NCBI GenBank assembly: GCA_003132445.1
Contig: PKXU01000201.1
Location: 62,001 to 126,000 of the forward strand
DNA from: Acidobacteriaceae bacterium
GTDB lineage: Bacteria; Acidobacteriota; Terriglobia; Terriglobales; Acidobacteriaceae
DNA: 64,000 bases
Direction: 5' to 3'
The notes below the pieces were generated by a model. The model ran no database searches, had not been told where the DNA came from, and saw only the letters and a program-made list of their open reading frames with translations. Below, piece after piece: positions 1-64,000 of the stretch; the stretch's first letter is position 1; every line of letters begins with the position of its first letter. The position numbers were made by a program, and so were the translations under genes.

Positions 1-630
1 GGTAAAGGTCGCGGACTGATTTGCAACTACCGAATAAGTATCTCCGCCACCGGTAACGCGTCCTCGACCATGCCACACAGTGACAATGGATTGACTGCCG
101 TCCTCGCTCACATCCACGCGATATTCGCCCGGCTGCAATAAGCTGAAGGCTATGTTCGGAGTATCGACCTCATAGTTGTCGTCATCGTCGACGTGACGCA
201 CGCGCAGAATCAGCGATCCCTGCGCCAGCCGGATCTGCGTGGTGTGGTCGTCGAGGGTAAGGAATGTGATTCCGGTCTTTGCGCCCATCCGGATGGCTGT
301 AGAACCGATGTGAACTTCGGCGCGAGAATCCTCGTCGGCCCAGAGGTCATCGCCAGAAACCATGGGGCGGTTGGGCACACCAGAAACCCAGTCGTCTTCT
401 CCGGCTGGACGGAACGAGATGGAACCTTCGGAGAAATCCAGGCGGGCAACCCGGCCCGGAGGATCCTGAGCCTGATCTTCGTCCGGATTTTGTTGACCTT
501 GGTCCGGATTTTGATTCTGATCCGGATTTTGGTTTTGCCCGTTGTCCTGCGCTTTAGCCGCGATCGAAACTTGCAGGACAAATACAAGGCTGGCGATTAA
601 AATCCAGGTCCACCACTTGCGTGTCTTCAT
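1..630 (-). CDS. FecR-like (DUF6600-type) secreted protein, 3' end outside window
   Basis: Runs from ATG at 630 leftward without a stop, so only the first 210 codons are present. Residues 1-27 are a signal peptide (basic MKTRKWW, hydrophobic core, AKA-Q cleavage region). Residues 28-60 form a Gln/Asn/Pro/Asp-rich linker with NQNPDQ repeats. From about residue 62 the sequence (RVARLDFSEGSISFRP, then alternating short beta strands such as STAIRMGAKTGITFL and LLQPGEYRVDV) resembles the FecR-like fold of large Acidobacteria proteins of the DUF6600 type. Exported protein, probably envelope associated; partner unknown. The family name is by recall of pattern, not a search. Confidence 0.75.
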   Translation of the reverse strand, partial: MKTRKWWTWILIASLVFVLQVSIAAKAQDNGQNQNPDQNQNPDQGQQNPDEDQAQDPPGRVARLDFSEGSISFRPAGEDDWVSGVPNRPMVSGDDLWADEDSRAEVHIGSTAIRMGAKTGITFLTLDDHTTQIRLAQGSLILRVRHVDDDDNYEVDTPNIAFSLLQPGEYRVDVSEDGSQSIVTVWHGRGRVTGGGDTYSVVANQSATFT

Positions 631-796
631 AGGTCCGCCCCGACGCAGATAAAATTTGTAGGTTTTATGTTACCGACAACCCTGTAAACACAATAGAGAT
701 GGTTTAGTTTCCCTGAGTACGGAAGTGCTTGGACGGTGGGAACTTAATACGGGAAAAAGGTGCAACGTCTCTTCGCTGCAATTCGCAATGCCCGAA

Positions 797-824
797 GCAG
801 AGACGTAGCAAGATACGTCTCTGC
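797..824. repeat. Perfect 11-bp stem hairpin (dispersed-repeat type)
   Basis: GCAGAGACGTA (797-807) pairs perfectly with TACGTCTCTGC (814-824) around a 6-nt loop. It lies in the otherwise empty 631-841 gap, 18 bp past the stop of the peroxiredoxin gene. There is no T-tract, so it is not a classical terminator, though it may protect the mRNA 3' end. A related partial copy (GCAACGTCTCTTCGC) lies at about 761-776. Confidence 0.7.
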
Positions 825-841
825 GAAGGCGCACGCGACGA

Positions 842-1405
842 TTAATTTTTCAGCTTGGGACGCTGACAGGTGTCCACGATCTTTGTGGGATCGATAGCGT
901 CTTTATCCACTTGCTCTTCGATAATCTTTCCGTCTTTTCCAATCAGGAAGTTGACGCGGCGGGCGGCTTGATATTCGTCTTTGTAGATGCCGTATTCGCG
1001 AGTTACTTTTCCTCCCCAATCGCTGAGAAGAGGAAATGTCACTCCGATTTGGTCGGCGAAGGCTTTATTGGCGAAGGGACTATCCATGCTCACACCCAGG
1101 ACCTGGGTGTCGGCTGCTTCCAGCGTTTTGAGGTTCTGCTGGAGAGCCTGCATTTGCTTTGTTCAACCGCCAGTGAACGCGAACACGTAGAAGGCTACTA
1201 TGACGTTCTTCTTGCCGCGGTAGTCACTCAGCTTCACGTCTTTCCGGTCGCTGCCGTCGAAATATTTCAGTGTGAAGTCTGGCGCCGTGTCGCCCACTTT
1301 GGGCATGCTCGAACTCGCATTCTGGGTCTGCGCGAACGCCGGCGATGCCGCTGCGATCGCGAGAAACAAACCCAAACCTAAAACCGCAGATCTGTTTCTT
1401 TTCAT
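842..1405 (-). CDS. Exported peroxiredoxin with in-frame UGA (probable selenocysteine) at the peroxidatic site
   Basis: AhpC/TSA-type peroxiredoxin that would reduce peroxides in the periplasm. Start ATG 1405 follows GGAGGAG and opens a signal peptide (about 1-26, ending SPAFA). Residues 34-80 are a thioredoxin-fold N-half ([12 protein letters not shown]). Codon 81 (1165-1163) is TGA in the context FAFTGG-UGA-TKQM, exactly where the family has its catalytic Cys (TxxC). The same frame then runs on for 106 conserved codons ([37 protein letters not shown]) to TAA at 842. A second Cys is at 180 (DTCQRP). A 6-bp stem UCCAGC/GCUGGA (1143-1138/1124-1119) sits about 20 nt 3' of the UGA, where a bacterial SECIS would be. 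Sec-containing peroxiredoxins are a known class. The alternative is a nonsense mutation or sequencing error; gene finders would split it into two ORFs. Confidence 0.85.
1119..1143 (-). promoter_or_regulatory. Candidate bacterial SECIS hairpin
   Basis: In the peroxiredoxin mRNA, UCCAGC (1143-1138) can pair with GCUGGA (1124-1119) across a 13-nt loop. The loop starts 25 nt after the UGA codon, within the spacing typical of bacterial SECIS elements. Found by eye, no folding energy computed; the loop does not obviously carry a strong consensus. Confidence 0.4.
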
Positions 1406-1572
1406 TGAACTCCTCCACAGTAGGATCAGCGTTCCCTGCCGAAGCCGCCGGGTAAACCGATCGGTACCTAACGAAGTGATTGTACGCATTGCTCAAAGCG
1501 GCAACAAAACAGTACAGTTCTGTCCATAGTCACTTCTACGGGATAAACTGCGATCGGGCCCCGAAAGACGCA

Positions 1573-3429
1573 ATGAGCATAGCTACTCTGAATGATATTT
1601 TCTTTACCGCGGTCGAACGCAATCTTGACCGCATCATGCTCTACCGCGAAGCCGGAAAATGGCTGCCGGTGACTTCCCGCGAATTCGGCCAGGGAGTGGC
1701 GAGAACGGCACGCACGCTCCATTCCTGGGGTATTCAGCCGGGCGATCGAATTGCCATCTTAAGCGAAAATCGGCCGGAGTGGCCCATGGCCGATCTGGCC
1801 AGTCTTCTGCTCGGGGCAGTTACAGTTCCGCTTTACACCACGCTCACGGCAGAACAAACCGCATTTGTTTTGAATGACTCGGGCTGCCGGATTATTTTTT
1901 TGTCTTCCGATCAGCAGTTGCACAAAATTCTCTCCGTATTGCCCCAGACGAAGATCGACAAAATTGTGGTCATGGACGCGCTGGAGTTCAACGGAGATCT
2001 CGCCCCGTTCGCCGGCAAGTGCGTGCACATGAATCAAATCACGGCGGAAGGTGCAGAAAACTTAGACGCCGAAATCGAAAGCCAGGCGCGCTCGGTTCGT
2101 CCCGACGAGCTGGCCACAATCGTTTACACGTCGGGAACGACTGGCACCTCTAAGGGAGCAATGCTGACGCACGGCAACATCGCGTCTAACATTAATTATT
2201 CGCTACATGGATTCGAAATGCGGCCCGGAATGGTCAGCATTTCATTTCTGCCGCTCTGCCACATTACGGCGCGTCACGTAGATTTCGCCATGCTCTATCA
2301 CGGAGTGACGCTCGCCTACTGCCCTTTCCTGGACCGGCTTTCCGCGAGTTTATTGGAGGTGAAACCCTCTGTGTTTGTTGCGGTGCCGCGGGTTTACGAA
2401 AAAATCTATGCGCAGGCTGCGCAGAAAGCCAAGGGTTTTCCGAAGCGCGCTATTTTTAACTGGGCTCTTTCCGTTGGACGACGCTATAAGCCAGACATTC
2501 TCGCGGGAAAAACACCAACATCGCGCAGGTGGAAGTTAGCCAACAAACTAGTGTTTTCAAAAATTCGCGAAGGCATGGGCGGCCGAGTGGAAACGTTCAT
2601 CTCTGGCGGCGCGCCGCTGGGACGCGAACTGGCCGAGTGGTACGCCAGCGTCGGCATCCGCATCCACGAAGGTTATGGGCTCACGGAAACTTCACCCGTG
2701 ATCGGGGTGAACACGCCCGTCAATCACCGCATCGGAACCGTGGGCAAGATTTTGCCCAACCTGGAAGTTCGCATCGCGGAAGATGGAGAAATCCTGGTAC
2801 GCGGGCCTTCCGTATTCAAAGGATACTGGAACCGACCGGAGGAAACGAAAAGCGCATTTGACGATATTCAAATAAACAATGGCCATTTAAACGATGGCCG
2901 AACAAACGATGGCCGGATAAACGATGGCTGGTTCAAGACCGGAGACATTGGCCACATCGACGCCGATGGATATCTTTCTGTCACCGATCGCAAGAAAGAT
3001 TTGATCAAGACTTCCGGCGGAAAATCTATTGCGCCGCAGCCGATCGAGAATTCGCTCAAGCTGAGTCCGCTGGTGGGCGTCGCGGCCATTCTCGGCGATC
3101 GACGAAAGTTCCCGGCGGTTATGATCTCGCCTAACTTTGTTCTTTTGGAAGATTGGGCTCGCACCAATAACATTCCCTTTGCCTCGAGGCAGGACCTTGT
3201 CGCTCATATTAAAGTGCGAGAGCTCTACGAGGGCATCATCGAAGGCATAAACCAGAATCTGGCACGCTTTGAAAAGTTGAAGCGGGTGCTGGTGGTAGCC
3301 GACGAATTCACCGCCGACAACGGAGCCTTGACGCCGACGATGAAGCTACGGCGCAAGGTAATCGAGGATCGCTACCGCAAGCAGATTGACGAACTCTATG
3401 CGCAGGCGGAAGCGACAGCCTTGCAGTAG
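1573..3429 (+). CDS. fadD: Long-chain acyl-CoA synthetase (AMP-forming)
   Basis: ANL-superfamily adenylating enzyme of 618 aa that activates fatty acids to acyl-CoA through an acyl-AMP. Motifs in order: P-loop YTSGTTGTSKG (185-195), YGLTETSP in the middle, the hinge FKTGDIGHIDADGYLSV followed by DRKKDLIK, and the C-terminal LTPTMKLRRK with the catalytic lysine region. The chosen start MSIATLNDIFF at 1573 matches the usual N-terminus; the frame is open further upstream to 1480 but that overlaps the peroxiredoxin promoter region. Unusual: four 15-bp tandem repeats (2875-2934) encode NNGHL-NDGRT-NDGRI-NDGWF just before the hinge motif. No linked fatty-acid genes. Confidence 0.9.
   Translation: MSIATLNDIFFTAVERNLDRIMLYREAGKWLPVTSREFGQGVARTARTLHSWGIQPGDRIAILSENRPEWPMADLASLLLGAVTVPLYTTLTAEQTAFVLNDSGCRIIFLSSDQQLHKILSVLPQTKIDKIVVMDALEFNGDLAPFAGKCVHMNQITAEGAENLDAEIESQARSVRPDELATIVYTSGTTGTSKGAMLTHGNIASNINYSLHGFEMRPGMVSISFLPLCHITARHVDFAMLYHGVTLAYCPFLDRLSASLLEVKPSVFVAVPRVYEKIYAQAAQKAKGFPKRAIFNWALSVGRRYKPDILAGKTPTSRRWKLANKLVFSKIREGMGGRVETFISGGAPLGRELAEWYASVGIRIHEGYGLTETSPVIGVNTPVNHRIGTVGKILPNLEVRIAEDGEILVRGPSVFKGYWNRPEETKSAFDDIQINNGHLNDGRTNDGRINDGWFKTGDIGHIDADGYLSVTDRKKDLIKTSGGKSIAPQPIENSLKLSPLVGVAAILGDRRKFPAVMISPNFVLLEDWARTNNIPFASRQDLVAHIKVRELYEGIIEGINQNLARFEKLKRVLVVADEFTADNGALTPTMKLRRKVIEDRYRKQIDELYAQAEATALQ
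2875..2934 (+). repeat. Four 15-bp tandem repeats inside the acyl-CoA synthetase gene
   Basis: Units start at 2875, 2890, 2905 and 2920 with the core AAC(A/G)ATGGC(C/T). In frame they encode an N-D-G-x-x pentapeptide repeat that ends exactly at the conserved W/F-K-T-G-D hinge motif, so the reading frame is kept. Confidence 0.85.
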
Positions 3430-3473
3430 ACTGTGGGATTCAAGCCGTCGTCCAATCATCGACGAGTGGCGCG

Positions 3474-3686
3474 ATGTTTATGGATACTTCCACGAAATCA
3501 ACTTTCAGGTCCGCGCTTCGGGGAATGTCTTCGCTTTTACTTGGAATAGCAGGACTCGCGTTCCTCTTTGGAGGACGAGCGATCAGTGAATTCGGAAAGG
3601 TAGATAGGGTGCTCGCCGAGATGTTGGGTCTCGGTCTGGCCGGAGTATTTCTCGTCCTTGGAATGGTTTTCAAGAACGCCGGTTAG
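3474..3686 (+). CDS. Small two-segment membrane protein
   Basis: 70 aa; not recognised. Two hydrophobic stretches (about 18-34, [17 protein letters not shown], and 48-66, [19 protein letters not shown]) separated by a charged loop suggest a small inner-membrane hairpin protein. The start may be ATG 3474 or ATG 3480; no strong ribosome site is visible. It sits between the acyl-CoA ligase and thiG on the same strand. Amino-acid composition is that of a real membrane protein, but the gene could be spurious. Confidence 0.5.
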
Positions 3687-3828
3687 GCGGATGAACCTGA
3701 AGAAGACCAGAATTCGACTTCAGACGACTCTTCTCCCTCGAAATAATGTGGCCGCAGCAATCCCTGGCGTTGCCGGCATCAAGCCACGACGTTGTACTCG
3801 CACACAGCCGTTTCATTACAATACTCGT

Positions 3829-4602
3829 ATGCCTGACTCACTCATCATCGCCGGACGCTCCTTCCGCTCACGCCTCATCGTAGGCACTGGCAAATACAAA
3901 TCCTTTCAGGAAACGGCGCGGGCACTCGAAGCCAGCGGCGCAGAGATGGTCACCGTCGCGGTGCGCCGCGTGAATCTCGACCGCAACAAAGAATCGCTGC
4001 TCGACTACATCGATCCAAAGAAATATTTTCTTCTGCCTAACACCGCCGGCTGCTACACCGCGGACGAAGCGATCCGCGCAGCGCGGCTTGGCCGCGAGGT
4101 CGGCCTCTCCGATTGGGTGAAGCTGGAAGTGATCGGCGACCAGGCCACACTTTATCCAGATGTGCAGGCCACGCTCGAAGCCACGCGAGTTCTGGTAAAG
4201 GAAGGTTTCACTGTCCTGCCCTACACCTCCGATGACATTGTTTTTGCGAAGCGTCTGATCAATGCGGGAGCGGCGACCATCATGCCGTTGGGCGCGCCCA
4301 TCGGCAGCGGGATGGGAATCCAAAACCAGGCTCATATTCGCATTCTGCGCGAAATGATTACGGGCGTGCCGCTGATTGTCGACGCGGGGGTGGGCACGGC
4401 GTCCGATGCAGCGATCGCCATGGAACTTGGAGCCGACGCGGTCCTGATGAATACCGGCATCGCCAACGCGCAGGATCCAGTGTTAATGGCCGAAGCGATG
4501 CATCACGCGGTGCTTGCGGGGCACCAGGCTTATCTCGCTGGCCGAATGCCGAGGAAGTTGTACGCAACCGCCAGCTCCCCACTCGAAGGCGTGGTTCGCT
4601 AG
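3829..4602 (+). CDS. thiG: Thiazole synthase ThiG
   Basis: 257 aa, the usual ThiG length. Forms the thiazole phosphate moiety of thiamine from deoxyxylulose phosphate, dehydroglycine and ThiS thiocarboxylate in the cytosol. Recognised by [11 protein letters not shown] at the N-terminus, VRRVNLDR, the active-site Lys of [11 protein letters not shown] (K98, imine with the sugar phosphate), [12 protein letters not shown], and the phosphate-binding end [28 protein letters not shown]. Start ATG 3829 gives the family N-terminus; the open frame upstream to 3658 is not conserved-looking. No thiS, thiO or thiF is adjacent. Confidence 0.95.
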
Positions 4603-4617
4603 ATTCTTCATTGCAAA

Positions 4618-4640
4618 GTAAAAGGCGGCCGAAGCCGCCC
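4618..4640 (-). terminator. Rho-independent terminator with UUCG tetraloop
   Basis: Read on the minus strand: GGCGGC-TTCG-GCCGCC (stem 4639-4634/4629-4624) followed by TTTTAC. It lies 20 bp past the stop of the small secreted protein gene at 4661-4990 and also separates it from convergent thiG. Confidence 0.85.
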
Positions 4641-4660
4641 TTGTCAACTCAACACTGTAC

Positions 4661-4990
4661 TCAAAGCATCTTCATGCTTTCTACGTGAATCGAATCGCCC
4701 ATCACCATTCCCGTCGCGGCAATGTGATGTCCTTCATGTCCCTTCAGCGCATCGGGATTGTCCACCTTCAGGACTTTCTGATCCTTGTCGGTCACAATCA
4801 CCATTTTCGCCCCGGCGGCCAGGCACTTCTTGGTGCATGCCTCAGCCCCGGCATTGGCGCCCTTGGCGCCGCACTTGTCGTCGACAACCCAACCGTTGAC
4901 GGTGGCGCTCTTGCCCATGTCGTCAAACGCCATTGCTGTCAGAGCAAAAACAAAAGCGATTGCAAGCGAGAGCACTATTACTTTTCTCAT
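4661..4990 (-). CDS. Small secreted cysteine-patterned protein
   Basis: 109 aa with a signal peptide (MRKVIVLSLAIAFVFALTAMA). The mature part has the pattern W-V-V-D-D-K-C-G-A-K followed by EACTKKCLAAGAKMV and a beta-rich C-terminus (IAATGMVMGDSIHVESM). A second copy of the family is encoded at 34792-35145 with D-S-M-C-G-A-K and AACTRACVSKGSK. Such proteins are common in Acidobacteria (DUF5818-like by recall); function unknown. ATG 4990 has AGGAG 11 bases upstream; longer in-frame starts have no signal peptide logic. Monocistronic, ended by the 4618-4640 terminator. Confidence 0.7.
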   Translation of the reverse strand: MRKVIVLSLAIAFVFALTAMAFDDMGKSATVNGWVVDDKCGAKGANAGAEACTKKCLAAGAKMVIVTDKDQKVLKVDNPDALKGHEGHHIAATGMVMGDSIHVESMKML

Positions 4991-5204
4991 GGCCGGTTTC
5001 TCCTTTTGAAATTCAGATTGCGGCCTCACGCCGCAAAAGCTCAACAATTGACTGTGCCGAAGATCGCGCCGTTCCCTGCCGGGAGCCAGCCCTTCCCCGC
5101 TCGATTGTGAAATGAGGCAACAGAAATATATCACAGAGCCGTGAGCGAATTGTCAGCAGATGGAATCAATACTGCAGGCGTTGCGCGGCTGGAAAAATCC
5201 GAGA

Positions 5205-5660
5205 CTATTTTTTCGCGGAGTGAACAGCCGTCGCCGCCGGCTTCGATGCGACGGGAGGAACATAGACGTACTCTCCAGGCTTGGCGTAACCCAGTTGCTC
5301 GCGCGCCTCTTTTTCAATGGATTTCTGGTCGCTCTTCAGCCCCTGAATCTGCTGGGTATAGCGATCATTCTCCTGCTGCACCTGAACAATTTGTTGGCGC
5401 AGCGCGTTGTACTCGGCACGTTTCTGTTTATAGACAACCATTCCATTGGCGCCAAACATTACGTGGACAAACAAAGACGCAGCGAGCACGAACACGGCCA
5501 CGGTCGCGATGCGGCGCCGCAACGAATAGACTCGAGTTGCCAGTGGCCGAAGGCGCTCAATCAACATAATTGCGAACGCTCGCGCTTGCGGCGCGTGATC
5601 AACTACGGCCCGGAGTCCGTCTTCCGCTCGTGGAAAGCTCGTGATTTTGGACCAGGCCAT
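5205..5660 (-). CDS. FtsB/DivIC-like septum formation initiator
   Basis: 151 aa bitopic membrane protein of the DivIC/FtsB family, which bridges FtsL and FtsQ in the divisome. One transmembrane helix (about residues 50-68, IATVAVFVLAASLFVHVMF) is followed by a coiled coil (YKQKRAEYNALRQQIVQVQQ, then ENDRYTQQIQGL), the family signature EKEAREQLGYAKPGEYVY, and a Pro/Ala tail. N-terminus uncertain: ATG 5660, or ATG 5567 (MLIERLRPL), which would give a more typical length. Lies just downstream of the phosphohexomutase on the same strand. Confidence 0.8.
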   Translation of the reverse strand: MAWSKITSFPRAEDGLRAVVDHAPQARAFAIMLIERLRPLATRVYSLRRRIATVAVFVLAASLFVHVMFGANGMVVYKQKRAEYNALRQQIVQVQQENDRYTQQIQGLKSDQKSIEKEAREQLGYAKPGEYVYVPPVASKPAATAVHSAKK

Positions 5661-5701
5661 ATTGGGTCAAGCCATAGACAATCAATAATCCGGAAATGCC
5701 T

Positions 5702-7144
5702 TTACTCGAAAATCCAGTGCTTCGCTGCCGCGCTCAAAGCTTCCAAGCCTTCGAGGCTACGCGCTTCGGTGTAAACGCGCACCACAGGTTCGGTTCCCGA
5801 GAGCCGGTAGCATACCCATGATCCGTCGCTAAACAACAATTTCAACCCGTCGGTGCGAACTACCTGGCTTACGGTGCGACCGCCCAAATCGCGCGGATCC
5901 GATTGCAACTTCTCAGTGAACTTCGCCTTCACCTCCGGCGTCAAGCGAAAGTTCTCCCGCTGCGGATAATAGGAACCAACTTGGTTACAAAGCGCCTTCA
6001 ATTGATCGCCCAGCGACTTGCCGCGGCGCGCGACCGCTTCGCAACAGAGAAGTCCGGCCAGCACACCGTCCTTCTCGGGAACATGATGTCGAATCGAAAG
6101 TCCCGCGCTCTCTTCGCCGCCAATAGCAATCTTGTCCTGCATGATGAGCTCACCAATGTATTTGAATCCCACGGGGGTCTCATGCAATTCCACGCCATGC
6201 GCCTCGGCCAGCGCGTTGATCAGGTTTGTAGTCGCCACGGATTTGGCGACGCCATTTTTCCAACCGCGGCTTTCGATGAGGTAGTCAAAAAGAAGAGCGA
6301 TTACATAGTTCGGCTGCAGGAAGGTCCCGTCGGAGTCGACAATGCCGAAGCGATCGGCGTCGCCATCGGTGGCAATCCCAATCTGCGCGCGGGTTTCACG
6401 CATCTTCTTGCGCAAATCCTCCAGAAGATGATCGTCGGGCTCGGGAGCGTGCCCGCCGAACAGAACGTCGCGGTAATCGTGCACCGTGGCTATCTCTATA
6501 CCAGCGTTGCGCAGTAGTTCGTCCGAATATCCGCGAGCCGCGCCCCACATCGGATCAAAGACAACCCGCAGCTTCGCCTTGCGAATCACCTCCAGATCGA
6601 TAATCTCAGCCAGGCGTTTCAGGTATGCCGGCTTGGGATCAAGGGCTCCGTGTGTCACCTGAGCCGCACCGGCAACTTTCGCAGCCGTGCTTTTATTGTT
6701 TTCTTTAACCTCTTTGTCCCTTTCTTTATCCCCCGCCACGATTGCGGCTTCGATTTTCTTGGTGACCTCGGGCAAGGCCGGGCAACCGTCAGGAGTCGAG
6801 AACTTGATTCCGTTATATTCCGGCGGATTGTGCGAAGCAGTGAAATTGATGACGCCATCGGCGCGGTTGTGGACCACGGCATAGGCAAAGGCGGGGGTGG
6901 GAGCGGGCTCCGCGACCACCAGCGGCGTGATTCCTTGCGTCGCCAGGATTTCCGCCGCCATCGAACAGAATGTTTCGCCCAAAAACCGCGGATCGCGGCC
7001 CACGATCACTCGCGCTCCCTGCGGTTTTTGCGAAGCAACATATTCCGCAATACCGCCCACGGCACGCTTTACGTTGGCGAAGGTAAATTCCTCCGCCATG
7101 ACTGCGCGCCACCCGGATGTACCGAACTTGATTTGCGTTAGCAT
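5702..7144 (-). CDS. Phosphohexomutase (phosphoglucomutase/phosphomannomutase)
   Basis: 480 aa alpha-D-phosphohexomutase interconverting hexose 1- and 6-phosphates. All four family loops are visible: catalytic phosphoserine loop NFTASHNPPEYNG (Ser104), metal loop TDGDADRFGI, sugar loop GGEESAGLS and phosphate loop RLSGTEPVVRVY near the C-terminus. Start ATG 7144 (MLTQIKFGTSGWRAVM) matches the family N-terminus; the frame is open upstream to 7378 but that overlaps the divergent cutA. Residues about 170-190 (KERDKEVKENNKSTAAK) are a charged insertion. Which hexose is preferred cannot be told from sequence. Confidence 0.92.
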   Translation of the reverse strand: MLTQIKFGTSGWRAVMAEEFTFANVKRAVGGIAEYVASQKPQGARVIVGRDPRFLGETFCSMAAEILATQGITPLVVAEPAPTPAFAYAVVHNRADGVINFTASHNPPEYNGIKFSTPDGCPALPEVTKKIEAAIVAGDKERDKEVKENNKSTAAKVAGAAQVTHGALDPKPAYLKRLAEIIDLEVIRKAKLRVVFDPMWGAARGYSDELLRNAGIEIATVHDYRDVLFGGHAPEPDDHLLEDLRKKMRETRAQIGIATDGDADRFGIVDSDGTFLQPNYVIALLFDYLIESRGWKNGVAKSVATTNLINALAEAHGVELHETPVGFKYIGELIMQDKIAIGGEESAGLSIRHHVPEKDGVLAGLLCCEAVARRGKSLGDQLKALCNQVGSYYPQRENFRLTPEVKAKFTEKLQSDPRDLGGRTVSQVVRTDGLKLLFSDGSWVCYRLSGTEPVVRVYTEARSLEGLEALSAAAKHWIFE

Positions 7145-7240
7145 GAAAGAACCTCGTGCTTCGAATCCTGCCGAGACGGCGCCCCTCTGGCGGCGTTTCC
7201 GCGGCGGAGGGTCAACGGCTGATTTTACGGGTGATCTTAT

Positions 7241-7558
7241 ATGACTGACAAACGAATCGTCCTGTGCACTGCCGGCTCCGAAGACGAGGCTCGTAAAATC
7301 GCACGCCATCTGGTCGAACAGCGGCTCGCCGCATGCGTCAACATCGTTCCGCAGATTGAATCGATTTACCGCTGGCAAGGGAAGGTGGAATCGAGCCGGG
7401 AATGGTTATTGCTGATCAAGACTACGGCGCAAAGATTTTCGACTGTACGGGACATGATTCGCAAATTGCATTCCTACGAACTTCCCGAGTGCATCGCGAT
7501 CGGCGTCGAAGACGGAAGCGAAGATTATTTGGCCTGGATCGAGGAAGGTGTGAAGTAG
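7241..7558 (+). CDS. cutA: CutA1 divalent-cation tolerance protein
   Basis: 105 aa, the standard length of the trimeric CutA1 family implicated in divalent metal (copper) tolerance. Family landmarks: VLCTAGSEDEARKIARHLVE, RLAACVNIVP, SIYRWQGKVE, E-W-L-L-L-I-K-T, HSYELPECIAIGVEDGSEDYL-AWI. Divergent from the phosphohexomutase gene with a 96-bp gap. Confidence 0.93.
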   Translation: MTDKRIVLCTAGSEDEARKIARHLVEQRLAACVNIVPQIESIYRWQGKVESSREWLLLIKTTAQRFSTVRDMIRKLHSYELPECIAIGVEDGSEDYLAWIEEGVK

Positions 7559-7611
7559 AATTTTCGCGGGCTCAGTTTTGAAGAACCGCTGGCGTCAGGA
7601 AGTGCAACAGA

Positions 7612-7842
7612 TCAGTATCTCCGCTGCGGAAGCTTTGTATTTTTTCGTTCTGTTTTGAGCATCTTCCGCTGTGCTTTCCGCTGCGCCTTGGCATATTTTT
7701 TCATGGCTTTCTGCTGCTTCCTGCTTGCCTTTTGCGAAGCGCGAGACTGCGGCATGTTTCTGGTGCGGATTTGAGCCGAGGCCGCAACGCACGAAGCGAT
7801 ACTTAACGCTCCCAGCAAAATTAAGACAGAAAGATTTCTCAT
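7612..7842 (-). CDS. Small exported lysine/arginine-rich protein
   Basis: 76 aa. Residues 1-23 are a signal peptide (MRNLSVLILLGALSIASCVAASA); the remainder is almost entirely Lys, Arg, Gln, Ala and Ser (repeated KAQRKAQRKML-like units) with a strongly basic charge. ATG 7842 follows GCGGGAC. Not recognised; could be a cell-wall or nucleic-acid-binding protein. Convergent with cutA. Confidence 0.55.
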   Translation of the reverse strand: MRNLSVLILLGALSIASCVAASAQIRTRNMPQSRASQKASRKQQKAMKKYAKAQRKAQRKMLKTERKNTKLPQRRY

Positions 7843-7997
7843 AAAAGTCCCGCCGAAGTGAACCTTTTCGGCGATTCTACAACAAAGTGATCTCTCATCT
7901 TCACCCATAAGTCCATAGCCAGGTAACTTTAGGAATGGCCCTCCTGGTTGGCCGTTCTCGGCATCGGCCTCGATCTTGTTACAATCAAAGGTTTCCC

Positions 7998-9302
7998 ATG
8001 GCTGACATCCAACCTTTTCGCGCGCTCCGCTATGACTTGCAGCGAGTTTCGGCTTCGCAGGTCGTGACCCAACCCTATGACAAGATCACTCCCGCGATGC
8101 AGGAGCGATACTATGCCGCCAGCCCCTACAATCTTGTGCGAATCATTTTAGGCCGCCGCGAAGGCGGCGATAACGGCCAAAACAACGTCTATACACGGGC
8201 AGCCGAATATGGCCGGAAGTGGCGCGCCGAAGGGATTTTTCGGCAGGATTCCGAGCCCTCCATTTACGTTTACTCGCAGACCTTCGCCGCACCCTCGGGA
8301 AGCAGATTCGCGCGTCGCGGATTCATCGCCGTCGGCCGCGTGGAGGACTATTCCGCAAAAGTTGTCTTTCGCCACGAACAAACCTTGTCGAAACCAAAGG
8401 CCGACCGGCTCGATCTGCTTCGCTCGACTCGCGCCCACTACGAGCAGCTGTTTCTCCTTTATGAAGATTCCGGCGAAATCGATTCCTTGCTCTCGCCCGC
8501 CGCAAACGCTCCCGGTGCGATCGAGGTAGACGATGAATACGGAGTCGCTCACCAGCTCTGGCAGATCTCCGATCCCGCCGTCATCGCTTCGGTTCAGAAG
8601 AAAATGCGCGACAAGAAGCTGGTGATTGCCGACGGCCATCATCGCTACGAAACCGCATTCACCTTTCGCGACGAATGCCGCACCGCGGCGGGAGAGACGT
8701 CAAAGCCGGATGCGCCATACGAATTCGTCATGATGACATTTGTGAACATGAATGATCCGGGGCTGCTGGTGCTGCCTACTCATCGCGTCGTGCACTCCCT
8801 GCGGTCGTTCTCAGCTGATGAGTTTCAGAAATCGGCCAGCCGTTTCTTTGACGTAGAAGAAGTCAACGCCGACCTCAACGCCGATCGGGCGACTGCGTTG
8901 CTGCGCGAACGTGGACGCGCCGGAACCGCCCTGCTGGCCGTCACCGCCAATCGCGCCTTTTTATTGCACTCGCCAAAACCCACGGGCGCGCAATTTCTGG
9001 CCGGCTTCTCGCCGCGTCAGCGGGCGCTCGATGTCGTTCAATTGCACAAATGCTTGTTGGAAGGCGTTCTGAAGCTTTCCGAGGAATCGATTCGCAACCA
9101 GCAAAACCTCTCTTACTTGCGCGATGCCTCTGAGGCACTGGAACAGGTTCGGAATGGTAACGCCAACGTCGCGTTCCTTATGAATCCATGCCCGGTCGCG
9201 CAGGTGCGGGACGTCGCCTTCGCCGGCGAAGTGATGCCGCAGAAGTCCACCGATTTCTACCCCAAGCTGCTCAGTGGTTTGACTGTTTATGCTCTGGAAT
9301 AG
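7998..9302 (+). CDS. DUF1015 family protein
   Basis: 434 aa. Starts MADIQPFRALRYD, the hallmark N-terminus of DUF1015 (often annotated as a putative HTH or SerB-cluster protein), followed by TQPYDKITPAMQERYYAASP, ADGHHRYETA in the middle and FLMNPCPVAQVRDVAFAGEV-MPQKSTDFYPKLLSGL at the end. Function unproven; some relatives are linked to serine metabolism. ATG 7998 is chosen by homology pattern. The last 14 bp overlap the start of the amidase gene, which suggests co-transcription and translational coupling. Confidence 0.88.
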   Translation: MADIQPFRALRYDLQRVSASQVVTQPYDKITPAMQERYYAASPYNLVRIILGRREGGDNGQNNVYTRAAEYGRKWRAEGIFRQDSEPSIYVYSQTFAAPSGSRFARRGFIAVGRVEDYSAKVVFRHEQTLSKPKADRLDLLRSTRAHYEQLFLLYEDSGEIDSLLSPAANAPGAIEVDDEYGVAHQLWQISDPAVIASVQKKMRDKKLVIADGHHRYETAFTFRDECRTAAGETSKPDAPYEFVMMTFVNMNDPGLLVLPTHRVVHSLRSFSADEFQKSASRFFDVEEVNADLNADRATALLRERGRAGTALLAVTANRAFLLHSPKPTGAQFLAGFSPRQRALDVVQLHKCLLEGVLKLSEESIRNQQNLSYLRDASEALEQVRNGNANVAFLMNPCPVAQVRDVAFAGEVMPQKSTDFYPKLLSGLTVYALE

Positions 9303-10782
9303 CCGCTCGCGCCGCGCCGGCACTCCATTGCGGGTGGGCAAAACGATCAGTCTTGCAGTCGGGCTGATCGTGATCGGTGCGATCTTTCTGGCAGGCGCTC
9401 TGGTAGGCGCCGCAACCGATAAGCACCTCTCGGTTTACTCCGTTGCGGCCAACTATTCGCTCCCAGTTGTGCAGCGCGATGGCCGGGACTATGTTGGCTT
9501 GCTCGAATTGCTGGAGCCGCTGGGCAAAGTCAGCGCGCGATCCGACAACCGGGGCTGGCGCCTGCGGTACAACAATGTGGAAGGCGACTTCCAGACTGGT
9601 AAGACGCATGCCCGCGTGCAGGGACGCGACGCCGACCTCGGCGGAAAATTCATTGAGGAAAATAATCGCGGGCTCGTTCCCGTCACTTCTCTCACTTCCC
9701 TTCTGCCGCGCTTTCTGGGTGGCCCGGCCACATTGCACGAAGAATCCGGCCGTCTTTTCATCGGCAGCGTGGCCACGCACTTCACCGCGTCTCTCACCGG
9801 AAATAATCCTCCGCGACTGGTTTTCCATTTCACCGCGCCGGTAAATCCCAGCATTGCCACCGAGCCGGGCGCTCTGCGAATGACTTTTTCGCGCGAGCCG
9901 CTGGTCGCGCCGGCTTCGCCCACTCTTACGTTCGGCAACAAGTCGATCCCTTCCGCCATTTACAGCGAAGGAAACGGAAAAGCAGTCCTCACCGTAAATG
10001 CCACCATCCCGGTGATCGCCAGTTTCAGCAGCGACGGTCGCACGGTCGCGATCTCTCCCGCGAGCGCGCCCGGAACCGCGCCCGAGACGGCTCATGTGCC
10101 CAGTTCCACGACTCCAGCCTCTGGCGGCGCGGCGGTCCCTGCGCAACCAGCCCCTGCAGTGTCTGCCGCAGCACCACCGCCGCCGGCTACACGACGCTAT
10201 TTCGCCGTAGTCGACGCCAGCCACGGAGGGGACGATCACGGCGAAACTCTCAGCAACACCCTGCTGGAAAAAGATGTCACCGTGGCGCTGGCACGGAGCC
10301 TGCGGCAGGAACTGGAAAGCCGCGGCATCCCTACGCTGGTTCTGCGCGATTCCGATGCCAATCTTTCGCTTGACCAGCGCGCCGTTTTCGCCAATGCAGA
10401 CCGCGCCGCAATCTACATCGCGCTGCATGCGGCTTCCGTTGGCCACGGCGTCCGTGTTTACACCGCGCTACTTCCCTATGGCAGCGACGACCGCGGAATC
10501 TTTCTCTCCTGGAGTACGGCGCAACGTACTTCTTTGCCCCTGAGTCAGAGTGCCGCCAATGCAGTCGTTTCCGAAATGCAAAGACGACAGATTCCGGTGC
10601 GCACGTTAACCGCTCCCCTACGCCCGCTCAACAACATCACCGGACCCGCGATCGCCGTCGAAGTCGCACCTCAGGGATCGGACTCATCGCAACTCACCGC
10701 ACCCGACTACCAGCAACTCGTGACCAGTGCGGTGGCAACCGCAATCGCCGCTACTCGCGATCAACTGGGAGCCGCGCCATGA
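9289..10782 (+). CDS. Membrane-anchored N-acetylmuramoyl-L-alanine amidase (Amidase_3)
   Basis: 497 aa. N-terminal anchor or uncleaved signal (about 16-40), a beta-rich copper-amine-oxidase-like/AMIN-like part (about 45-245), a Pro/Ala linker (about 260-300), then an Amidase_3 zinc domain. Zinc ligands look intact: His of VVDASHGGDDHGE, Glu of NTLLEKDV, His of YIALHAAS; the catalytic Glu is in AIAVEVAPQ. Hydrolyses the bond between muramic acid and the stem peptide in the periplasm. Overlaps the DUF1015 gene by 14 bp and is followed after 10 bp by the GerMN gene: one transcription unit continuing probably to rph. Confidence 0.85.
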   Translation: MLWNSRSRRAGTPLRVGKTISLAVGLIVIGAIFLAGALVGAATDKHLSVYSVAANYSLPVVQRDGRDYVGLLELLEPLGKVSARSDNRGWRLRYNNVEGDFQTGKTHARVQGRDADLGGKFIEENNRGLVPVTSLTSLLPRFLGGPATLHEESGRLFIGSVATHFTASLTGNNPPRLVFHFTAPVNPSIATEPGALRMTFSREPLVAPASPTLTFGNKSIPSAIYSEGNGKAVLTVNATIPVIASFSSDGRTVAISPASAPGTAPETAHVPSSTTPASGGAAVPAQPAPAVSAAAPPPPATRRYFAVVDASHGGDDHGETLSNTLLEKDVTVALARSLRQELESRGIPTLVLRDSDANLSLDQRAVFANADRAAIYIALHAASVGHGVRVYTALLPYGSDDRGIFLSWSTAQRTSLPLSQSAANAVVSEMQRRQIPVRTLTAPLRPLNNITGPAIAVEVAPQGSDSSQLTAPDYQQLVTSAVATAIAATRDQLGAAP

Positions 10783-10792
10783 GGTGCGCCTC

Positions 10793-11383
10793 ATGATCCC
10801 GCGCCATTTTGTGATTGCCATCGCAGTGCTGCTGGGCGCAGTGCTGGCCCTGAGCTTCTATGTATGGCATATGCGAACCGTCGCCGTCTCCGCTCCCATC
10901 GCTTCTCCTGACACACGACCGCTAGCCCCTCCGGTGGCCGGGCCCACGGAACGCGTCACGCTGTTCGTAGCGCACGATAATGACGGAACCCTGCGCGCCG
11001 AGTCGGCTCAGATTCCACTGTCCTCCGGCCGACAGCAACGCGCCGAAGAACTTCTGCGCGCCCTTCTCTCGCTCTATCTCGATAAATCGTCGCCGCACGT
11101 CCTCGGTCCGGGCTCGGAAATCCGCAGCGTCTTTCTCGTCGATCCCGGCGTCGCCATCATCGATCTGAATTCCGCCTTTGCCGACACTCATCGCTCCGGC
11201 GTCCTCGTGGAAGAACTCACCGTGGCCTCGCTCATCCACACCATCTCCGCCAACACGCCGGACATTCTGAAGGTGAAGATTCTCGTGGATGGAAAAGAAC
11301 GAGACACTCTCGCGGGACACGCCGATCTTTCTTCCTTCTATGACGTAACCGCAGTCAATCAATTAGCCACGCAACTGCAGTAG
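10793..11383 (+). CDS. GerMN-domain membrane-anchored protein
   Basis: 196 aa. One N-terminal membrane anchor (about 5-25, FVIAIAVLLGAVLALSFYVW), a Pro/Thr linker, then a GerMN domain: VTLFVAHDNDGTLRAESAQI, ELLRALLS, and GVAIIDLNSAFAD, which is the family signature. Known in spore germination proteins but widespread outside spore formers next to amidases, so a cell-wall role is likely. ATG 10793 lies 10 bp after the amidase stop. Confidence 0.8.
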   Translation: MIPRHFVIAIAVLLGAVLALSFYVWHMRTVAVSAPIASPDTRPLAPPVAGPTERVTLFVAHDNDGTLRAESAQIPLSSGRQQRAEELLRALLSLYLDKSSPHVLGPGSEIRSVFLVDPGVAIIDLNSAFADTHRSGVLVEELTVASLIHTISANTPDILKVKILVDGKERDTLAGHADLSSFYDVTAVNQLATQLQ

Positions 11384-11387
11384 GAAG

Positions 11388-11596
11388 GCGGACCTCGGAC
11401 TGCGGACTGCGGACTTCGGGCGTCGGACTCGGGCTTCGGGCTTCGGGCTTCGGGAACGAGCTTCTTTCGACAACGGACCGCGAACTTCTCTGGGACCGAG
11501 GATTAACACTGCGGGTCCGGGCCAACTCTCGTGGAACTTTTGCTGGGGCTCAGAATCAGAAAGCCGAAAGCAGAAGCCCGAAGCCCGCGGTCCGCT
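11388..11596. repeat. GGGCTTC/GGACTTC low-complexity repeats forming an inverted pair
   Basis: 11388-11455 is a run of near-identical 7-bp units (GGACTGC, GGACTTC, GGGCTTC). 11558-11596 carries the reverse complement of the same unit type (GAAGCCC, CGCGGTCCGC). Together they flank about 100 bp of the gap between the GerMN gene and rph and could fold into a long imperfect hairpin. Confidence 0.7.
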
Positions 11597-11620
11597 TTTC
11601 AAGATCATTTACAATCGCGA

Positions 11621-12361
11621 ATGATGTTCTATCGTTCTGATAATCGATCTCCCGATCAACTGCGCCCTGTCGTCCTGACCCCGGACTTCATCTCTACCGC
11701 CGAGGGTTCTGTATTGATTGAAGTGGGAAACACTCGCGTCATCTGCACCGCCTCGATTGAGGAAACGGTGCCCCAGTTCATGCGCAATTCGGGCAAAGGA
11801 TGGATCTCCAGCGAATACAGCATGCTTCCGCGTTCGACCTTGACGCGCACTCCGCGCGAGGTCTCGAAGGGCCGCCAGAGCGGACGCACCCATGAAATCC
11901 AGCGCCTGATCGGCCGGTCTCTACGCGCGGTCACCGATCTCACGCGTCTCGGCGAACGTACCATCTGGATCGATTGCGACGTCATCCAGGCCGACGGAGG
12001 AACCCGCACCGCCTCGATCACGGGTGCGTTTGTGGCGCTGGGCCTCGCTCTCGAAAAATTGGTGGACGCCGGCACTCTGACTTCCGTGCCCCTCAAAGAT
12101 TTCGTCGCCGCCGTAAGCGTGGGGATTGTGGACGGAGAAATTCTGCTCGATCTCTGCTACGAAGAGGATTCGCGCGCAGATGTAGACATGAACTTTGTGA
12201 TGACCGCCGGACATAAATTCGTGGAAGTGCAGGCGACCGCCGAGCACCAGGTTTTCGACGAGCCGCAACTGGCCAAAATGATCGGCTACGCCCGCCAGGG
12301 TGTGCAGTCTCTCATTGCCAAGCAGCAGGCCGTGCTGCAGTCGCTCACGCTGCGGCAGTAG
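11621..12361 (+). CDS. rph: Ribonuclease PH
   Basis: 246 aa phosphorolytic 3'-5' exoribonuclease that trims tRNA 3' ends. Family landmarks: R-S-D-N-R-x-x-D-Q-L-R-P at the N-terminus, [40 protein letters not shown], the phosphate/tRNA-binding R-x-x-x-R stretch [39 protein letters not shown] (catalytic Asp), and a C-terminal [12 protein letters not shown]. Two consecutive ATGs (11621, 11624). Slightly longer than average at its C-terminus. Confidence 0.95.
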
Positions 12362-12379
12362 CGAAGAACGATCAGGATG

Positions 12380-12447
12380 GTCCCCGACTGTCGAGGGACA
12401 ATCCTGTGGGGACAGCCGCCCTCGGCTGTCCGTCCGAGCGATGCTGG
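12380..12447 (-). repeat. Dispersed palindromic repeat, copy 1
   Basis: Contains a perfect 9-bp stem GGACAGCCG (12410-12418) / CGGCTGTCC (12423-12431). On the minus strand the surrounding bases match the insert inside the agmatine deiminase gene at 44243-44335, including GGACAGCCG, GTCCCCACA and AGTCGGGG. It occupies the 3' flank of rph. The rest of 12362-12628 shows no gene. Confidence 0.75.
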
Positions 12448-12628
12448 GAGGAGCAGAGACCAGCCCGCTTTCCATCCTTCTAACTGATTCGAAATTGAAA
12501 CCTCGGCTCTATTTCCGTTCCTGTTTGGAACAACTCTCAAAAGGAAACCGAGCGCGGTGATTTTCGGCCGCCGCGCGCACATGCCACTTTACTCGCTGCT
12601 CTCCGCAAGTTACGTTTAAAGAACGCTC

Positions 12629-12994
12629 ATGGCAACTCTTCCTCACGTCGATCGCCGAAAAGAATCCCGAGCCGCAACCGACCTTGGACTGCTGGTGTGG
12701 TGCATCGATACCAAGTGCTCGCACTTCCTTCAGGAAGCACGTGCTCGCGACATCAGCCTAAGCGGAGCTCTGTTATCCGGCCTTGATGTCGAACTTACTT
12801 CCGGTGACGTGATTGGAATCATTTATGCCGGGAAGAAAGCCCGTTACCAGGTTATTTGGGTTCGGCAAACTGAAACCTGCGAGAAGGTTCAAGCCGCGGT
12901 TCAGCGCATCGCAGCCGACGAGTGCCCGTGGAAGGAGTTGCTGATGGATACGCAGTCGCCCGATCCCGCCAGTTTTAGTGAACCGGCTCGCTAG
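12629..12994 (+). CDS. PilZ-like domain protein
   Basis: 121 aa, a single domain. It begins with DRRKESRAA (the RxxxR-type c-di-GMP contact of PilZ) and has ARDISLSGALLSG (D-x-S-x-x-G motif) about 30 residues later, then a beta-barrel-like pattern (GDVIGIIYAGKKARYQVIWV). Such proteins commonly sense c-di-GMP. No partner gene is adjacent. Preceded by a 267-bp non-coding gap holding the palindromic repeat. Confidence 0.7.
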   Translation: MATLPHVDRRKESRAATDLGLLVWCIDTKCSHFLQEARARDISLSGALLSGLDVELTSGDVIGIIYAGKKARYQVIWVRQTETCEKVQAAVQRIAADECPWKELLMDTQSPDPASFSEPAR

Positions 12995-13168
12995 CTTCGA
13001 AATAACACTTCTTTCTCTCACGCCGAATTTCCTCGCCTGATTCCCTCGCTCCGATTTCTTCGTTCCGATCTTCGTTCCGATTTCCTGCACCGATTTTCCC
13101 GAATTCCAATGCATGGCTTTTCCATCTTTCCGGCGAAGCGGTATAGTACCGATTTGGATGGATCTGTT

Positions 13169-14743
13169 ATGAGGACGTACAAACTCTGCCACGCGTTGCT
13201 TACATCTTCGATTCTTGCCACCGTCGCCCCGGCGCAAGTTACTACCTCGCAATATGACAACTCGCGCACTGGCGCAACCCTAACGGAAAAGATTCTCACT
13301 CCCCAGAACGTCAACCAGAAACAATTCGGCAAGCTGGGCGCCTTCAAAGTCGACGGTGCGGTCTTCGCGCAACCGCTCTTCCTTCCGGCAGTCGATGTTC
13401 CGGGCAAGGGCAAGCACGACGTTCTTTTTGTCGCCACCGAGCACGACAGCGTCTACGCCTTCGATACGACACGTCCCAATGATCCTCCGCTGTGGCAAGT
13501 GAGCCTGCTCGACAAAGCGCGTGGTTCCATGCCGGTTTCTGAAGACGACGCGCAGTGCCCGTTTATTCGACCTGAAGTCGGCATCACCTCTACACCGGTC
13601 ATCGACCTTCCGAGCGGAACGCTCTACGTGCTCGCTCGCTCCAAGATCCGTCACGCAATTGGCAACGATGAGTATTTTCAGTACCTGCATGCCCTCGCCA
13701 TTACGACAGGCGTAGAAAAATTTGGCGGGCCAAAACTCGTCACCGCGTCGGTGGGCGGCAAAGGCGCGGGCGCGGCCAATGGACAGGTGGCCTTCAATCC
13801 TTTGCGGCAAAATCCACGCGCTGCGCTACTGCTCGCGAATGGCGCTGTCTATCTCACCTGGGCGTCATCGTGCGACGTGGATCCTTATCACGGCTGGATC
13901 ATGGCCTATGATCCGCAGACGCTGGCACAGAAAGCCGTTCTGAACGTCAATCCTGACGGAACTGAGGCCGGCATTTGGGCCAGCGACACCGGTCCGGCCG
14001 CCGATGCGGAAGGAAACATCTATGTGCCCACCGGCAACGGCACCTTCGACGCGGCCTCCGGCGGACGCGACCACGGCGACTCTGTGCTCAAGCTCTCCCC
14101 AGATGGCTCTTCGCTTTCAATTCGCGACTACTTCACGCCGCACGACCAGGCACAACTGAGCAACGCCGATGCTGACGTCGGTTCCAGCGGGCCTTTGTTG
14201 TTGCCGGATCGGCCGGGGCCTCATCGTCATTTGCTGCTGCAGCCGACCAAAGGCGGCGTGATCTACGTGATCGATCGCGATCAGATGGGCAAATTTCACA
14301 GCGATAGCGACCAGGTCGTGCAGACCATCCACATGCGTGGCGGCGGCTACGGGGCGATGGCGTACTGGAACGGGCACGCCTACTTCGCCGCCAGCGACGA
14401 CTATCTCAATGACTACGCCATCAAAAATGGTGAGCTCGCATTGAACGCTTCGTCGGGAAGGAAGTTTGAAAACCCAGGCGCCACACCCTCCGTCTCTGCC
14501 AACGGCCAGCAGAATGCAATCGTATGGGTGGTTGCGACGAAGACATGGAATGGCGCGGATCGCCCCGGGATCCTATATGCGTACGACGCAAAAGATATTC
14601 GCCAGCCGATTTACCCTTCCGAGCAAAACAGTCAACGGGATCGCGCTGCCTCGGCTACGCGTTTCGTCATCCCAGTCGTGATCGACGGACGCGTGTATTT
14701 TGGCGCAAGGGGCGAAGTTGAAGTGTACGGTCTTCTGCAATAG
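13169..14743 (+). CDS. Exported PQQ-repeat/beta-propeller protein
   Basis: 524 aa. Signal peptide 1-23 (MRTYKLCHALLTSSILATVAPAQ). The remainder is built of repeated propeller blades (DVLFVATEHDSVYAFDT, GTLYVLARSK, AEGNIYVPTGNGTFD, GGVIYVIDRDQMG, GRVYFGARGEVEVYGLL), which are typical of pyrrolo-quinoline-quinone-like or BamB-like eight-bladed propellers. The Trp-docking variant cannot be resolved by eye. ATG 13169 is favoured over 13109 because it starts the signal peptide. Upstream (13000-13120) is a pyrimidine-rich stretch with repeated TTCGTTCCGAT and no gene. Confidence 0.75.
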   Translation: MRTYKLCHALLTSSILATVAPAQVTTSQYDNSRTGATLTEKILTPQNVNQKQFGKLGAFKVDGAVFAQPLFLPAVDVPGKGKHDVLFVATEHDSVYAFDTTRPNDPPLWQVSLLDKARGSMPVSEDDAQCPFIRPEVGITSTPVIDLPSGTLYVLARSKIRHAIGNDEYFQYLHALAITTGVEKFGGPKLVTASVGGKGAGAANGQVAFNPLRQNPRAALLLANGAVYLTWASSCDVDPYHGWIMAYDPQTLAQKAVLNVNPDGTEAGIWASDTGPAADAEGNIYVPTGNGTFDAASGGRDHGDSVLKLSPDGSSLSIRDYFTPHDQAQLSNADADVGSSGPLLLPDRPGPHRHLLLQPTKGGVIYVIDRDQMGKFHSDSDQVVQTIHMRGGGYGAMAYWNGHAYFAASDDYLNDYAIKNGELALNASSGRKFENPGATPSVSANGQQNAIVWVVATKTWNGADRPGILYAYDAKDIRQPIYPSEQNSQRDRAASATRFVIPVVIDGRVYFGARGEVEVYGLLQ

Positions 14744-14755
14744 GCGCAACGAATC

Positions 14756-15670
14756 ATGATCTCGTTAAACGAAGAGCAACAGCTGCCCGCTTTGCCTCTC
14801 GCCAGTTGGGAGGACACGCAGGCCACGCTGCATATGTGGACGCAAGTCGTCGGGAAGGTTCGGCTCAAGCTGTGCCCGCTGGTCAATCATTTTTGGAACG
14901 TTCCTTTCTATTTGACGGCACGGGGCATGACTACTTCCGCCATGCCGTACTTTCGAGGAACGGTCCGAGGGACCGTCGAGGTGCGCTTTGATTTTATTGA
15001 CCACAAGCTGCTGATCGAAACCAGCGAAGGACGGGCAGTAACGCTCGCGCTCAAGCCGCAGAGCGTGGCTGAATTTTACAAACAGTTCATAAATGGTCTT
15101 TCCGAACTTGGCGTCGCCGTGAAAATCTGGACGACTCCCTGCGAAATTCCCAATCCCATCCCTTTTGAAAAAGACACTGTTCATGCTGCTTATGATGCGG
15201 AAGCCGTCAATAAATTCTGGCGAATCCTGAGCTGGGTCGACCAGGTTTTAAAAGAATTCCGAGCCGGATTTCTGGGCAAGGCGAGTCCCGTGCATTTTTT
15301 CTGGGGAAGTTTCGATCTGGCGGTCACCCGCTTCTCAGGCCGACGAGCTCCCGAGCGGCCAGGGGCCGATGCCATTACGCGCGAAGCGTACTCTCACGAG
15401 GTGAGCAGCGCCGGATTCTGGGCGGGTGGCGGCGATATTCAAGCACCAGCTTTTTATTCCTATGCCGCTCCCGAGCCGACTGGCTTCGCGGAAAGCAAAA
15501 TTCGTCCCAGTTCGGCCTTCTACCATCGGCAACTAAAAGAATTCCTGCTCATGTACGACGATGTGCGCACTTCCGCGTCGCCCCAGGCAACCCTCATGGA
15601 GTTTCTGCAAAGCACCTACGACGCAGCCGCCGACGCTGGACATTGGGATCGTCACGCGCTGGAACGGTAA
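14756..15670 (+). CDS. DUF5996 family protein
   Basis: 304 aa cytosolic protein. Characteristic segments: LPLASWEDTQATLHMWTQVV-GKVRL, HFWNVPFYLTARGMTTSAMP, KASPVHFFWGSFDLAVTRFS-GRRAP, SHEVSSAGFWAGGG. The many Trp/His/Phe residues in conserved positions are typical of DUF5996, whose function is unknown. Starts 12 bp after the propeller gene stop, so probably co-transcribed with it. Confidence 0.8.
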   Translation: MISLNEEQQLPALPLASWEDTQATLHMWTQVVGKVRLKLCPLVNHFWNVPFYLTARGMTTSAMPYFRGTVRGTVEVRFDFIDHKLLIETSEGRAVTLALKPQSVAEFYKQFINGLSELGVAVKIWTTPCEIPNPIPFEKDTVHAAYDAEAVNKFWRILSWVDQVLKEFRAGFLGKASPVHFFWGSFDLAVTRFSGRRAPERPGADAITREAYSHEVSSAGFWAGGGDIQAPAFYSYAAPEPTGFAESKIRPSSAFYHRQLKEFLLMYDDVRTSASPQATLMEFLQSTYDAAADAGHWDRHALER

Positions 15671-15710
15671 GAACCGATTCAGGTCGTAGTTTGATCCGGC
15701 GGGTATTTGA

Positions 15711-15756
15711 GCGCGGGAGATCCCTCGCCCCGCTGGAGAAAACGCGGGGCTTCGGG
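15711..15756 (+). repeat. Dispersed hairpin repeat (GGGAGATCCCTCG family), copy 1
   Basis: GGGAGATCCCTCGCCCCGCTGG-type element with stem GCCCCGC (15727-15733) / GCGGGGC (15744-15750). A second copy at 22074-22119 has GTCCCGC/GCGGGAC, a compensatory base-pair change. Lies in the gap between the DUF5996 and radical SAM genes. Confidence 0.75.
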
Positions 15757-15824
15757 ACAACCGAATTCTCTTCCTTGACAAGGCTGCAGGCTGGCTTTAT
15801 GATAAGCGAACAAAAGGCGAATAC

Positions 15825-16832
15825 ATGGCTTCCCTGCCTCTGCTGCCGCTTCCCGAGAAATCTTCGCTGGTCGGCATTGCACGATTGGCTGCTGAGGGCG
15901 AATCGCTGCGAGAAGGGCATCGTGTCGAATACTTCACGTTGCCTTCCAAGTCGCTGCTGAACCGCTGCGTCAGCAATCGGCAAATGCCTTTTACCTGGAC
16001 CATCAATCCCTATCGCGGCTGCGAGTTCGGATGCCGCTACTGCTACGCCCGCTATACGCATGAGTTCATGGAAATGCGCGACGGCATGGAATTTGAGCAA
16101 AAAATTTATGTCAAGCAGCACGCCGCCGGTTTGCTCCGCCACGAACTGCGCCGGGTGAAGCCGGACGAAGCCATTGCCTTGGGCACCGCGACCGACCCCT
16201 ACCAACCCGCAGAACGCCGATACGAAGTGACGCGCGGAATTCTGGAGGAATTTGCGCGCCATCGCGGTTTCGAGCTGGGCATCGTGACCAAGTCAAACCT
16301 CATCGTTCGCGACCTTGAACTGTTGCGGGAGGTCGCTGGCTCGAACAAACTTTCAGTTCACGTCACGGTAACAACGCTGGATGTAGAGCTGGCGCGGATT
16401 CTCGAACCGCGCGCGCCGCGGCCCGACCTGCGCCTGGACGCAGTGCATGCGCTCAGCCGCGCTGGATTGCGTGTAGGAGTGAGCTGCTCGCCCGTCGTCC
16501 CCGGCATTACGGACGCTCCCAAAGATTTGGAAAATCTGATCCGCGTCGCGGCCGAGGCAGGAGCTGATTACGTGTTTGCCAATCCACTCTTTTTGAAGCC
16601 ATGTTCGGCGGCTGTGTTTCTTCCTTTTCTCGAGCAAAGTTTTCCTCATCTCGTCGAGAATTATCGCCGGCGCTACCAGGACCGCGCCTTTCTTCCGCCC
16701 GCTTACGCCAAGCGCCTATCGCATCTGATCGCGCATTTGCGCGAGAAATACAAAATCACCAGCGCTCGCCGCGAGCGCTACGCGACGAAATGGCCGGTGC
16801 AGGCATTCGATGAGCAGTTAAGTTTGTTCTGA
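15825..16832 (+). CDS. Radical SAM protein (SPL/Rv2578c-like family)
   Basis: 335 aa. The radical SAM cluster motif is intact: CEFGCRYCYAR (C-x3-C-x2-C) at about residue 66, followed by ALGTATDPYQPAERRYEVTR, VTKSNLIVRDLELL, and VSCSPVVPGITDAP. This set is typical of the spore-photoproduct-lyase-like/Rv2578c group often annotated as PA0069 family radical SAM. Substrate unknown. ATG 15825 is used. Confidence 0.88.
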   Translation: MASLPLLPLPEKSSLVGIARLAAEGESLREGHRVEYFTLPSKSLLNRCVSNRQMPFTWTINPYRGCEFGCRYCYARYTHEFMEMRDGMEFEQKIYVKQHAAGLLRHELRRVKPDEAIALGTATDPYQPAERRYEVTRGILEEFARHRGFELGIVTKSNLIVRDLELLREVAGSNKLSVHVTVTTLDVELARILEPRAPRPDLRLDAVHALSRAGLRVGVSCSPVVPGITDAPKDLENLIRVAAEAGADYVFANPLFLKPCSAAVFLPFLEQSFPHLVENYRRRYQDRAFLPPAYAKRLSHLIAHLREKYKITSARRERYATKWPVQAFDEQLSLF

Positions 16833-16943
16833 AAAACATACTTGGTGATTTGGCAGTCGAGGAATTCTTCAGCGGAAGCGATCTCACGTACAACGATTAC
16901 AAGGTTACTCAATTCCTCAATCCTCTATAATCTTTGTGACCTC

Positions 16944-18122
16944 ATGGCCACTGCTTCCCCACCTGGCGGGCAGCCTTCCACAGAACGAGTTCCCTTCAGC
17001 GTGCGGCTCAAGAATTTCTGGCGGCGCGTCACCGAAGGTCTTGAGCTCAGCCAACTGTGGTCGCAGTTCGAGTCCGAGGCCCGAACCAGTTATCGGCTGT
17101 ACTCGCGCGACGTGGAAGCAAAAACGCCGGAGGGCCTGACTACGCGGGGCCGGCGCATTCATGTCGTCAAGGAATTCTTCTGGGCGGTGTTCGAGAAGCT
17201 CTCGCCCGCCCGGCGCGTTTTGTTACTGCTGGCCCTCGTTCTTCTGGTGATCCCTCATGGCGGCTTCGAATATAGCCGCGAGGGCCACGTGTATGCAGTT
17301 GAATTCGATCCTCACTTCTGGGCGGGACTGCTCTTGCTGCTTCTGCTCATGCTGGAGATCGCCGATCGCGTAGTCATGAAGCGCGATTTGCAGATCGCAC
17401 GCGAAATCCAGACTTGGCTGTTGCCAGGTGCGCCTCCTCAAATTCCAGGATTGGCTGTCGCCTACGCTACGCGCCCTGCCAACACTGTCGCCGGCGACTA
17501 CTATGACGTGTTCCCGCGGCCCGGCCGGACGAACGAGGAAAATCGTGTAGTCCTCGCCGTCGCCGATGTCGCGGGCAAAAGCATTCCCGCAGCCATGCTG
17601 ATGGCCACGTTTCAGGCAAGTCTCAAAACTCTTTCTACCGCGCAGGTGGCTTTGACCGAGCTTGCCTCCAACATGAACCGCTATGCTTGCAGCAACAGCC
17701 AGGGCGGATTGCGCTTCACCACGGCGTTCCTGGCAGAATACGACCCCATCCGCCGCACCGTCGACTACATCAACGCGGGCCACAACAATCCCATCCTGCG
17801 CCGCGCCGGCGGACAAATCGAGCGGCTCGACGTAGGCGGACTCCCCATCGGCATTCAACCGGAAGTGAAATACGAATCCGCCACAGTGACGTTAGCGCCT
17901 GGCGATTGGTTGGTCATTTTTACGGACGGATTGGTGGAGGCCGAAAATGCCCGCCAGGAAGAATATGGCGAGCCTCGCTTGTTCAGCGCAATCGAAGCGG
18001 GAAAATCGCTCGAGCCCGGAGAGATGCTGAAGCGCCTGATGGCCGAACTCGACCTCTTCGTAGGCAACACTCCCCAGCACGACGACGTCACCTGCATGCT
18101 GCTGAAAGCCGAGAGCTTCTAG
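16944..18122 (+). CDS. Membrane-anchored PP2C-type (SpoIIE) phosphatase
   Basis: 392 aa. A cytosolic N-terminal part, two transmembrane helices (91-107 and 125-140), a short linker beginning DLQIAREIQTWLLPGAPPQI (standard RsbU-type lead-in), and a SpoIIE/PP2C phosphatase domain with metal ligands in VAGDYYDVF (184-190), VADVAGKSIPAAMLMA, INAGHNNPILRR, FTDGLVEAEN and HDDVTCMLL. Probably dephosphorylates an anti-anti-sigma factor in a partner-switching pathway; no such partner is adjacent. Confidence 0.88.
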   Translation: MATASPPGGQPSTERVPFSVRLKNFWRRVTEGLELSQLWSQFESEARTSYRLYSRDVEAKTPEGLTTRGRRIHVVKEFFWAVFEKLSPARRVLLLLALVLLVIPHGGFEYSREGHVYAVEFDPHFWAGLLLLLLLMLEIADRVVMKRDLQIAREIQTWLLPGAPPQIPGLAVAYATRPANTVAGDYYDVFPRPGRTNEENRVVLAVADVAGKSIPAAMLMATFQASLKTLSTAQVALTELASNMNRYACSNSQGGLRFTTAFLAEYDPIRRTVDYINAGHNNPILRRAGGQIERLDVGGLPIGIQPEVKYESATVTLAPGDWLVIFTDGLVEAENARQEEYGEPRLFSAIEAGKSLEPGEMLKRLMAELDLFVGNTPQHDDVTCMLLKAESF

Positions 18123-18125
18123 AGG

Positions 18126-18158
18126 GCAGCTTTTAGCTATTAGCTCTTAGCTTTTAGA
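18126..18158. repeat. TTAGC-type heptad low-complexity repeat
   Basis: AGCTTTTAGCTATTAGCTCTTAGCTTTTAG: four 7-8 bp units with the core TTAGC, in the 42-bp gap between the convergent phosphatase and antitoxin genes. The same unit type occurs at 20395-20422 and 20489-20520. Confidence 0.75.
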
Positions 18159-18164
18159 AGCCCG

Positions 18165-18404
18165 TCAGTGCGAGGCCTCCCAATCCTCCCAGCTGCCGAT
18201 GGGGCCAACGATGTCACCCAGGATTTTGCCAGTTCCAACCATAGACCCGAGCCGCCTTCCAGTTTCTTTCTGAAGAGATGGTGGAACAACTTCGGCGACG
18301 GGCTTGCCAAAGCGGGTGACGCGAATCGGCTTGCGGGTCTTGCGGACCTTATCGAGGACCGCGGAGCATTTAGCCCTAAACTCGGAAATGCCGATTTCCT
18401 TCAT
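18165..18404 (-). CDS. Phd/YefM-family antitoxin, no toxin partner
   Basis: 79 aa. Begins MKEIGISEFRAKCSAVLDKV with the Phd DNA-binding fold pattern, then KPIRVTRFGKPVAEVVP, and a C-terminal toxin-binding tail (GSMVGTGKILGDIVGPIGSW). The standard partner would be a PIN or Doc toxin directly downstream, but only 42 bp of repeat separate its stop from the end of the phosphatase gene. Nothing toxin-like lies upstream either. An orphan antitoxin or solitary autoregulator. Confidence 0.8.
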   Translation of the reverse strand: MKEIGISEFRAKCSAVLDKVRKTRKPIRVTRFGKPVAEVVPPSLQKETGRRLGSMVGTGKILGDIVGPIGSWEDWEASH

Positions 18405-18553
18405 CCAGGCTATATTTCTACCACGAGGAAAAAGACTGCACCAAGTTACAAAGGGGGCGATCATGGTCGTAGGAATATCCGTGATGGTCGCTTGTCAAGG
18501 CGGGGTCGTGCGTGCCCGCACGCTGATAAAGCGACTCCCAGTGAGGACATAAC

Positions 18554-19390
18554 GTGACAGCAATATTGGGACTTAGCTATCTGGACGGCGTTTTGATGAT
18601 GGCCGACACTGAGGAATCACTCGGAGGAGACTCCAAGTCGCAATGTGACAAGCTTTACCGCTTTATCTTTCCAAGCGGTACGGTGATAACGGGAGGGGCT
18701 GGCGACTCACATCTTATTGATTGCGCTAATCAGGATTTGCACCAATTCTTCGCTCGCAAAGTGAAAACGGAGCCTGGGGAGGTATTGGAAACCTTAAACG
18801 ATTTTGCAGTGGAGTTTTTCGATAAGGTGATTTCTCCCCTAAGAGGTTTTGAGTATGAGCCAGCTATCGAAATGCTGATCGCGGTGAATTGCAGTAAGCA
18901 ATCCACGCTTTTATTCAGGTGGAAGCAAAACCACGTCCTCTGGGTGGCGCCGCCGCAGCACGCCTCGATTGGTTCGGGAGTCATACAGATACATCCCCTG
19001 CTTCGGGACGTTCAATTCGCCGCCTCAAAGGAATGCATGCTTTTTCATGGGCTGCGGATGATGTATCAGGCGAAGAGAGCAGTCGTCGGAGTGGGCGGAA
19101 AAACAGAGGCCGTTGCCCTACAAGATGATGGGGCCACACACTACTTTGGAACGATCGCGACTCAAAAATTAGAGGAACTGATTGTCAGCTACGAGCAATT
19201 CAAGACGACCATCCTGGACGGCCACGTTTCGACTATCGCGGTAACAGATCAGCGGATTGAGCCGGAGATGGAAGTAAATATCGAGAAATTTTTTGGTGAG
19301 CTGCCATCCCTTGTGAAGCAGTATCGGCAGGCATACAAAGAAACTCTTCAACCGCAGTTAGACGCTCAAAGGTCAAAGAACAAGCCGTAG
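18554..19390 (+). CDS. Proteasome-type Ntn-hydrolase-like protein, cytosolic
   Basis: 278 aa with a GTG start at 18554 preceded by GAGG at suitable distance. This start puts Thr2 directly behind the initiator Met. MTAILGLSYLDGVLMMADTE matches the N-terminal strand of proteasome beta-type subunits; counting Thr2 as residue 1, Asp18 becomes position 17 and Lys33 (CDKLYRF) becomes 32, the Thr1/Asp17/Lys33 catalytic pattern. VITGGAGDSHLID follows as the next strand. No signal peptide, and a C-terminal acidic/basic tail. Probably a self-processed amidohydrolase or protease of unknown substrate. A second, exported protein with the same pattern lies at 28934-30187. Confidence 0.65.
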   Translation: MTAILGLSYLDGVLMMADTEESLGGDSKSQCDKLYRFIFPSGTVITGGAGDSHLIDCANQDLHQFFARKVKTEPGEVLETLNDFAVEFFDKVISPLRGFEYEPAIEMLIAVNCSKQSTLLFRWKQNHVLWVAPPQHASIGSGVIQIHPLLRDVQFAASKECMLFHGLRMMYQAKRAVVGVGGKTEAVALQDDGATHYFGTIATQKLEELIVSYEQFKTTILDGHVSTIAVTDQRIEPEMEVNIEKFFGELPSLVKQYRQAYKETLQPQLDAQRSKNKP

Positions 19391-19445
19391 CCATTGCGGC
19401 GCAGCGCGCCTTTTCGGTTTCTCGACTTCTGCGCGCTGTTTGCGT

Positions 19446-20520
<1,075 letters not shown>

Positions 20521-20522
20521 TT

Positions 20523-21941
20523 CTATACCAACACGCCTGCGCCCATGTTCTCGATGATGTGGCCGGCAAACTCGCTGGTTTTGACTTTGGTTGCGCCGGG
20601 CATCAGGCGCTCGAAGTCATAGGTAACTTTTTTCTGTTCGATGGTGCGCTCCATGCTTTGCTCGATTAGGTCGGCGGCTTCGGGCCAGCCCAGGTGACGG
20701 AACATCATGACGCCAGAGAGAATGACCGAACCGGGATTGATGACGTCTTTGTCAGCATATTTCGGCGCCGTGCCATGCGTGGCTTCGAAGATGGCGTAAC
20801 CGTCGCCAATGTTCGCGCCGGGAGCGATGCCGAGTCCGCCGACCTGAGCGGCGCAGGCATCGGAAATATAGTCGCCGTTTAAGTTGGGCGTGGCCAGCAC
20901 TGAGTATTCGTCGGCGCGCGTCACGACTTGCTGGAAGATCGAGTCGGCGATGCGGTCGTTGATCATAACTTTCTTCTTCCATGCGCCGTTGCCATGGGTC
21001 GAATAAATACTGTCGAGCACTTGCTTCACTTCTTTTTCGACTGCCTGGCGGAACGCCGGAGGCGCGAACTCCATGCCAGGCTCGATCGCGTCGGCATTCT
21101 GCGCTACGGTCATATTTGGATTCTTGTCTTTGTTATCGATGATCCAGCTCTCGCGTTCGGTGATGACTTTATCGCGGAACTCTTGAGTAGCAACGTCGTA
21201 TCCCCACTGACGGAACGCGCCTTCGGTAAATTTTTGAATGTTGCCCTTATGCACCAGCGTGACCGACTTGCGACCCGACTCAAGCGCGTGCTGAATGGCC
21301 ATGCGCACCAGGCGCTTGGTTCCGGTGACTGAAATCGGCTTGATGCCGACGCCGGAATCGAGGCGAACTTGTTTCTTGCCGCCTTTCAGCATGACTTTGT
21401 TGAGAAACTCGATCAGCTTCGCGCACTCTGGAGTTCCCTCCTCCCACTCGATGCCGGCGTAAACGTCCTCGGTATTCTCGCGGAAGATGACGACGTTCAT
21501 GCGCTCGGGATGCTTCACCGGCGAAGGGACTCCCTTGTAGTACTTAACCGGGCGGACGCAGCAATAGAGATCGAGAATCTGCCGCAGCGCGACGTTGAGG
21601 GACCGAATGCCGCCCCCGACCGGCGTGGTCAAAGGGCCTTTGATGGCGACACGAAATTCGCGGATGGCGTCGACGGTGTCGTCGGGGAGCCATCTATCGA
21701 ATTTCGCTTTCGCTTTTTCTCCCGCGAAAACTTCATACCAGGCGACATGACGTTTGCCGTTGTAAGCTTTTTCCACGGCGGCATTGAATACGCGCAGCGA
21801 GGCTTTCCAAATATCGCGCCCGGTGCCATCGCCTTCGATGAAGGGGACGATGGGATTATCGGGAACGTTGTACTTGCCACCGGCATAAGTGATTCTTTGT
21901 CCGTCCGCCGGTACCGCTACGCCGTTATAAGTGCCAGCCAT
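20523..21941 (-). CDS. icd: Isocitrate dehydrogenase (NADP type)
   Basis: 472 aa, somewhat longer than the E. coli enzyme. Oxidatively decarboxylates isocitrate to 2-oxoglutarate. Seen: [92 protein letters not shown]. The conserved SLN serine (site of kinase control in enterics) is present. TCA-cycle neighbour of mdh downstream. Confidence 0.95.
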
Positions 21942-22073
21942 GCACGACCTCCGCTACTGGACTTTCCAGATGCGATTTATAAAACTTCCAATTATAGAGA
22001 AAGGCCGCGGATCTAGGGAGATTTGTTGTTATGGTGGGTTTGGTGTGGTTCTGAATTGGCACGGTAAGTAGGC

Positions 22074-22119
22074 AGGGAGATCCCTCGTCCCGCTGGAAAA
22101 AACGCGGGACCGCGGGATG
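22074..22119 (+). repeat. Dispersed hairpin repeat (GGGAGATCCCTCG family), copy 2
   Basis: Stem GTCCCGC (22087-22093) / GCGGGAC (22104-22110), loop TGGAAAAAAC. Same element as 15711-15756, with a T-A pair replacing a C-G pair. Lies in the 347-bp gap upstream of the beta-helix gene, together with two copies of ATTTCAAATTGAGC (22165-22178 and 22182-22195). Confidence 0.75.
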
Positions 22120-22288
22120 ACGCCAGAGGATTGTGTCGCTCGCCGGAGCATCATGATCATTGGGGATTTCAAATTGAGCGAGAATTTCAAATTGAGCCGG
22201 CACGCTGCTAATGGGGGATGCGCGAAATAGGCCACCGAGATTTTTCGTCTGTGCCATAATTCGCATTGGAGTGAACAGTGGAGGTTTT

Positions 22289-22789
22289 ATGACTCGCTAT
22301 GCTCATCGCGTCCGATTGTTTTCTTTCGCCCTGGGGCTGTTGGTGCTGCTTTCGGCCGCTGCGTTTGCCGATGGTGATCGCACCCAAGTGGGACACAACA
22401 TCAGGATCGGACCCGACGAACAAGTGAATGGGGCAACCTGCTTTGGTTGCAGCATCGAGGTCCGCGGACGCGTTACCGGGGACGTAACCGCCTTCGGCGG
22501 AAACATTGTAGTTGAGGATCAAGGGCAGATCGGTGGCGACGCGACGGTTTTTGGTGGCAACATCCGCATCGAGAAGCAAGTGAAAGTTGGCGGCGACCTC
22601 ACCGTTCTTGGCGGGCGCATTCGCCGCGACCCTGCCTCATCCGTTGGAGGCGATGTCACCACGGTAGGCGGCCCGGGTTGGATGTTTCTGATCTTTCTTC
22701 TTCCTCTTATTTTCCTCGGGCTGTTCGTGGCGTTGATCGTATGGCTGATCCGGCGGATGATGCGGCCATCGGTCCCGGCGACCGCATAG
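22289..22789 (+). CDS. Exported beta-helix (polymer-forming-like) protein with C-terminal anchor
   Basis: 166 aa. Signal peptide (MTRYAHRVRLFSFALGLLVL through AAAFA), then repeated turns with the pattern G-x-V-x-G-D-V/A-T-x-F/L-G-G-x-I (GRVTGDVTAFGGNIVVE, GQIGGDATVFGGNIRIE, KVGGDLTVLGGRIRRD), as in bactofilin-like right-handed helices. A C-terminal transmembrane segment (WMFLIFLLPLIFLGLFVALI) and a basic end (RRMMRPSV) follow. ATG 22289 has GTGGAGG upstream. Probably a periplasm-facing membrane scaffold; unproven. Confidence 0.65.
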   Translation: MTRYAHRVRLFSFALGLLVLLSAAAFADGDRTQVGHNIRIGPDEQVNGATCFGCSIEVRGRVTGDVTAFGGNIVVEDQGQIGGDATVFGGNIRIEKQVKVGGDLTVLGGRIRRDPASSVGGDVTTVGGPGWMFLIFLLPLIFLGLFVALIVWLIRRMMRPSVPATA

Positions 22790-22838
22790 GGCCTTAATTT
22801 CGGTGCGTTAGTTTCGCTGCGTTAGTCTTGGACGACGC

Positions 22839-23519
22839 CTACCAGCGGCGCGTGCCGAAGGTCTTGCCCACACCCAGAGTCACGTAGCGGCCCCAGGGAC
22901 CGTTATTGCCCAGGTCGGCGGGGCCAAGGTTTTTGTCGCGCGCGCCCAGACGGTCGAAGAGGAAGTGCTGAGTCACGCGAAATTCGAATCCTTTGTCGAG
23001 ATAGATTCCAACCCCCCAGGAGTGCTCCACGCCGATCGCATCGGGCGACCAGGTGTAGAGTGTCTTGGGAATTGTCTTGCCAAACAGGAATGTGGGCGCG
23101 CCGTACACCATGAACCTGCGCAGCGGTGTGCGGCCGAAGGGACGAACTTCCAGAATTCCCGACAGCACGTAGCGGGCAAACAGACTGCAGGGCGCGTTTA
23201 CCCCGCCATACTGGCCGGCATTGCCCGCGCAGAGGTTGGGATCAACTTCGTTGTGCGGAGGCGCCAAGTCGAGTTCCGCCCAGCCCCAAAACATATCCCG
23301 AGGGAAAAACATGCGGTCGCTGGAGTCGGCCTCATGCCAGCCGCCTTGCGAGGTTTCGTGAGAAGAAGCGCTTCCTTGCGATCCGTTTGCTTGCGATCCG
23401 TTTGCTTGCGAATCAGTGCCCTGGGAGCCGCTCGATGGAGAGTTGAGGGAGGAGACTATCTGGGCTGTCGCCATCGAGAGGAACAGAGGAAGTGCGAACA
23501 CCCATGACCACCGTTTCAT
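22839..23519 (-). CDS. Exported protein, possible outer-membrane beta-barrel
   Basis: 226 aa, not recognised. Signal peptide 1-19 (MKRWSWVFALPLFLSMATA), a Ser/Gln/Gly-rich linker including two perfect 15-bp repeats (23376-23405) encoding QANGS twice, then alternating hydrophobic strands (GWAELDLAPP, LSGILEVRPFG, SWGVGIYLDKGFEFRVTQH) and a C-terminal aromatic (TLGVGKTFGTRRW), features of small outer-membrane barrels. Convergent with the beta-helix gene. Confidence 0.6.
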   Translation of the reverse strand: MKRWSWVFALPLFLSMATAQIVSSLNSPSSGSQGTDSQANGSQANGSQGSASSHETSQGGWHEADSSDRMFFPRDMFWGWAELDLAPPHNEVDPNLCAGNAGQYGGVNAPCSLFARYVLSGILEVRPFGRTPLRRFMVYGAPTFLFGKTIPKTLYTWSPDAIGVEHSWGVGIYLDKGFEFRVTQHFLFDRLGARDKNLGPADLGNNGPWGRYVTLGVGKTFGTRRW

Positions 23520-23976
23520 TCGGCCTCCGAGATGAGCTTAATTTTCTAATTGCGGGATGCCGGAGTCGCAGCTGAATACCTGGGCAAACAATGGCAGGAT
23601 TGGGCGCGAGTCCGGTTGAATAGAGCGGAACATTGTAACCTGCAACGTCTATCTCCACGGTCGGCCGCTGTAGCGAATTCCGTGACCATTGTCAGTCGGC
23701 GATATGAATCTAAATGCTTCAGTCCCTTTGGTCTGAACAACCTTGTCTTGACCCAACCTCGTCTTAACCCACGTCCGCGCTGTTGGGATAACCCTGCGCG
23801 AGCTTAGAGCGCTCAGACTGGACTCAAAGTCCTTCCAGAATTCATATCCCATACGTGTTTTATTCCATTCATAATACGTTCACACTAGCGAATAGCGTTA
23901 ACTCACGCCAATACAGCGATATGCGGTTTGGTGCGCGGATTGCACAAAGAAGAGGCACAAGGAACCCAGGGATCCT

Positions 23977-24312
23977 ATGCCACAAGAGATTTCCGTCTCG
24001 TACCAAGCGATCAAGAGTAAGGTTTATCGGCTGATCGATTCTCTCGTCGTCGGAGAAAAGAGCGAATCGGAGGTGCAGGAGTCGATTCAACGCTGGTGGG
24101 CTCTGATCCACCCCGCTGACCGGCCCATTGCCCAGAAATATTTGCTGCTGGTGCTGGGACGTTCCGCCTCCGCTTTGGATTGCATGGGAGACGCGTTTTT
24201 GTCGGTAAGCGAGGTCGTCCGCCCGCAAATAACCGATGCAGCGCTCCCCAGCAAACGCATGCGCCTGGTGGAACGGATCGTGAAGGAAAGCAGCGTGCGA
24301 ACCGCTGTTTAG
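23977..24312 (+). CDS. Hypothetical alpha-helical protein
   Basis: 111 aa, not recognised. Amphipathic helices throughout (AIKSKVYRLIDSLVVGEKSE, QKYLLLVLGRSASALDCMG, KRMRLVERIVKESS), no signal peptide. ATG 23977 is preceded by a weak GGGATC. Upstream 23520-23976 has no convincing gene in any frame. Confidence 0.5.
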   Translation: MPQEISVSYQAIKSKVYRLIDSLVVGEKSESEVQESIQRWWALIHPADRPIAQKYLLLVLGRSASALDCMGDAFLSVSEVVRPQITDAALPSKRMRLVERIVKESSVRTAV

Positions 24313-24434
24313 AAGAACGATTCGAGCGTTAAGACACAGATTTTACATTGTCCCGTTGCGCATCGCATCACTTCGTCTGTATCATCAATCTCATCCCTGT
24401 TGAAATTCGCAACATACTCGCGAAGGAGTAAGGA

Positions 24435-25031
24435 ATGAGATTGTCTGCCGCGACTCTGAGTAAGATAGTTTTCCCTGCGCTGGCATCCGCAGCAGCATTG
24501 ATCCTAGCTATGTCCATCACGCCTTCGTCGACGTTCGCCGGCCCAAGTCTCTACAGCTTTACGCTCAATTCCGTTGATGGCAAGCCCGCGCCTCTGGCGG
24601 AGTACAAGGGCAAAGTCGTATTGCTAGTGAATGTGGCCAGCCAGTGCGGTTACACTCCGCAATACAGCGCACTCGAAGCCATCTATGAAAAATACAAAGA
24701 GCAGGGTTTCGTCATCCTGGGCTTTCCGGCGAACAACTTCGGTGCACAAGAGCCGGGAACGAATGAGGAAATCAAGACTTTCTGCACGCGCAAGTACAGC
24801 GTCAGCTTCCCGATGTATTCGAAAATCTCGGTGAAGGGAGCGGACCAGGCGCCGCTGTATACCTATCTCACCAAGGATACCGGCGCGGGCATTGCCGGCG
24901 ACATTAAGTGGAATTTCACCAAGTTCCTGGTCGACAGGAATGGAACCGTTGTGCAGCGCTTCGAGCCAGCTGTCACTCCGGATTCGAAGGAAGTTACCGC
25001 GGCGATCGAGAAACAGCTTAACCAGCAATAG
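24435..25031 (+). CDS. Exported glutathione peroxidase (cysteine type)
   Basis: 198 aa. ATG follows AAGGAGTAAGGA. Signal peptide about 1-35 (LASAAALILAMSITPSSTFA). Family motifs: VNVASQCGYTPQY with the peroxidatic Cys encoded as Cys, LGFPANNFGAQEPGTNEEI, KWNFTKFLVDRNGTVVQRF with the catalytic Trp-Asn. Bacterial enzymes of this type generally use thioredoxin. In contrast to the peroxiredoxin at 842-1405 it does not use UGA. Confidence 0.92.
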   Translation: MRLSAATLSKIVFPALASAAALILAMSITPSSTFAGPSLYSFTLNSVDGKPAPLAEYKGKVVLLVNVASQCGYTPQYSALEAIYEKYKEQGFVILGFPANNFGAQEPGTNEEIKTFCTRKYSVSFPMYSKISVKGADQAPLYTYLTKDTGAGIAGDIKWNFTKFLVDRNGTVVQRFEPAVTPDSKEVTAAIEKQLNQQ

Positions 25032-25148
25032 GCAACCCTGCGGCCGAGTTTTTCTGAACGATTTAGTTGGGGCTTGTTGCCCAGCTGGACATCTGCGGCC
25101 CTTCATGTACAAGCGTGAGCCGGTTGATTAGACTAACAGTCATCGGCC

Positions 25149-25961
25149 ATGTCTTCCAATCCTCCTCCACTTCCTTCTTCACTCAGAAAACACGCCGGCA
25201 CGAGTGCGGCCAGTGATCAACCTGCAGTGCCCGAACCCTCGTTCTCGGAGCGCGCACGAACCCTGGTTTATATAATCCGCACCGGAAGCCTCTCGACTCT
25301 TTCCAGAAAACAGCCCGGGTTTCCGTTTGGATCGGTCATGCCTTACGCGTTGGACGTACGCGGTTGCCCGGTCTTCCTGATCAGCGCCATGGCGATGCAT
25401 ACGCAGAATTTAAAAGCGGATCCGCGCGCCAGTCTGCTCGTGACCCAAAATCCCGAAGATGCCGGCGGCGATCCACTGGGAGCGTCGAGAGTGACCCTGG
25501 TGGGAAATGTTCTGCCGGTACCGGCCACGGACTTGCCCGCGGCTCGAGAATGCTATTTAGCCCGCCACGCCAACAGTAAATACTGGGTGGACTTTGAAGA
25601 TTTCGCTTTTTACCGCATGGACGTGGTGGACGTTTATTACGTTGGCGGCTTCGGGGTGATGGGCTGGGTAACAGCTTCCGAATACCTCGCCAGTCAGCCA
25701 GACCCTCTGGCCGATTCGATGGCGGGAATTATTCAGCACATGAACGCAGATCATCGGGACTCGCTCGTGCTGTTGGCCCGTAAGTTTGCGGGCATCGAGT
25801 CACAAGAAGCGACGATGACCGCAGTCGATCGGCTCGGCTTCCATCTGCGCCTGAAAACTTCAGAGGGTATGCGGGGCGTCCGCATTGCCTTTTTGCGGGC
25901 GGTGAGTAATTCGGCAGAAACCAGGAAAGTGCTGGTCGAAATGGTCGGCCAGTCCCGTTAA
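25149..25961 (+). CDS. Pyridoxamine-phosphate-oxidase-fold protein with DUF2470 domain (HugZ-like)
   Basis: 270 aa. Residues about 30-180 form a split-barrel FMN-binding fold (ARTLVYIIRTGSLSTLSRKQ, GFPFGSVMPYALD, ADPRASLLVTQ, RVTLVGNVLPVP). Residues about 190-268 are a DUF2470 domain (DSMAGIIQHMNADHRDSLVL with the conserved HMNxDH). This architecture matches HugZ/heme-utilisation proteins and plant relatives. Probably binds heme or flavin; exact activity unproven. Confidence 0.85.
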   Translation: MSSNPPPLPSSLRKHAGTSAASDQPAVPEPSFSERARTLVYIIRTGSLSTLSRKQPGFPFGSVMPYALDVRGCPVFLISAMAMHTQNLKADPRASLLVTQNPEDAGGDPLGASRVTLVGNVLPVPATDLPAARECYLARHANSKYWVDFEDFAFYRMDVVDVYYVGGFGVMGWVTASEYLASQPDPLADSMAGIIQHMNADHRDSLVLLARKFAGIESQEATMTAVDRLGFHLRLKTSEGMRGVRIAFLRAVSNSAETRKVLVEMVGQSR

Positions 25962-26153
25962 ATGAACGGGTGTGGGTTGGCGGAAGAGATCACGCGGCGA
26001 GCGGCAGGAAGGGACAGCCATCTCGCTTTTGCACCGCCTGATCTTTGACGCCGCGTAATCGATGGCGTTTTCCAGTGAACCCGTCCTAAGCGCACTTCAG
26101 GGGAACCTTCCAACCCGAATCCACGTATCATTACTGAGCGGCTAACGTTGTAA

Positions 26154-27422
26154 ATGTACAATCGTCTGTGGATCATGCGGACTGTCCTCGACATCTTCGC
26201 GCAGATCTTTCGCAACCTGTGGGCACACAAGCTGCGCTCCTTCCTCACCATGTTTGGGATTGCCTGGGGAGTGGGCTCGCTGCTTCTCTTGGTGGGAGTG
26301 GGCGAAGGCTTTCGCTCGGGAAATAAGCGCGAGTTGGCGGAGTTCGGCAGGAATATCATGTTTCTTTTTCCTGGGCGCGCACCCGCGGTTGCGGGCAGCA
26401 TGAACTCCGCCCGGCCGTATTTACTCACCTACCAGGACTATGTGGATGTCCGCACGCAAGCACCCCACGTGGGGAATGCGTGCCCGATTCTTTCCCGCAC
26501 CGACCTGCATCAAGTCAGCGAATTCGCCACTGCCGGCGTCGAAATTCTGGGCACAGAACCTCAGCTGAATGAGATCAGTTTTCTTCCCCTCAAGGATGGA
26601 CGCTGGCTCAACGAGATGGATGAAGTACAGCGGCGCAATGTCATCGTGCTCGGCAATGAACTGCTGAAAACCTTATTTCCCGGCCGCCCGGCGGTGGGGG
26701 CTTTCGTGCTGCTGGACGGCATTCGCTTCGAAGTCATCGGCACCATGCCTCACCTCGGACGCGGCAACAATACCTGGCTAAACATGCGCGGCTACATCCC
26801 CTTTCCCGTGATGGCCACGTACTTCCCACTGAAGGGAGAAAATCACCAGAACTCGATTTCTTTCATTGAATATCAGCCGCGCGTAACTGCCGAGCATCGT
26901 CTCGCCGAGGCTGACGTTCACCGCATCATTGCGCGCAATCATGGATTCGATGTCAACGATGAAAACGCTTTTGATGGATGGGATTCCATTGAGGAATCGA
27001 AAATGGTGGGAACGATTTTCGACGTCATGAATATGTTCCTGGGGACGGTGGGCATGGTCACGCTGGGTCTGGGAGCCATCGGCGTGATTAATATTATGCT
27101 GGTCGCGGTCAGCGAACGCACGCGTGAGATTGGACTGCGAAAAGCCCTGGGCGCCACCAATCGCAGCATTCTCTTCCATTTTTTTCTGGAAGGATTGCTG
27201 CTCACCCTGTTTAGCGGGCTCATCGGCATGGGCCTGGCGACAGGTTTGATGGCGATGCTGGGAAATGTGCAGGGGCCGGGCGGCTTTGATCCGCCTAAAT
27301 TAGTGCCGATGTCAGCGTTTCTCGCGATCGGCAGCTTGACGCTGGCCGGAGTATTTGCGGGTCTTTATCCCGCGCGCAAAGCCGCCATGCTGCAGCCGGT
27401 GGAAGCCCTGCGGCAGGAGTGA
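26154..27422 (+). CDS. ABC transporter permease, MacB/FtsX type (1)
   Basis: 422 aa. N-terminal helix (LRSFLTMFGIAWGVGSLLLL), a large MacB-like periplasmic domain (about 50-290), then three C-terminal helices (MNMFLGTVGMVTLGLGAIGV, FFLEGLLLTLFSGLIGMGLA, IGSLTLAGVFAGLYPARKAA) with the FtsX signature ERTREIGLRKALGAT and the end VEALRQE. The start may be ATG 26154 or ATG 26175. Followed 53 bp later by a paralogous permease; no ATPase or membrane-fusion gene is adjacent. Confidence 0.88.
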   Translation: MYNRLWIMRTVLDIFAQIFRNLWAHKLRSFLTMFGIAWGVGSLLLLVGVGEGFRSGNKRELAEFGRNIMFLFPGRAPAVAGSMNSARPYLLTYQDYVDVRTQAPHVGNACPILSRTDLHQVSEFATAGVEILGTEPQLNEISFLPLKDGRWLNEMDEVQRRNVIVLGNELLKTLFPGRPAVGAFVLLDGIRFEVIGTMPHLGRGNNTWLNMRGYIPFPVMATYFPLKGENHQNSISFIEYQPRVTAEHRLAEADVHRIIARNHGFDVNDENAFDGWDSIEESKMVGTIFDVMNMFLGTVGMVTLGLGAIGVINIMLVAVSERTREIGLRKALGATNRSILFHFFLEGLLLTLFSGLIGMGLATGLMAMLGNVQGPGGFDPPKLVPMSAFLAIGSLTLAGVFAGLYPARKAAMLQPVEALRQE

Positions 27423-27432
27423 TGTCGCGGCG

Positions 27433-27460
27433 CACGAGTTACAAAACACGAGTTACAAAA
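27433..27460 (+). repeat. 14-bp perfect tandem duplication
   Basis: CACGAGTTACAAAA occurs twice back to back (27433-27446, 27447-27460) in the 53-bp gap between the two permease genes. Confidence 0.9.
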
Positions 27461-27475
27461 AAAGAGTAACGCGAC

Positions 27476-28717
27476 ATGTTGCATGATCTGCTCCAGGAAG
27501 CGTACGGCGCCATGCGGCACAATCGCCGCCGCACGGCGCTCACCATGCTGGGCATGGCCTGGGGCATTGCCACCGTAGTTATGCTGCTTGCGTACGGCGA
27601 TGGTTTTGGCCGGGCCTGCGCCAACATTTTTGCCAACTTCGGCACCAAGCTGGTCATCGTGGTGCCAGGTCGCACTTCCATGCAGGCAGGCGGGCAGAAA
27701 GCGGGAGTCCTCGTCCGCTTCACTCAGGACGACGTGGAAGCGCTGACTACGAACCTTCCCCAGATCACGCATATCACTCCCGAGGTCAGCAAGCAGGCCA
27801 GCGTCCAATATGACACCAGAATTTTCACCTGGGCGGTCACCGGAAATTATCCCAACGTGTTTGACGTTCGCTCCCTCAAACTCGATCAAGGTCGTTTCTA
27901 CAATCCGGAAGATGAAATTCAGCGCGCTCACGTCGCGGTGATCGGTTCGGAGGCGAAGGAGAAGCTGTTTTCCGGTCGCAACGCGCTGGGCGAACACATC
28001 CGGCTCGACGGCCTGAGCTTTGAAGTCATCGGCGTTCTGAGCGCCAAGATGCAGGAAGGAAACGATGACATTAACCGCGTGGTGTACGTGCCGTTCAGCA
28101 CCATGAGCGAGCTGAAAAATACGCATTATCTGGACAGCATCTGGTTCACCTATCAGACTCCGGAGTACGAGAGCCTGGAACAGACGGTGCGCACCATCAT
28201 GGCGACGCAGCACAAGTTCAGCCAGACGGATCGGCAAGCGGTAGAAGTATTCAACCTGATGACGCAGGTTCATCAGTTCGAAATTATTACGCTTGGGCTA
28301 AAGGTCCTGATGGGTTTCATCGGCACGCTGACGCTGGGCATTGGCGGCGTGGGCCTGATGAATATCATGCTGGTATCGGTGACGCAGCGCACGCGGGAGA
28401 TTGGCGTGCAGAAGGCGCTCGGCGCTCGGCGGCGCTACATCCTCTTCCAGTTTCTTGCCGAGGCGCTGACCATCACCTTCATCGGCGGCGTGCTCGGAGT
28501 GCTGCTGGCGTACCTCGTAGCCATTTCGGTGGGAAGGCTTACGTTGTACAGCGCTTTTGCGAAGAATGGAGAAGCCGGCGACATCCGGCTGATCATCGCT
28601 CCCGGAACGCTGATCGCGTCTACACTCATCCTCGGCGCCGTTGGCCTCATCAGCGGCATGATTCCCGCGTTCCGCGCGTCGCGGCTGAATCCGATCGAGG
28701 CATTGCGTCACGAGTAG
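27476..28717 (+). CDS. ABC transporter permease, MacB/FtsX type (2)
   Basis: 413 aa paralogue of the preceding gene with the same layout: N-terminal helix (TALTMLGMAWGIATVVMLLA), periplasmic MacB-PCD-like domain with GRFYNPEDEIQRAHVAVIGS, three C-terminal helices, VTQRTREIGVQKALGARRR and the end NPIEALRHE. Together the two would form a heterodimeric permease working with a MacB-type ATPase encoded elsewhere. Substrate unknown. Confidence 0.88.
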   Translation: MLHDLLQEAYGAMRHNRRRTALTMLGMAWGIATVVMLLAYGDGFGRACANIFANFGTKLVIVVPGRTSMQAGGQKAGVLVRFTQDDVEALTTNLPQITHITPEVSKQASVQYDTRIFTWAVTGNYPNVFDVRSLKLDQGRFYNPEDEIQRAHVAVIGSEAKEKLFSGRNALGEHIRLDGLSFEVIGVLSAKMQEGNDDINRVVYVPFSTMSELKNTHYLDSIWFTYQTPEYESLEQTVRTIMATQHKFSQTDRQAVEVFNLMTQVHQFEIITLGLKVLMGFIGTLTLGIGGVGLMNIMLVSVTQRTREIGVQKALGARRRYILFQFLAEALTITFIGGVLGVLLAYLVAISVGRLTLYSAFAKNGEAGDIRLIIAPGTLIASTLILGAVGLISGMIPAFRASRLNPIEALRHE

Positions 28718-28933
28718 TTCCAATGGAGGCGTCTCAGCGATGGCGCTGTTAGCCCAACCGGGCGTACAATGCCCTCCGTTTTCGATCTAAGGCGGGATCT
28801 TAGGCAATCTCTCATCCTAATCTTTGCGATCAACACGGCAGCTGGCACACCGCGTCCTACACCGTCCCGCAAAAGGTTGGGCTTCCGCTGCAAGGGATCG
28901 GTCTCGTCTCGTTCCTCAAGGAGGGGACTCTTG

Positions 28934-30187
28934 ATGCAACTTGCCAAACGAATGACGGTTTTGTGTTTGTTTGCGTGCGTTACCTGTTCTGCTCGACAAG
29001 TGGCCAATCCAACCGGAATGAGAGACCACGAGCAGGGGCAAGTCTCCCTACACCTAGAAAGGAGCGAGACGCCAGCCGCTCGGGGACACGGCACGATCGT
29101 GGTGGTTGTAGCCGCAAAAAACGGCTACGCTCTGGCCGCTGACAGTCGGCTGACCTTAAGTAACAGCAGTGGAGAGGTTGTAGGTAGAAGAGACGATGGC
29201 CAGAAGTCATTTCCCGTTGGGAAAATCACCGCGTGCGTAGTTGCGGGCAACGTCAGTTCCACTGCACCGGGGGATGGCTTCGTGCTTGAAGCGTCCGTTG
29301 CCAGAGAGATGGAGTCTCAAAATCAAGTCCTGAGGCGCAATAGCAGGCTCGCTGAATACATGGATGCCCGTGAGTTCGCTAGCTTATTTCAAGACCGTCT
29401 CTTCACTGTCATTTTGGGATTGCTAGACGCCCAGGTCACTCATCTGCAGAATCCGGTTTTTGGAATGAGTGCCGTTTCATTCCGGCCCGACGGGACTAGG
29501 CAATGGGTGAGTTACTACCAAGACTTCACCGTAGAAGCCGACTTTGCTGGCCGCAAGTATTTCTCGCCCGGAAAAATTACTCCAATTCCCGAACCGGCGT
29601 CGCAGGTTGTGGCCATCGGCGCAGCGTCGTCAATGGTATACGGAGTAACATCGCTTGATCGGCCAACCGACGCAATTCCGTTTACCACCACTCACATTAT
29701 GCGTCGTTATTTCGAGCTTAAGAAAGGCGGTCACCTGGAGGAGCTTTCGCTATTAGAAGCCCAGCGATTGGCCGCCGGCTTGGTTGAAGATGCTGTAAGG
29801 CGCGCCCCCGAAGAGGACGGAGTTGGTGGGCCTATTGATCTCGCGACACTTTCAGCCGACGGCTTCCGCTGGATTGCTCAAAAGCAAAACGTTGCACCGC
29901 TAACGCCGATGTTTAAGTCACGTTACACAAATTATTTTGCTGACAGCAATGGTCCCCAGCCTCTCGACGGCTTCGAGTGCGTGCGCTGCACATTTCGCAA
30001 CCAGACTTTCACCTTTAAGGGCAATGCCGACTTTAGGTTAGTTCAGCCTATTTTTAGGGACGAATGCGAAGTGAAATTGGATGCCAACGCTAAATACAGA
30101 AAGCCGCAAGCCGTCGATCAAATTAGGCGGGTGATGGGTAGCAGTTGCAAGGTAACGGAGCTACCTGCCCAGCGGTATGGAAGATGA
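28934..30187 (+). CDS. Exported proteasome-type Ntn-hydrolase-like protein
   Basis: 417 aa. ATG 28934 has a strong AAGGAGGGG 8 bases upstream. N-terminal signal (MQLAKRMTVLCLFACVTCSA; a lipobox at LFAC is possible), a propeptide to about residue 53, then GHGTIVVVVAAKNGYALAAD-SRL. Counting Thr54 as 1, Asp70 is exactly position 17, and a Lys (GQKSFPVGKI) lies a few residues past position 33; the residue before Thr54 is Gly, the usual G/T autocleavage site of proteasome beta subunits. VVAGNVSST follows. The C-terminal 250 aa are not recognised. An exported member of this fold is unusual; substrate unknown. Confidence 0.6.
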   Translation: MQLAKRMTVLCLFACVTCSARQVANPTGMRDHEQGQVSLHLERSETPAARGHGTIVVVVAAKNGYALAADSRLTLSNSSGEVVGRRDDGQKSFPVGKITACVVAGNVSSTAPGDGFVLEASVAREMESQNQVLRRNSRLAEYMDAREFASLFQDRLFTVILGLLDAQVTHLQNPVFGMSAVSFRPDGTRQWVSYYQDFTVEADFAGRKYFSPGKITPIPEPASQVVAIGAASSMVYGVTSLDRPTDAIPFTTTHIMRRYFELKKGGHLEELSLLEAQRLAAGLVEDAVRRAPEEDGVGGPIDLATLSADGFRWIAQKQNVAPLTPMFKSRYTNYFADSNGPQPLDGFECVRCTFRNQTFTFKGNADFRLVQPIFRDECEVKLDANAKYRKPQAVDQIRRVMGSSCKVTELPAQRYGR

Positions 30188-30239
30188 AAGCCGCCATCGC
30201 CGTTACTCGGACGATTTCTACTCAAATGCTGGCCATCTC

Positions 30240-31667
30240 CTATATGTCGTAGTACAACGCGAACTCGTAAGGGTGCGGACGCTGGCGGATGGCGTCGACT
30301 TCGTTTGAGCGCTTGTAATCGACGTACGTCCGCAGGAGTTCCTCGGTGAAGACGTCGCCCTTCAGCAGGAACGCGTGATCGCGCTCCAGCGCATCGAGCG
30401 CTTCTTCCAGCGAGCCGGGGATGGAGGGAACGCTTGACAGTGCCTCGGGGTCGAGTTCGTAGATGTCTTTATCCAGTGGCGGGCCGGGGTCCATCTTGTT
30501 TTCGATGCCGTCGAGTCCGGCCAGCAGCATAGCGGAGAAGGCCAGATACGGATTGCAACTCGGGTCGGGAGGGCGAAACTCGACGCGCTTGGCTTTGGGA
30601 GCGATCGAATGCATGGGAATGCGGCAGGCAACGGAGCGATTGCGGCGCGAGTAAGCCAGATTAACCGGCGCTTCGAATCCAGGCGCTTCAACTCCGGAAA
30701 CGAGGCGCTTGTAGGAATTCGTGCTGGGGGCGATGATCGCTGAAAGTGCAGGGCCATGCTTGATCAGGCCGCCGACGTACCAGAGCGCCAGCTGAGACAA
30801 CCCTGCATATCCGTCGCCCGCAAATAGCGGTTCGCCGTCCTTCCATAGCGACTGGTGAGTGTGCATGCCGCTTCCGTTGTCGCCAAAAATGGGCTTGGGC
30901 ATGAACGTCACCGTTTTGCCTTCCAGGTTGGCGACATTTTTCACAACATATTTAAAGAGCAGCATCTTGTCGGCTGAGCGCAGCAGCGAGTCGAACTTCA
31001 AATCAATTTCCGTTTGACCGCCGCTAGCCACTTCGTGGTGATGACATTCCACGTCCAGGCCACAGGCTTGCATGGTGAGCATCATCTCGGAGCGCAGGTC
31101 CTGATAATGGTCGGTGGGCGCGACCGGGAAATAACCTTCGCGGTGACGCGGACGATACCCCAGATTGTTCTCTTCCCTGCCGGAATTCCAGCGTCCTTCC
31201 TCAGCATCGATGTAATAAAAACCGTACTGCTCGCGCTGATCAAAGCGCACGTTGTCGAAGATAAAAAATTCAGCCTCCGCGCCGAAATAAGCCGTGTCCG
31301 CAATGCCGGTTGCAGTCAGGTATATTTCGGCCTTTCTCGCGATGTAGCGGGGGTCGCGGTCATAACGCTGTTTGGTGACGGGATCGACCACGTCGCAGAC
31401 CAGCACCAGCGTGGGAACTGAGGTGAAGGGATCGAGCAGATGAAAATTCGCATCCGGCTTAAGTAGCATGTCGCTTTCGTGGATGCCCGCCCAGCCGCGG
31501 ATGGATGAGCCGTCAATGCCGAACCCCTCTTCGAAGCTGGATTCCGTCAGTTGTGCGATGGGATACGAGACATGATGCCAGAGGCCGGGAATATCGGTGA
31601 AACGCAGGTCGAGAATCTTCGCGTCATACTTCTTCGCGAACGCCAGAACGGTCTTGGCATCAGCCAT
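30240..31667 (-). CDS. glnA: Glutamine synthetase type I
   Basis: 475 aa. Makes glutamine from glutamate and ammonia with ATP. Landmarks: [72 protein letters not shown], the ATP/Glu loop ([17 protein letters not shown]), [19 protein letters not shown]. The adenylylation tyrosine is conserved in [13 protein letters not shown] 31667 ([13 protein letters not shown]) with GAGGAG upstream. Divergent from the LysR gene. Confidence 0.96.
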
Positions 31668-31865
31668 TAAAAAAACTCCTCTGCGGGAACGCAATCTGTT
31701 CGGAAATTTCGCGAGCGCCGACTTACAGTCCGGTACCCAGCAGGCTGCTACAATCGGTCGCGTTGTGCAGACCGAGGAGTGTAAAGCCAGTGGCCGAGGC
31801 TGGCAATTCGATTGTTCTTATAGCGGGGATAACGCGACTTTATACTGAAGTCGACGAAAAGCTTA

Positions 31866-31947
31866 AACCACAGAGGACACGGAGGAACACGGCTAATGCT
31901 TTTCGTTTTCTGTTCCTCTGTGAGACCCTGTGCCCCCCTGTGGTTCA
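31866..31947. repeat. Imperfect inverted repeat, CCACAGAGG type
   Basis: Left arm ACCACAGAGGACACGGAGG (31867-31885) and right arm TTCCTCTGTG...CCCCTGTGGTTC (31912-31947) are imperfect reverse complements. Located in the intergenic region between glnA and the LysR gene; may be an RNA hairpin or a mobile repeat unit. Confidence 0.7.
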
Positions 31948-31968
31948 GGTGTAGTGCTCGTCTGTCTT

Positions 31969-32880
31969 ATGGACTTCGATCAGCTCGAAACTTTTCTTGA
32001 AGTGGCGCGGCACGCGTCGTTTTCGCGCGCGGCGGAGAAACGTTTTCGCACGCAGCCTGCCATTTCGTCGCAAATTCGCGGGCTAGAAGAAGAAGTCGGC
32101 GCCAAACTGTTCGATCGCTCGGGCGGCAAAGTGTCGCTTACGGCCGCGGGCAAGGCGTTTCAAAAATATGTAGAGGAAACGCTCGACGCCCGCAAGGCAA
32201 TGCTGGTTTCCATTGCCGAGATGGAGCGCATTCCACGCGGCGAGATTATTGTGGGCGCGAACGAAGGCACCTGCCTGCACATCTTGCCCTATGTTTTTGC
32301 CGACTTCAAGAAGCAGTATCCCGATGTTTCGGTGAACATCAAGCGAGCCGATTACGGCAAGATTCTCGAATCCATTATCGACAACTCAGTCGATTTCGGC
32401 GTCATTTCCCTTCCCGTCACCGATACTCGGCTGACCGTGGTTCTTATCCATCGCGATGAATTGATCGTGATTGCGCCTCCGCAACATCCGCTGGGAAAAT
32501 TAAAGTTGGCCACTATTGCCGATGTGGCAAAGTTTCCGCTGGTCGTGCCCAAGGCCGGGCATACGCGAGACGCCATTGAGCAACTTTTTCACGAGCGGCG
32601 ATTGAAGCCGAACTTCACCATGGAACTCGATTCAAGCGAACTGCTGAAGCGTTTCGTGGCGGCCGACGTTGGCGTCGGCTTCATTGCCCGATCGAACGTG
32701 GAAGAAGATGTTCGCGCCAAGGTTCTGGCCGCGATTCCCATTGCCGACGCGCAGGTGCGCCGCGACTTGGCGCTGGTTTTCCGCAAAGATAAGGCTCTCA
32801 GCCGCGCCGCGCTCGCTTTCATTGACATCGCGGTAAAGCACAAATCTACGGAAGAATTGGTGCATACCCCAAGTCGGTGA
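31969..32880 (+). CDS. LysR-family transcriptional regulator
   Basis: 303 aa. N-terminal winged helix (MDFDQLETFLEVARHASFSR, then AAEKRFRTQPAISSQIRGLE and KLFDRSGGKVSLTAAGK) and a substrate-binding domain from about residue 90 (IIVGANEGTCLHILPYVFAD, DFGVISLPV, VGVGFIARSNV). Resembles CysB/CbbR-type regulators but the effector cannot be told. Divergent from glnA, separated by the CCACAGAGG inverted repeat, so it may regulate itself or glnA. Confidence 0.88.
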   Translation: MDFDQLETFLEVARHASFSRAAEKRFRTQPAISSQIRGLEEEVGAKLFDRSGGKVSLTAAGKAFQKYVEETLDARKAMLVSIAEMERIPRGEIIVGANEGTCLHILPYVFADFKKQYPDVSVNIKRADYGKILESIIDNSVDFGVISLPVTDTRLTVVLIHRDELIVIAPPQHPLGKLKLATIADVAKFPLVVPKAGHTRDAIEQLFHERRLKPNFTMELDSSELLKRFVAADVGVGFIARSNVEEDVRAKVLAAIPIADAQVRRDLALVFRKDKALSRAALAFIDIAVKHKSTEELVHTPSR

Positions 32881-32888
32881 CTTAGTCG

Positions 32889-34268
32889 ATGGTGATCCAG
32901 TCAATGATCAAGGCGACCTGCCCACTTCTTTTTCTGGCGATTTTGCTCGCGAGCGCGGCAAGCGTGGGCCAGGCAGCGTCGGCGCAGAAGCCTCTAGCGC
33001 AAATGCCAGCCTCCGAGCGAAAGTTGATTGCAATCAAAGTAATCGGAAGCAAACGCTATTCCGAGCAGGCCATTGCCGCCGCGACTGGGCTGCAAATCGG
33101 CGCCGCTGTCGATGACGACGATTTCAAAAGAGCTGCGCGCCGCCTCGGCGACATGGGAGTCTTTACCGAAATCGGCTACACCTTTTCGTACTCGTCCGCG
33201 GGAACGAAGCTGGAATTGAAGGTTACGGATACCGCGAAATTCGTTCCCGCACACTTCCAAGATTTCGTCTGGTTTTCCGATGCCGAACTCCGCCAGCGAA
33301 TCCAGCAACACGCCCCGCTCTTCGATGGAGAATTGCCCATCTTCGGGCGCTTGGCCGATGAGGTTTCTGACGTGCTTCAGGCTCTCCTGGTCGAAAACTC
33401 AATCCCGGGGCACGTTGAATTCGTGCGGGCGGGCAAAACTGATGGTCCCGTGGAGTCAATTAATTATCGCGTGAACGATGTTCTCATCCAGGTTCGGAAC
33501 ATCGAGTTCACTGGCGCTGCACCCGATGATGTTCCCGCCCTCAAAGAGGCCGGTGAACGGCTTCCCGACCACGAGTATTCCCGCACCCGCCTCAACCAGT
33601 TGGTTCAGAAACAACTTATTCCGATCTATTACGAGCGGGGATACTTGAAGGCACAGTTCGGCGAGCCGCAACCGAAAGTCGTAAAGTTGCCGTCCGCCGA
33701 AACCCCTGCCGCCGAAACCGAAAATGGGCCGCGCAACCAGACCGTTGTCGACGTAACGTTTGCGGTTACTCCCGGCCCGCAGTACAGGTTGAAAAGTCTG
33801 GAGTGGTCCGGCAATCATGTGTTCGCTACCGAGATGCTGCAGAAGATGGTTCGCGCCGAGGCCGGCAAACCAGCCAATACGATCCGGCTAGGTGACAATT
33901 TGAAGGACATTCAGAAGCTCTACGGATCGCGCGGATTTCTTACCTGTACGATCAAGCCAGAGGCGAGCTTTGACGATGCCACGGGAACAGTTGCAATCCG
34001 CCTCGATGTGACCGAAGGGTCGGTTTTTCATATGGGCGAACTCGAGTTTCGGGGCCTCGACAATAGCCTTACAGCAAAGCTTCGCAACGCCTGGAAGCTG
34101 CGCCCAGGAGACGTTTACGACTCCACGTACCTCAGCGAATATCTGCCCGCGGCCCACAAGCTACTTCCAGCGACCTTGGATTGGGAGGTAGCGTCGCACG
34201 TGACTGCCAACGTCCGCGACAAGACCGTCGACATCGATCTTATCTACTCGGTGAAGGCCCCGAAATAG
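32889..34268 (+). CDS. Exported POTRA-repeat protein lacking a beta-barrel
   Basis: 459 aa. Signal peptide about 1-32, then tandem POTRA-like modules: LIAIKVIGSKRYSEQAIAAA (1), FQDFVWFSDAELRQRIQQHA (2), VRNIEFTGAAPDDVPALKEA (3), YRLKSLEWSGNHVFATEMLQ (4) and FHMGELEFRGLDNSLTAKLR (5). The protein stops after the last module without the 16-stranded Omp85 barrel or its RGF motif. It could be a soluble BamA/TamA-like chaperone or a truncated relative. Starts 8 bp after the LysR stop, so probably co-transcribed. Confidence 0.75.
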   Translation: MVIQSMIKATCPLLFLAILLASAASVGQAASAQKPLAQMPASERKLIAIKVIGSKRYSEQAIAAATGLQIGAAVDDDDFKRAARRLGDMGVFTEIGYTFSYSSAGTKLELKVTDTAKFVPAHFQDFVWFSDAELRQRIQQHAPLFDGELPIFGRLADEVSDVLQALLVENSIPGHVEFVRAGKTDGPVESINYRVNDVLIQVRNIEFTGAAPDDVPALKEAGERLPDHEYSRTRLNQLVQKQLIPIYYERGYLKAQFGEPQPKVVKLPSAETPAAETENGPRNQTVVDVTFAVTPGPQYRLKSLEWSGNHVFATEMLQKMVRAEAGKPANTIRLGDNLKDIQKLYGSRGFLTCTIKPEASFDDATGTVAIRLDVTEGSVFHMGELEFRGLDNSLTAKLRNAWKLRPGDVYDSTYLSEYLPAAHKLLPATLDWEVASHVTANVRDKTVDIDLIYSVKAPK

Positions 34269-34380
34269 GGGCCGCGCCGGGCACGCCCGGTTTCGATTTA
34301 TTCTCCTACAAGGCCGTCATCCCGAGGCGCGGCGTACTTCAGCCGCGCGAGGTATCTCCCATAGATTCGACCAGTGGGAG

Positions 34381-34480
34381 ATCCCTTCGACTTCATCTCA
34401 GGGCAGGCTCTTCGTTCCGCCTGCTGCACTCAGAATCACCCGGACCGTCGACCGAAAAATTCAAATTGAGCCGTCACCTT
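34381..34480. repeat. Dispersed intergenic repeat block
   Basis: 34381-34409 contains the reverse complement of CCTGCCCTGAG-x3-AGTCGAAGG, also present at 38831-38856. 34460-34473 carries TTCAAATTGAGCCG, present also at 22185-22198. The whole 34269-34640 interval shows no convincing gene. Confidence 0.6.
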
Positions 34481-34651
34481 CCGTCGGACACGCCCAGGAG
34501 GGTCCAGTGCTTGTTCGGTTTTTGGAACAGTTTCATCGCACCTTTCGTGCAGCGCAATTCGTCGGGTAGTCTGAGCTTGCTTTATACGTACTAATCTTTG
34601 CGGCAACCAAGGCTTGGCCCGGGCCCTCCCCCCTAAGAAAATCCGGGCGTC

Positions 34652-34685
34652 AGCGGGGACGCGCGCCAGCGCTCCCCGCTTTTTC
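34652..34685 (+). terminator. Rho-independent terminator (orphan)
   Basis: AGCGGGGA (34652-34659) pairs with TCCCCGCT (34673-34680), followed by TTTTCC. It is about 380 bp downstream of the POTRA gene and ahead of the next gene, so it could end the POTRA transcript or a small RNA in between. Confidence 0.7.
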
Positions 34686-34791
34686 CTTGCTCACGCTCAC
34701 AATAACCTGTAACTTCTTGTGCGATAACTCATCCTCTAGGCGAGGGCTGCACCGGCATTGCTCGGACGGCGGTCCACAAGGAGAATCCACG

Positions 34792-35145
34792 ATGAACACA
34801 CGAGTTTGGAAGGCAGGGCTTTTTCTATTAAGCCTGATTATGATCGTAGGTCTAAGTGTCTCGGCTGTGTTCGCCGCCAGAGCACAGACATTCACGGGAA
34901 CGGTAAGCGACTCCATGTGCGGCGCCAAACATGCGATGCCGGGAAACGACGCGGCGTGTACCCGCGCCTGCGTCAGCAAGGGATCGAAGTACGCTCTCGT
35001 ATCAGGCGATAAGGTCTATACGCTCGACACCAGCGACAAAACAGCTTTGGCGACTCTCGACAAGAACGCTGGAGCCAAAGTCACTGTTACTGGAACCGAA
35101 AAAGACAATACCATCACAGTCACGCGTGTTACCGCCGCTCCCTGA
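34792..35145 (+). CDS. Small secreted cysteine-patterned protein, second copy
   Basis: 117 aa paralogue of the 4661-4990 product. Signal peptide (MNTRVWKAGLFLLSLIMIVG to VFAARA), mature part GTVSDSMCGAKHAMPGNDAA-CTRACVSKGSKYALVSGDKV and a Thr-rich beta C-terminus (GAKVTVTGTEKDNTITVTRV). Three Cys in the same spacing as in its paralogue. ATG 34792 follows AAGGAGAAT. Function unknown. Confidence 0.7.
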   Translation: MNTRVWKAGLFLLSLIMIVGLSVSAVFAARAQTFTGTVSDSMCGAKHAMPGNDAACTRACVSKGSKYALVSGDKVYTLDTSDKTALATLDKNAGAKVTVTGTEKDNTITVTRVTAAP

Positions 35146-35315
35146 CGCGCAACCTGTTCGCGCAGCCGTGGGACACGCTTCCGTTTCTTCCGTAGTCTCT
35201 TCAGCGCTCCCGCATTTTTTTTTACTCATCCCGTAAATTCATACTTCCTTTACAAAACATTGTGTTAGATTGTGCATTCTTAACACTCACTTTCTCTTTT
35301 TGGAGGATCACCGAA

Positions 35316-35873
35316 TTGGGCAAAGACATGGTTCCGAAGCGGATTTTCTTTACCAAGGGAGTGGGGAAACACCGCGAGCGGCTGACTTCGTTTGAATTGG
35401 CGTTGCGTGACGCTGGAATTGCTGCCCAAAATCTGGTGAGAGTTTCGTCGATCTTCCCGCCCAACTGCAAGCTGCTCGCCCGCAAAGAAGGTGTGAAATA
35501 CCTGCATCCTGGAGAAGTGGTTTTCGCCGTCGTCGCGGAAAACTCCACGCGCGAGCCGCATCGCTTGCTGGCGTCGTCGATCGGCGTGGCCATTCCCGCC
35601 GACCGCAACACCTACGGTTATCTGAGCGAGCATCACTCTTTCGGCGAGACCGAAGACGCCGCCGGAGAGTACGCCGAGGAGCTCGCCGCGGAAATGCTCG
35701 CCACCACCCTAAACGTGGAATTCGATCCCGACCGCTCCTGGGATGAGAAAAAGCAGATCTACCGCCTTTCCAACAAAATCGTGCGCACCGCCAACGTGAC
35801 CCAATCTGCGGTGGGCGACAAGCGCGGCTTGTGGACGACGGTCATTGCTTCGGCGGTGCTGATCTTCGACTAA
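35316..35873 (+). CDS. Pyruvoyl-dependent arginine decarboxylase
   Basis: 185 aa proenzyme that self-cleaves to a pyruvoyl enzyme converting arginine to agmatine, the first step of the polyamine route. Motif [13 protein letters not shown] contains the Ser-Ser cleavage site; [58 protein letters not shown] and the C-terminal [14 protein letters not shown] fit the PvlArgDC family. Start: TTG 35316 has TGGAGG (35301-35306) at ideal spacing; the next ATG (35328) is too far from it. Works with the agmatine deiminase and carbamoylputrescine amidase encoded 7-8 kb downstream. Confidence 0.9.
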
Positions 35874-36135
35874 TCGGGAATCGATTCCCGAATCAAGTGG
35901 CAGCCGTCCGACGCGTACAACGCAACAACAGAGGGTGCCCCACCTTTCGCGATTTTCGAAAGGTGGGTGTCGCAGACCTCGACGCCCTGCTCATCCGTCA
36001 AATATGTTGAGGGTCAGGTGGTGTCCTAAAGGATAGGCTACGGATGGCGCAAGGAAGTCGTATAAACAGCTACACAAATACCCGCCAGGACAATTAGAAT
36101 GACGATCCAATCCATCCAGTCGAGGTTTTGCAAGC

Positions 36136-36555
36136 GTGTTTTCCAACCGGAGATGGACGCAGGCTGCATTGGTTCTGAATCTCCTCGGAACCGTCGCGTT
36201 ATTCTACTCATTCCAAGCAACCTCCTCAAACTTTAGACTCGTGACCCACAAGACCGAGTCGGTTCTAGCAGGAGTTGAGGAAGAGTCGGCATTATGTGTA
36301 TACGGGCACGCCATGATGGTTGCCGGGAAGAACGGCGGTTGGAAAATTGGAGGCGGCTCATGTCCTGATTGGGAGCATGCCAAGGCTGCCGCTGTGGTAA
36401 ATATCGAACACCCGATGTTCGAAGGCTTGGGATTTACGTTAGTCATATTCGGATTTGCCCTCCAATATTTTGCTGTCCCGCAGCCCAAAACCGTTGCTCA
36501 AATGAGGGAAGAGCTGAAACGTATCAAGGCGGAGCAAAAGAAGCCCAAGACCTAA
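36136..36555 (+). CDS. Hypothetical membrane protein
   Basis: 139 aa, not recognised. N-terminal hydrophobic segment (AALVLNLLGTVALFYSFQ), a soluble loop with two Cys (ALCVYGHAMMVA, GGGSCPDWEH), a second membrane segment (GLGFTLVIFGFALQYFAV) and a charged coiled tail (MREELKRIKAEQKKPK). The topology is consistent. No strong ribosome site at ATG 36136. 35874-36135 holds no other gene. Confidence 0.5.
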   Translation: MFSNRRWTQAALVLNLLGTVALFYSFQATSSNFRLVTHKTESVLAGVEEESALCVYGHAMMVAGKNGGWKIGGGSCPDWEHAKAAAVVNIEHPMFEGLGFTLVIFGFALQYFAVPQPKTVAQMREELKRIKAEQKKPKT

Positions 36556-36733
36556 TTGATACCTTCGCACAGGTCTACACCTTACGTCTGTGACGAGCGA
36601 CCATTGTCCGGCTGTGGGAAAACAACGCACTGCTAGGACACCACCGAGGATCACGCGCATCCTTTTTCCACAACCTTCCACAGCGAAAAAATCTAGTTCT
36701 TGTGACGAACAACCTTTACTGAGAATTTCAGAA

Positions 36734-36749
36734 GGAGCAAGCTTGCTCC
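36734..36749. promoter_or_regulatory. Perfect 16-bp palindrome over a ribosome binding site
   Basis: GGAGCAAGCTTGCTCC is fully self-complementary, contains the putative Shine-Dalgarno AAGGAG, and ends directly against ATG 36750. It could be an operator or an RNA hairpin that hides the ribosome site of the short ORF behind it. Confidence 0.4.
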
Positions 36750-37082
36750 ATGTGCGAGCTCTCCCCCATCAGATCTCTTCGATCGATCCAAGAAACCGCT
36801 CTCAGATCAGGTTTTGCCCAAGAATCGCCAGAGCACCGCATCCAAATCGTTCAAATCGAATCTAAGTCCTTACTTTGGAAGATTTTAGAAGCAAGTCATT
36901 GCGAATCAATATTTTACGTGGATCCAATCATATCCATTTCAAAGAACCCGTTAAGAATGAGTATTTTACGAGAAACGGACAAAAAAATGTCGATCCCCGC
37001 TTCCCCGGTGCGCCATAAAGCGCCGCTGGCCGAGGGACCTCCATTCCGGCCGCTTTCTTTGGATCGATTGATAAGTATTTGA
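36750..37082 (+). CDS. Doubtful ORF in AT-rich stretch
   Basis: 110 aa, not recognised. Starts right after the 16-bp palindrome. The N-terminal half (SLRSIQETALRSGFAQESPE, HRIQIVQIESKSLLWKILEA) could be a folded domain; the C-terminal 40 aa look like non-coding sequence. The whole interval 36556-37244 is visibly more AT-rich than its neighbours and contains no other candidate gene. Confidence 0.25.
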   Translation: MCELSPIRSLRSIQETALRSGFAQESPEHRIQIVQIESKSLLWKILEASHCESIFYVDPIISISKNPLRMSILRETDKKMSIPASPVRHKAPLAEGPPFRPLSLDRLISI

Positions 37083-37244
37083 ATCTAATACAGTTGATTA
37101 ATGCTTTCCGCTTGGGCGATTTCCAAAGAAGTAACACTTTGGTAATCAATCAATGAGCCAAATGTAACATGCGGTTAACGGAATTCGTTTATTATCGATG
37201 TTGTAGGAAGTAGGAAAGAAAAAGAACAGGACGAGGAATACCCA

Positions 37245-37520
37245 GTGGACTTCGAAACACGCAGAAAAAAGCAACAAGCCTTGATGGTGCAGTTAGTGGA
37301 GCGAAAGGTGCGTTCTCGCGCCAAGCAGCTCTACGAAACTCGCGGCCAGGAGGAAGGCCAAGCCCTACAGGACTGGTTTCAGGCAGAGTCAGAAGTGCTT
37401 GGAAACAGTATTCTTGCGCCGTTGTACCGGAGGCTTAAGACAGGTACTACCGCGTCTGAACAGAAAAGATCCTCCGAGAATTTCAGCAACCAGGATTCCG
37501 CCGCGTGCGAGACCGCCTAG
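37245..37520 (+). CDS. DUF2934 protein
   Basis: 91 aa, GTG start at 37245 with ACGAGGA upstream. The core KVRSRAKQLYETRGQEEGQA followed by LQDWFQAESEVL is the DUF2934 helical signature. The basic N-terminus (DFETRRKKQQ) and Ser-rich tail are variable. Function unknown. Confidence 0.7.
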   Translation: MDFETRRKKQQALMVQLVERKVRSRAKQLYETRGQEEGQALQDWFQAESEVLGNSILAPLYRRLKTGTTASEQKRSSENFSNQDSAACETA

Positions 37521-37569
37521 CCTCGCCTAAGACTTCGGAAGCTCCCCTTCTAGACGTTCCTCAAAACTT

Positions 37570-38763
37570 TCATTTTCGAGCGGTAGCCTTGGTGCCTTTG
37601 CGCACGCTTCCGCCTTTTTTGACCTTGTTCAATCGCTCGATCACGGCTGCGACGATGATCGGCAGCCCAACAGTCGCGTCCACGAAGACTTCGCCAAATT
37701 TCCCGCCTTCCGAGGGTGGGACGAACTTGCCCCACGAAATCGCCTCGCTATAGGGACTGCCAGATAACCCTCCCCAGTAAACGGGCTCGGGGCAAATTCT
37801 CAGTCCATAGTGATATCGCTTCAGCGGCAGATTTTCGCCCAGGCGGCGATGCCTGAGTTCGATGAACGGCCCAAACTGTTGTGACCAGTTGCGGGGCACG
37901 CCGCCGCCGATTGTGAAAATTCCCAGCTTCTTCTGGCGCAGCAGAGTTGCCGCAAAATGCTCCAGATCTTCGAAGGGATCGAAGCGGATTTTGTGTCTTC
38001 CCGTAGACTCCCGCAGCCGATTGTTGAGCGCGGTGTCGAGACCGAGTTCAGAGTCGCTGAACGCCGGCACAAACACCGGCACGCCCTGTTCATACGCCGA
38101 CTTCAAAATTCCGCGCTGGCCCTGATTGCGCTTCGCCAAGTACTCACCGATGGCATGGTTCAGTTTGTAGGAGCACATTACCTCGTTGTGGTCCCAAGCC
38201 TCCAGCACGGCCGACATCACTTCCTCGACGTCGTCCAGGTTTTGTTCCGGCTCAAGCGTGTCGTAAACGCGGTTGTAACCCTGCTCGTAAAGCTCTTCAT
38301 CGGAAACCTCAGGATTGGCTCTAAAGTGCGCCCGTCCCGTGGCCTCGACTAATCCGTGGGCCATGAGCGCGCCGGTAGAAACAATCGCATTCACAATGCC
38401 GCGATCAATCAACTCGGTGACGATCAATCCTTGCTTAGCGACAGTCATCGCGCCGGCCAGGGTCATCACGATGAAGGCGTCTTGGTCGAGGGCCATCGCT
38501 TCGAGCACATCGGCCGCCTCCCCGAGCTGGCGTCCAGTGAATGCGGTTTTCGACATCGCCCGCACCAGATCGTCAATCGACCGTACTTTAGTGAGGTCCA
38601 GCGGCTCAAGCGGAATCAAACGGTCTTCAATCGGATTGTGCAGCTGACGGTCTTTGCCCTCGCCGCCGGCGCCGTGACCCGGATTCGAATGCGGCTTCGA
38701 ATTGCCATGATTGTTGTGTTTCAACGCAGGCCTCCAAGCGGACTGCAATCTCACCCGACTCAC
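37570..38763 (-). CDS. Deoxyhypusine-synthase-like protein (candidate homospermidine/spermidine-forming enzyme)
   Basis: 397 aa. Matches the deoxyhypusine synthase fold throughout: MTLAGAMTVAKQGLIVTELI, NAIVSTGALMAHGLVE, LNHAIGEYLAKR, VFVPAFSDSELGLD, GIFTIGGGVPRNWSQQ, and the end SEAISWGKFVPPSEGG-K with the catalytic lysine of SWGK, plus VFVDATVGLPIIVAAVIERL. Bacteria lack eIF5A, so a role in modifying that protein is excluded; bacterial homologues are thought to make homospermidine or related triamines. The context of arginine decarboxylase and agmatine enzymes supports this. Basic C-terminal tail. The N-terminal 40 aa are His/Asn-rich and the start may be later. Confidence 0.85.
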   Translation of the reverse strand: MSRVRLQSAWRPALKHNNHGNSKPHSNPGHGAGGEGKDRQLHNPIEDRLIPLEPLDLTKVRSIDDLVRAMSKTAFTGRQLGEAADVLEAMALDQDAFIVMTLAGAMTVAKQGLIVTELIDRGIVNAIVSTGALMAHGLVEATGRAHFRANPEVSDEELYEQGYNRVYDTLEPEQNLDDVEEVMSAVLEAWDHNEVMCSYKLNHAIGEYLAKRNQGQRGILKSAYEQGVPVFVPAFSDSELGLDTALNNRLRESTGRHKIRFDPFEDLEHFAATLLRQKKLGIFTIGGGVPRNWSQQFGPFIELRHRRLGENLPLKRYHYGLRICPEPVYWGGLSGSPYSEAISWGKFVPPSEGGKFGEVFVDATVGLPIIVAAVIERLNKVKKGGSVRKGTKATARK

Positions 38764-38830
38764 TACTCTACAGCAACTAGAGGATGGCAGCCACGCTGCT
38801 GGAACACCTCATGTGCGACGGCCGCCTTAG

Positions 38831-38856
38831 CCTGCCCTGAGCGAAGTCGAAGGAGC
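38831..38856. repeat. Dispersed repeat CCTGCCCTGAGCGAAGTCGA
   Basis: Same element (reverse complement) as in 34381-34409. Lies between the divergent deoxyhypusine-synthase-like and HEAT-repeat genes. Confidence 0.65.
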
Positions 38857-38943
38857 TGTCCGGTCGAGCGAAGCTCGGCAAGCCTGATGCGCCGGAATCA
38901 CCGTCGCACTGCTACTCCGCGATTCCTACGCTACACTGCCAGC

Positions 38944-39918
38944 GTGCCCGGCAAGCGCAACTTCGAAGATCAACTCGCGGCGCTGGACGCGCTTCGCCAA
39001 CTGCCGGAGAAAACTCGTGTCGAGCCCGTGCGCAAGGCGCTGGCGCATCGCAATAATTTCATGGTCGCGAAAGCCGCGGATCTTGTTCGCGATTCCCGCA
39101 TGGCACAGCTCATTCCCGAACTACTGACCGCGTTCGACCGCTTCTTCGACAATTCAGTGAAGACCGATCCGCAATGCTGGGCCAAGAACGCGATCAGCCG
39201 TGCGCTCGTCGCGCTGGATTACCAGGAGCCGGAAATCTATCTTCGCGGGATGCGGCACATCCAGATGGAACCAGTCTGGGGAGGCCAGTCTGACACTGCC
39301 GGAACGCTGCGCGCCACTTGTGCGCTGGCGCTGGTGCAATGTCGCAGCCTTACCGACACGGATTTGCTCGAACATCTCATCGAACTCCTGAATGATAAGG
39401 AAAAGTTCGTTCGTGCGGAAGCAGTGCGAGCCATCGAGCAGGTCGGCACTCCAGCTGCGTCGCTTCTGCTGCGCCTGAGAGCCGTGATCGGCGGCGACGA
39501 ACCCGAAGTGCTGGGAGGATGCTACAGCGGAATCCTGCGCCTTGAAGGCGTAAGCGCAATCCCCTGGATCGGACGTTTTCTGGCCCCGGCGCACGACGCA
39601 GCTGCGGAAGTGGCGCTCGCGATTGCCAGCACGCATTCTCCCGAGGGTTTCGCTGCGCTGCGAGAATCTTACGTCAAGACTAACGACCCGTGGTGGCGTT
39701 CCGTTCTGCTTTCTGCGATCGCACTCACTCGCCAAGACGCTGCTATGGAATTCTTGTTCGAACTAGTTCGCACCGAATCGCTCGATGCCGAAGCCGCGAT
39801 TGAAGCCATTCTCCGATCTGTCCCAGAGGAGAAAATGGTCAAGGACCTGCAAGAACTGGTCGCGGGAAATCCGCGATTAGCGCGCGTGATCGCCGCAAAC
39901 CAAACGGACTCCAAATAA
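38944..39918 (+). CDS. HEAT-repeat protein
   Basis: 324 aa of paired alpha-helical repeats: ALDALRQLPEKTRVEPVRKA, NNFMVAKAADLVRDSRMAQL, FVRAEAVRAIEQVGTPAASL, AAAEVALAIASTHSPEGFAA. No catalytic domain; probably a protein-protein scaffold. GTG 38944 (VPGKRNFEDQL) is chosen; the frame is open upstream to 38356 but that overlaps the opposite-strand synthase gene. Ends before a bidirectional terminator. Confidence 0.75.
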   Translation: MPGKRNFEDQLAALDALRQLPEKTRVEPVRKALAHRNNFMVAKAADLVRDSRMAQLIPELLTAFDRFFDNSVKTDPQCWAKNAISRALVALDYQEPEIYLRGMRHIQMEPVWGGQSDTAGTLRATCALALVQCRSLTDTDLLEHLIELLNDKEKFVRAEAVRAIEQVGTPAASLLLRLRAVIGGDEPEVLGGCYSGILRLEGVSAIPWIGRFLAPAHDAAAEVALAIASTHSPEGFAALRESYVKTNDPWWRSVLLSAIALTRQDAAMEFLFELVRTESLDAEAAIEAILRSVPEEKMVKDLQELVAGNPRLARVIAANQTDSK

Positions 39919-39964
39919 CTAGAGCGAGTGTTTGGGTAAAAGTTGCTTCCAGCTGTCTGGCAAG

Positions 39965-39997
39965 AAAAAAGCCCGGACCGCAAAGGCCCGGGCTTTT
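39965..39997. terminator. Bidirectional rho-independent terminator
   Basis: AAAAAAGCCCGG-A-CC, loop GCAAA, GG-C-CCGGGCTTTT: A-tract on one side and T-tract on the other, between the convergent HEAT-repeat and protease genes. Confidence 0.9.
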
Positions 39998-40042
39998 CCT
40001 CGTTGACTGCCGAGTTATTGCCGACTCCTGCTCAGCCGGCGG

Positions 40043-42313
40043 TTAACGTGCCACCGTCAAGGTGATGGGCACGCTGTTGCTGAGTGATCCGGAAGTTCCG
40101 ATCAGCTCAATCGTGGTGGTTCCAGTCGGCGCCCGGCGGGTAGCGCTGAACGTGATGGTAACGGTCTTTGAGCCGTTTGCCGGTGGAGTAACCGGGTTGG
40201 CCGAAGCCGTTGCCGATACGCCACTGGGAAATTCATTTGCGCTCAACTCGACCGCAGAATTGAATCCGCCTTCACTGGTGATGGTGAGTGTGGTCGACGC
40301 GCTACCGCCCTCGTCGATGGTTAAGGAAGCAGGCGAGAGCTTCAGGGTGAAGTTCTTCGTCGTCGTGGTACTCGTCACCGTCAAAGATACCGTAGTGGTT
40401 TCGACGATGCTGCCTGACGTTCCGGTCACCTTGATGCTATAGGTACCGGCGGCCGTGGTTGAGGCCACGGTCAAGGTCAGTGTGGAAGATCCAGCTCCGG
40501 TAATCGAAGTTGGACTGAAGCTTACGGTCACGCCCGTCGGCTGCCCACTGGCAGACAGCGAGATCGACGAGTCGAAGCCGTCGGTCACGGTACTGGTAAT
40601 GGTAGAGGTTCCCGATTTTCCCTGCGCCACCGAAACAGAAGTAGGCGAAGCCGAAAGGCTGAAGCCCGGAGTCGACGACGAACTTCCGGCCAGTGCGTTG
40701 ATCAGGCCAGAGCCGTTCGGACTGCCCCAACCGGTCGCCAGGTCGTATCCGGTGGTTGCCGAATAACCGTTGCTGCCGCTGGTGACGTCGTGGAAATCCG
40801 AGTCATAGTTCGAGCTCTCGCCAATCGAATACAAAGTCGGATTGATGAAGCCCACGGTCTTATTGCCGTTCGCGACTGCCTGCTGATTAACCAGGGCCAG
40901 GTAGCCGGCCCACATCGGCGCAGCGAAGCTGGTGCCTCCGTATTCGTTGGCGGTGCAAGTGGTTTGGTCGGCACAAACGTAGAAGGTGAAGTTCGCATTG
41001 GCCGAAACGTCTGGGCCGTTGCGATAAGTTTTGGAACACGAGGAGCAACTGCTGGCTGCGCTCGTCTGCCAGGAAGGAATCGCATACTTGTCGGGCGAGA
41101 TGCCGCCGCCGCCATCGACCCACGCGGTTTCGGAACTCCACGGACCGGCAGCGCTGCTCGTGGTCAGGTCCGTACCGCCGACCGAGGTGACATAAACATC
41201 ATCGGCAGGATAAATCTCCGAAGACGTACCCCACTTGCCGCTGTCACCGGCCGCTTGAAACAGATTCTGCCCCTGCGCCGCGAACTCTTCGAAGTAAGGA
41301 TTGTCGGTGCTGGGGTCCGCTGGACTCCACGTCCAGGACGAGCTCAATTGCGCATTCAGGGGACTGGCCGTAGCCATGGCGTTGAAGATAGCTGCGTCGG
41401 TCGATCCTACGTACATTACCAGGCTCGACAGGCCGGGAGCCATGCCGATCGCTTGAGTCATATCGAGGGTCTGCTCGGTATCGTCACAACCGCTGCTCTC
41501 GAGGCAACTCGTGCTGGTCCCGTCGGTGGACTTAAGAGTGACCGGGACATTGTTGGTCTGATGCACGTTCGTGAAGTAAGTATTCAGATCGGCCAAATCG
41601 GTTCCGTCGAATTCAAGCAGCCCCAACGACTGACCGCTCCCGGTGAGACTTCCACCGTAATACGCCGCGCGCATGTCGCTGCCCAAAAACGAGGCCGATG
41701 GGCCGGAGCCAGTAGTGGCGCTCGGTTTCGCCGACTGTTCCCGATGCATCGCGGGATGCGGGATCGAATAATTGTCCAAGCCGGAGATGTGCCATAGCTG
41801 AACCGAAAGGCTAGGAGTCGGCTCGCGGTCGGGAGCGTAGAAAGTGCGATTTTCAGTGGGATGCTGATAGACGCCCAGCGTCAGATGGAACGCTTGCTCG
41901 ATCGCAGCGACCGAACCGGTAACGTCGACATTGAGGCGATTCGGAGAAGTTCCGACCACCTTAAGACCGTTCGCTTCGGCAAAATGAATTACAGAGTTAT
42001 AGTCTTCCTGCGTGGGACCAAACTCTGCCGTGAACTGTTCCACGGTAAGGAACTGTCGATAGGACGGGCTGGAAGGGTCGTACAGTTTTTGTAGCAGGTC
42101 ATCGAGCGCGGGCTGGTTGCGCAGCGGCAGGGCCAGCACCAAGCGCATGGATTGCGTTGCGGGCAGTCGACCAACTGATTTCGCTTGTCCGTTAGCTGTC
42201 ACTTCACGCACGTGGCGTGTCGATAAGGGCAAGGACTCGGCTTGGCAAACCATACTCACGATCGACATAAGCGCCACGATCGTGAGCAAAGAAGTGCTTA
42301 ACTTTCGAATCAT
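40043..42313 (-). CDS. Secreted S53 peptidase (sedolisin/kumamolisin) with C-terminal Ig-like repeats
   Basis: 756 aa. Signal peptide (MIRKLSTSLLTIVALMSIVS, then MVCQA), a pro-kumamolisin activation domain (about 25-195, LLQKLYDPSSPSYRQFLTVE and NVDVTGSVAAIEQAF), the catalytic domain with Glu280 and Asp284 in DTEQTLDMTQAIGMAPG and Ser462 in GGTSFAAPMWAG, a calcium site near the end (GYDLATGWGSPNG), then three Ig-like beta repeats (SASPTSVSVAQGKSGTSTIT, LSPASLTIDEGGSASTTLTI). Acid-active secreted protease. ATG 42313 follows AAGGAGAAG. Confidence 0.92.
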   Translation of the reverse strand: MIRKLSTSLLTIVALMSIVSMVCQAESLPLSTRHVREVTANGQAKSVGRLPATQSMRLVLALPLRNQPALDDLLQKLYDPSSPSYRQFLTVEQFTAEFGPTQEDYNSVIHFAEANGLKVVGTSPNRLNVDVTGSVAAIEQAFHLTLGVYQHPTENRTFYAPDREPTPSLSVQLWHISGLDNYSIPHPAMHREQSAKPSATTGSGPSASFLGSDMRAAYYGGSLTGSGQSLGLLEFDGTDLADLNTYFTNVHQTNNVPVTLKSTDGTSTSCLESSGCDDTEQTLDMTQAIGMAPGLSSLVMYVGSTDAAIFNAMATASPLNAQLSSSWTWSPADPSTDNPYFEEFAAQGQNLFQAAGDSGKWGTSSEIYPADDVYVTSVGGTDLTTSSAAGPWSSETAWVDGGGGISPDKYAIPSWQTSAASSCSSCSKTYRNGPDVSANANFTFYVCADQTTCTANEYGGTSFAAPMWAGYLALVNQQAVANGNKTVGFINPTLYSIGESSNYDSDFHDVTSGSNGYSATTGYDLATGWGSPNGSGLINALAGSSSSTPGFSLSASPTSVSVAQGKSGTSTITSTVTDGFDSSISLSASGQPTGVTVSFSPTSITGAGSSTLTLTVASTTAAGTYSIKVTGTSGSIVETTTVSLTVTSTTTTKNFTLKLSPASLTIDEGGSASTTLTITSEGGFNSAVELSANEFPSGVSATASANPVTPPANGSKTVTITFSATRRAPTGTTTIELIGTSGSLSNSVPITLTVAR

Positions 42314-42724
42314 AACTTCTCCTTGTTTGGGTATCATCAACCTGCGTTTGTGTGTCGACCTGGCTGTCAGGCCAGAACTTCCCTGGTGTTTGACTTCAAG
42401 TGGCGTCGATTTCCCATCTGCTTGGGCTGGAGAAACGATCGTGTCTTGAGCGTTCCCAGTCGCGATCCGCAAGCAGTCGTGCCGAAATTGCCAGACATTC
42501 TACTTCACTCTTGCAAATAATCACGCGAATAAGTTGTCAATTCTGTTTTCCGAACAAGGCTGAAATGCCTGCTTGAAGGCACTCCTGGAATTCAAGCCGC
42601 GGGTTTAAAGCCCAATCCAAGTCAGCGACTTCAATGTTTCAGGTGCGAGGTCCGAGGTCTGAAGGATGATGCCGAGAGTGCGACCTGTGCCTGGATGCTA
42701 TATTGTTCGCGGAGGTGGGAACGC

Positions 42725-43627
42725 GTGCCCCCGGAAAAATTTCGCGTGGCCCTGGTGCAGATGTCCTGCGGCCCGGAGCCACAACAGAATCTGGAGAAAG
42801 CCTTAAGCCGGACCGCGGATGCTGCCGGACGCGGAGCGAAGGTGGTTTGCCTGCCCGAGCTTTTTCAGACACAGTATTTTTGTCAGCGTGAAGATCATTC
42901 ATTGTTCGACTTGGCTGAACCGATTCCCGGCCCGACCAGTGAAAAACTCTCCGCTGCGGCACGCAGCAACGGGGTCGTCCTGATCGCGTCTTTGTTTGAA
43001 AAGCGCGCGGCCGGCGTTTACCACAACACTGCAGCCATCTTCGATAGCGACGGTTCGCTGCGCGGCCTCTACCGCAAGATGCACATTCCCGACGATCCGC
43101 TCTACTACGAAAAGTTTTACTTCACGCCCGGCGATCTCGGATTTCGCGCGCTCGACACCAGCGCCGGCCGGCTGGGCACGCTCGTCTGCTGGGATCAGTG
43201 GTTTCCGGAGGGTGCGCGTCTCACGGCCCTGCAGGGCGCTCATGTGTTGTTCTACCCCACCGCGATTGGATGGCATCCTGCGGAGAAGGCTGAGTTCGGC
43301 GAGGCCCAGCACGACGCCTGGCGCACCATCCAACGGGCCCACGCCATTGCCAACGGAATTTATGTAGCGGTTGTAAACCGCGTGGGTTTCGAAACCGGCA
43401 ACGTTCGCGGCAATTCCGCTTCCGGACAAGGACTGGAATTCTGGGGCGCATCTTTTTTCTGCGATCCTTTCGGGCGAGTGCTGGCAGAGGCTTCGCATGA
43501 TCGCGAGGAAATTCTTGTGGGCGACGTTGATTTGAAGGCACTGGAAGACATCCGCCGCAACTGGCCTTTCCTGCGCGACCGCAGGATTGACGCGTATGCC
43601 CCAATCAGCAACCGGCTGATCGATTGA
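42725..43627 (+). CDS. aguB: N-carbamoylputrescine amidase
   Basis: 300 aa nitrilase-superfamily enzyme hydrolysing N-carbamoylputrescine to putrescine, CO2 and ammonia. The catalytic triad is visible: Glu45 in VCLPELFQTQYF, Lys in GLYRKMHIPDDP, Cys in LVCWDQWFPEGARL. FYPTAIGWHPAEK and VVNRVGFE match the AguB subgroup. GTG 42725 is preferred: GGAGG (42711-42715) sits 9 bases ahead; the upstream ATG (42695) is unsupported. Followed by a short membrane ORF and agmatine deiminase, making a two-step operon. Confidence 0.93.
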   Translation: MPPEKFRVALVQMSCGPEPQQNLEKALSRTADAAGRGAKVVCLPELFQTQYFCQREDHSLFDLAEPIPGPTSEKLSAAARSNGVVLIASLFEKRAAGVYHNTAAIFDSDGSLRGLYRKMHIPDDPLYYEKFYFTPGDLGFRALDTSAGRLGTLVCWDQWFPEGARLTALQGAHVLFYPTAIGWHPAEKAEFGEAQHDAWRTIQRAHAIANGIYVAVVNRVGFETGNVRGNSASGQGLEFWGASFFCDPFGRVLAEASHDREEILVGDVDLKALEDIRRNWPFLRDRRIDAYAPISNRLID

Positions 43628-43637
43628 AGCCAAGCAA

Positions 43638-43808
43638 ATGAGACGGACACGCACACTCAGGGGGTTCAGGCTATGGGCGAGCGTCGTACTCCTTGGCTAT
43701 ACGTTGCTTTTCGGCGCGTTCTCCCTGGCAAAGCTTTCTTCCGCCCGAAGTTCGCGCTGGGATGTCTCGTGGTCTGCTGTGGCGTGGGTGGCGGGGGGGC
43801 AGCTTTAG
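43638..43808 (+). CDS. Short putative membrane ORF between aguB and aguA
   Basis: 56 codons from ATG 43638 to TAG 43808: a basic start (MRRTRTLRGFR), one hydrophobic segment (LWASVVLLGYTLLFGAFSLA) and a Trp-rich tail. It exactly fills the space between the two agmatine-pathway genes. No strong ribosome site; could be chance. Confidence 0.35.
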   Translation: MRRTRTLRGFRLWASVVLLGYTLLFGAFSLAKLSSARSSRWDVSWSAVAWVAGGQL

Positions 43809-45050
43809 TTGTTTCACCTAGCACCTTCTTGGATCCTCGCACCAAGCCTTAGATCGAAGCTACTAAGACCAAGACGACCCTCTGTGTATAGAAACTCCCG
43901 AACTCCGAATCGTTTGGTCCAAGGGGCAAATCATCCGGCCGCCCTGGGTTACCGCATGCCGGCCGAGTGGGAGCCGCACTCCGCGACCTGGCTGGCGTGG
44001 CCTCACTACCATGCAGACTGGCCGGGGAAGTTCGAACCGATTCCCTGGGTCTACGCCGAAATCATCCGCAATCTGGCGAAGCATGAGCGTGTCGAACTAA
44101 TCGTCAATGGCGCGGTTGCTGCCAGAGAAGCGCGCAAAATACTGAAGCTCGCCGATGCTCTGTCTCCCAACATTCGCTTTCACCGCTGGCCTACCAACCG
44201 CGTCTGGCTGCGCGACTCTGGTTGCATTTTGCTCGTGCCAAAGGCGGGCTTCGCCCGGGCGGACAGCCGGGGGCGGTTGTCCCCACATGAATCCAAGAGA
44301 GTCGGGGCTGAAACTCCTGAGAGACATCCTCTTGCCCTCAAGTTTCGCTTTAACGCCTGGGCAAAGTATTCGAACTGGCGGCAAGATGAAAAAATCGGCA
44401 GCCTGATGGCGAAGGCTGCGCATGCCAAGGAAATTCGCCCAGCATCCATGGGCGCGCGCATCGTTCTGGAAGGCGGTTCCATCGACGTCAACGGAGCGGG
44501 AACGATTCTCACCACGGAAGAATGTTTGCTGAGCAAGGTTCAAGAGCGCAATCCGCACATGGCGCGCGTCCACTATGAAAAGGCCTTTGCCGATTATCTG
44601 GGCGCGCCCCACACCATCTGGCTGGGCCGCGGCATCGTCGGCGATGACACCCACGGCCACGTGGACGACCTGACTCGCTTCGTCTCACGCGATACCGTCA
44701 TCACCATGGTCGAGCCCGACTCGAAAGACGTGAACCACGCGCCCCTGCGAGCCAACTTGCGCCGCCTGCAAGCCGCCCGCGATCAGAATGGAAAACAACT
44801 GACTGTCGTCGAACTGCCTTTGCCTCAGCCGGTGGTCTTCGAGGGTCGCCGCCTTCCCGCCAGCTACGCTAACTTTTATATCGCGAACGGAATCGTGCTC
44901 GCGCCCGTCTTCAACAGACCCAACGACCGCATCGCTCTCAATACCCTTGCTCAACTATTCCCTGCCCGCGAGATCGTACCCATCTACTCCGGAGATTTCA
45001 TCTGGGGGCTGGGCGCGATGCATTGCATGACGCAACAACAGCCGGCGTAA
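43809..45050 (+). CDS. aguA: Agmatine deiminase with repeat-derived insertion
   Basis: Peptidylarginine-deiminase-family enzyme hydrolysing agmatine to N-carbamoylputrescine. Landmarks: GYRMPAEWEPHSATWLAWPH, NRVWLRDSGCI, MGARIVLEGGSIDVNG, GDDTHGHVDDLTRFV, and catalytic Cys406 in LGAMHCMTQQQ. An in-frame stretch of about 31 residues (encoded 44243-44335, AGFARADSRGRLSPHESKR and on) is inserted between the RDSG strand and KFRFNAWAKYSNW, where the family is normally contiguous; its DNA matches the palindromic repeat at 12380-12447. The start is uncertain: the first 45 residues from 43809 look non-native, and a start just before ALGYRMPAEWEP is likelier. Confidence 0.9.
   Translation: MFHLAPSWILAPSLRSKLLRPRRPSVYRNSRTPNRLVQGANHPAALGYRMPAEWEPHSATWLAWPHYHADWPGKFEPIPWVYAEIIRNLAKHERVELIVNGAVAAREARKILKLADALSPNIRFHRWPTNRVWLRDSGCILLVPKAGFARADSRGRLSPHESKRVGAETPERHPLALKFRFNAWAKYSNWRQDEKIGSLMAKAAHAKEIRPASMGARIVLEGGSIDVNGAGTILTTEECLLSKVQERNPHMARVHYEKAFADYLGAPHTIWLGRGIVGDDTHGHVDDLTRFVSRDTVITMVEPDSKDVNHAPLRANLRRLQAARDQNGKQLTVVELPLPQPVVFEGRRLPASYANFYIANGIVLAPVFNRPNDRIALNTLAQLFPAREIVPIYSGDFIWGLGAMHCMTQQQPA
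44243..44335 (+). repeat. Dispersed palindromic repeat, copy 2, inserted in frame in aguA
   Basis: About 93 bp (divisible by 3) with stem GGACAGCCG (44261-44269) / CGGTTGTCC (44274-44282). Shares with the reverse strand of 12380-12447 the blocks CGGACAGCCG, GTCCCCACA and AGTCGGGG; both would encode DSRGRLSP in one frame. Confidence 0.75.
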
Positions 45051-45112
45051 TCTATCGCTCGGGGAGCGGGTGGCAGAACATAATCTGCGCGATGCATGGC
45101 GCAGGATCGAAA

Positions 45113-45142
45113 ATAAAAAAGCGGGCTCGTCTTGAGCCCGCT
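45113..45142 (-). terminator. Rho-independent terminator of the Asn-Pro repeat gene
   Basis: Minus strand: AGCGGGCTC-AAGAC-GAGCCCGCT (45142-45120) followed by TTTTTTATTT. It also lies after the convergent aguA. Confidence 0.9.
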
Positions 45143-45164
45143 CAGTAAAAAGAAGAATCTCCGA

Positions 45165-45680
45165 TTAACGCTGCGGCGAAGTGGGCGGCGGCGTGTTCGG
45201 GCTGGTCGGTGGATTCGTGGCTCCCGTAGGGCTGTTTGGAGAAGTCGTGTTTGGATTCGTGGAGTTGGGATTCGTCGTGTTCGGATTCGTATTGGGATTG
45301 GTAGCGTTGGGATTTGCGTTCGGAGTCGTTCCGTTAGGATTGGCCCCGTTCGGTGCTGTCGTCCCAGGATTCGTGGCGTTGGGGTTGGTTGCGTTCGGAT
45401 TCGTTGAGTTTGGGTTCGTTGGATTCGAGGTATTCGGGCTCGTTGAGTCCGGATTCGTCGAATTCGGGTTTGTCGGGTTTGACGTGTTCGGCGTGGTTGC
45501 GCCAGGCGTTGTTGTACCCGGCGAGCTGGGAGACTGTGGACTTGCGGCGCCCGGCTGACCGCTTTGTCCCGTCGCGCCAGAACCGCCCGCGGACGCTCCG
45601 CCGCCAGGCGCGGCCTGCGCAACTACCCACGTACCACAGCACAAGACAACAGAAAGCAAAGTAACTTTTGTGATCGACAT
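45165..45680 (-). CDS. Secreted Asn-Pro-Thr repeat protein
   Basis: 171 aa. Signal peptide (MSITKVTLLSVVLCCGTWVV, then AQA), a Gly/Ser/Ala stretch, then about 110 residues of degenerate N-P-N-x-T / N-P-T units (TNPNSTNPDSTSPNTSNPTN, NPNATNPNATNP) ending in Pro/Thr. Low complexity, no fold recognised, so probably an extended surface or periplasmic spacer. ATG 45680 follows GGAGGTCC; a terminator follows the gene, supporting expression. Confidence 0.7.
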   Translation of the reverse strand: MSITKVTLLSVVLCCGTWVVAQAAPGGGASAGGSGATGQSGQPGAASPQSPSSPGTTTPGATTPNTSNPTNPNSTNPDSTSPNTSNPTNPNSTNPNATNPNATNPGTTAPNGANPNGTTPNANPNATNPNTNPNTTNPNSTNPNTTSPNSPTGATNPPTSPNTPPPTSPQR

Positions 45681-45852
45681 AAGGAATGGACCTCCAAATT
45701 TCTATTGACGAAGTAAAAACTCCGCGCTTATGACCAAGTCTCAGGGCGAATGAAAACTGAAACTATCCGGCGTATGCCGTATTCCCGTAACTGGAGAACG
45801 GTAGCACCGCGGACAGGGATTTAGCGTGATTGGTATACGTCTAGTTGACCGA

Positions 45853-46314
45853 CTACTTGCGGTATTGCGTTGGCTGCGGACCTTTTTCCAACGTCTCGCG
45901 ATCCCAGATGGCGCCTTCGCGCGTGTAGCTTGCCAGTTCGAAATCCTGCGTCAATTCCAGCGCGTCAGTGGGGCAGGCGTCTTCGCACAATCCACAGAAC
46001 ATGCAGCGGCTTAAATCGTAGGTAAAGTTGGTGAGTTCCTTGCGGCGGGTTTTTTCGTTGCGTTCACTCGAGACCACAATCAAATGCTCGGGACACGCCA
46101 GCGCGCACAGATCGCAGGCAATGCACATGGTCTCGTCGGTATCGGGGTTGACGTTCAGCCGCGGCGCCCCGCGATAGCGCTCCGCTACCTGCGGCCGCTC
46201 CAGCGGATACTGCTCGGTATAAATCTCCCTGGGATCCTGATAGCGGAACGTGACCTTCAGCCCCTGCAACAGGTCGATGAGAAACACCTTGCGCAGCAAA
46301 TTCGGCATACCCAT
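45853..46314 (-). CDS. nuoI: NADH-quinone oxidoreductase subunit I (NuoI)
   Basis: 153 aa with two 4Fe-4S ferredoxin motifs: C-I-A-C-D-L-C-x3-C-P (CIACDLCALACPEHL) and CMFCGLCEDACPTDAL. N-terminal membrane-associated part LLRKVFLIDLLQGLKVTFRY and YPLERPQVAERYRGAPRL fit complex I subunit I, which carries clusters N6a and N6b. It stands alone: no other nuo gene is in the window, so complex I genes must be split. Confidence 0.93.
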   Translation of the reverse strand: MGMPNLLRKVFLIDLLQGLKVTFRYQDPREIYTEQYPLERPQVAERYRGAPRLNVNPDTDETMCIACDLCALACPEHLIVVSSERNEKTRRKELTNFTYDLSRCMFCGLCEDACPTDALELTQDFELASYTREGAIWDRETLEKGPQPTQYRK

Positions 46315-46417
46315 GATCCACCTAGCTTATCACCATCCTTCAAATCGCAAAACTTCGAGTCTGATCACGGGAACTTTTACAGCTGCCATGCGTACTACTT
46401 CATTGAGAGGGGGAGTC

Positions 46418-46573
46418 ATGAAGGCATATTTCGCAAACCTTCCCATGCGGGTCTGGTTGCTGATGGTGGTACCGACAGTCGTGATTGCTTATCCAGTGTC
46501 GCGAATTGTGATTCCGGCAGTAGTTCACGCCGTGGTTCCAGAAGTTGTGCGGAACGTTCTGAGCTTCTTGTAA
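46418..46573 (+). CDS. Small single-pass membrane protein
   Basis: 51 aa. ATG 46418 follows GAGAGGGGGAG, a strong ribosome site. Sequence: short amphipathic start (MKAYFANLPMRVW), a hydrophobic segment (LLMVVPTVVIAYPVSRIVIP) and AVVHAVVPEVVRNVLSFL. Not recognised. Confidence 0.55.
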   Translation: MKAYFANLPMRVWLLMVVPTVVIAYPVSRIVIPAVVHAVVPEVVRNVLSFL

Positions 46574-46719
46574 CCTCCGGTGCCTCGATCACTTCTCGAG
46601 CAAGGAGTTTTTCCCGCTTCGATGGACCGGCTTCGAGTCTCTGCCTCTCTTGGTTCCTGCATTCCCGTCGCGGTTATGCGCTTCGGAAAAACCCGATAAA
46701 CTATTGACTGGCTTCGACC

Positions 46720-47235
46720 TTGACTCCACCAAAAACACCCGCACGTGATTGTCCGCTTCGAGATTTGGAGCCTGCCGCTTCTGAATCGCTTCCGGACGAG
46801 ATCTGGATGGAAGAAGCTCTGCGCTGCGCCCAGCGGGCTCTAGAAGCAGGGGAGGTCCCGGTAGGCGCGGTCGTGATATGCAATGGCCAGATCGTAGGCC
46901 GCGGATGGAATCGCAACATCTCGGAGTGCGATCCAGCCGCCCATGCCGAGGTCCTCGCTCTGCGCGAAGCCGGTGCCGCCATTGGTAACTATCGTCTGGA
47001 AGGCTGCGACCTGTTCGTTACGATTGAGCCGTGCGCGATGTGCGCGGGTGCGCTGGTGCATGCACGCATTCGCCGCCTGGTATATGGCGCGGACGATCCG
47101 AAAGCGGGTGCAGTGCATTCAGTAATGGAAGTTCTGAATCATCCGCATCTGAACCATCAAGTCGAGGTTCGCAGCGGAGTTCTGGCCGGCCGCAGCGCCG
47201 AAATGCTGCAATCGTTTTTTAAAAGCCGTCGGTGA
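46720..47235 (+). CDS. tadA: tRNA adenosine(34) deaminase
   Basis: Up to 171 aa. Converts A34 to inosine in the anticodon of tRNA-Arg(ACG). Zinc-site motifs: HAEVLALREA (His ligand and catalytic Glu) and TIEPCAMCAGALVHARI (PCxxC); EVPVGAVVICNGQIVGRGWN and VYGADDPKAGAVHSVMEVL are family-typical. No ATG fits upstream of the conserved WMEEAL; TTG 46720 is the most likely start, giving a 28-residue N-terminal extension. The next ATG (46807) would cut the conserved first helix. Confidence 0.92.
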   Translation: MTPPKTPARDCPLRDLEPAASESLPDEIWMEEALRCAQRALEAGEVPVGAVVICNGQIVGRGWNRNISECDPAAHAEVLALREAGAAIGNYRLEGCDLFVTIEPCAMCAGALVHARIRRLVYGADDPKAGAVHSVMEVLNHPHLNHQVEVRSGVLAGRSAEMLQSFFKSRR

Positions 47236-47246
47236 GCAGATCCTGA

Positions 47247-48311
47247 TTAATGATTCGCGGGATTGCCGCCTTCCAACTCTACTTTGGGCCACCCGTTCAC
47301 CCACGCCACGGTCGAAATCTGAAGGTAGGCGTGGCCGGTAGTGCCATCGTAGGCGTGATAGACGATGATGTCTCCGTCTTTTTTCGGTAGCAGCGACTCT
47401 CCACCGGGACCAATCCACCGACTGTTGCCCAGCAGTAAGGGCGTGCCGCCTCCTTCGAGCATCGGCGTGCCACTCGCGTCGACGTAGGGGCCGGTAACAC
47501 TACGCGAGCGTCCGACCATGGTTTTGTAGTTGCTCTTCGTTCCCCGGCAACACAGATCCCAGGAGACGAACAGGTAGAAATAATCGCCGTGATGGATGAT
47601 GAATGGCGCTTCCACGGCTTGCCAATCGCCGGGCAGTCCAGGCGGGTTGGGCGGTGGATTTTGTGGACGTTTGCGTGTGGCCAGAGAATACAGCTTGGTA
47701 TCGGTGGAGGAGAGTAATCCCGTCTTGGGATCAATCTGGCGCATTTTGATTCCGGACCAGAAACTTCCGAAAGCCAGCCACGGTTGCCCTTTTTCGTCGA
47801 TCACCAGGTTGGGATCGATGGCGTTGGAATCGTCTTCAACACGAGAGCGCAGGACGAGTCCGTGATCGACCCAGTGAAAATCGGGGCTGGATGGATTGAG
47901 CGTCTTGTTGGTGAGAAGTGCAATTCCGGAAGTGTTTTTACCGAAAACCGAAAACGCGTAGTAAAGATGAAACTCTCCGTTGAAGTAGGAAATGTCTGGA
48001 GCCCAGAGTTCCTTGGTGGCAGGACTCGTTTGCAGGATCCAGTCGGGAATCTTTTCGAAAACCGAACCGCAGAGGCGCCAGTGATGGAGATCCTGAGAAC
48101 AACGTATGGGGAGTTCTCCTTTTCTGTTCGGCCCATTGGCGGTACCGAACAAATACCAGGTATCACCATCCTTGGCGATGGAAGGATCGTGGGTATATTC
48201 GACGTCGCCTTCGAGCTTCAGGGCTTGAGCAGTTTGGGCAAAGAGTTTGTCACCGTTGCCGATCAAAGCTACGACCCAGCCTAGAGCGAAGCAGAAAACG
48301 ATGGAGTGCAT
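47247..48311 (-). CDS. Exported GH43 arabinan-degrading hydrolase
   Basis: 354 aa. Signal peptide MHSIVFCFALGWVVALIGNG to LFAQ, then a five-bladed propeller with the GH43 catalytic set: base Asp42 in YTHDPSIAK, pKa-tuning Asp in NAIDPNLVIDE, acid Glu in WQAVEAPFIIHHGDYFYLF. ELWAPDISYFNGEFHLYYA and MVGRSRSVTGPYVD point to endo-1,5-alpha-L-arabinanase. Start 48311 is chosen because it opens a signal peptide with AGGA in front; starting at 48401 would place the LacI-type operator (48376-48389) inside the gene. Divergent from the GH39 gene. Confidence 0.85.
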   Translation of the reverse strand: MHSIVFCFALGWVVALIGNGDKLFAQTAQALKLEGDVEYTHDPSIAKDGDTWYLFGTANGPNRKGELPIRCSQDLHHWRLCGSVFEKIPDWILQTSPATKELWAPDISYFNGEFHLYYAFSVFGKNTSGIALLTNKTLNPSSPDFHWVDHGLVLRSRVEDDSNAIDPNLVIDEKGQPWLAFGSFWSGIKMRQIDPKTGLLSSTDTKLYSLATRKRPQNPPPNPPGLPGDWQAVEAPFIIHHGDYFYLFVSWDLCCRGTKSNYKTMVGRSRSVTGPYVDASGTPMLEGGGTPLLLGNSRWIGPGGESLLPKKDGDIIVYHAYDGTTGHAYLQISTVAWVNGWPKVELEGGNPANH

Positions 48312-48375
48312 ACTGAATCCTACGAAAAATGAACGAGGCGATCGGGGTGCGGGGCGGTTCTCAGGAGAGTTCATC

Positions 48376-48389
48376 AGCAAACGTTTACC
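48376..48389. promoter_or_regulatory. LacI-family operator, site A
   Basis: AGCAAACGTTTACC, a near-palindrome centred on ACGT/CG. Lies 65-78 bp upstream of the GH43 start and in the divergent region toward GH39 (48607). One of six related sites in this region. Confidence 0.75.
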
Positions 48390-48606
48390 ACTAGTGTTCA
48401 TAGCGTCACCATCCCTTCACCTATGCGGAATGTCACAGGAACTGTAGCGGCACGACGGAAGGCAGCCGCCGACGATGAAGTTGCGTGAACGAGTATACTC
48501 CAAAAATATTTTTGTCCTGACTTCCCGCTACTTGCGCGAAGGTCTAGACCTTGCTCGTGGCGAACCACGGGGTGACCGTGGTGGCTGCATTACCGAGAAA
48601 AATCCG

Positions 48607-50298
48607 ATGACGCAGGCATCGAAGGTTATCAGCATGGTGTTGTTTGTCCTCACTCTCGCTTTACCGACGGCGGGACAAGAAGAAGTGCGCATAAACGTCG
48701 ATGCTGGGATGAAAGAAGGTCCCTATCGGCCGGTGTGGGCGTTTTTCGGCTACGACGAGCCCAACTATACCTACATGAAAGATGGGCGAAAACTGCTGAG
48801 TGAACTCGCCGGGTTGAGCCCAGTTCCGGTGCAGGTGCGCGTGCACAATTTGCTCACGTCGGGCGATGGAGAAGCCTCGTTGAAGTGGGGTTCGACAAAT
48901 GCGTACACGGAAGACGCAAAAGGAAATCCACACTACGACTGGACGATCATAGACCGTATCTTCGACACCTTCGTGGAACGGAAAATGAAGCCGCTAGTGG
49001 AAATTGGATTCATGCCGGAGGCGTTATCGAAGAAACCCGGACCTTACCGCCATCACTGGGATCCGTCGCAACCCTATGGGTCGATCTATACCGGATGGGC
49101 GCAACCGCCGCGCGATTACAAAAAATGGTCTGAGCTGGTGTATCAGTGGGTGAAACACTGCGCAGCCAAGTATGGCGAAAAGGAAGTCTCGGGCTGGTAC
49201 TGGGAAGTTTGGAATGAGCCGGATGCTCCTTATTGGCAAGGGAGCGCTGAAGAATATCAGCAGCTGTACGACTATTCGGCGGACGCTGTGAAGCGTGCGC
49301 TGCCCGCGATACGAATGGGAGGTCCGACGAGCGCGGGGCCGGGCGGCGAGAAAGCGGCGGAATTCCTGCGTAAGTTTTTGGAGCACGTGGCGCGCGGAAC
49401 GAACTACGCCACCGGAAAGAAAGGATCGCCACTGGACTACATTACTTTTCACGCCAAGGGGCGTCCGAAGGTTGTGAACGGACATGTGCAGATGGGAAGC
49501 GAATTTCAACTGCGCGACGCGGAGAAAGGCTTTGAGATTGTGGCGTCGTTTCCCGAACTGAAGAAACTGCCGGTTGTCCTTGGAGAATCGGATCCGGAGG
49601 GATGCGCAGCCTGCTCAGTGAAATACAACCCACAGAATGATTATCGAAACGGCACCATGTATGGCGCATACACGGCGGCCACGCTGACGCGAATTCGGGA
49701 ACTCGCAGTGAAACACAGTATAGACCTGGCGGGAGCGGTCACCTGGGCATTCGAATTCGAAGATCAGCCATACTTCGCCGGATTCCGCGATCTCGCGACC
49801 AATGGCGTGGACAAGCCGGTGCTGAATGTGTTTCGCATGTTCGGGCTGATGGAAGGCGAACGCGTACACGCGGAAAGCTCGGGCGCGGTGCCGCTCGAAG
49901 ACATGGTTGAAAAGGGTGTGAAGGGTGCGGCCGATGTGAACGCGGTGGCGACAGAGCGGGATGGTCTGATCAGCGTGCTGGCGTGGAGCTACCACGACGA
50001 TGACGTGGCTGCGGCCGACACACAGGTTGCGATGGCAATCCGAGGCATTCCAAGGGGAATGAGTCGCGTCCTGGTGCGGCGCTATTGCGTGGATCGAACC
50101 CATAGCAACTCCTACACGGTTTGGAAATCCATGGGATCGCCACAAGAGCCAACGTCGGAGGAATACAGCATGCTCGAAAGAGCGGGGCAACTCGAGATGG
50201 CGAACTCTCCCGAATGGGTCGACTCCAATCGCGGAGAGATCGAAATGAAGTTCGCGCTTCCACGTCAGGCAGTGACGCTAATTCAGGCGAGCTGGTAA
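48607..50298 (+). CDS. Exported GH39-type glycoside hydrolase
   Basis: 563 aa. Signal peptide (MTQASKVISMVLFVLTLALP, then TAG). TIM barrel with acid/base Glu204 in YWEVWNEPDAPYW and nucleophile Glu327 in VVLGESDPEG, as in GH39 beta-xylosidases, followed by a beta domain (ISVLAWSYHDDD, ALPRQAVTLIQ). Placed between arabinan genes, so it probably cleaves xylosyl or arabinosyl side chains; specificity is not readable. Divergent from GH43 with operator A between them. Confidence 0.82.
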   Translation: MTQASKVISMVLFVLTLALPTAGQEEVRINVDAGMKEGPYRPVWAFFGYDEPNYTYMKDGRKLLSELAGLSPVPVQVRVHNLLTSGDGEASLKWGSTNAYTEDAKGNPHYDWTIIDRIFDTFVERKMKPLVEIGFMPEALSKKPGPYRHHWDPSQPYGSIYTGWAQPPRDYKKWSELVYQWVKHCAAKYGEKEVSGWYWEVWNEPDAPYWQGSAEEYQQLYDYSADAVKRALPAIRMGGPTSAGPGGEKAAEFLRKFLEHVARGTNYATGKKGSPLDYITFHAKGRPKVVNGHVQMGSEFQLRDAEKGFEIVASFPELKKLPVVLGESDPEGCAACSVKYNPQNDYRNGTMYGAYTAATLTRIRELAVKHSIDLAGAVTWAFEFEDQPYFAGFRDLATNGVDKPVLNVFRMFGLMEGERVHAESSGAVPLEDMVEKGVKGAADVNAVATERDGLISVLAWSYHDDDVAAADTQVAMAIRGIPRGMSRVLVRRYCVDRTHSNSYTVWKSMGSPQEPTSEEYSMLERAGQLEMANSPEWVDSNRGEIEMKFALPRQAVTLIQASW

Positions 50299-50361
50299 GC
50301 GGAGATTGGAAAAATTCTAATTGCGTAATTTTGTAACTGAACGCGGAAGGCTTATCGCTCT

Positions 50362-51864
50362 TCAGAATCCATCCGCCATGTGGTGGTAGACGTCATTCCA
50401 GCGAAGCTCTTTCTGGAAGTTGGCAATGGTGGTGGTGGTGTCGATGAGCAGATATTCGATACCCGCCATGTCCGCGAAAGACTCGAGATGTTCGGATTTG
50501 AGGGCGCGGCTGAGGGCGGTGTGATGGGATCCGCCGGCTAGAATCCACCCGGTCGCAGCGACCTTGAGATTAGGCTCGGGAATCCAGACTCCGCGCGCGA
50601 CGGGGAGTTTGGGAAGATCGTGCTCAGGTGGGATCAGGGTCACCTGATTGACGAGCAGGCGAAATCGATTTCCCAGACCAACCACTGTGGCGTTCACCGC
50701 CTTTCCGCTGCCGGCGGTGAAGACGAGGCGCACGGGATCTGCTTTTCCTCCGATCGATAATGGATGAATTTCCGCGGAAGGCTTTTCCTCGGTGATGGAG
50801 GGGCATACCTCGAGCATGTGGGCGCCGAGGACTTGGCCGGGCCCCTTGAGGTGATAAGTATAATCCTCCATGAACGAAGCGCCACCGGTGAGACCTTGGC
50901 CCATGACCTTGACCGCGCGCACGAGAGCTGCGGTTTTCCAATCTCCCTCAGCGCCAAAACCATATCCTTCAGCCATGAGACGCTGCACCGCAATTCCGGG
51001 AAGCTGCGGAAGGCCATGCAGGTCCTCGAAAGTGTCTGTGAAAGCGTGTGCTCCGTTGTGCGCGAGGAAGTGCCGCAAGCCGATCTCTATTCGCGCCGCA
51101 TCCTGCAAAGATTTACGATGGCAACCGCCTTGCCGCAGAGATTCGCTGACTCGATAGGACTCGTCGTACTCATCGGTAAGCTTATTCACTTCGGCGTCAG
51201 ACACTTGCTGAATGGAATCGGTGAGATCTCCCACACCGTATCCATTGACGGAATAGCAGAGCTTGATTTCAGCGCTGACCTTGTTGCCCTCCGTGACCGC
51301 GACATTGCGCATGTTGTCGCCAAAGCGGACGACCTTCAGTCGTTGCGCATCGTGCCACGCACAGGCAGCACGGAGCCATGCACCGGTCTCCGCTTGCACC
51401 TCAGCATCCTGCCAGAAGCCGACAACGATCTTGCGTTTCAAACGCATGCGGGCCCCGATGAAGCCGAACTCCCGATCGCCATGAGCGGATTGGTTCAGAT
51501 TCATGAAGTCCATATCGATGGTGGACCATGGCAACTCCTGATTGAATTGCGTGTGCAGGTGAAGCAGAGGACGGTTGAGTGATCGCAGGCCGGCGATCCA
51601 CATGCGGGCGGGTGAAAAGGTATGCATCCATGCAATCAGAGCGACACATTTTCCGGAACTATTGGCTTCGAGGCACAGTTGCTGAATCGACTCGCTGCCC
51701 GTCATGACCGGCTTAAGCAGAATCTTTACTGGTATCTGGGGGGAGACGGCGAGGGCCTTCGCAATGGTGTCGGCGTGTTGCTGCACAGTCTTCAGGACAT
51801 CCGGGCCGTACAGATGCTGGCTGCCGGTGACGAACCATGCTTCCAGATCTCCAAAGTGGGCCAT
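50362..51864 (-). CDS. araA: L-arabinose isomerase
   Basis: 500 aa, the same length as the E. coli enzyme. Converts L-arabinose to L-ribulose. Family features: [70 protein letters not shown], and [12 protein letters not shown] near the end with metal-site His. ATG 51864 follows CCAGGAGAA. Operator B lies 74-88 bp upstream, between araA and the divergent regulator gene. Confidence 0.96.
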
Positions 51865-51937
51865 ACTGTTCTCCTGGTCGGGCTTGCAACTCATCGCGGT
51901 TCCCAGCAGCGGCACGAATCATCCGCTCGAATCGCAT

Positions 51938-51952
51938 GAGCAAACGTTTGCC
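51938..51952. promoter_or_regulatory. LacI-family operator, site B
   Basis: GAGCAAACGTTTGCC with a perfect 12-bp palindrome GCAAACGTTTGC at 51940-51951. Between divergent araA (ATG 51864) and the LacI-family gene (ATG 52057), so it can serve both: catabolic control and autoregulation. Confidence 0.85.
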
Positions 51953-52056
51953 AAGATTGTACCCTAAGAGTTCTCGGATGCAATGGAAGTGTTGTAAGGC
52001 GGCGAGGCTCTGCTAAAATGCTGCTTCGTTCGCAGAAATTCTTTTCTCATTTCTCA

Positions 52057-53082
52057 ATGGACATTCGAGAGATTGCGCGGAGAGCGAAGGTTTCGACCGC
52101 GACCGTGTCGCGGGCCATCAACCGGATTCCGACGGTCGACCCGCAACTTTCCAAACGTGTTTGGAAGGTGGTGGACGAGCTTGGCTATTACCCGAATACG
52201 CAGGCCAGAGCTCTGGTCTCGGGACGCAGCCGGATCTTCGGGTTAATCGTTTCGGAGATCACCAATCCGTTTTTCCCCGAAATCTTGCAGACCTTTGAAG
52301 ATCTCGCGGTGGAGAACAACTACGAAATCCTGATCACCTCGACGGTGCACGATCCCAAGAGGATGGAAATCTCTGTTCGCCGCATGATCGAGAGAAGGGT
52401 GGACGGCGTCGCCATTCTGACGTTCGGCATGGAAGATTCGCTGATTGAGCACCTCCGGTTTCGGAAGGTGCCCTTGGTGTTCGTTGACGTCGGACCGGAC
52501 GCGCCGCTGGTGGCTAACATTCGAATCGATTATCAGAATGGCATCCGTCAGGCGGTGCAGCATCTTGCGGCGCTGCGGCACAAGCGGATTGCATTTGTCA
52601 CTGGGCCGTTGCATCTGAAGTCGGCGTTGGCCAGAAAAGCGGCTTTCCAGCAGTCGATGGACGAAATTGGCCTGCCGTCGGACCTGATTATCGAGGGAGA
52701 TCACACGTTGGAAGGGGGCAAGGCTGCGTTGATCCAGTTGATGGATTTTCGTCCCCGTGCGACCGGGGTTCTGTGCTCGAACGACATGACTGCAATTGGG
52801 GTAATTCGCGAAGCCTACGATCTCGATTTGTCTGTTCCTTCGGAGCTTTCCGTCGTTGGCTTCGATGACATCCGGCTGGCACAATTTACGACGCCGCCGC
52901 TGACAACTGTGCAGATGTCTCAGCGTGAACTGGCCAAGCTCGCATTCCAAGCGTTGATGAGTAAGGTGGAAGCGGACGGACCGAGCCATCGAGTCGAGTA
53001 CAAATTGGTGACCAGCCTCATCTTGCGGGACTCCACCGCATTAGCGCCGACGCCCGGCGAGCGCAAGAAGCCTTCTCGATAG
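52057..53082 (+). CDS. LacI-family regulator, probable L-arabinose regulon repressor
   Basis: 341 aa. N-terminal LacI helix-turn-helix (MDIREIARRAKVSTATVSRA, INRIPTVD) and hinge (ARALVSGRSRIFGLIV), then a periplasmic-binding-protein-like effector domain (EITNPFFPEILQTFEDLAVE, FVDVGPDAP, GVLCSNDMTAIGVIREAYDL, VGFDDIRLAQFTTPPLTTVQ). LacI proteins bind palindromes with a central CG, as in the six GCAAACGTTTGC-like sites found upstream of the arabinose genes. The effector is likely arabinose or a derivative; that is inference. Confidence 0.9.
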   Translation: MDIREIARRAKVSTATVSRAINRIPTVDPQLSKRVWKVVDELGYYPNTQARALVSGRSRIFGLIVSEITNPFFPEILQTFEDLAVENNYEILITSTVHDPKRMEISVRRMIERRVDGVAILTFGMEDSLIEHLRFRKVPLVFVDVGPDAPLVANIRIDYQNGIRQAVQHLAALRHKRIAFVTGPLHLKSALARKAAFQQSMDEIGLPSDLIIEGDHTLEGGKAALIQLMDFRPRATGVLCSNDMTAIGVIREAYDLDLSVPSELSVVGFDDIRLAQFTTPPLTTVQMSQRELAKLAFQALMSKVEADGPSHRVEYKLVTSLILRDSTALAPTPGERKKPSR

Positions 53083-53124
53083 AGAGTCTGGGACTTTCAA
53101 GATCGGATCAGCCGCCCGGTGTCT

Positions 53125-55140
53125 CTACTCATGCTCTGCCACTTCTGGAAGCGAATAAAAAACAATCTGATTGCTTTCCAGAACCGCCAGGTGGCGACTG
53201 TCGGGCGACAAGGCGAAGCTTTGCACGGTGGGCAAGGGATCTGGAATGATCACCCCGGTTACCTTCTTTCCGTTTTCGACGCGGTAGACGCCGACGCGGA
53301 GGGATTTCAAATCGGAAGAATGGAAGGGAGAAGAGTCGTCCACCGCTTTAGCGAGTTCGTCGATACCGACCGCGAAGAGATTGCTGCCGTCGGTTCCGCT
53401 GGCGGTGTGACGCTTTTCTGTGGACTGCGACGCTCCTTTCAGAACGAGTTTGCCGTCCGGACGGAGCACTCGAAACCATTTGCCGTTACCCAGACGGTCG
53501 CATCCGGTAACGAAGAGCAGATTTGGCGGCACACTCGACGCCTCCGGCCGGCAAGTCGACGCCACCTGCGTCAGTACACGGCGCTGCCCCGTCCAGTTGT
53601 ATTCAGCGATGCGCCAGCGATTCTTCCCGATCGTGGGGATGCGGATCTCTCTACCTTTCGACAGCACGGGAGGCACGTCTCGGGAGGATCGCATTACCTT
53701 AGCCAGCTGGTGAAAACTCGAATCGAGGACTTTCACCTCGACATCTTCTTCTGGTTCACGGTCTTCGGCGTCGCGAAGTTCGCGATGGATGGCTTCCGAG
53801 TGACGCTCGCGAATAATGCCGACGGCCATGTATGAGCCCGAAGGAGCCACTGCGACGAAGGCGAGTGGTCCATTGAGGGGCAGCCTCTCTTCCACTTTTA
53901 AATTGAGGTCGTACAGGCGCAGTTCCCCACCCACATGAACCAGAACATGGTCGGTACCGATCGGCCACAGATACTGGCGGGTGTCATGGACTCGCCAATC
54001 GACGGTCCGCAAGACCTTCATCGTGGACAGATCGATCAGGTCAGCCCGCACAACGTGAAGTTTGGGCAAGGTGATGTCGGCGGTGGCACGCGCCACCAAC
54101 ACATGCGGGTTAAAAGTAAACAGTAGCTGGTTCGATCCAAGATAAGAAAGGGTAACGGAATAATCCAGGTCATACATGGCTTGATCCGCGGATGCGACGA
54201 AGCCTAGCTGTTTGACTGGCATGGTGAAGTCCGCGGTCTTGGAACTTGTCTCTGGCTGGCCCGCGCTGAGCGCGAGACTACAGGCGGGTGGAACGCAAAC
54301 TTCAGCCTCATCGATGGCTTCGGCGTCGCTGGAAGGATTGGAAGATGTCGAAACGACACCGGGCGCGGCTTCGGCGGGGCTCGACTCTGTTACTGTGGCC
54401 GTCAAGCTGGGCACCAGGACAAGTCGGGAACCAGATTCAAGCCGTAGGTTGTGCTTCTCCGAAGTTAATACAGAGCTACCGTCGGGACCACTGCCGACGG
54501 CTAATTTCACATCCCCGAGGCCGATGACTTGTCCGGGCATCACTACTTGAGGCGGCTTGGTGCGAGGAGGCTCGAGGATAACGGTTTGGGCCGCGGCCAG
54601 CATGCTTCTCATGCCGCCATCAAGGCTGAGCCCCACTGCTTCATTCAGCGGCTGGTTCTCCCGATCGCCAAAGAGACTCGATCCGCTGATCGGATCGGGT
54701 GCAAGCACGGCCGCAACCGTGAGCGGCAGCGCCTTCATGTCTCGGCCGCCACACTGGCCGCTCTCAAATAGAAGAGCTATGCGCGAGGATGCCGCGGCCT
54801 TCGAACGAGGAGTCTGGGTAACGATGCGGCCCTTGAGAATGGCTCCCTCGCGGAGCTTGCAAGCGGAATTGTTCCAAGCCAAATCGACCTTGGCGTAGAC
54901 GGGATCGCCAACTTGCACGTGTCCAGCTTCGATCGACTTTACCAGTTCGGCTTGAATTGGGGTACGGTCCGCAGGCGGATCTGCGGCGGAGCACGGAGCG
55001 TGCAGAAGCAACGCCAGAGACACGGCCTGGACGAAGAACGAAGCGGTTTTCACGATGAAACGACGCGAACGATACGAAAGATTCTCAGGCGGCCGCAGAT
55101 TTCGATCGGCTGCGTCGGACGGATGCTGCGGGAAGGTCAT
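53125..55140 (-). CDS. Hypothetical exported protein with C-terminal propeller-like repeats
   Basis: About 671 aa, not recognised. A hydrophobic export signal (VQAVSLALLLHAPCSAADP) lies near residue 40 from ATG 55140; a GTG at 55053 would start directly at the signal and may be the true start. The mature part begins with a beta-rich module (VQVGDPVYAKVDLAWN, GAILKGRIVTQTP) seen in acidobacterial proteins. It continues with an acidic linker (about 245-290) and repeated DYSVTLSYLGSNQLLFTFNP-type blades to the end. Operator C and a 14-bp tandem repeat lie just upstream, which suggests it belongs to the arabinose regulon. Confidence 0.6.
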   Translation of the reverse strand: MTFPQHPSDAADRNLRPPENLSYRSRRFIVKTASFFVQAVSLALLLHAPCSAADPPADRTPIQAELVKSIEAGHVQVGDPVYAKVDLAWNNSACKLREGAILKGRIVTQTPRSKAAASSRIALLFESGQCGGRDMKALPLTVAAVLAPDPISGSSLFGDRENQPLNEAVGLSLDGGMRSMLAAAQTVILEPPRTKPPQVVMPGQVIGLGDVKLAVGSGPDGSSVLTSEKHNLRLESGSRLVLVPSLTATVTESSPAEAAPGVVSTSSNPSSDAEAIDEAEVCVPPACSLALSAGQPETSSKTADFTMPVKQLGFVASADQAMYDLDYSVTLSYLGSNQLLFTFNPHVLVARATADITLPKLHVVRADLIDLSTMKVLRTVDWRVHDTRQYLWPIGTDHVLVHVGGELRLYDLNLKVEERLPLNGPLAFVAVAPSGSYMAVGIIRERHSEAIHRELRDAEDREPEEDVEVKVLDSSFHQLAKVMRSSRDVPPVLSKGREIRIPTIGKNRWRIAEYNWTGQRRVLTQVASTCRPEASSVPPNLLFVTGCDRLGNGKWFRVLRPDGKLVLKGASQSTEKRHTASGTDGSNLFAVGIDELAKAVDDSSPFHSSDLKSLRVGVYRVENGKKVTGVIIPDPLPTVQSFALSPDSRHLAVLESNQIVFYSLPEVAEHE

Positions 55141-55155
55141 GGCGGGTGAAGCGCG

Positions 55156-55183
55156 ACGATCGTTATTCAACGATCGTTATTCA
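55156..55183. repeat. 14-bp perfect tandem duplication
   Basis: ACGATCGTTATTCA twice in a row (55156-55169, 55170-55183), directly upstream of the 53125-55140 gene and 25 bp from operator C. Confidence 0.9.
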
Positions 55184-55207
55184 ACGTGCGCCATTGTATC
55201 ATTGCAG

Positions 55208-55222
55208 AATACGTTTGCTGAG
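55208..55222. promoter_or_regulatory. LacI-family operator, site C (asymmetric)
   Basis: GAATACGTTTGCTGA: the right half ACGTTTGCTGA equals that of site D; the left half is degenerate. Lies 70-80 bp upstream of the hypothetical gene at 53125-55140. Confidence 0.55.
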
Positions 55223-55246
55223 ATTCCCGCACTGGGCAGGATTCGT

Positions 55247-55942
55247 TTATTCCTTGCCCGCGGCCAGGACCTGAACTAAGTCTCCAAGCTGTTGAGCCGT
55301 GAAGTTGTTCCCGTCGAGGTTAGCGGCCAAGCGTCCGCTGCGGCTGATGACAACGGTGTGAAACGAATGCACGAAGAGGCCTTCGTCGGGATAGAACGAC
55401 ATGTCAAAACCGCGGCATATTCGTTGAATGTCGGCCGCTGAACCGGTGAGGAAACGCCAACTCCGCGGATCCGCTTTCCAGGTGCGGGCGTAACTGCTCA
55501 GTTCCGCCGGTTGATCGTGAACCGGGTCGATGACGACGGTGAGCAGAACGAGGTCTTGTCCCATAGGGCTTTTGAATCGTCGTTGCAGAACTCCGAAATT
55601 GTTCGACAGCCGCACACAATAATCCGGCAGCGGGCAGCGCGTGTAGATGAAGGTCAGGGCCACGATCTTGCCGCGGAACTGAGCGAGAGAAACGGCCTGC
55701 TGATTTTGATCGGTCAGCCGAAAATCAGGCACCAGTTCGCCGGTGTGCAGAACGTCGGCGGAAGGCGGATGGGCGCTCGACGCATTTTCGATCAGCTTGA
55801 GACGGCGGGCTTGGGTTGGATCGAGTTCCAGACTCTCGAATGGGCGAACGTGTAGTCCTTCGGCGAACGAAGTGTCGTTATCCACAACCAAGGTGAATTC
55901 CACCATTACACCCGGTTGCAGACCCTGCGGCAGAGTTGAATC
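55247..55942 (-). pseudogene. SCO1/SenC-type protein, 5'-truncated by inversion
   Basis: The frame reads DSTLPQGLQPGVMVEFTLVV from the breakpoint at 55942, then a thioredoxin-like SCO domain: LVPDFRLTDQNQQAVSLAQF-RGKIVALTFIYTRCPLPDYC with the paired Cys, and the His of EGLFVHSFHTVVISRSG. The first residues are the end of a copper-binding (CusF-like) module whose beginning is found inverted at 58265-58396. An ATG at 55906 could still start a 219-aa product without signal peptide. Originally a periplasmic copper chaperone or thiol oxidoreductase. Confidence 0.8.
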
Positions 55943-55943
55943 T

Positions 55944-58244
55944 TATGCCATCCTCAAAGTGATTTCACCCGCTGCCACGACGCCTCTGCAAAATACTGCC
56001 CCTGCTCGAATTCTCCCTTCGTCCGCAACCGGCGCAGTTCGCTATGCTCCCAACGTCGGAGGCAAAGGAGAAGCCGACCTCGCGTTTCGCAATTTCCCCA
56101 AGCAAGACGGCTGGAATCAGAACCTAAACATGATGTGCGATATCCGTAAGCAATCCCTGGCTTCTGTCATCGGCAACGTTTTGAAAAGCCTCGACGCTGC
56201 CAACCCGGATGGCGTTGCGCATGGCCGCCCGCTCGACATTATTCAGATGCGCTATGCGCTCGCCAATCTTTATGCCTACGAAGGAGAGATGGACAAGTCC
56301 ATCGAGCAATGGCAAACGGCCTATGAGATCGCGCAAGCGCAGTTACCCGGCGCCATGCCTGAATTGGAAGAAGTCCTCGGCATCGCCTCCCTGCACAAAT
56401 CTGAAATGGACAACGACATCTATCGTCATCCCGGCGATCAATGTATTTTTCCACCCCACGCGAACCGAAGCTTTGCCAAGCCTGCTTCTTCCGAGAAGGC
56501 CATCGAGTATCTGCTCAAGTACCTGCAGCGCAAGCCCGATGCGCTCGACGTCCGCTGGATTCTCAATCTGGCCTATATGACGTTAGGAAAATATCCGGCC
56601 GGCGGTCCTCCCCAGTACCTGACTCCGCCCACAGGTTTTGATTCAGCAGAAGATGTCGGCCGCTTCGTCGACGTCGCTCCCGCCGCAGGCATCAACCTCT
56701 ACTCCATGTCCGGCGGCCTCATCGTCGACGACTTTGAACGCAACGGCTTGTTCGACATCGTCACCTCTGATTTCGGCCAGTGCGCCCCCATGCATTATTT
56801 TCACAACAACGGCGACGGAACTTTCGCCGATCGCACCACACAGGCCGGCCTTGCCGACCAGCTCGGCGGATTAAACCTTATCCAGACTGATTACAACAAT
56901 GACGGATGTCTCGACATCTTCGTCCTGCGTGGCGCCTGGGAATTTCCTCAGCGCTCCTCTCTGCTGCGCAACAATTGTGACGGCACCTTCACCGACGTAA
57001 CCGCGGCCAGCGGCCTCAATCTGCCCATGCAGACGCAAACCGGAGTCTGGGCCGACATTGACAACGACGGCTATCTCGATCTGTTCATCGGCAATGAAAA
57101 TGGTCCCAGCCATCTCTACCGCAACAAAGGTGACGGCACGTTCGAAGACATCTCGCATGCCGCCGGCATCGATCGCGCCGCCTTCACCAAGGGCGTGGTT
57201 GCGGGCGACTATGATAACGACGGTTACGTCGATTTCTACGTTTCCAATCTCAACGGCGACAATTTCCTTTACCACAACAATCACAACGGAACTTTTACCG
57301 ACGTCGCCCTTCAGGCCGGAGTGCAGAAACCCTGGCAGAGTTTCGCCGCATGGTTTTTCGACTATGACAATGATGGCTGGCCCGATTTGTTTGTGACCAG
57401 CTACTACGTTTCGGTCGATGAATCGATCCGTAGTTATCTTGGCCTTCCGCCCAACGCCGAGACCCTCAAGCTCTATAAGAATCTTGGCAACGGCAAGTTT
57501 CGCGATGTCACCGCCGAAGTCGGTCTCGATCGTGTCTTCATGCCCATGGGCGCCAACTTCGGCGACATCGATAACGACGGATACTTAGACATTTATCTCG
57601 GCACCGGCAATCCCAGCTACGCTTCCATGTTGCCCAATGTCCTGCTGCACAACAAAGAAGGGCGATTCTTTACCGATGTCACCGCATCCTCGGGCACGGG
57701 CGAGCTCCATAAGGGACACGGCGCTGCCTTCGCTGACATTGACAACGACGGAGACGAAGATCTCCTCGAGGAAATCGGCGGCGCGGTGCCCGGCGACAGT
57801 CATGCGTTTCGCCTGTTCGAAAATCCCGGTAACGGCAACGACTGGATCAGCCTGCACCTTGTAGGAGTCAAGACCAACCGGGCCGCGATCGGCGCACGCA
57901 TCAAAGTTACGTTGCAGGACGAAGGACAGCCTCCGCGATTCGTTTTTCGCACCGTTGGCAGTGGAGGCTCCTTCGGCGCCTCTCCGCTCACCCAGCACAT
58001 CGGGCTGGGAAAATCCGCACGCATCCTCGACCTGGAAATCGATTGGCCCGTCAGCAAAACGACCCAGCACTTCGTGAACGTGGCTCCTGATCAGTTCCTT
58101 GAAATCAAGGAATTTGCGAAGGACTACGAAAAATTAAAACGACCGTCGTTCCGGCTCGGTGGTCCGCAGCGGGAACAAAAATCCTCGGCAGGCGAGGCGT
58201 CGCCGCCCAGCGTAAGCCAGCCAAAGGAGGAACTCGCACCCTGA
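55944..58244 (+). CDS. TPR plus FG-GAP/ASPIC-UnbV repeat protein on an inverted segment
   Basis: Reading frame open from 55743; native-looking sequence starts at 55944. The first residues YAILKVISPAATTPLQ are the tail of a parvulin domain whose body lies inverted at 58397-58721. Then a TPR-like region (about 85-230: IIQMRYALANLYAYEGEMDK, AIEYLLKYLQRKPDALDVRW), repeated FG-GAP calcium blades (DYNNDGCLDIFVLRG, DIDNDGYLDLFIGN, DYDNDGYVDFYVSN, DIDNDGYLDIYLGTG) and a C-terminal UnbV/ASPIC domain (IGARIKVTLQDEG, GGSFGASPLTQHIGLGKSAR). Normally exported; the inversion has removed its signal peptide. Possible new starts are GTG 55959 or ATG 56130, neither with a ribosome site. It may be non-functional although uninterrupted. 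Confidence 0.8.
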   Translation, partial: YAILKVISPAATTPLQNTAPARILPSSATGAVRYAPNVGGKGEADLAFRNFPKQDGWNQNLNMMCDIRKQSLASVIGNVLKSLDAANPDGVAHGRPLDIIQMRYALANLYAYEGEMDKSIEQWQTAYEIAQAQLPGAMPELEEVLGIASLHKSEMDNDIYRHPGDQCIFPPHANRSFAKPASSEKAIEYLLKYLQRKPDALDVRWILNLAYMTLGKYPAGGPPQYLTPPTGFDSAEDVGRFVDVAPAAGINLYSMSGGLIVDDFERNGLFDIVTSDFGQCAPMHYFHNNGDGTFADRTTQAGLADQLGGLNLIQTDYNNDGCLDIFVLRGAWEFPQRSSLLRNNCDGTFTDVTAASGLNLPMQTQTGVWADIDNDGYLDLFIGNENGPSHLYRNKGDGTFEDISHAAGIDRAAFTKGVVAGDYDNDGYVDFYVSNLNGDNFLYHNNHNGTFTDVALQAGVQKPWQSFAAWFFDYDNDGWPDLFVTSYYVSVDESIRSYLGLPPNAETLKLYKNLGNGKFRDVTAEVGLDRVFMPMGANFGDIDNDGYLDIYLGTGNPSYASMLPNVLLHNKEGRFFTDVTASSGTGELHKGHGAAFADIDNDGDEDLLEEIGGAVPGDSHAFRLFENPGNGNDWISLHLVGVKTNRAAIGARIKVTLQDEGQPPRFVFRTVGSGGSFGASPLTQHIGLGKSARILDLEIDWPVSKTTQHFVNVAPDQFLEIKEFAKDYEKLKRPSFRLGGPQREQKSSAGEASPPSVSQPKEELAP

Positions 58245-58264
58245 GCTATCAACGGATTCTCCTA

Positions 58265-58396
58265 GTGCTCGCCGTACCATTGATCGCCGTTTTGCCGCTC
58301 GCAGCGCCTTCTTTTGCTGCTCCGCAAAAACACGATGTCACCGGCTTGCTGCTCGCCGTCGATCCCTCGCGCCAGAGCATCACCGTCTCCTGTAGA
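58265..58396 (+). pseudogene. N-terminal fragment of the SCO/copper-chaperone gene
   Basis: GTG 58265, or a CTG at 58241 behind AAAGGAGG, opens a signal peptide (LAVPLIAVLPLAAPSFAAPQ) followed by KHDVTGLLLAVDPSRQSITV-SC, the first strands of a CusF-like copper module. The homology stops at 58396, where antisense parvulin sequence begins. The remainder of the gene is at 55247-55942 on the other strand. Confidence 0.75.
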
Positions 58397-58721
58397 GCCC
58401 GAGTGAGTGTGAATGACGGGGCTGATTTCCCCAATACTCAGACGCTTGATCGCGTCGCGCAGCTCGGCGCGCAAAGCGGCAGGGTTGACCCGACCCATGG
58501 AACCGCCGTCGGAAGCGGTAGGATCGATGGAGAGTTCTTTGGCAAGGGCGGCGAAGTCTTCGCCGTTTTTCAGACGCTGCAAGACTTTATCAGCCTGAGT
58601 AGATGAATCGACGACGATAATCAGCAAAATCGACTGACGCGGGAGCGGAACTTTGAGCAAGAAGAAAAGCTGGCGCGGCGAAATAGGGCAGCAAAAAAAC
58701 GGAAATCAAGATGCGGAACAT
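58397..58721 (-). pseudogene. Parvulin-type peptidyl-prolyl isomerase, frameshifted and 3'-truncated
   Basis: ATG 58721 opens a signal peptide (MFRILISVFLLPYFAAPAFL-LAQ) and reads to about APASVDFADYR. The parvulin domain then continues in another frame (IIVVDSSTQADKVLQRLKNG-EDFAALAKELSIDPTASDGG-SMG, RLSIGEISPVIHTHSG), showing a frameshift near 58615-58635. The domain breaks off at 58397; its missing end YAILKVIS is at 55944. Originally an exported isomerase fused or coupled to the TPR/UnbV protein. Confidence 0.75.
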
Positions 58722-58854
58722 GGCGTTCGCCGGTAAGTGTATAAGAGCACGGATCGTCCGAGTAGAACTCTGAGTGGAAGAGGGCCTGAACATAAGACGA
58801 CGCTGCGGTAGGGCTCGCAGGCAGACGATCGGTTGAAACTATAGCATCATTCCA

Positions 58855-58869
58855 GGAAACGTTTGCTGA
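58855..58869. promoter_or_regulatory. LacI-family operator, site D
   Basis: GGAAACGTTTGCTGA, between the parvulin remnant (start 58721, minus) and araD (59005, plus). About 78 bp centre to centre from site E, a spacing that would allow looping. Confidence 0.7.
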
Positions 58870-58932
58870 GCGCGACGACATTTTTCATGCGGATTGACAA
58901 ACCCTTTTTCGTTAGTCTACTTTGCCGAAGGC

Positions 58933-58948
58933 AAGCAAACGATTACCC
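58933..58948. promoter_or_regulatory. LacI-family operator, site E
   Basis: AAGCAAACGATTACCC: left half GCAAACG intact, right half altered. Lies 57-72 bp upstream of the araD start. Confidence 0.6.
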
Positions 58949-59004
58949 AGCCCTGCCCCCACCCCCGTGAAGAGCTGCGGGGAGATAGAAAACGGAGAAC
59001 GAAA

Positions 59005-59715
59005 ATGCTGCTAGGGAACTTACGCCAACAGGTGCTGGAAGCCAACCTGGAACTGGTGCGCCGCGGACTGGTTCTCTACACATTCGGCAATGCCAGCGGG
59101 ATCTCGCGCCCGGATGGGTTAGTGGTGATCAAGCCCAGCGGCGTTCCTTACGAGAATCTTAAGCCGGACCACATGGTCGTTACCGACCTGGAGGGCAAAA
59201 TCGTGGAAGGAGATTTGCGCCCGTCCTCGGACCTGCCGACTCACCTCGTGCTCTACAAAGCCTTTGCGACGATCGGAGGCGTTGCTCACACTCACTCGGA
59301 ATACGCAACTGCCTGGGCCCAGGCCCGGCGCCCGATCCCATGCTTCGGCACGACGCACGGGGACTATTTTCACGGGCCGGTTCCAGTCACCGATATCATG
59401 ACCGATGATGAAATCGAAGGCGATTACGAGAAGAACACGGGCGACGTCATCGTGCGTGCCCTCAAAACTCTCGACGAAGGCCTGCCGGGAATTCTGGTCG
59501 CGAATCATGGGCCTTTTACTTGGGGACCAGACGCCGTCGAGGCTGCGCACAATGCTGCCATTTTGGAGTCGCTGGCACGAATGGCGTATTTTACGACCAC
59601 GCTGAATCAAACCGTCCAGCCCATTGGAAGAGCGTTGCACGACAAGCATTATTTTCGGAAACACGGCAAGAACGCGTATTACGGCCAGTCCAAGGAAAGG
59701 AATGGAGCCTGCTGA
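59005..59715 (+). CDS. araD: L-ribulose-5-phosphate 4-epimerase
   Basis: 236 aa. Converts L-ribulose 5-phosphate to D-xylulose 5-phosphate. Class II aldolase-type features: YTFGNASGISRPDGLVVIKP, SSDLPTHLVLYKAF, zinc ligands in VAHTHSEYATAWAQA and VANHGPFTWGPD. ATG 59005 follows CGGAGAA. Its TGA overlaps the araB ATG (TGATG), so the two are translationally coupled. Controlled presumably through sites D and E. Confidence 0.95.
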   Translation: MLLGNLRQQVLEANLELVRRGLVLYTFGNASGISRPDGLVVIKPSGVPYENLKPDHMVVTDLEGKIVEGDLRPSSDLPTHLVLYKAFATIGGVAHTHSEYATAWAQARRPIPCFGTTHGDYFHGPVPVTDIMTDDEIEGDYEKNTGDVIVRALKTLDEGLPGILVANHGPFTWGPDAVEAAHNAAILESLARMAYFTTTLNQTVQPIGRALHDKHYFRKHGKNAYYGQSKERNGAC

Positions 59716-61280
59716 TGGCTGTTGTCGCCGGAGTGGACTTTGGAACTCTCAGCGTCCGGGTCTCGCTGGTCGACAGCGAACGTGGACTTCTGGAGTCGGC
59801 TGTCGCCGAATATCCCCTCCACCGCAAACGTGAAGACCCCGAGTACGCTACGCAATCGCATGAAGATCATCTGCGGGCGCTGGTCGCCGCGACGCGCGAA
59901 GCCCTGAAAAAAGCCAACCTCCCAGGAGAGCGAGTCGAGGCGATCGCTCTCGACACGACTGGATCTTCCGTCATCCCAGTGGGGCAGAATCTGGAACCGC
60001 TCGACGAATACTACCTATGGTGCGATCACCGCGCGAAGAATGAAGCAGCTGAGATTACCGAGGTTGCGCATCGCGAGGGCCTGGAAGCAATCAATTGGTG
60101 CGGAGGCGTTTATTCCTCGGAGTGGGGATTCTCGAAGGTTCTCCACTGGCTGCGTCACAATCCGGACAAGCGGCCGCAGTTCGTTTCCGCGTTTGAGCAC
60201 TGCGACATGATCGCCGCCACGCTCTGCGGCATCACCGACGCAAAAAAGGTCAAGCGCAGCGTGTGTGCCATGGGCCACAAGTGGATGTGGAACGCAAAGC
60301 TCGGCGGTCTGCCTTCGGAGCAGTTTCTCGCGAAAGTCGATCCCCTGCTGACGGGTGTCCGCGACAAACTGGAGGGCGAATATGCCACTTCGGATCAGAT
60401 CGCCGGGCGGCTTTCGCCCCAGTGGGCGGAGAAACTAGGGCTCCAAGCCGGAATCCCCATCCCGGTCGGCGCGTTCGATGCACATTGGGATGCGATCGGC
60501 GCCGGTTGCCGCACCGATGACATGGTGAATGTCATCGGCACTTCTACATGCATCATCGGGATCACACCTTCGGCGAATCTGGTGCCGGGCGTGTGCGGCG
60601 TCGTACTAGGAAGTGTTCATCCCCAGCGCACCGGAATTGAAGCTGGACTCTCGGCCGTGGGGGATATCTTCAGCGCCATTGCGACGCGGGCCGGTACCGA
60701 CGTGAAAACCTTGAGCGAGGGACTGGAGAAGTACCATGCCGGCCAGACTGGCCTGCTGCGACTGGCATGGGACAACGGAGACCGCACCGTGCTGGTGAAC
60801 CCTAATCTTCGAGGGGTTACCTTCGGCTGGAATCTGCAGAGCACAGCGCAAGATGAGTTGTTCGCGGCCATCGAGGGAACAGCGCTGCATACGCGGGTGA
60901 TTCTTGGTCGCATGGAAGAGCATGGCGTGCATATTCGCCGCATTATCAATGCTGGCGGCATTCCTCAGAAAAACGATGTGCTGAACCGGGTGTACGCCAA
61001 TGTGTTGGGACGGCCAGTGCTGGTGCCGAGCAAGAGTGTGACCAGTTTGGGGTCGGCAATTTTTGCTTTTCTCGCGGCGGGAACTTTTAAGACTGTGGAA
61101 GAAGCGCAGGACAAGATCTGCTCGCCCAACAAGGTGTTTGAGCCGGACAAGTCGGAACAGCCGGTCTACGCTGAACTCTACGGTCTCTACAGCAAGCTCT
61201 ATTTTGCTCTGGGACAGCCGGGAGCTCCGTTTGGCGAGGTACTGCCGAAACTGATTCAACTGGCGTCGAGCGGACGCTAG
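59715..61280 (+). CDS. araB: Ribulokinase
   Basis: 521 aa FGGY-family kinase phosphorylating L-ribulose. N-terminal phosphate loop VVAGVDFGTLSVRVSLVDSE, DTTGSSVIPV, EYYLWCDHRAKNEA, the catalytic Asp region in PVGAFDAHWDAIGAG, GTSTCIIGI, and the C-terminal FGGY-type segment INAGGIPQKNDVLNRVYANV. Overlaps araD by one base; araD-araB form an operon. Confidence 0.95.
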   Translation: MAVVAGVDFGTLSVRVSLVDSERGLLESAVAEYPLHRKREDPEYATQSHEDHLRALVAATREALKKANLPGERVEAIALDTTGSSVIPVGQNLEPLDEYYLWCDHRAKNEAAEITEVAHREGLEAINWCGGVYSSEWGFSKVLHWLRHNPDKRPQFVSAFEHCDMIAATLCGITDAKKVKRSVCAMGHKWMWNAKLGGLPSEQFLAKVDPLLTGVRDKLEGEYATSDQIAGRLSPQWAEKLGLQAGIPIPVGAFDAHWDAIGAGCRTDDMVNVIGTSTCIIGITPSANLVPGVCGVVLGSVHPQRTGIEAGLSAVGDIFSAIATRAGTDVKTLSEGLEKYHAGQTGLLRLAWDNGDRTVLVNPNLRGVTFGWNLQSTAQDELFAAIEGTALHTRVILGRMEEHGVHIRRIINAGGIPQKNDVLNRVYANVLGRPVLVPSKSVTSLGSAIFAFLAAGTFKTVEEAQDKICSPNKVFEPDKSEQPVYAELYGLYSKLYFALGQPGAPFGEVLPKLIQLASSGR

Positions 61281-61357
61281 AATCAGAGATAGAGGTCAAA
61301 GATAAAAGAACGGCGGCAAACGAACCGCAGGATTTGGCGGAATCCAGGAGAGACACG

Positions 61358-63256
61358 ATGGCTCGCGGAATTTATCGTCGGACATTTCTGAAGACGTCGG
61401 TGGCGGTGGCAGCCGGAGCCTGGGTCACCGGAGCATGCGTCGCGCCTCTGTTTCGCGCGTGGGCCGCGCCCCTGGATGCCCCGCTCGCGACTTTTGGGTA
61501 TGGCGATGTGGAATTGCTGGACAGTCCCCTCAAGCAACAGTTTGAATACCATCACAATCTGTTCTTGAATCTGGACGATGACCGCCTTTTGAAAGTGTTC
61601 CGGCAGAAGGCTGGAATGCCCGCCCCGGGCGAGGATATGGGTGGCTGGTACGATCTGACCGGATTTGATCTGCAGCACAACGACTTTCACGGCTTTGTGC
61701 CGGGCCACAGCTTTGGCCAATACGTCTCGGCGCTGGCGCGTTCCTATGCAGCTACGGTCTCCGAGCCGACGCAGGCGAAGGTTCAGCGGCTGGTGAAGGG
61801 CTATGCGGAAACGCTCGACGCCAAGGCGAGTTTCTTCGCCGGTTACCGCTTGCCTGCTTATTCCTACGACAAGATCTCATGTGGTCTGATCGACGCACAC
61901 CAGTTCGCCCAAGACCCCATCGCCCTGAAGGTACACGAGCAGTTGACCCGGGCGGTTATCGCATATCTGCCGGAAAAAGCGCTCTCGCGCGCCGAGCAGC
62001 GCGCCCGTCCGCACAAAGATGAGTCCTATACGTGGGACGAGAGCTACACTCTGCCCGAAAATCTTTTTCTCGCATATCAGCGCAGTGGGAAGGTTTTCTA
62101 TCGCGACTTGGCCGCACGTTTCCTCGAAGACGACACTTACTTCGATCCGCTGGCGAAAGGAATCAATGTGCTCGCGGGCGAGCACGCCTACAGCCACGTC
62201 AACGCTTTTAGTTCCGCCATGCAAGCCTATCTGACGCAGGGCAGTGAAAAGCATTTGCGCGCTGCCCGCAATGGCTTTGCCATGCTGAGCGAGCAAAGTT
62301 ATGCCACCGGAGGCTGGGGACCGGATGAGGGCTTGATCGAGCCTGGCAAGGGGCGCTTGGGAGAGAGCCTGAACAAAACCCATGCCAGTTTCGAGACGCC
62401 GTGCGGAGCCTACGGGCATTTCAAGATCACCCGCTACCTGCTGCAGGTCTCACAGGACTCCCGCTATGGCGACAGCATGGAACGAGTGCTGTACAACACG
62501 ATCCTCGGGGCCAAGCCGATCCTGCCGGATGGAACGTCGTTCTACTACTCCGACTATGACGCCGGCGCCCGCAAGGTTTACCACAGGGATAAATGGCCCT
62601 GCTGTTCGGGAACTCTGCCGCAACTGGCCGCCGATTATCACATAAGCATCTATTTGCGCTCGCCAGCAGGCGTGTACGTGAACCTGTATGTGCCTTCAAA
62701 GCTCCGGTGGAAGGTAGGCGGAGCGAAGAATGGCGGAGCGAAGGCCGGCAACGGCGCAGTCTGTGAACTGACGCAGCAGACGAAGTATCCGCTAGATGGT
62801 CAGGTTCGGATACAGGTAGCGGCATCACAGCCAACGGAATTCGCCGTGTATCTTCGGATACCAGCCTGGGCTGAAGGGAATGCGTTCGTCAGTGTGAACG
62901 GTCGCCGCATCAGCAGCGCGGTGCAGACTGGGAGCTTTGCTGCCATCCGCCGCACCTGGAAAGATGGGGACCGCATTGAGTTGGAACTGCCGATGCCGCT
63001 GCGTTTGGAGGCCGTCGATGAGCAGCATCCCAATCTGGTGGCGTTGATGCGAGGACCTCTGGTGTTGTGTGCCATGTCAGATGCCCGCCCGACATTCGAG
63101 AGATCGGCGTTGCTTCGCGCCCAGGAATCCAACGATAAGAACAACAAGAATGGGGATCGCATCGCGGTGGCAACAGACGGCACCTCGATCATCCTGCGTC
63201 CGTTCATGAATATTGGAGATGAAAGCTACAACATGTACGTCTCGCAGAAGACTTAG
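61358..63256 (+). CDS. Tat-exported GH127 beta-L-arabinofuranosidase-like enzyme
   Basis: 632 aa. Twin-arginine signal (YRRTFLKTSVAVAAGAWVTG) predicts export of the folded protein. GH127/DUF1680 (alpha/alpha barrel): YDLTGFDLQHNDFHGFVPGH, GGWGPDEG, FETPCGAYGHFKITRYLL (Glu346, Cys349) and WPCCSGTLPQLAADY (Cys415/416), the Glu and Cys cluster that holds zinc and the Cys nucleophile in this family. ATG 61358 follows CAGGAGAG, 77 bp after araB; a half site GCAAACG lies at 61315-61321. Releases L-arabinose from oligosaccharides. Confidence 0.87.
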   Translation: MARGIYRRTFLKTSVAVAAGAWVTGACVAPLFRAWAAPLDAPLATFGYGDVELLDSPLKQQFEYHHNLFLNLDDDRLLKVFRQKAGMPAPGEDMGGWYDLTGFDLQHNDFHGFVPGHSFGQYVSALARSYAATVSEPTQAKVQRLVKGYAETLDAKASFFAGYRLPAYSYDKISCGLIDAHQFAQDPIALKVHEQLTRAVIAYLPEKALSRAEQRARPHKDESYTWDESYTLPENLFLAYQRSGKVFYRDLAARFLEDDTYFDPLAKGINVLAGEHAYSHVNAFSSAMQAYLTQGSEKHLRAARNGFAMLSEQSYATGGWGPDEGLIEPGKGRLGESLNKTHASFETPCGAYGHFKITRYLLQVSQDSRYGDSMERVLYNTILGAKPILPDGTSFYYSDYDAGARKVYHRDKWPCCSGTLPQLAADYHISIYLRSPAGVYVNLYVPSKLRWKVGGAKNGGAKAGNGAVCELTQQTKYPLDGQVRIQVAASQPTEFAVYLRIPAWAEGNAFVSVNGRRISSAVQTGSFAAIRRTWKDGDRIELELPMPLRLEAVDEQHPNLVALMRGPLVLCAMSDARPTFERSALLRAQESNDKNNKNGDRIAVATDGTSIILRPFMNIGDESYNMYVSQKT

Positions 63257-63363
63257 CTGTGACCTTGTACGATGCAGCATTTGAGCAGGCGACGCAGCCG
63301 AACAAATATCGGGATTCACAGTTACTTGGCAAAATACTTGGCTGAAAATCGTAGCATCATTAC

Positions 63364-63378
63364 GAGCAAACGTTTACT
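63364..63378. promoter_or_regulatory. LacI-family operator, site F
   Basis: GAGCAAACGTTTACT, 49-63 bp upstream of the GH51 start at 63427. Confidence 0.75.
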
Positions 63379-63426
63379 ATAACGCCCGAAACCGACAACA
63401 CTCCTTCCACGCGAAAGGCGAGGGTC

Positions 63427-64000
63427 ATGATGAAACGTCGACAGTTTCTTCACGCAGGTCTGGCAGTTGGAGGAGCCGTTCTCGCTTCCAAAGTGCCGTT
63501 TCCACGAGCATGGGCGCAATCCAGTTCCACTGACTCCCGGACTATCGATTCCCGGATTGAAATTCTGACTGGCGAGCCGCTCGGCACCATTTCCCCTAAT
63601 CTCTATGGCCATTTCACGGAAAATCTGAGCGGAGTGGTTTATGACGGAATCTGGGTGGGACCGAATTCAAAGGTCCCCAACGTGGATGGAATTCGCAAGG
63701 AACTCATCGACGAGATGCGGAAGATCAAGGCTCCGGTAGTGCGTTTTCCGGGCGGCTGCTTCGCTGACAGCTACGATTGGAGGGACGGAATTGGGCCCAC
63801 CGACAAGCGTCCGCTCAGAACCAACTTCTGGAACCAGGGTGAGGCGCCGGAAGCTCCGGCTTCTCACCGATACGATCCAAATCAGTTCGGCACCAACGAG
63901 TTCGTGCATTTCTGCAAGCTGATCGGCAGCGAGCCGTATTTGGCCGCAAACCTGCGCAGCCTGCCCGCAGAAGAACTCTACCGCTGGGTCGAATACTGCA
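63427..64000 (+). CDS. Tat-exported alpha-L-arabinofuranosidase (GH51), cut by window end
   Basis: First 191 codons only. Twin-arginine signal MMKRRQFLHAGLAVGGAVLA ending in RAWAQ. Then the GH51 N-terminus: TISPNLYGHFTENLSGVVYD-GIWVG, VPNVDGIRKELIDEMRKIKA, VVRFPGGCFADSYDWRDGIG, FGTNEFVHFCKLIGSEPYLA. The catalytic Glu pair lies beyond the window. Two adjacent ATGs (63427, 63430). Releases arabinose from arabinan and arabinoxylan; under operator F. Confidence 0.9.
   Translation, partial: MMKRRQFLHAGLAVGGAVLASKVPFPRAWAQSSSTDSRTIDSRIEILTGEPLGTISPNLYGHFTENLSGVVYDGIWVGPNSKVPNVDGIRKELIDEMRKIKAPVVRFPGGCFADSYDWRDGIGPTDKRPLRTNFWNQGEAPEAPASHRYDPNQFGTNEFVHFCKLIGSEPYLAANLRSLPAEELYRWVEYC

Follow-up and report, generated by a model that had tools for sequence, protein, structure and literature searches.

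Selenocysteine (Sec)-containing peroxiredoxins with a TxxU active site are already known from PMC1088965, PMC1794560 and PMC13188914, and in PMC13188914 the extended motif PxxxTxxU is called highly conserved. The same paper gives a model of the bacterial SECIS element (bSECIS) with an apical loop of 3–9 nt, a G at loop position 1 or 2, a spacing of 16–37 nt, a stem of 4–16 bp and an energy of -7.5 or lower, and reports that some putative elements fail this model, indicating distinct classes. For the Acidobacteria, PMC1794560 counted four selenoproteins in three families in 2006, and PMC12013277 gives three known selenoprotein genes for Occallatibacter riparius. The titles and abstract openings of part of the matching literature, in which few subscription papers were represented, contained no description of the acidobacterial Sec peroxiredoxin family treated here or of its large-loop hairpin.

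The locus described here lies in a 64,000-nt stretch of DNA from an Acidobacteriaceae bacterium (the window). It belongs to an already known type of selenoprotein gene, and its recoding hairpin and active-site motif depart from the described pattern. Compared with the Sec peroxiredoxin Prx, as described in PMC13188914 and PMC1088965, the window protein shares the AhpC/TSA domain, the Sec codon at the peroxidatic TxxU and the presence of the Sec machinery; however, the Sec forms of its family have Val/Ile in place of Pro, and it scores far under the NCBIfam PrxU cut-off. Its probable export and conserved tail Cys may also set it apart from the listed Prx.

Among proteins of known structure, Mycobacterium tuberculosis AhpE (Rv2238c) was the best PDB sequence match (8.5e-23). 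AhpE is titled a 1-Cys peroxiredoxin, whereas the window protein has Sec at the active site, begins with a probable export segment and carries a conserved Cys near its C-terminus. AhpE and the archaeal Bcp1 and Bcp4 were also among the 50 Foldseek matches shown; the archaeal Bcp peroxiredoxins are Cys enzymes.

Taken as a whole, the gene very probably encodes a Sec-containing and probably exported peroxiredoxin, in which SelB would decode UGA81 with the help of a large-loop hairpin and Cys180 would probably act as the resolving residue.

The peroxiredoxin gene, its product and its homologues

The first-pass annotation had proposed two halves of one peroxiredoxin in a single frame, parted by one TGA at the catalytic Cys position. 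Both points could be confirmed, as the halves lie in one minus-strand frame at 1163–1489 (up to the TGA) and 842–1153 (beyond it), and the UGA falls in a column where four homologues have Cys. Read-through of 842–1405 gave MKRN...VFAFTGG-U81-TKQM...TCQRPKLKN, 187 residues with a single TGA. In this group of soil bacteria, ordinary annotation would take the locus for a pseudogene or a pair of fragments. The features of the locus are collected in Table 1.

Table 1. Features of the peroxiredoxin locus, in window coordinates
Feature	Position	Strand	Basis
CDS of 187-aa AhpC/TSA-family peroxiredoxin with one in-frame UGA	842..1405	-	translation; PF00578; Foldseek
UGA codon, residue 81, peroxidatic position of TGGU, presumably read as selenocysteine	1163..1165	-	translation; alignment; TGA in relatives
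Probable signal peptide at the N-terminus (MKRN...SPAFAQ), roughly residues 1–26	1328..1405	-	by-eye sequence reading
Codon of Cys180, the one Cys outside position 81 and a putative resolving residue	866..868	-	tail-Cys conservation
SECIS-like hairpin, 8-bp core, columns 21–28 with 42–49 (UGA = columns 1–3)	1117..1145	-	folding; alignment; synonymous recoding
13-nt apical loop AGAACCUCAAAAC, begins 25 nt past UGA	1125..1137	-	folding; SECIS-constraint test

The window protein matched PF00578 with 123.9 bits against a gathering score of 26, and it combines the AhpC/TSA domain with the TxxU motif (TGGU) that defines a Sec peroxiredoxin. Seventeen NCBIfam models were matched, none at its cut-off; the PrxU model (NF040737) gave 87.7 bits, far under its cut-off of 270 bits. 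The AlphaFold model, built with 39 sequences, reached a pLDDT of 86.2, and in it a helix spans residues 79–90, with residue 81 on its first turn. The 50 Foldseek matches shown out of 1292 were peroxiredoxin-family entries judging by their titles; M. tuberculosis AhpE (4x1u) was matched at the level of fold with an rmsd of 1.8 and 37% identity. A hydrophobic run of at least eight residues within the first 40 was found in 122 of 125 unique homologues, and the sequence suggests that the window peroxiredoxin is probably exported, either to the periplasm or to the cell envelope.

Scanning a named genome collection with an alignment of the window family revealed at least 597 stretches, of which at least 566 encoded a relative. 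The best 80 were analysed, a set biased to close relatives because the loci were chosen as those most like the window protein. The codon for residue 81 was TGA in 80/80 of these loci (the best 80 of at least 566 confirmed relatives); L134 and L153 each also had a motif match outside the gene, which was set aside. By record title, 78 of the 80 were acidobacterial and two (L196, L200) were titled only bacterium; Ca. Sulfotelmatobacter, Pyrinomonadaceae, Blastocatellia and one Thermoanaerobaculia record were represented among these best 80 of at least 566. In 150 related genomes, a set overlapping with the 80 named loci, a TGA-bearing homologue at E<=1e-30 was present in 82 by hand count, the own genome included.

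Cys occupied the UGA column in four homologues at similar scores, three of which were placed by alignment (L123, L124, L126) and one read separately (L125); Cys-form homologues were found in genomes G121, G122, G125 and G135. L125, which the motif filter had missed, is absent from the motif and Cys counts over 125 proteins, from the tree and from the SECIS-constraint test. The tree (125 rows, unrooted, no outgroup) split with a support of 100/100 into clade A, which includes the window protein and has 79 rows, and clade B, which has 46. The three Cys rows were placed among the Sec rows of clade B, in an unrooted tree with weak local support (83/66).

The active-site motif revealed a departure from the published pattern, as the Pro of PxxxTxxU, seven residues before the active site, is Val in the window protein. 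Among the 125 unique proteins, Val or Ile occupied this position in 121 of 122 Sec forms and Pro in one, whereas the three Cys forms counted there all had Pro; with the fourth Cys form (L125, Val at -7) added, Pro is present in three of four. That Sec forms have lost the Pro suggests a relaxed constraint on the active site when Sec is used. Exactly one tail Cys was present in 124 of the 125 unique homologues, and in 94 of those 124 it stood 99 residues past the Sec/Cys. In the proposed mechanism, SelB would bring Sec-tRNA to UGA codon 81, aided by the downstream large-loop mRNA hairpin; the exported Sec81 would attack and reduce peroxides, becoming a selenenic acid; and Cys180, from its own chain or from the partner chain, would then probably resolve the oxidised Sec81, as the second redox residue of a 2-Cys peroxiredoxin mechanism would.

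The hairpin downstream of the UGA codon

A hairpin after the UGA had been noticed in the first-pass annotation. The structure proved to be real and conserved, with an 8-bp core beginning 17 nt past the UGA, but its 13-nt loop is not that of an ordinary bacterial SECIS. A longer fold of the window hairpin spans 1112–1148 and begins 14 nt past the UGA. An Rfam scan of window positions 600–1700 gave nothing near a gathering score.

The published bSECIS constraints were applied in our own implementation, with clade labels assigned by locus number; these labels agree with the main bipartition in the tree. The window hairpin falls within the published limits (PMC13188914) as a stem-loop in the coding region with a loop spacing of 25 nt, a stem of 11 bp counted across bulges and an energy of -13.7 kcal/mol, below -7.5. 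It differs in its apical loop, which has 13 nt instead of 3–9. The loop G is not strictly conserved in the clade, the loop starting with AG in the window and with AA in L027, L045 and L046. No hairpin with a 4-bp stem and a 3–9-nt loop could be found at that spacing in the window gene, even when the G condition was dropped.

In clade A, one of 78 unique sequences (L179) passed all bSECIS constraints, leaving 77 without a conforming hairpin. A large-loop hairpin (10–15 nt, -7.5 or lower) was present in 72 of the 78 and, at -7.1 to -7.4, in five more; the exception, L183, titled Thermoanaerobaculia, had a GUC loop at -6.2. In clade B, 25 of 42 sequences passed the bSECIS model (37/42 at a threshold of -5) and none had the large loop (0/42). 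The Cys genes gave 0/3 for the model and 0/3 for the large loop, and random other positions in the same genes gave 30/306 and 9/120 for the model and 25/306 and 9/120 for the large loop. The hairpin type follows the split between clades A and B, since the tree separates the two at 100/100. All ten Sec selD genes tested, seven of them from the window's family, carried an ordinary SECIS.

Whether the large-loop hairpin is itself a signal was evaluated from the sequence constraint on it. The hairpin alignments comprise 50/51 and 16/17 genes, as L106 and L117 were excluded for their indels; both are included in the SECIS-constraint test. Folded alone, the window hairpin was unremarkable against dinucleotide shuffles (z -1.54, 16/200 as good). 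Against synonymous recodings with own codon usage, the z score was -3.34 for the window gene and averaged -2.59 over 51 clade A genes, and the hairpin region had the lowest mean z of 29 positions along the gene, being the most structured in that clade. The corresponding dip in clade B was weak (-0.7, n=17), and another part of the gene showed one at least as deep. For the three Cys genes the values were -0.27 and -0.17 at the hairpin position and -1.55 elsewhere.

Sec might be inserted here and SelB might nevertheless read another signal, so that the large-loop hairpin would reflect a coding constraint or some other RNA constraint. The 13-nt loop and the loosely kept loop G are compatible with that explanation, as is the limited covariation, in which a single pair of the eight accounts for all six double changes, each from C-G to G-C; neither doubly changed pairs nor pair types were more numerous than in shuffled alignments (445/500 as high). 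We nevertheless regard it as unlikely, since it is at the hairpin that synonymous sites show the gene's strongest structure signal. The 8-bp core was paired in 94.1% of cells in the 50 aligned clade A genes, against 18–52% for slid versions, and the percentage paired and the covariation score exceeded all 500 shuffles, with relatedness uncorrected. Moreover, the stem Gln codon was CAG in 50/50 genes and the stem Leu codon CTG in 50/50, compared to 65% and 53% elsewhere in the same genes, and a model-conforming hairpin that SelB could read instead was lacking both in the window gene and in the rest of clade A apart from L179.

With the large-loop hairpin preferred as the signal, we lean, by a modest margin over even chances, towards a change in the architecture of the recoding signal within one orthologous selenoprotein gene of the Acidobacteriota. 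The Ca. Sulfotelmatobacter lineage would have the large-loop hairpin (8-bp core, 13-nt loop) in place of a compact SECIS with a GGC/GUC loop, and selD in the same family, presumably served by the same SelB, would have stayed compact. SelB would then read two SECIS classes; separately from this change, Sec use would go with the loss of Pro. The window gene would escape any search that relies on the published bSECIS constraints. Two hairpin types in orthologous genes, together with an ordinary SECIS in selD, make the recognition needs of SelB directly testable.

Decoding of the UGA codon and the selenocysteine machinery

In its own genome, a draft assembly of 203 contigs with 87.5% completeness, selB (362.5 bits, cut-off 242.25) and selA (541.4 bits, cut-off 267.9) could be identified. 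An Rfam search for tRNA-Sec returned tRNA-Leu, Cys, Ser and His only, and a tRNA-Sec model built from 18 relatives had no match in this genome; both searches fail because a contig break cuts the tRNA-Sec gene. At the start of own contig C24 (locus L231), the contig breaks off inside tRNA-Sec with 20 nt visible, and these equal the first 20 nt of tRNA-Sec in the sister genome G018 (20/20; other relatives 10–19/20). A same-looking peroxiredoxin gene, alike by eye, stands upstream of tRNA-Sec in G018 and G013 and upstream of the C24 break, where it is of the Cys type.

No selD was found in the 87.5%-complete assembly, where three matches under the cut-off are presumably ThiL-, HypE- and PurM-like. 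When the selD region of G018 was compared with the own genome, its first 2.2 kb matched, along with scattered short or repeat matches. Of the machinery that the first-pass annotation had predicted, selA, selB and the 5' end of tRNA-Sec were thus recovered, but selD was not.

Among the 150 related genomes, selA was detected in 126 (124 over the cut-off), tRNA-Sec in 115 and selD in 124 (123 over the cut-off). Rfam tRNA matches of 49–53 bits (G008, G055, G059, G084, G097) and a weak selD match (G031) were scored as negative. With these weak matches removed, all 82 genomes with the UGA gene had at least one of selA, tRNA-Sec and selD, and none of the 20 genomes without any of the three components carried the UGA gene (Fisher p 2e-8, relatedness uncorrected). 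The UGA gene was absent from 68 genomes, 48 of which do have machinery. Within the 82, selA was absent in two, selD in four and tRNA-Sec in 12.

Besides the own genome, tRNA-Sec was scored as missing by Rfam and our own model in 11 UGA-gene genomes. G008 and G097 had weak Rfam matches only, and the other nine had none or matches of 38–45 bits with our own model, which we take to be other tRNAs. In G035 (97% complete, about 20 contigs), G045 and others, the Sec gene and selA were present and tRNA-Sec was not found by the model searches, which may mean that the tRNA is divergent, lies in an assembly gap or escaped the search.

Decoding of the UGA as another amino acid, through a reassigned code or a suppressor tRNA, is very improbable. 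The selD gene not found in the own assembly would fit it, but TGA terminates 10 of the 33 long open frames of the window (stop-to-stop, at least 300 codons, overlaps included), the column is Cys in all four non-UGA homologues read, and the UGA gene tracks the Sec machinery. Together with the TGA in 80/80 loci (the best 80 of at least 566), selA and selB, this tracking supports the earlier proposal that the UGA is read as Sec.

A pseudogene or a sequencing error, in which the TGA would be a chance nonsense mutation or a wrong base call, could be imagined in a draft of 203 contigs at 87.5% completeness, but it is hardly credible for a codon that is TGA in all 80 of those loci, which lie on other contigs, in a protein conserved beyond the TGA. 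The in-frame ATG at 1153, 9 nt past the UGA, could serve as the start of a second small protein or as a restart site in translational coupling, but the chance of either is negligible, as the predicted active-site helix 79–90 would be split and protein conservation runs unbroken across the UGA in 39 aligned proteins.

Further selenoprotein candidates and neighbouring genes

Three of the 20 PF00578 matches in the own genome contained a TGA, namely the window gene, L234 and L246. L234:1438-2169 (own contig C176) encodes an AhpC/TSA protein with an in-frame TGA at FYRGYWUPFC, of the UxxC type, and is likely a further selenoprotein of this genome. After its UGA, a small-loop hairpin can form at -5.6, which does not reach the energy threshold, and so can a large-loop hairpin of 12 nt at -16.3. 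L246:1204-2013 (own contig C65) encodes a deiodinase-family protein (PF00837, 106.9 bits against 27) with the TGA at SYTUPPF, and our test identified an ordinary small-loop SECIS there (loop GGU, -12.2).

Two TGA-bearing peroxiredoxin genes were observed side by side in L119 and L120, and also in G134:C112 and G140:C24, in genomes of family f5; the second gene type in L119 and L120 has KAFTSGU. Immediately upstream of the window peroxiredoxin gene, a divergent AMP-binding gene of the acyl-CoA ligase type begins (window 1480–3429), and the antisense of an AMP-binding gene was also seen by eye upstream in several relatives. Short repeats (tccggatttt) were noticed by eye at window positions 480–560, in a neighbouring minus-strand frame. 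The other peroxidase of the window (24435–25031), which the first-pass annotation had described as using ordinary Cys, was indeed a GPx-family protein with Cys (NVASQCGYT).
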